Part shown: positions 1-11,349 of the stretch, in pieces
How the letters are laid out: each line of letters starts with the position of its first letter
Position numbering within the stretch: position 1 is the first letter of the stretch
Assembly (NCBI GenBank): GCA_023807065.1
Contig: JAJJLU010004597.1
Location: 1-11,349 of the forward strand
Length of the DNA: 11,349 nucleotides
Reading direction: 5' to 3'
DNA from: Isotricha intestinalis
Taxonomy: Eukaryota > Ciliophora > Litostomatea > Vestibuliferida > Isotrichidae
Made by a program: the position numbers and the translations under genes
The notes under the pieces: model-generated
Told to the model about the DNA's origin: nothing
Databases searched by the model: none
What the model saw: the letters and a program-made list of their open reading frames with translations, nothing else

Positions 1-126
1 GAAAAAGATGATATTAAAAATTAAAAATAAAATTATAAAGAACAACATAAATTAAAAAATGAAGACAATACAAATAAAGAAGAAGAATAAATCAAAAATA
101 AAGAAAAGATTGAAATTAATAATTAA
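1..126 (+). pseudogene. Fragment of Lys/Glu/Asn-rich low-complexity coding sequence, broken
   Basis: Frame 1 reads as a charged, Lys/Glu/Asn/Ile-rich stretch typical of a coiled-coil or low-complexity tail. It is interrupted by TAA at 22-24, 28-30, 88-90 and 124-126. The longest uninterrupted run is 19 codons (31-87). The composition matches the broken frame at 2193-3242 on the far side of the two arrays, so both could be remnants of one duplicated or split gene. Low-complexity similarity alone does not prove common descent. No start, family motif or intact frame is visible, and the 5' side is cut by the window edge. A chance purine-rich stretch is the main alternative. Confidence 0.3.
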
Positions 127-143
127 TTAATCTTTTATGATTT

Positions 144-389
144 GAAAATATAATATAAATAAAATATAGTGTGTAAAATATTAATATAAATAAAATATAG
201 TATGTAAAATATTAATATAAATAAAATATAGGCAGTAAAATATTAATATAAATAAAATATAGATAGTAAAATATTAATATAAATAAAATATAGAGAGTAA
301 AATATTAATATAAATAAAATATAGAGAGTAAAATATTAATATAAATAAAATATAGGAAGTAAAATATTAATATAAATAAAATATAGTCA
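144..389 (+). repeat. Array 1: perfect 31-bp tandem repeat of 28-nt GT...AG intron-like blocks with variable 3-nt spacers
   Basis: Seven consecutive 28-nt blocks are identical: 173-200, 204-231, 235-262, 266-293, 297-324, 328-355 and 359-386. Each begins GTAAAATATTAATAT and ends AAATATAG, so it has canonical GT and AG intron ends and an internal ATATTAATAT palindrome. The 3 nt before, between and after the blocks are TGT, TAT, GCA, ATA, AGA, AGA, GAA and TCA. Substitutions are absent from 196 block bases and concentrated in the triplets. A degenerate eighth block without a GT start (144-169) opens the array. Read as codons the triplets give C, Y, A, I, R, R, E, S with no stop. Whether the blocks are ever spliced cannot be seen from DNA. 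A very young minisatellite is the simpler alternative, but it would not explain why only the triplets vary. Confidence 0.9.
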
Positions 390-572
390 TGTTTTTTGTT
401 TTAATGTTTTTCATAAATCATTTTTTATCATTTTATTTTTATTTTCATTTTTTTTTATTATTTTAAAAACAATGGATTTTATATTTTAAATTTTTGTTTT
501 TTTTTTGATTTCCTTTTTTACCTAAAATTTCTAATAAATAAAATATAATAATAATAATATCTCTCTATTATT
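390..572. other. Gene-free A/T-rich spacer after array 1
   Basis: The stretch is mostly T-rich runs (390-530) followed by an AATAAATAAAATATAATAAT segment near 532-560 that resembles the tail of the array blocks. It lies directly downstream of the stop of the minus-strand remnant at 573-754, so part of it may be that gene's 3' flank. I see no open frame, RNA gene or structured element here. Confidence 0.4.
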
Positions 573-754
573 TTATGATGTATCACCACTTTCATCATCT
601 GATATTTCGTTATTCCAATACCTATAATAAAAATTAACTAAATGTGTTAATGGAACAGGCATTGAAATTTTAAAGGAAATCCTGATGTTTCTTTTGCAAC
701 TTTTAATAATTCATGATTTTTTACTGTATTAAATCTACTATCTCTTTTATTCAT
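573..754 (-). pseudogene. Small frameshifted minus-strand gene remnant, product unknown
   Basis: From an ATG at 754 the minus strand reads MNKRDSRFNTVKNHELLKVA and continues through KETSGF. A second frame then takes over and reads ISMPVPLTHLVNFYYRYWNN and on to EISDDESGDTS with a TAA at 573-575. The two frames meet at a CCTTTAAAA run near 672-682, and restoring one base there would join them into a protein of about 60 residues. The mixed, non-repetitive composition (Trp, Tyr, Pro, His) and the higher GC than the flanks make this real coding sequence rather than chance. I do not recognise the family. The break could be a true pseudogene lesion, a sequencing slip in an A/T run or a recoding site; I found no GT...AG intron that fixes the frame. 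Confidence 0.5.
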
Positions 755-920
755 TTTTTTATAATTGGTTTCTATTATAATAATATACAAATTTATTTAA
801 TAATTTTAAAAAATGAAATAATAATTTAAAAAAATAAAAACATTAATGAATTTAAATTATATTTATTAAATAATTTTCATTTAATTTCTCTTTTTTATAA
901 AATAATTTAAAATTTTTTCA
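755..920. other. A/T-rich spacer before array 2
   Basis: Nothing here but A/T-rich sequence upstream of the minus-strand remnant. A short GT...AG stretch lies near 773-789 on the minus strand just before that gene's ATG and could be a 5' micro-intron, but without an identifiable upstream exon I do not call it. Confidence 0.3.
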
Positions 921-2040
921 GTAAATGTTAAATATAATAATAATAAATAAATAGAGGATAAAATTAATTAATTAATAAACAAATAGAATGTAAAATATTA
1001 ATAATAAATAAATAGAGGGTTAAATAGATTATTAAATAAATAGAGAGTAAAATAGATTATTAATAGATAAACAGAGGGTTAAATATATAATTAAATAAAT
1101 AGAGTGTAAAATAGATTACTAATAGATCAATAGGAAGTAAAATATATTAATAATAAAATAGAGGGTAAAATAAATTAAATAATAAATAAATAGAGGGTAA
1201 AATAAATTAAATAATAAATAAATAGAGCTTAAAATATATTAAATAATAAATAATTAGAGCGTAAAATATATTAAGAATAAATAAATAGAGCTTAAAATAA
1301 ATTAAATAATAAATAAATAGAGCTTAAAATAAATTAAATAATAAATAAATAGAGTTTAAAATATATTAAATAATAAATAATTAGAGCGTAAAATATATTA
1401 AGAATAAATAAATAGAGCGTAATAAATTTTAATAATAAATAATTAGAATGTAAAAGATATTCTAAATAAATAGAACATAAAAAATATTAATAATGAATAA
1501 ATAGATAGTAAATATCATTAATAATAAATAAATAGTGGGTAAAAAGATTTAAATAATAAAAAATTAGAATGTAAATATATTAATAATTAGTAAATAGAGG
1601 GTAAAATATTAAAATATAAATATATAGAGTGTAAAATATATTAAGAATAAATTAATAGAGCATAAAATATATTAATAATAAATAAATAGATCTTAAAATA
1701 TAATAATAATAAATAGATTGTAAAATTATTATTAATCAATAAAAAGAGGGTAAAATATATTAATAATAAATAATAGAGGGTAAAATATATTAAAAATAAA
1801 TTAATAGAGCGTAAAATTTATTAATAAAAATAAATAGATTGTAAAATATAATAATAATTAATAAATAGAGCGTAAAATATACAATAATAAATAAATAGAG
1901 CGTAAAATAGATTAATAATAAAAAAATAGAGGGTAAAATATATATAAACATAAATAAATAGAGGGTAAAATACATAAATAAAAATAAATAGAAGGTAAAA
2001 TATATTAATAATAAATAAATAGAGCGTAAAATAGTAATAA
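921..2040 (+). repeat. Array 2: about 36 diverged intron-like blocks, each separated by exactly 3 nt
   Basis: After a leading 34-nt block (921-954) the sequence parses into 35 complete blocks of 24-29 nt (most often 28) up to 2022, plus a truncated one from 2026. The consensus begins GTAAAATATATTAATAATAA and ends AAATAG. All 35 end in AG; 27 begin with GT, five with TT (1229, 1292, 1324, 1356, 1693) and three with AT (958, 1477, 1662). Every inter-block spacer is 3 nt. The 36 triplets are mainly AGC (11), AGG (10) and AGT (3), with AAT, AAC, ATA, ATC, ATT, AAG, AGA, GAA and TGG making up the rest, and none is a stop. Block ends, length and spacer match array 1, but blocks have drifted here and the triplets are biased to AGN. 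Local duplication is visible (about 1200-1291 versus 1327-1418). It is a minisatellite by structure; its intron-like nature is inference. Confidence 0.88.
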
Positions 2041-2192
2041 ATAAATAATTTTTAAATTTATTATTATTTTTATTCCATAAAATTATACTTTTATTATCAG
2101 AAATCAATAATATATATAAATAAAATCCTAAAAATAATAATTAAAAACATGGCTAACTAGAAGAAGGACAATTCAATACAATAAATGATAAT
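2041..2192. other. Transition from array 2 to the Lys/Glu/Asn-rich frame
   Basis: The last block donor (GTAAAATAG at 2026) has no close partner AG. The nearest good acceptor is TTATTATCAG ending at 2100, which would make a roughly 75-nt intron. A CTAAC immediately followed by TAG lies at 2154-2161. No intact start codon with a lasting frame is present. Confidence 0.3.
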
Positions 2193-3242
2193 ATGTTAGA
2201 AAAAAATTCCAAGCGTCCCGTCTCAAACAATATAGTGATCTGTGAAAATGAATTAGAAAAATAAAATAAAAAATGATAAAAATATTAAAGGAATTGAAAA
2301 TAATTTAGAAAATTAAAATAATCTTGAAAATGATAAAAAACAAATTAAAGAATATAATTTAGAGGATGAAAAAAAATAATTAGAAAATGAAGAAGAAAAT
2401 AAGGAAAAAGAATTAAAGAATAAAGAAAATAAAATAAAAAATGAAGACTTTAAATGAAATATGTTAAAAAGTAATGAAAAAATAATAAATAAGAAAAAAG
2501 AGAAGATATTTTAGATAATAAATATGAATAAATTGGAAATAAAATAACTGAAAAAGAAGAAAATAAAAATCTTTTAGAGTCAAATAAAGTAATTGAAAAA
2601 AAAGATGATATAAAAAATAGCAATGAAATATATTTATTAAATAAAAAAATAAAAGATAAAAAAGAAAGAGAAGAAAATGAAAATAAAAAAACAAATCAAC
2701 AAATTCCTAATTTAAATAAAGAAACAAAAATAATAGAAAATAAACTTGATAATCAAATAAATAATGATAATAAATATAATAAGAATGAAGAAGACAAGAA
2801 ATTATTGGATAAAAAAATAAAAATAAAAGAAAAAGGAGATAACAAAAATAAATTAGAAAATATAAAAGAAAATAAAAGCATGATAGAAGAAATAAAAAGT
2901 AATAATTTAAAGAAAAATATTAAAAATGAAGAAAAAGAAATTATTAAGGATGAAATAAAAGAAATAAAAAACAATAAATACAATAAGTATGATAATAATA
3001 TAAATAATAAAAACACTGAAAATGAAATAATAAATCAATTGAAAGAAAAAGAAATTAAAGAAAAAGATAATAAAGAAAACAAGAAAAAAAAAAGCCAAAA
3101 AAAATAACAACAAAATAGAGAACAAAAAGAAATTAATGATGAAATTAAAGAAATAAAAAAAGAAGAAAATAAAAATAATAAAAATGAAAATAAGAAATTA
3201 ATACAATTTGAAACTATGAATGTGAGAAATACGGTAAAATAA
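2193..3242 (+). pseudogene. Lys/Glu/Asn-rich coiled-coil-like gene, broken by stops and frame changes
   Basis: An ATG at 2193 opens MLEKNSKRPVSNNI, which uses C- and G-bearing codons unlike its surroundings. The frame then needs a shift or the 22-nt GT...AG segment at 2235-2256 removed. Removing it gives a continuous Lys/Asn/Glu frame broken by TAA at 2314-2316 and 2377-2379 and TGA at 2455-2457. A second frame carries TAA at 2490-2492 and 2529-2531, then stays open for 191 codons (2532-3104), stops at TAA 3105-3107, and resumes for 44 codons to TAA at 3240-3242. The protein would be a highly charged coiled coil with no recognisable domain. Several TAA codons sit where neighbouring text would favour Gln (for example before CAA CAA at 3108-3113), as expected from C-to-T decay of CAA. 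The intact neighbours use CAA for Gln, which argues against a reassigned code. The strand is strongly purine-rich, which itself lengthens open frames. Confidence 0.45.
2235..2256 (+). other. Candidate 22-nt micro-intron
   Basis: The segment starts GTGATC and ends ATTAG, lies at phase 0, and its removal joins the MLEKNSKRPVSNNI reading frame to the following Lys/Asn-rich frame. It is shorter than the 29-nt intron proven at 9672-9700 and lies in a gene that is otherwise broken, so chance is a real possibility. Confidence 0.25.
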
Positions 3243-3399
3243 ATAAATATTGAATTAATTCAAATAAATAGAAGATTGATTTTATATTTTTATAATTAAT
3301 TTAATATTAATTTTTATAAATAATTAATATTTAATTTTAATATGAATCAAACAATATTTATAATATTAATAATTAAAAATAAATAAAAAAATTTAATTT

Positions 3400-4059
3400 A
3401 TGAGTAATTTGACAAATACAAATTTACTTTTAGAATCTCAAGAAAATTTAGATAATATAAAATATTTTTTAGAAAAATTTGAATTCTCAAAAGACCTTTC
3501 AAAACTATCATATTTATTCCAAAAAAATTTAAAAATATTTTCAGTAAAAAGTGTAATACCTGAATCATATAAAAAGACAAGAACTCCTTTTAATAAAATG
3601 AAAGCTTTTCATGATATAAGTAATTGTTATATTGAAGGAGAAGCTCCAATTATTTTTCCTAAAAATCCTATAATACTTTCAGAACAATGTCCTTTAGCAA
3701 AAATAAAAAATAATAAATTAAGAAGTGAAAAAAAAATTTTAAGTAAATTTAATAATAAAAGCTTTTCAATTGAAATTATTAATAATAAAAAAGAATTATA
3801 CTATGGTCCTTATTCAATTGAAGAAATTTATGATTTTTTAAATGATATTTATGTTACAATGACTGAAATAGAGAAAAAAAATTATCAAATTACTATTGTT
3901 GATTTGTCTGTTAATATTCGTTATTTTCCTCAACAAATTTACTTAAAATTAAAAGAAGAAATAAATAAAGAAATAAAAGATTATTCCAATATTCAAGAAG
4001 AAAATAATTCAAATATGAATCTTAATGCCATTGATTCTGATTTAGATAAAAGTTTTTAA
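3400..4059 (+). CDS. Uncharacterised 219-aa protein
   Basis: An intact frame from an ATG in an AT-rich leader to TAA, with balanced composition and clean flanks, supports a real gene. I do not recognise the family. The N-terminal third (residues 1-50) is Leu/Asn/Lys-rich and probably helical. Residues 51-100 hold a Pro-containing segment (SVIPESYKKTRTPFNKMKAF, then GEAPIIFPKNPIILSEQCP). Residues 130-190 look like a compact domain beginning ELYYGPYSIEEIYDFL. The YYGPYS at 134-139 followed by a short amphipathic helix recalls the GPF-type core of GYF adaptor domains, but the rest of that signature is not evident, so this is only a suggestion. The tail (200-219) is acidic and Asn/Ser-rich. It converges with TRA2 across a 309-bp repeat-bearing gap. 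No signal peptide or membrane segment is visible. Confidence 0.75.
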   Translation: MSNLTNTNLLLESQENLDNIKYFLEKFEFSKDLSKLSYLFQKNLKIFSVKSVIPESYKKTRTPFNKMKAFHDISNCYIEGEAPIIFPKNPIILSEQCPLAKIKNNKLRSEKKILSKFNNKSFSIEIINNKKELYYGPYSIEEIYDFLNDIYVTMTEIEKKNYQITIVDLSVNIRYFPQQIYLKLKEEINKEIKDYSNIQEENNSNMNLNAIDSDLDKSF

Positions 4060-4368
4060 ATAATTATAATATGGTTATTTTTTAGTTAATTATTAATAAA
4101 TTTATTTTTATAAAAACGATGTAAATTAATTACAATTTATAAATTCAAATAAGTAATTATATATAATTAAACAGAATATACTTAACACTACAATACTCTT
4201 TTGAAATTAAACTTAATTTGAAACAAAATTTGAATATATTAAATATTTGAATATAATAAATTTGAAATTTAAAGATTTGAAATAAAAGATTTGAATATAA
4301 AATAATTTGAAATAAAAAGATTTGAAATAAAATAATATCTGAAAAATTATTTAAATCTGAAAAAAAAA
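4060..4368. other. Convergent intergenic spacer
   Basis: This spacer separates the 3' ends of the 219-aa gene (+) and TRA2 (-) and must hold both 3' ends. Its only visible structure is the TTTGAA ladder annotated separately; the rest is A/T-rich. Confidence 0.5.
4200..4335. repeat. Imperfect ~15-bp TTTGAA repeat
   Basis: TTTGAA occurs at 4200, 4217, 4229, 4246, 4261, 4276, 4290, 4306 and 4321. Most steps are 14-17 bp, with one of 12. The best local unit is AAAGATTTGAAATAAAA. It lies between two convergent genes, so on the minus strand it is TTCAAA just past the TRA2 stop. It is probably a slippage-derived minisatellite in 3' flanking DNA. Confidence 0.65.
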
Positions 4369-5091
4369 TTACCTTCTCCCTCTATTAAAACTTCTACTCC
4401 TACTTCTACTTCTACTTCTTGAATTTCTTCCAGAATGTCTATTATACCTATTATACCTATCATAACTTCTACTTCTAGATCTACTTCTTTCTCTTCCTCT
4501 ATAATAAAAATTTCTATCATATCTTCTTCTGTAATAATCACTTTTAGGTCCTAAATAAACTCCAGGAGTAGGTTTATGAGGTTTACTTCTTTTACTAATT
4601 TCCACTTTAATTTCCTTACCATTAATAACCATATTATTAATTTCATTCATTGCTTTCTGAGCATCTTTAGAAGAATCAAAAGTAACAAAACCAAAGCCTC
4701 GATTTTCTTTTGAATGTGGTTCTTTAATTATATTAATATTAATTACTTTACCGTATTTGTCAAATTTTTCTTTTATTTCATCATCTCTTAAGTATTTAGG
4801 AAAGTTTGATACGTATAATACATTTCCTGTGTTTTCAGCTGAATTTTCACGAGATGTTTTTCTGTGATATTTCATTCGAGGAGAACGAGAATATCTATAA
4901 TATGGTTTTCTACTATAGTTATCACTACGATGGTGTGAACGGGAATGATGAGGAGAATGAGAACGTGAATGAGAACGTGAGTATCTTTGAGAGGCATAGC
5001 TTTTTTTATTTTCATATTCTTCCTTTTCTTTTTGAGGAGAAGGAGATTTTGGAACATTTGATGAAGGCTTTTGTTCTTTGTTGTTTTCCAT
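4369..5091 (-). CDS. TRA2: Transformer-2-like SR splicing regulator (RS-RRM-RS)
   Basis: The 240-aa protein has the layout of Tra2: an N-terminal Arg/Ser/His-rich segment (about 31-81), one RRM (about 90-167) and a C-terminal RS region (about 188-240). RNP2 is LYVSNF at 92-97 and RNP1 is RGFGFVTF at 131-138. After the RRM comes KRSKPHKPTPGVYLG (167-181). It aligns with the Tra2 linker (TPTPGIYMG in animals) and is the best family marker, separating it from generic SR proteins. Tra2 proteins bind purine-rich exonic enhancers in the nucleus and recruit the spliceosome. SR/RS phosphorylation by SRPK/CLK-type kinases would be expected from the family. The start is the first ATG, with TAA after GRR. 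It is divergent from the uL15 gene over 446 bp and convergent with the 219-aa gene. No intron is needed. Confidence 0.88.
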   Translation of the reverse strand: MENNKEQKPSSNVPKSPSPQKEKEEYENKKSYASQRYSRSHSRSHSPHHSRSHHRSDNYSRKPYYRYSRSPRMKYHRKTSRENSAENTGNVLYVSNFPKYLRDDEIKEKFDKYGKVININIIKEPHSKENRGFGFVTFDSSKDAQKAMNEINNMVINGKEIKVEISKRSKPHKPTPGVYLGPKSDYYRRRYDRNFYYRGRERSRSRSRSYDRYNRYNRHSGRNSRSRSRSRSRSFNRGRR

Positions 5092-5537
5092 ATTTTTCTC
5101 TTCTTTTTTTTTATTTTTTTTTTATTTTAATGAAAAGCATTTTTTGGATAAATTTTTTAATTTTTATTATTGTTTTTTTATTTTTTTATAGATATTTTTT
5201 AGAGTTTTTAAGAGTTTTTATAATTAAAGAATATTATTAATATTTTTTAATAATGAAAATATTAAAACAAGATAGTAAAAGTTTTTTATATTATAAATAT
5301 GAAAATAATTAAAAAGAAAAAACTTAATGTAAAAAAATCATAACATTTAAAGAATAATAAATCAACATTAATTTTCAAAAAAAGCTTAATCAATTCTCAT
5401 TTCCTAAAAAACCTTAAACAATTATAAATATCATATATAAATAAAAAAATAAAATAAAAATAAAAAATAAAAATGATAAATAAATAATTTTTTATTTAAT
5501 GATTAAAAATTAAATATTAATATTTATATCTAAAAAA
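5092..5537. promoter_or_regulatory. Shared divergent promoter region of TRA2 (-) and uL15 (+)
   Basis: The 446 bp separate two divergent starts and must contain both promoters. It is T-rich on the TRA2 side (5100-5190) and A-rich on the uL15 side (5440-5537). A perfect 10-bp direct repeat, AGAGTTTTTA, occupies 5201-5220. No TATA element can be singled out in such A/T-rich sequence, and no RNA gene was found. Confidence 0.5.
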
Positions 5538-5981
5538 ATGACAACACGCTTTAAAAAAACAAGAAAGATGAGAGGGGAAGTTCAAATGGGATATGGAAGA
5601 ATAGGAAAACACAGGAAGCATCCTGGTGGAAGAGGATTAGCAGGAGGACAACATCATCACAGAATAATGATGGATAAATATCATCCTGGATATTTTGGTA
5701 AAGTAGGAATGAGAGTATTTCATTTAAAAAAAAATATTCATTACAGACCTGTTATTAATTTAGATAAAATATTAACTTTAGTTCCTAAAGACGTTGTTGA
5801 AAAAGCAAAAACTTCTAATTCTGCTGAAAAATTAACTATTGATGTTACTAAATATGGTTATTATAAAGTCTTAGGAAAAGGACAATTACCTTTTGCTGTT
5901 GTTGTCAAAGCTAAATTCTTTTCTAAAGAAGCTGAAAAAAGATTAAAGGAAGCTGGTGGTGCTGCTGTTTTAATTGCTTAA
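5538..5981 (+). CDS. RPL27A: 60S ribosomal protein uL15 (L27a/L28)
   Basis: The 147-aa product is full length compared with about 148 residues in animals and fungi. The highly conserved N-terminal region is unmistakable: [11 protein letters not shown] (3-13), [14 protein letters not shown] (20-33), GGQHHHR (36-42) and [14 protein letters not shown] (46-59). The C-terminal half carries VDVTKYG-like and VLGKGQLP segments and ends GGAAVLIA, as in other eukaryotes. It is an assembly-essential large-subunit protein contacting 25S/28S rRNA. The start is the ATG after an A-run, with no intron. Its normal end at TAA is direct support for the standard code here. Residues 14-19 (EVQMGY) differ from the HVSAGH-like text common elsewhere, and the 84-103 region is diverged, but no key residue looks lost. 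Confidence 0.97.
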
Positions 5982-6230
5982 AGGTTATCTTTATAAAAAA
6001 ATAAAAATATTTTATTGCAGTATATTTAAAGAAAAGAAATTTAAATATTTGTTTTTCTTTTTTCTTTTTTATATTTTTTTAGAAGTATATTTTATTTAAA
6101 TTAATCACTTTTGAAAAAAATCATTTTAAACTTCTTATATAATGATTATTTATTTTCTTTAAAAAATTTAAAACTATAATTTGTTTTTTTAATAAATTAT
6201 TGCTTGTTTACTTAATAAAAGATTTAAAAA
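5982..6230. other. Spacer between uL15 and the 230-aa gene
   Basis: A/T-rich sequence that must hold the uL15 3' end and the next promoter. T-runs at 6050-6080 are consistent with 3' flanking DNA. Nothing else is visible. Confidence 0.4.
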
Positions 6231-6923
6231 ATGAACACTTATCATAAAAGAGAAAAAAGAAGAATATTAGAATTAAGTAGTCCTCAATCATCAGGAAGAT
6301 CAAAACCAAGAGTGAGATTAACTCCAATAAGAAAAATAAGAGGAAGAATGGCTTCAAGACTTAATAATAAAAGTTTAGAAAAATATGATTTTTCAGAAGG
6401 AAAAATAGAATCAAATAGAGCAACGTGTTCTTCTGGAAATGATAATACTACATTTTCTCTTTTTCAAAATATTAATATTTTACTATATTATTATCTTGAA
6501 AATGATGAAATTCAAAATATTGAAATTTTAGTAAATGAAGATAAAACAATTGCAGAATTTATAAGATTTTCTTTAAATATTATTAATGAACAATTAAGAA
6601 GTGAGAAAAAGAATATTCAATTTAATATGAATCAATTGGATAAATATTGTATTAAAGAAGTGAAAAAAAATGGACTTCCTAATAATGATTTACCTATTTT
6701 TTATCCAGGAACTTCTTTAAATAATTGTAAAGAAGATAAATTATGTATTGTTTGGTTAGGAGAAAAAAATTCAAATTTTATTAGAAATAATCTACAAGAG
6801 AATAACTTTTCTTATCAAAAAAAAAATAAAATTAAATTGCATCATCCTACTATTAAGAAATATAAAAAACAAGATATTCAAAATGTTAATGATAGTGATG
6901 ATGATATATGTGAAATATTTTAA
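6231..6923 (+). CDS. Uncharacterised basic protein with possible ubiquitin-like domain (230 aa)
   Basis: An intact frame runs from an ATG after an A-run to TAA. Residues 1-50 are strongly basic (KREKRRILEL, then SGRSKPRVRLTPIRKIRGRM) and could bind nucleic acid or act as a nuclear signal. Residues 75-180 look folded: hydrophobic strand-like NINILLYYYL, then IQNIEILVNEDKTIAEFIRF, a helix, and YCIKEVKKNGLPNNDLPIF before LCIVW. The order strand, strand, helix, then a 'Y-x-I-x-E-x-x-x-x-G-x-P-x-x-D' strand resembles beta-grasp domains such as the Ras-binding domain of SIN1 or the plant DUF7054 domain, which also follows a basic N-terminus. This is a visual resemblance only. The C-terminus is Lys/His-rich, then acidic (DSDDDICEIF). 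Confidence 0.75.
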   Translation: MNTYHKREKRRILELSSPQSSGRSKPRVRLTPIRKIRGRMASRLNNKSLEKYDFSEGKIESNRATCSSGNDNTTFSLFQNINILLYYYLENDEIQNIEILVNEDKTIAEFIRFSLNIINEQLRSEKKNIQFNMNQLDKYCIKEVKKNGLPNNDLPIFYPGTSLNNCKEDKLCIVWLGEKNSNFIRNNLQENNFSYQKKNKIKLHHPTIKKYKKQDIQNVNDSDDDICEIF

Positions 6924-7219
6924 TGAAGAAAAAAATTATTATTAAATTAAAGTAATTTGTAAGTTATATAAAGAAAAAAATAAAATAATATTAACTAAAG
7001 AAGAATATTCTTCTTTTATTTAAAATATTTTATTTTATAAAAATATATATGAATTAAACAATAAAAAAATTTAAGTCTTAAAATATATTTTTTTAAAAAA
7101 ATTGAAAAATTAAATAAAACAAAAAAAAAAAAAATAAATAATAAATAAAAAAAAAATAATCCAATTCACAAAATATAAATGTATCTGATTTAAAAAATAA
7201 AAATTATATTTAAAAAAAA
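6924..7219. other. Spacer with a perfect palindrome and an A-rich p23 leader
   Basis: It contains the 20-bp palindrome at 6997-7016 and a very A-rich run (7110-7219) just before the p23 ATG. No coding potential is visible. Confidence 0.45.
6997..7016. repeat. Perfect 20-bp palindrome
   Basis: AAAGAAGAATATTCTTCTTT is its own reverse complement. It lies about 75 bp downstream of the 230-aa gene. It could form a cruciform or RNA hairpin in 3' flanking sequence, or bind a dimeric factor; chance is possible in such A/T-rich DNA. Confidence 0.6.
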
Positions 7220-7774
7220 ATGCAATCCACCGGAAGTCAATTTCCAATATTAAAATGGGCCCAGCGTAAAGACCGTCTTTACCTTACAATAATGGTAGTG
7301 CATACAAAAAAACCAACAATAGATATAATAGACGGAAAGACATTAAAATATTCAGGAACAGACGGTCAAAAAAACTATGCTTTTGAAATAGAATTATTCG
7401 ATGAAGTATTAAAAGAAGAAAGTAAATATAATTTAGAAGCAAGAAATGTTTTTTTAAATATAAAAAAAAAGACAGAAGGACCTTATTGGGAAAGATTAAC
7501 AAAAGATTCAGTTAAAAGACATTGGATTGAAGTTGATTGGATTTATTATACTGAAGAAGATGAAGAAGAAGAAGCTAAACAACCTGATTTTGCAGGACAA
7601 GACTTTGGTGATATGGGAGAAATGGATGAAGATGATGAACCTGAACCTGAAGAAAAAAAAGACGAAGAAAAAAAAGATGAAGAAAAAAAAGAAGATGATA
7701 AGAAAGAAGATGATAAGAAAAATGAAGAAAAAAAACCTGATTTAAGTGATTTAGATAAAGAAGAAGTTAAGTGA
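7220..7774 (+). CDS. p23/Sba1-type Hsp90 co-chaperone (CS domain)
   Basis: The 184-aa protein starts with a CS domain (about 6-110): FPILKWAQRKDRLYLTIMVV (8-27), AFEIELFDEV (54-63) and YNLEARNVFLNIKKK (70-84). It then has WERLTKD (90-96), matching the WPRLTKE signature of p23, and HWIEVDW at 101-107. A long acidic tail follows (111-184), rich in Glu/Asp/Lys with KKDEE-like repeats, as in p23, though about 24 residues longer than the 160-aa human protein. p23 binds the ATP-bound, closed Hsp90 dimer, slows its ATPase and stabilises clients; the tail has intrinsic chaperone activity. The gene ends in TGA, the only TGA stop in the window, which argues that TGA is not a sense codon. The first 25 codons are unusually rich in C/G-ending codons (see findings). 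Confidence 0.93.
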   Translation: MQSTGSQFPILKWAQRKDRLYLTIMVVHTKKPTIDIIDGKTLKYSGTDGQKNYAFEIELFDEVLKEESKYNLEARNVFLNIKKKTEGPYWERLTKDSVKRHWIEVDWIYYTEEDEEEEAKQPDFAGQDFGDMGEMDEDDEPEPEEKKDEEKKDEEKKEDDKKEDDKKNEEKKPDLSDLDKEEVK

Positions 7775-8033
7775 ATTATTTAATTTTTTTTATTTTGAGT
7801 TTTTGGTTTTTTTATATTTTTTTAAATGATAAAAAATGCTTTTTTAATGTAAAAAAATTATTTTTTATTTTTTTTATGTTTAATTTCAAAAAGGAACTTT
7901 TAAATTATTTATTTATCGATATTAAGTTTTGATTAAATTAATTATTTATTGATTTATTAAATATTAATAGAGTATTTATGAAACAAAAAAACAAAAATTA
8001 TATTGTTAATTCATTTTATAATAAATAATAACA
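7775..8033. other. Spacer between p23 and the 270-aa gene
   Basis: T-rich 3' flank (7780-7880), then A/T-rich leader. No structure beyond composition. Confidence 0.4.
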
Positions 8034-8846
8034 ATGGAAGGAAATCCTAATAAAAATAATCAAGTAGAAAATTCTTTTGATAGTTTTTCTGGAGATGGAT
8101 GGGATAGTTATGATGATGATGCAGATTATGAAGAACCTTCAAATAATAATATCAATCAAGAATTATTAAGTAATCAAAAAGAAGATGAAATAGAAATCAT
8201 TTCATCAAAATATAAAAAAGGATATTTTAAATCTTTTAATAATGGTTTTAATAAAAAATTTAAAAATAATTATTATGATTATAATAAAAGCAAAAATTAT
8301 AATCATAGGAGTTATAAAGATAATAAAATCCCTTATTATGGAAATAATTATTATGATAAAATTTATAAAGATAATAAAAATTCATATTATGAAAGACATC
8401 ATTATAGAAATAAAAATTATTATAATAATAATAGAGATAACTTGGTTAATAAAACTCTTTCTTATAAAAAAGGAAATTATAATTATAAAAAGGAATATAA
8501 TAAAGATCATTTAAAAATTCATGTTTTTGAAGATATTGAAACTCCTGTTTTTTTTAATAGTAAAAAACAAGAAGATAATGAAGAAAAAAATATTAAAAGT
8601 GTTGAACCAAAAAAAAATTATATTTTACTTGAAAATGTGCTTCAATTAGATAAAATTAATGATGAAATATTAGCCAAGAAAAATGAACAAGTTCAAATAG
8701 TTAAAGAGAAAATATCAAAGAATTTGGAAAAAGAGTATGGGTCTTTAAATATAAATGCTAGTTTATATTTTCCTAAAAAAAAACCAATGATGATGAGTGA
8801 AAATAAACCAAACTTGAATTTAATGAATCCTCAAAGTCAAATTTAA
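8034..8846 (+). CDS. Tyr/Asn/Lys-rich low-complexity protein, unknown (270 aa)
   Basis: The frame is intact from ATG to TAA. The N-terminus (1-50) is acidic with aromatic residues (DSFSGDGWDSYDDDADYEEP). Residues 60-155 are extremely rich in Tyr, Asn and Lys, with many Y-Y, K-N-Y and Y-K-D-N motifs (for example NNYYDKIYKDNKNSYYERHH). They look like a disordered, condensate-prone or RNA-binding region, comparable in style to Tyr-rich prion-like domains. Residues 160-245 are helical and charged, including a possible coiled coil (NVLQLDKINDEILAKKNEQV). A short conserved-looking tail reads SLYFPKKKPMMM and ends NLNLMNPQSQI. I recognise no family. The non-repetitive ends suggest a real gene and not a chance frame. 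Confidence 0.7.
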   Translation: MEGNPNKNNQVENSFDSFSGDGWDSYDDDADYEEPSNNNINQELLSNQKEDEIEIISSKYKKGYFKSFNNGFNKKFKNNYYDYNKSKNYNHRSYKDNKIPYYGNNYYDKIYKDNKNSYYERHHYRNKNYYNNNRDNLVNKTLSYKKGNYNYKKEYNKDHLKIHVFEDIETPVFFNSKKQEDNEEKNIKSVEPKKNYILLENVLQLDKINDEILAKKNEQVQIVKEKISKNLEKEYGSLNINASLYFPKKKPMMMSENKPNLNLMNPQSQI

Positions 8847-9596
8847 ATAAATCTATGTCTTTTTAAGAAATGTTAAGTGTTTAATTGAGGATTTTTATTT
8901 AGACTGTAAAATGTTATGAGTCATTTTTGTAAATTATATATAAGACTCTTAAAATATATTAAAAATATATTATTCAAGTTAAATAAGTAATAATAATATA
9001 TTCCTTCGGATTGATTTATTTATTTTTTATTTTTTTTTTTGATTTTAATTTAAAAAAAAAATTCAAAAGAATATAGTTTTAGTAATAAAAGATATTTTTT
9101 AATTTAATAATTGGAAAGTAGATGAATTAAATGATTATAAATTTTATAATTCTTATATGTATGATTCACTTTTTTATATTTTTAATGTTTCTAATTGCCA
9201 TTGAAAATTTTTTTTTTTTAAGTTTATTTTTAATTTCATTTACAATATTGAAAGCTCTTAAAAAAAAACTCTAAGAAATTATGTATAATATATCTCATAA
9301 TTTTAAATTGAATTCATTCAATAAATATTTCTTTCCTTAAATATTAAATAGTTATATTTTTTTGTTGAAACAAAAAAATAAATTTGAAGATTTTGGAAAT
9401 TAGATGTAAAAGCTTTTCAAGTAGCTTTTTTATTTTAATCAATTAAAGATTGGATTATTAAACTAAAGATAGAGATAATGATCTTTAAATAAATGAATTA
9501 TGATAAAATTGAATTTATTATTTTAAAATATTTACTTAATAAAAAGACAAAATTTATATTTAATATAATTTAAAAGTTATATTTAATATATTAAAA
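8847..9596. other. 750-bp gene-poor spacer upstream of the ULK4-like gene
   Basis: No open frame of note, tRNA or other RNA gene is recognisable on either strand. The sequence alternates T-runs and A-runs. It includes a near 8-bp GC-containing patch (TCCTTCGGA at 9001-9009), a short inverted repeat ATTGAATTCATTCAAT at 9307-9322, and the hairpin at 9355-9380. It should hold the 3' end of the 270-aa gene and the promoter of the kinase gene. Confidence 0.5.
9355..9380. repeat. Inverted repeat, 11-bp stem with 4-nt loop
   Basis: TATTTTTTTGT is followed by TGAA and then ACAAAAAAATA, giving a perfect 11-bp stem. Nine of the 11 pairs are A-T, so the hairpin would be weak. It lies 217 bp upstream of the kinase ATG. 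No function can be assigned. Confidence 0.5.
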
Positions 9597-11349
9597 ATGT
9601 CAAATGCTCCAGATTATACTTTAAACGAGCAAATTTATCAAAATTCTGATAAAACAATAAGAATATATAAAGTAATATATATTTATTTAGTAAATAATAG
9701 ACTAGAAAATATGGGACAATAAGATATATAGCAGTAAAAGCATATTATAAAAAATATCATAAAGAGCGTTATAATTATGAATATTCTTTAGTTCATAATA
9801 TAAATAATCCAGGTGTAGTAAACATAAAATCATTTAGTGAAGACCACAATTATTTCTTAATGGAAATGGAATTCTGTGCAACAGGAGATTTATCAAAATG
9901 TCTTTGGCAAAATAAGAATAATTTTTACGGTGAAAGAACAATAAAAATGATAAGTTGCCAATTATTACAAGGATTACAAGCTCTTCATAAAAATGGTATA
10001 ATTCATTGCAATTTAAAACCAAGTAATATATTAATTGATGAATATGGAAATGTTAAAATATGTGATTTTAAAAAATCATTAAAAGTTGCTACAATGAATA
10101 TGAAAGACATTAAAAAAAATAAAACTGCAATGACACCTTGTTATACAGCACCTGAATTATTTCAAGAAGATGGAAAATATTCTTTTAAAAGTGATTTATG
10201 GGCTTTAGGTTGTATAATGTATGAATTAGCTGTTGGTCAAGTTCCTTTTTTTGACGAAAATATTGCTAAATTAATTAATAAAATAATAAATGATGATGTC
10301 GATTTTAATAAAAAAGAATTAACTAAATATTCAGATGAATTTGTTCAAATATTAAAAAGATTATTAGTTAAAGAACCTAATAATAGAGTAACTTGGGGAG
10401 AAATTGAAAGATTTGATTGGTGGGAAGGAGCATTATTTGATTCTAATGTTAATAATCCTCAAAGTGGAAAAAGTGATAATAACAATAAAGGAATTGATGC
10501 TTTAAGATTAAGTAGAATTGTAAGAAATAATTTAGACAAAGAAAACTATACTAATGTTAAAAAAAATGAAATTGATAATACTGATCAAGAATTTGATTTT
10601 CAGGATAAAGAAACTGATGATGAAGACTTAGTTCAACCTGAAAAAATTAATATATCAATATCAAAATTTCCTATGAATGTTTCTGTGTTAAATATTAGTA
10701 AAGTTTTTAAAAAAGATAAAAGAACTTATAATGATATAAATGCTGAATTAATTCAAAGTTCTAATGATGATATGCCTAAAATTGAAAATTTCTTTATTCA
10801 TCCTAATGATAGAGTTATTAAACCTATTATAGGAAATAAATTAATTGAAGATACTCCAATTACAACTTTTAATAAATCTAAATTACCTTTTGTTCCTTGG
10901 AAAAAAGATGTTTTGAAAGATATGATGAATTCACCAAATGATGTTAAAACAGTGGAACAATATTTATATAGAATTTATACTGATTTAGATGCTCATGCAA
11001 GTAAAAATGATTTTGATAATTTATTAAATTTGCTTAGATATTTTGAAACTATTGTTTTTGATAGAGAATTAGCAAATAATTTAATTAATACAAGTTTTAT
11101 TCAACAATTTATTCAATTTTTAAAGAATTTAAATAATGAAGATGTTAAAACAAGATGTTGTTGTATTATAGGATATCTTGTAAGATATGCTACAATAATT
11201 GAAGTTCCTTTAGATAATTATAATTTTGGTGATATAATATGTAATACTATAAGAGGAACAAATAATAATTCAGATTTAATGAAAAAAGCAACTGCTACTT
11301 TAGGAGAGTATTTATTTTATGTTGCAACTCAAGAAGAAACTCCTGATAA
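9597..11349 (+). CDS. ULK4: ULK4/RUNKEL-type pseudokinase, 3' end beyond the window
   Basis: Exon 1 (9597-9671, 25 codons) joins exon 2 (9701 onward) after a 29-nt intron; 574 residues are visible and the frame is still open at the edge. The kinase-like domain (about 8-266) has a Gly-poor P-loop, VAIK-type Lys38 in YIAVKAY, HCNLKPSN at 127-134 where HRD is expected (catalytic Asp replaced by Asn129), DFK at 147-149 in place of DFG, APE at 175-177 and SDLWALG at 189-195. The family call rests on IYKTRKYGTIRYIAVK at the N-lobe, on FVPWKKD-like linker text, and above all on LGEYLFYVATQEE near the edge, which matches LGELIYLVATQEE in animal ULK4. ULK4 is a large pseudokinase with C-terminal armadillo/HEAT repeats, linked to microtubules and ciliary function; helical repeats begin after about 460. 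Residues 270-400 are a disordered acidic linker. About half of the protein is probably missing. Confidence 0.9.
9672..9700 (+). other. 29-nt spliceosomal intron of the ULK4-like gene
   Basis: The unspliced frame hits TAA at 9720-9722. Removing GTAATATATATTT...AATAATAG, a 29-nt segment at phase 0, joins IYK to TRKYGTIRYIAVKA, restoring the conserved N-lobe (compare VYKGRRKGTINFVA in animal ULK4). An internal AG at 9690 would leave a stop, so the 9700 acceptor is required. The intron is pure A/T apart from its ends and one internal G. Its size and ends are the same as those of the array blocks at 144-389 and 921-2040. Confidence 0.88.

Follow-up and report, generated by a model that had tools for sequence, protein, structure and literature searches.

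The window, that is, the whole stretch of 11,349 nucleotides that was analysed, is contig C2033 of a eukaryotic genome of 57.3 Mb and 2153 contigs. It contains two arrays of short blocks spaced by triplets, together with ordinary-looking genes encoding an RRM protein, ribosomal protein uL15 (Pfam Ribosomal_L27A), a CS-domain protein, and a ULK4-like kinase. One protein of the window gave a sub-threshold match to Sin1/CRIM, and the window genes apparently use the standard genetic code. The features on which the analysis is based are the following.

144..169, plus strand: eighth, decayed unit upstream of array 1, GAAAATATAATATAAATAAAATATAG, read directly from the sequence

170-172 (TGT), 201-203 (TAT), 232-234 (GCA), 263-265 (ATA), plus strand: putative one-codon exons of array 1, first part, C Y A I

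294-296 (AGA), 325-327 (AGA), 356-358 (GAA), 387-389 (TCA), plus strand: putative one-codon exons of array 1, second part, R R E S

173-200, 204-231, 235-262, 266-293, 297-324, 328-355, 359-386, plus strand: putative micro-introns of array 1, which form a chain with 3-nt exons in both decoders

387..404, plus strand: possible last exon of array 1, TCA TGT TTT TTG TTT TAA (S C F L F stop), read from the window sequence alone

927-2022, plus strand: array 2, a diverged sister array with 36 putative micro-introns (about 24-34 nt) and 35 three-nt exons

9672..9700, plus strand: ordinary 29-nt phase-0 intron, GTAA...TAG, of the ULK4-like kinase gene (start codon 9597)

Array 1 consists of seven 28-nt copies of GTAAAATATTAATATAAATAAAATATAG with 0 mismatches among them (window 173-386), as the original prediction had stated, and 0 such copies were expected by chance in 200 shuffles. 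The triplets that it had listed, TAT, GCA, ATA, AGA, AGA, and GAA between the blocks with TGT before and TCA after them, were confirmed as well. In the decayed unit, the donor GT is lost and two single bases are deleted relative to the 28-nt block, and an AT donor was the sole call made there by both decoders. The possible last exon at 387..404 received no support from relatives. Array 2 follows the same AG-NNN-GTAA grammar as array 1 with more varied bodies, and AGNNNGTAA is present in 38 copies in the window against 3.9 expected, 33 of the 38 being located inside arrays 1 and 2. Downstream, the region at 2150-3237 is K/E/N-rich and of low complexity with broken open frames, and has the appearance of a coding repeat that has decayed; next to the C661 array (L026, about 1900-2740) there is a similar region with a 39-bp repeat.

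The intron of the kinase gene provides a reference for the array blocks. When the kinase protein was joined over 9672-9700, its alignment with human ULK4 ran through the junction, and both the size and the borders of this intron are the same as those of the array blocks. Because of this one example of a 29-nt GTAA...TAG intron, introns of array-block size and form appear to be normal in this genome. The 18S gene on the rDNA contig (G000:C1, L056) is ciliate-like and short, about 1.6-1.7 kb as read by eye, which fits litostomes. Entodinium caudatum, Muniziella cunhai, and Balantidium ctenopharyngodoni are trichostome ciliates. The repeat (CCCCAAT)n, which is given as the telomere repeat of these three species in the available text of PMC6211341, PMC11316547, and PMC10978948, was found beside an array at four of the 21 contig ends checked (C661, C546, C715, and C1044, short in C1044). 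These telomeres and the standard code, which is also that of Muniziella in the text available (PMC11316547), fit a trichostome ciliate. The same text gives the introns of Muniziella as about 100 bp long and 0.62 per gene, a size that does not match the micro-introns here, and does not report micro-introns.

The grammar of the two arrays recurs throughout the genome. The array-1 search of its own genome returned 79 matches, the window's own included, and three TAG-NNN-GTAA anchors returned 215 + 215 matches against 2 + 2 for the reversed pattern. The original prediction had proposed looking for blocks of the array-1 type at 3-nt spacing elsewhere in the genome. The array-1 sequence itself turned out to be unique, as the 35-base pattern made of the block and the preceding ATAGNNN had no further genome match with up to 3 mismatches, whereas the 3-nt grammar was found elsewhere. 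The decoded set comprised 32 stretches on 30 contigs, picked among the matches listed for the array-1 search and the anchor pattern. With exon length scored flat, 1004 of the 1071 exons in these stretches were 3 nt long, and no chain was decoded on their opposite strand. Both decoders require AG acceptors and favour GT donors, so that splice-site tallies are partly built in, while the counts of the AG-N3-GTRA pattern are free of that bias. In 27 stretches, this pattern occurred 774 times against 188 occurrences at all other spacings from 0 to 15 together (75 of them at spacing 1) and a single occurrence on the opposite strand. The non-array control, 117 kb of neighbouring sequence, contained two chains with at least five 3-nt exons (6 and 5), the second of which adjoins the C912 array and probably continues it. 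Twenty shuffles each of C231, C546, C94, and C1044 gave at most 9, compared with 86, 69, 39, and 80 for the real sequences. The two decoders disagree in places, the second joining longer introns or skipping units, and in the output of the first some exons are irregular and stops occur (two in C231; frame shifts in C1925, C661, C538, and C1364b). Counting of C-terminal exons by an 18-base pattern was abandoned as too unspecific, with 1710 matches against 295 in the control.

The array introns were mostly 20-36 nt in length, about 27 nt, with a range of 16-59 nt within the decoder's limits. Their consensus is GTAA...TAG, and these GT...AG ends, which follow the genome's own consensus, are those of U2-type spliceosomal introns. 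The donor was GT in 1137 of the 1230 introns and AT, TT, or CT in the remaining 93 (71, 21, and 1, respectively). Introns starting with AT often begin with ATAAG and are possibly AT-AG introns. The bodies between the borders can be entirely unlike one another. Among the introns between two 3-nt exons, all were distinct in C231 (82 of 82) and C546 (66 of 66), and every intron was different also in C1044 (79), C912 (47), C18 (36), and C94 (35). In these six arrays, the 3-nt exons and one open frame were kept despite the unlike bodies, and a tandem repeat is ruled out as the cause because all bodies differ yet the exons stay 3 nt. According to the original prediction, variation spread along the whole unit, together with a lack of spliced transcripts, would speak for a plain minisatellite. 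Array 2, with its varied bodies, shows such variation in part; genome-wide, the AG/NNN/GT borders and the 3-nt length are kept while the intron bodies vary freely.

The joined triplets behave as an open reading frame. In 22 stretches, 1 stop was found in 915 phase-0 triplets, against 113.4 expected from the position-specific base frequencies of the triplets (P 6e-48). Excluded from this count were the window arrays 1 and 2, C174, and seven stretches that were not clean or whose best frame was another one (C1592, C1893, C94, C589, C439, C1606, and C1149). The single stop is exon 65 of 66 in C1364b and is perhaps the true gene end. In the output of the first decoder, runs of at least fifteen 3-nt exons in which frame 0 was the most open (794 codons, the window arrays and C174 excluded) contained 1 stop in frame 0, 50 and 119 in the other two forward frames, and 44, 33, and 32 in the reverse frames. 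Codon usage correlated with that of the window's ordinary genes at 0.835 in frame 0, against 0.60 and 0.48 in the other frames, and GC3 was 0.09 in both the arrays and those genes. Since the reading frame was selected for each stretch as the most open one, the cleanest test is given by four genes in which the frame is fixed by an alike start exon of 12 nt, ATG-GGA-A(A/T)T-AA(A/G), encoding M-G-I/N-K. Over 178 codons, these genes had no stop in the frame fixed by that exon, and 6 and 31 stops in the other two. The rule of the nearest upstream ATG, applied to 14 stretches, counts against the reading, as the frame that it predicts had 31 stops and the other two had 24 and 67, but is given low weight because several of these ATGs are not starts or sit at the edge of a contig or of the fetched sequence.

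The intron phase was constant along a gene, being 0 in most stretches and 2 in some, and nearly all stretches had one open frame. The phase-2 frame had 0 stops in C1592 (49 exons), C1893 (91), C94 (42), C589 (25), C1606 (21), and C1149 (11), and C1592 was stop-free in two non-0 frames. C174 had at least one stop in each frame and was open in none, and C439, with at least three stops in every frame, is mixed and not clean. Shuffling of the exon order in the stretches read in another frame did not discriminate. AAG accounted for 1 of the 125 AAA and AAG codons in the arrays against 19 of 218 in the ordinary genes (p 0.0015), a rarity that is expected because AAG would offer an extra AG acceptor. 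GAG was not avoided (5/142 in the arrays against 6/144 in the ordinary genes), and the avoidance of GTA was marginal (0/16 against 14/71, p 0.06).

The decoded proteins are related across loci. Family A is represented by ten loci (C231, C826, C1008, C18, C1452, C1618, C912, C1925, C661, and C1364a) with the N-terminal pattern GxKCxxCxYxFYxGEExP, aligned in rows that are hand composites of the two decoders. Its members have a variable middle, and CPxCG is found near the end in several of them and in C1705. The codon borders of family A coincide at the same residues across loci, and introns at the same residue resembled one another no more than random pairs do (10.1 against 9.6, sd 3.3, nine introns). 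Conserved codons combined with unlike introns and identical cutting would be difficult to account for if the cutting were not old and the joined codons not under selection. Outside family A, the decoded C546 protein starts with ATG GCA TCA AAT, reads MASN EMQPSRRLFYYKILRD..., and has a lysine-rich end, and the decoded C1893 protein (90 codons) reads VKKTDQSGEELNKLMKEREELEKKNETVRKELEKLKKALAELARSTESAERKRRLSEKLIARKFSLSEEEKNVKKRLAELKAQIDERIDA and is coiled-coil-like. No homologue of the C546 protein, the C1364b protein, or the family A alignment was found in the protein database. Pfam searches with ten decoded proteins gave sub-threshold matches only (zinc-ribbon, coiled-coil, and similar), and the LRR family was absent among the matches shown for them. 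A tblastn search of the own genome with one decoded protein did not find an intronless copy, the best E value of 0.43 being that of a chance match.

Several structural details were observed at individual loci. Family A seems to close with an ordinary short last exon with KEA(H/Y)... and a stop, observed 3' of the array in C231, C826, and C538 and preceded by a 6-nt exon in C538 and C231. C1592 (L044), C94 (L050), and C589 (L053) perhaps represent a second family, read in the phase-2 frame and ending in C-x-x-C, after which a similar ATAT(A/G)AATTT stretch follows. The decoded proteins of C1616 (L041) and C439 (L051) contain CxxC and a strongly hydrophobic, membrane-like stretch.

The arrays are very probably protein-coding genes, or remnants of such genes, in which nearly every codon would form its own 3-nt exon between spliceosomal micro-introns. 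One-codon exons between micro-introns had been offered as a reading of array 1 by the original prediction, and this reading is strongly supported genome-wide. It is the most likely one because of the 3-nt exons, the open frames, the gene-like codon usage, and the homologous, identically cut proteins, to which the kinase intron can be added. In such genes, the spliceosome would recognise every tiny intron by pairing its two ends, the mode known as intron definition, and join the codons into an open reading frame, a spliced-RNA step that we infer from the sequence. Exons of 3 nt flanked by introns of about 27 nt leave hardly any room for exon definition, so that each intron would be recognised by its own ends.

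Arrays 1 and 2 have their grammar and their location near a contig end in common with the genome-wide set, and we infer that array 1 is a short or decaying member of these one-codon-exon genes. The putative peptide of array 1, C-Y-A-I-R-R-E-S, is graded as plausible because the array has 7-8 codons, which is too short for a stop-codon test by itself, its first unit is damaged, and no family motif can be recognised in it. Arrays 1 and 2 could be fragments of such genes that have decayed and lost their expression, and we regard this as a serious possibility while leaning slightly against it. The first unit of array 1 lacks a donor, neither array has the family motif or a secure start codon, and non-GT donors amount to 8 of 36 in array 2 (28 GT, 3 AT, and 5 TT) against 93 of 1230 in the whole decoded set. 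The seven identical introns of array 1, however, look recent, and frame 0 of array 2 reads RNRRRSERRSSSSSSSNNIWNRSSIIRRSISSRRK, with no stop over 35 codons. Since frame 1 of array 2 is also stop-free, its coding is left ambiguous.

Excision of short DNA segments occurs in ciliates, and small bypassed elements have been described in other systems. The triplets could be coding while the 20-36-nt blocks are removed as internal eliminated sequences (IES) by DNA excision during macronuclear development, or skipped by ribosomal bypassing, and the joined frame would be equally open at whichever level the removal takes place. We consider this very unlikely, since the block ends are GTAA...TAG like those of the kinase intron rather than TA repeats, and TA-bounded excision would, by reasoning, leave a remnant of 7 nt in each unit, which would disrupt the frame. 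In addition, the blocks are present on four telomere-capped contigs, which with telomere repeats beside the blocks look like finished macronuclear chromosomes still carrying them, and the rarity of AAG is in line with acceptor competition, although GAG is not depleted.

The anchor pattern was also found in 16 stretches of viral contigs and 81 stretches of prokaryote contigs (80 of the 81 with locus ids). These contained 24 chains of at least 8 introns, the longest with 13; most of the chains repeat one to three triplets and a few are varied. That the arrays are non-coding minisatellites whose unit contains AG-NNN-GTAA by chance is hardly credible: tandem, AT-rich arrays are frequent, array 2 has a periodicity of about 31 bp with scattered changes, the bacterial and viral chains look minisatellite-like, and array 1 alone could pass for copies of one unit with variation over the unit, but the arrays as a whole do not have this form, no intron is repeated in C231, C546, C94, C912, C1044, and C18, stop codons are nearly absent, and the decoded proteins are alike across loci, so that a plain minisatellite was rejected for the family as far as sequence goes.

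The introns suggest a mosaic history. One 27-nt intron was letter-identical in 6 arrays on 6 contigs, and 16 intron sequences were common to at least two arrays; exact introns were common even to arrays with seemingly unrelated proteins such as C1083 and C1364b. The arrays thus have the mark of introners, namely near-identical introns recurring from gene to gene. Concerning the proposal of the original prediction that an introner was inserted repeatedly at 3-nt steps, the exact introns common to arrays agree with it, and the insertion itself is putative. The introns are distributed unevenly along the proteins: in the conserved N-terminal part they are unlike one another, the intron directly after the conserved proline is 28 nt in 7 of the 10 family A members, and near-identical 28-nt introns begin about there in C1925, C826, and C661 and fill the variable middle. 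Letter-identical intron pairs within one array were followed by a different codon in 385 of 446 cases, so simple duplication of intron-plus-codon units is insufficient. Such unit duplication also occurs, as in C570. Concerted exchange between introns together with selection on codons would presumably account for these patterns. The C570 stretch at about 17286-17722 on the minus strand is an array with a three-unit higher-order repeat in which the codons repeat E-L-F and the intron types alternate.

The arrays were concentrated near contig ends. On 27 of the 30 contigs, the array lay within 3 kb of the contig end, against 9.5 expected, and without the 10 arrays running into the contig end the count was 17 of 20, against 6.3 expected; coordinates were compiled by hand with one array per contig, omitting the second C1364 array (about 4.9-7.0 kb from the end). 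This bias is partly due to assembly breaks; four of the ends nevertheless carry telomere repeats. Unequal exchange or conversion between identical introns would add, remove, or swap whole codons in frame, and the protein middle would diversify through this in-frame codon exchange. It is conceivable, though rather doubtful in our view, that these observations reflect codon-by-codon exon shuffling, in which a subtelomeric family holds its codons between homogenised introner-like micro-introns, swaps of codons are frame-safe, and the protein middle diversifies between conserved zinc-knuckle-like ends.

If true, 70-90 successive one-codon exons would represent an extreme intron density, and dozens of splicing events would be required to make one small protein. 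Such genes would put intron-definition splicing directly to the test where usable exons are lacking, would be a natural laboratory for intron gain, and may escape gene finders and read aligners. Because the introns are diverged in the conserved ends but near-identical in the variable middle, the multiplication of introns becomes directly testable.

No description of genes made of successive one-codon exons was found by title and abstract, a search in which most subscription papers were outside the scope. In the literature surveyed, as far as its available text goes, exons as short as 1-3 nt occur only in isolation. Such exons, of 1 nt or 3 nt, are described in Arabidopsis (PMC4674806) and Drosophila (PMC7392893), which indicates that spliceosomes can use exons of such size; in the accessible parts of these sources they are single exons and not dozens. 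The micro-exon genes of schistosomes, in the portion available of PMC10526429, have exons of mixed length from 3 to 81 bp and introns of up to 5 kbp. They resemble the arrays in their very short exons, down to 3 bp, but the mixed exon lengths and long introns are not found here, where there is one codon per exon between micro-introns. Spliceosomal introns of about 20-33 nt are described for Nyctotherus and Paramecium (PMC2633312) and for Stentor (PMC9505925), and those of Nyctotherus have GTA...TAG ends like the array introns. In the text available from these two sources, such introns apparently stand singly in ordinary genes rather than in runs at every codon. Introners are likewise near-identical introns at many sites in different genes (PMC9860276, in the part available). 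The array introns differ from them in being mostly 20-36 nt long and packed 3 nt apart, and since the words "tandem" and "phase" do not occur in the text of that paper, it probably does not describe introners that follow one another codon by codon. The closest resemblance in organization is to the 90-bp-exon LRR genes of Tetrahymena, which, in the accessible text of PMC6564038, form tandem arrays of exons that all have the same exact length and a strong bias in intron phase. The youngest of them are concentrated in subtelomeric and pericentromeric regions, and the arrays are attributed there to exon shuffling and unequal crossing over. One exact exon length, a constant intron phase, and a location near chromosome ends were also found here. 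The exons here are, however, not 90-bp LRR exons: whereas those of Tetrahymena copy a protein repeat, in the present arrays the 3-nt exons carry different codons, and it is the introns that are repeated.
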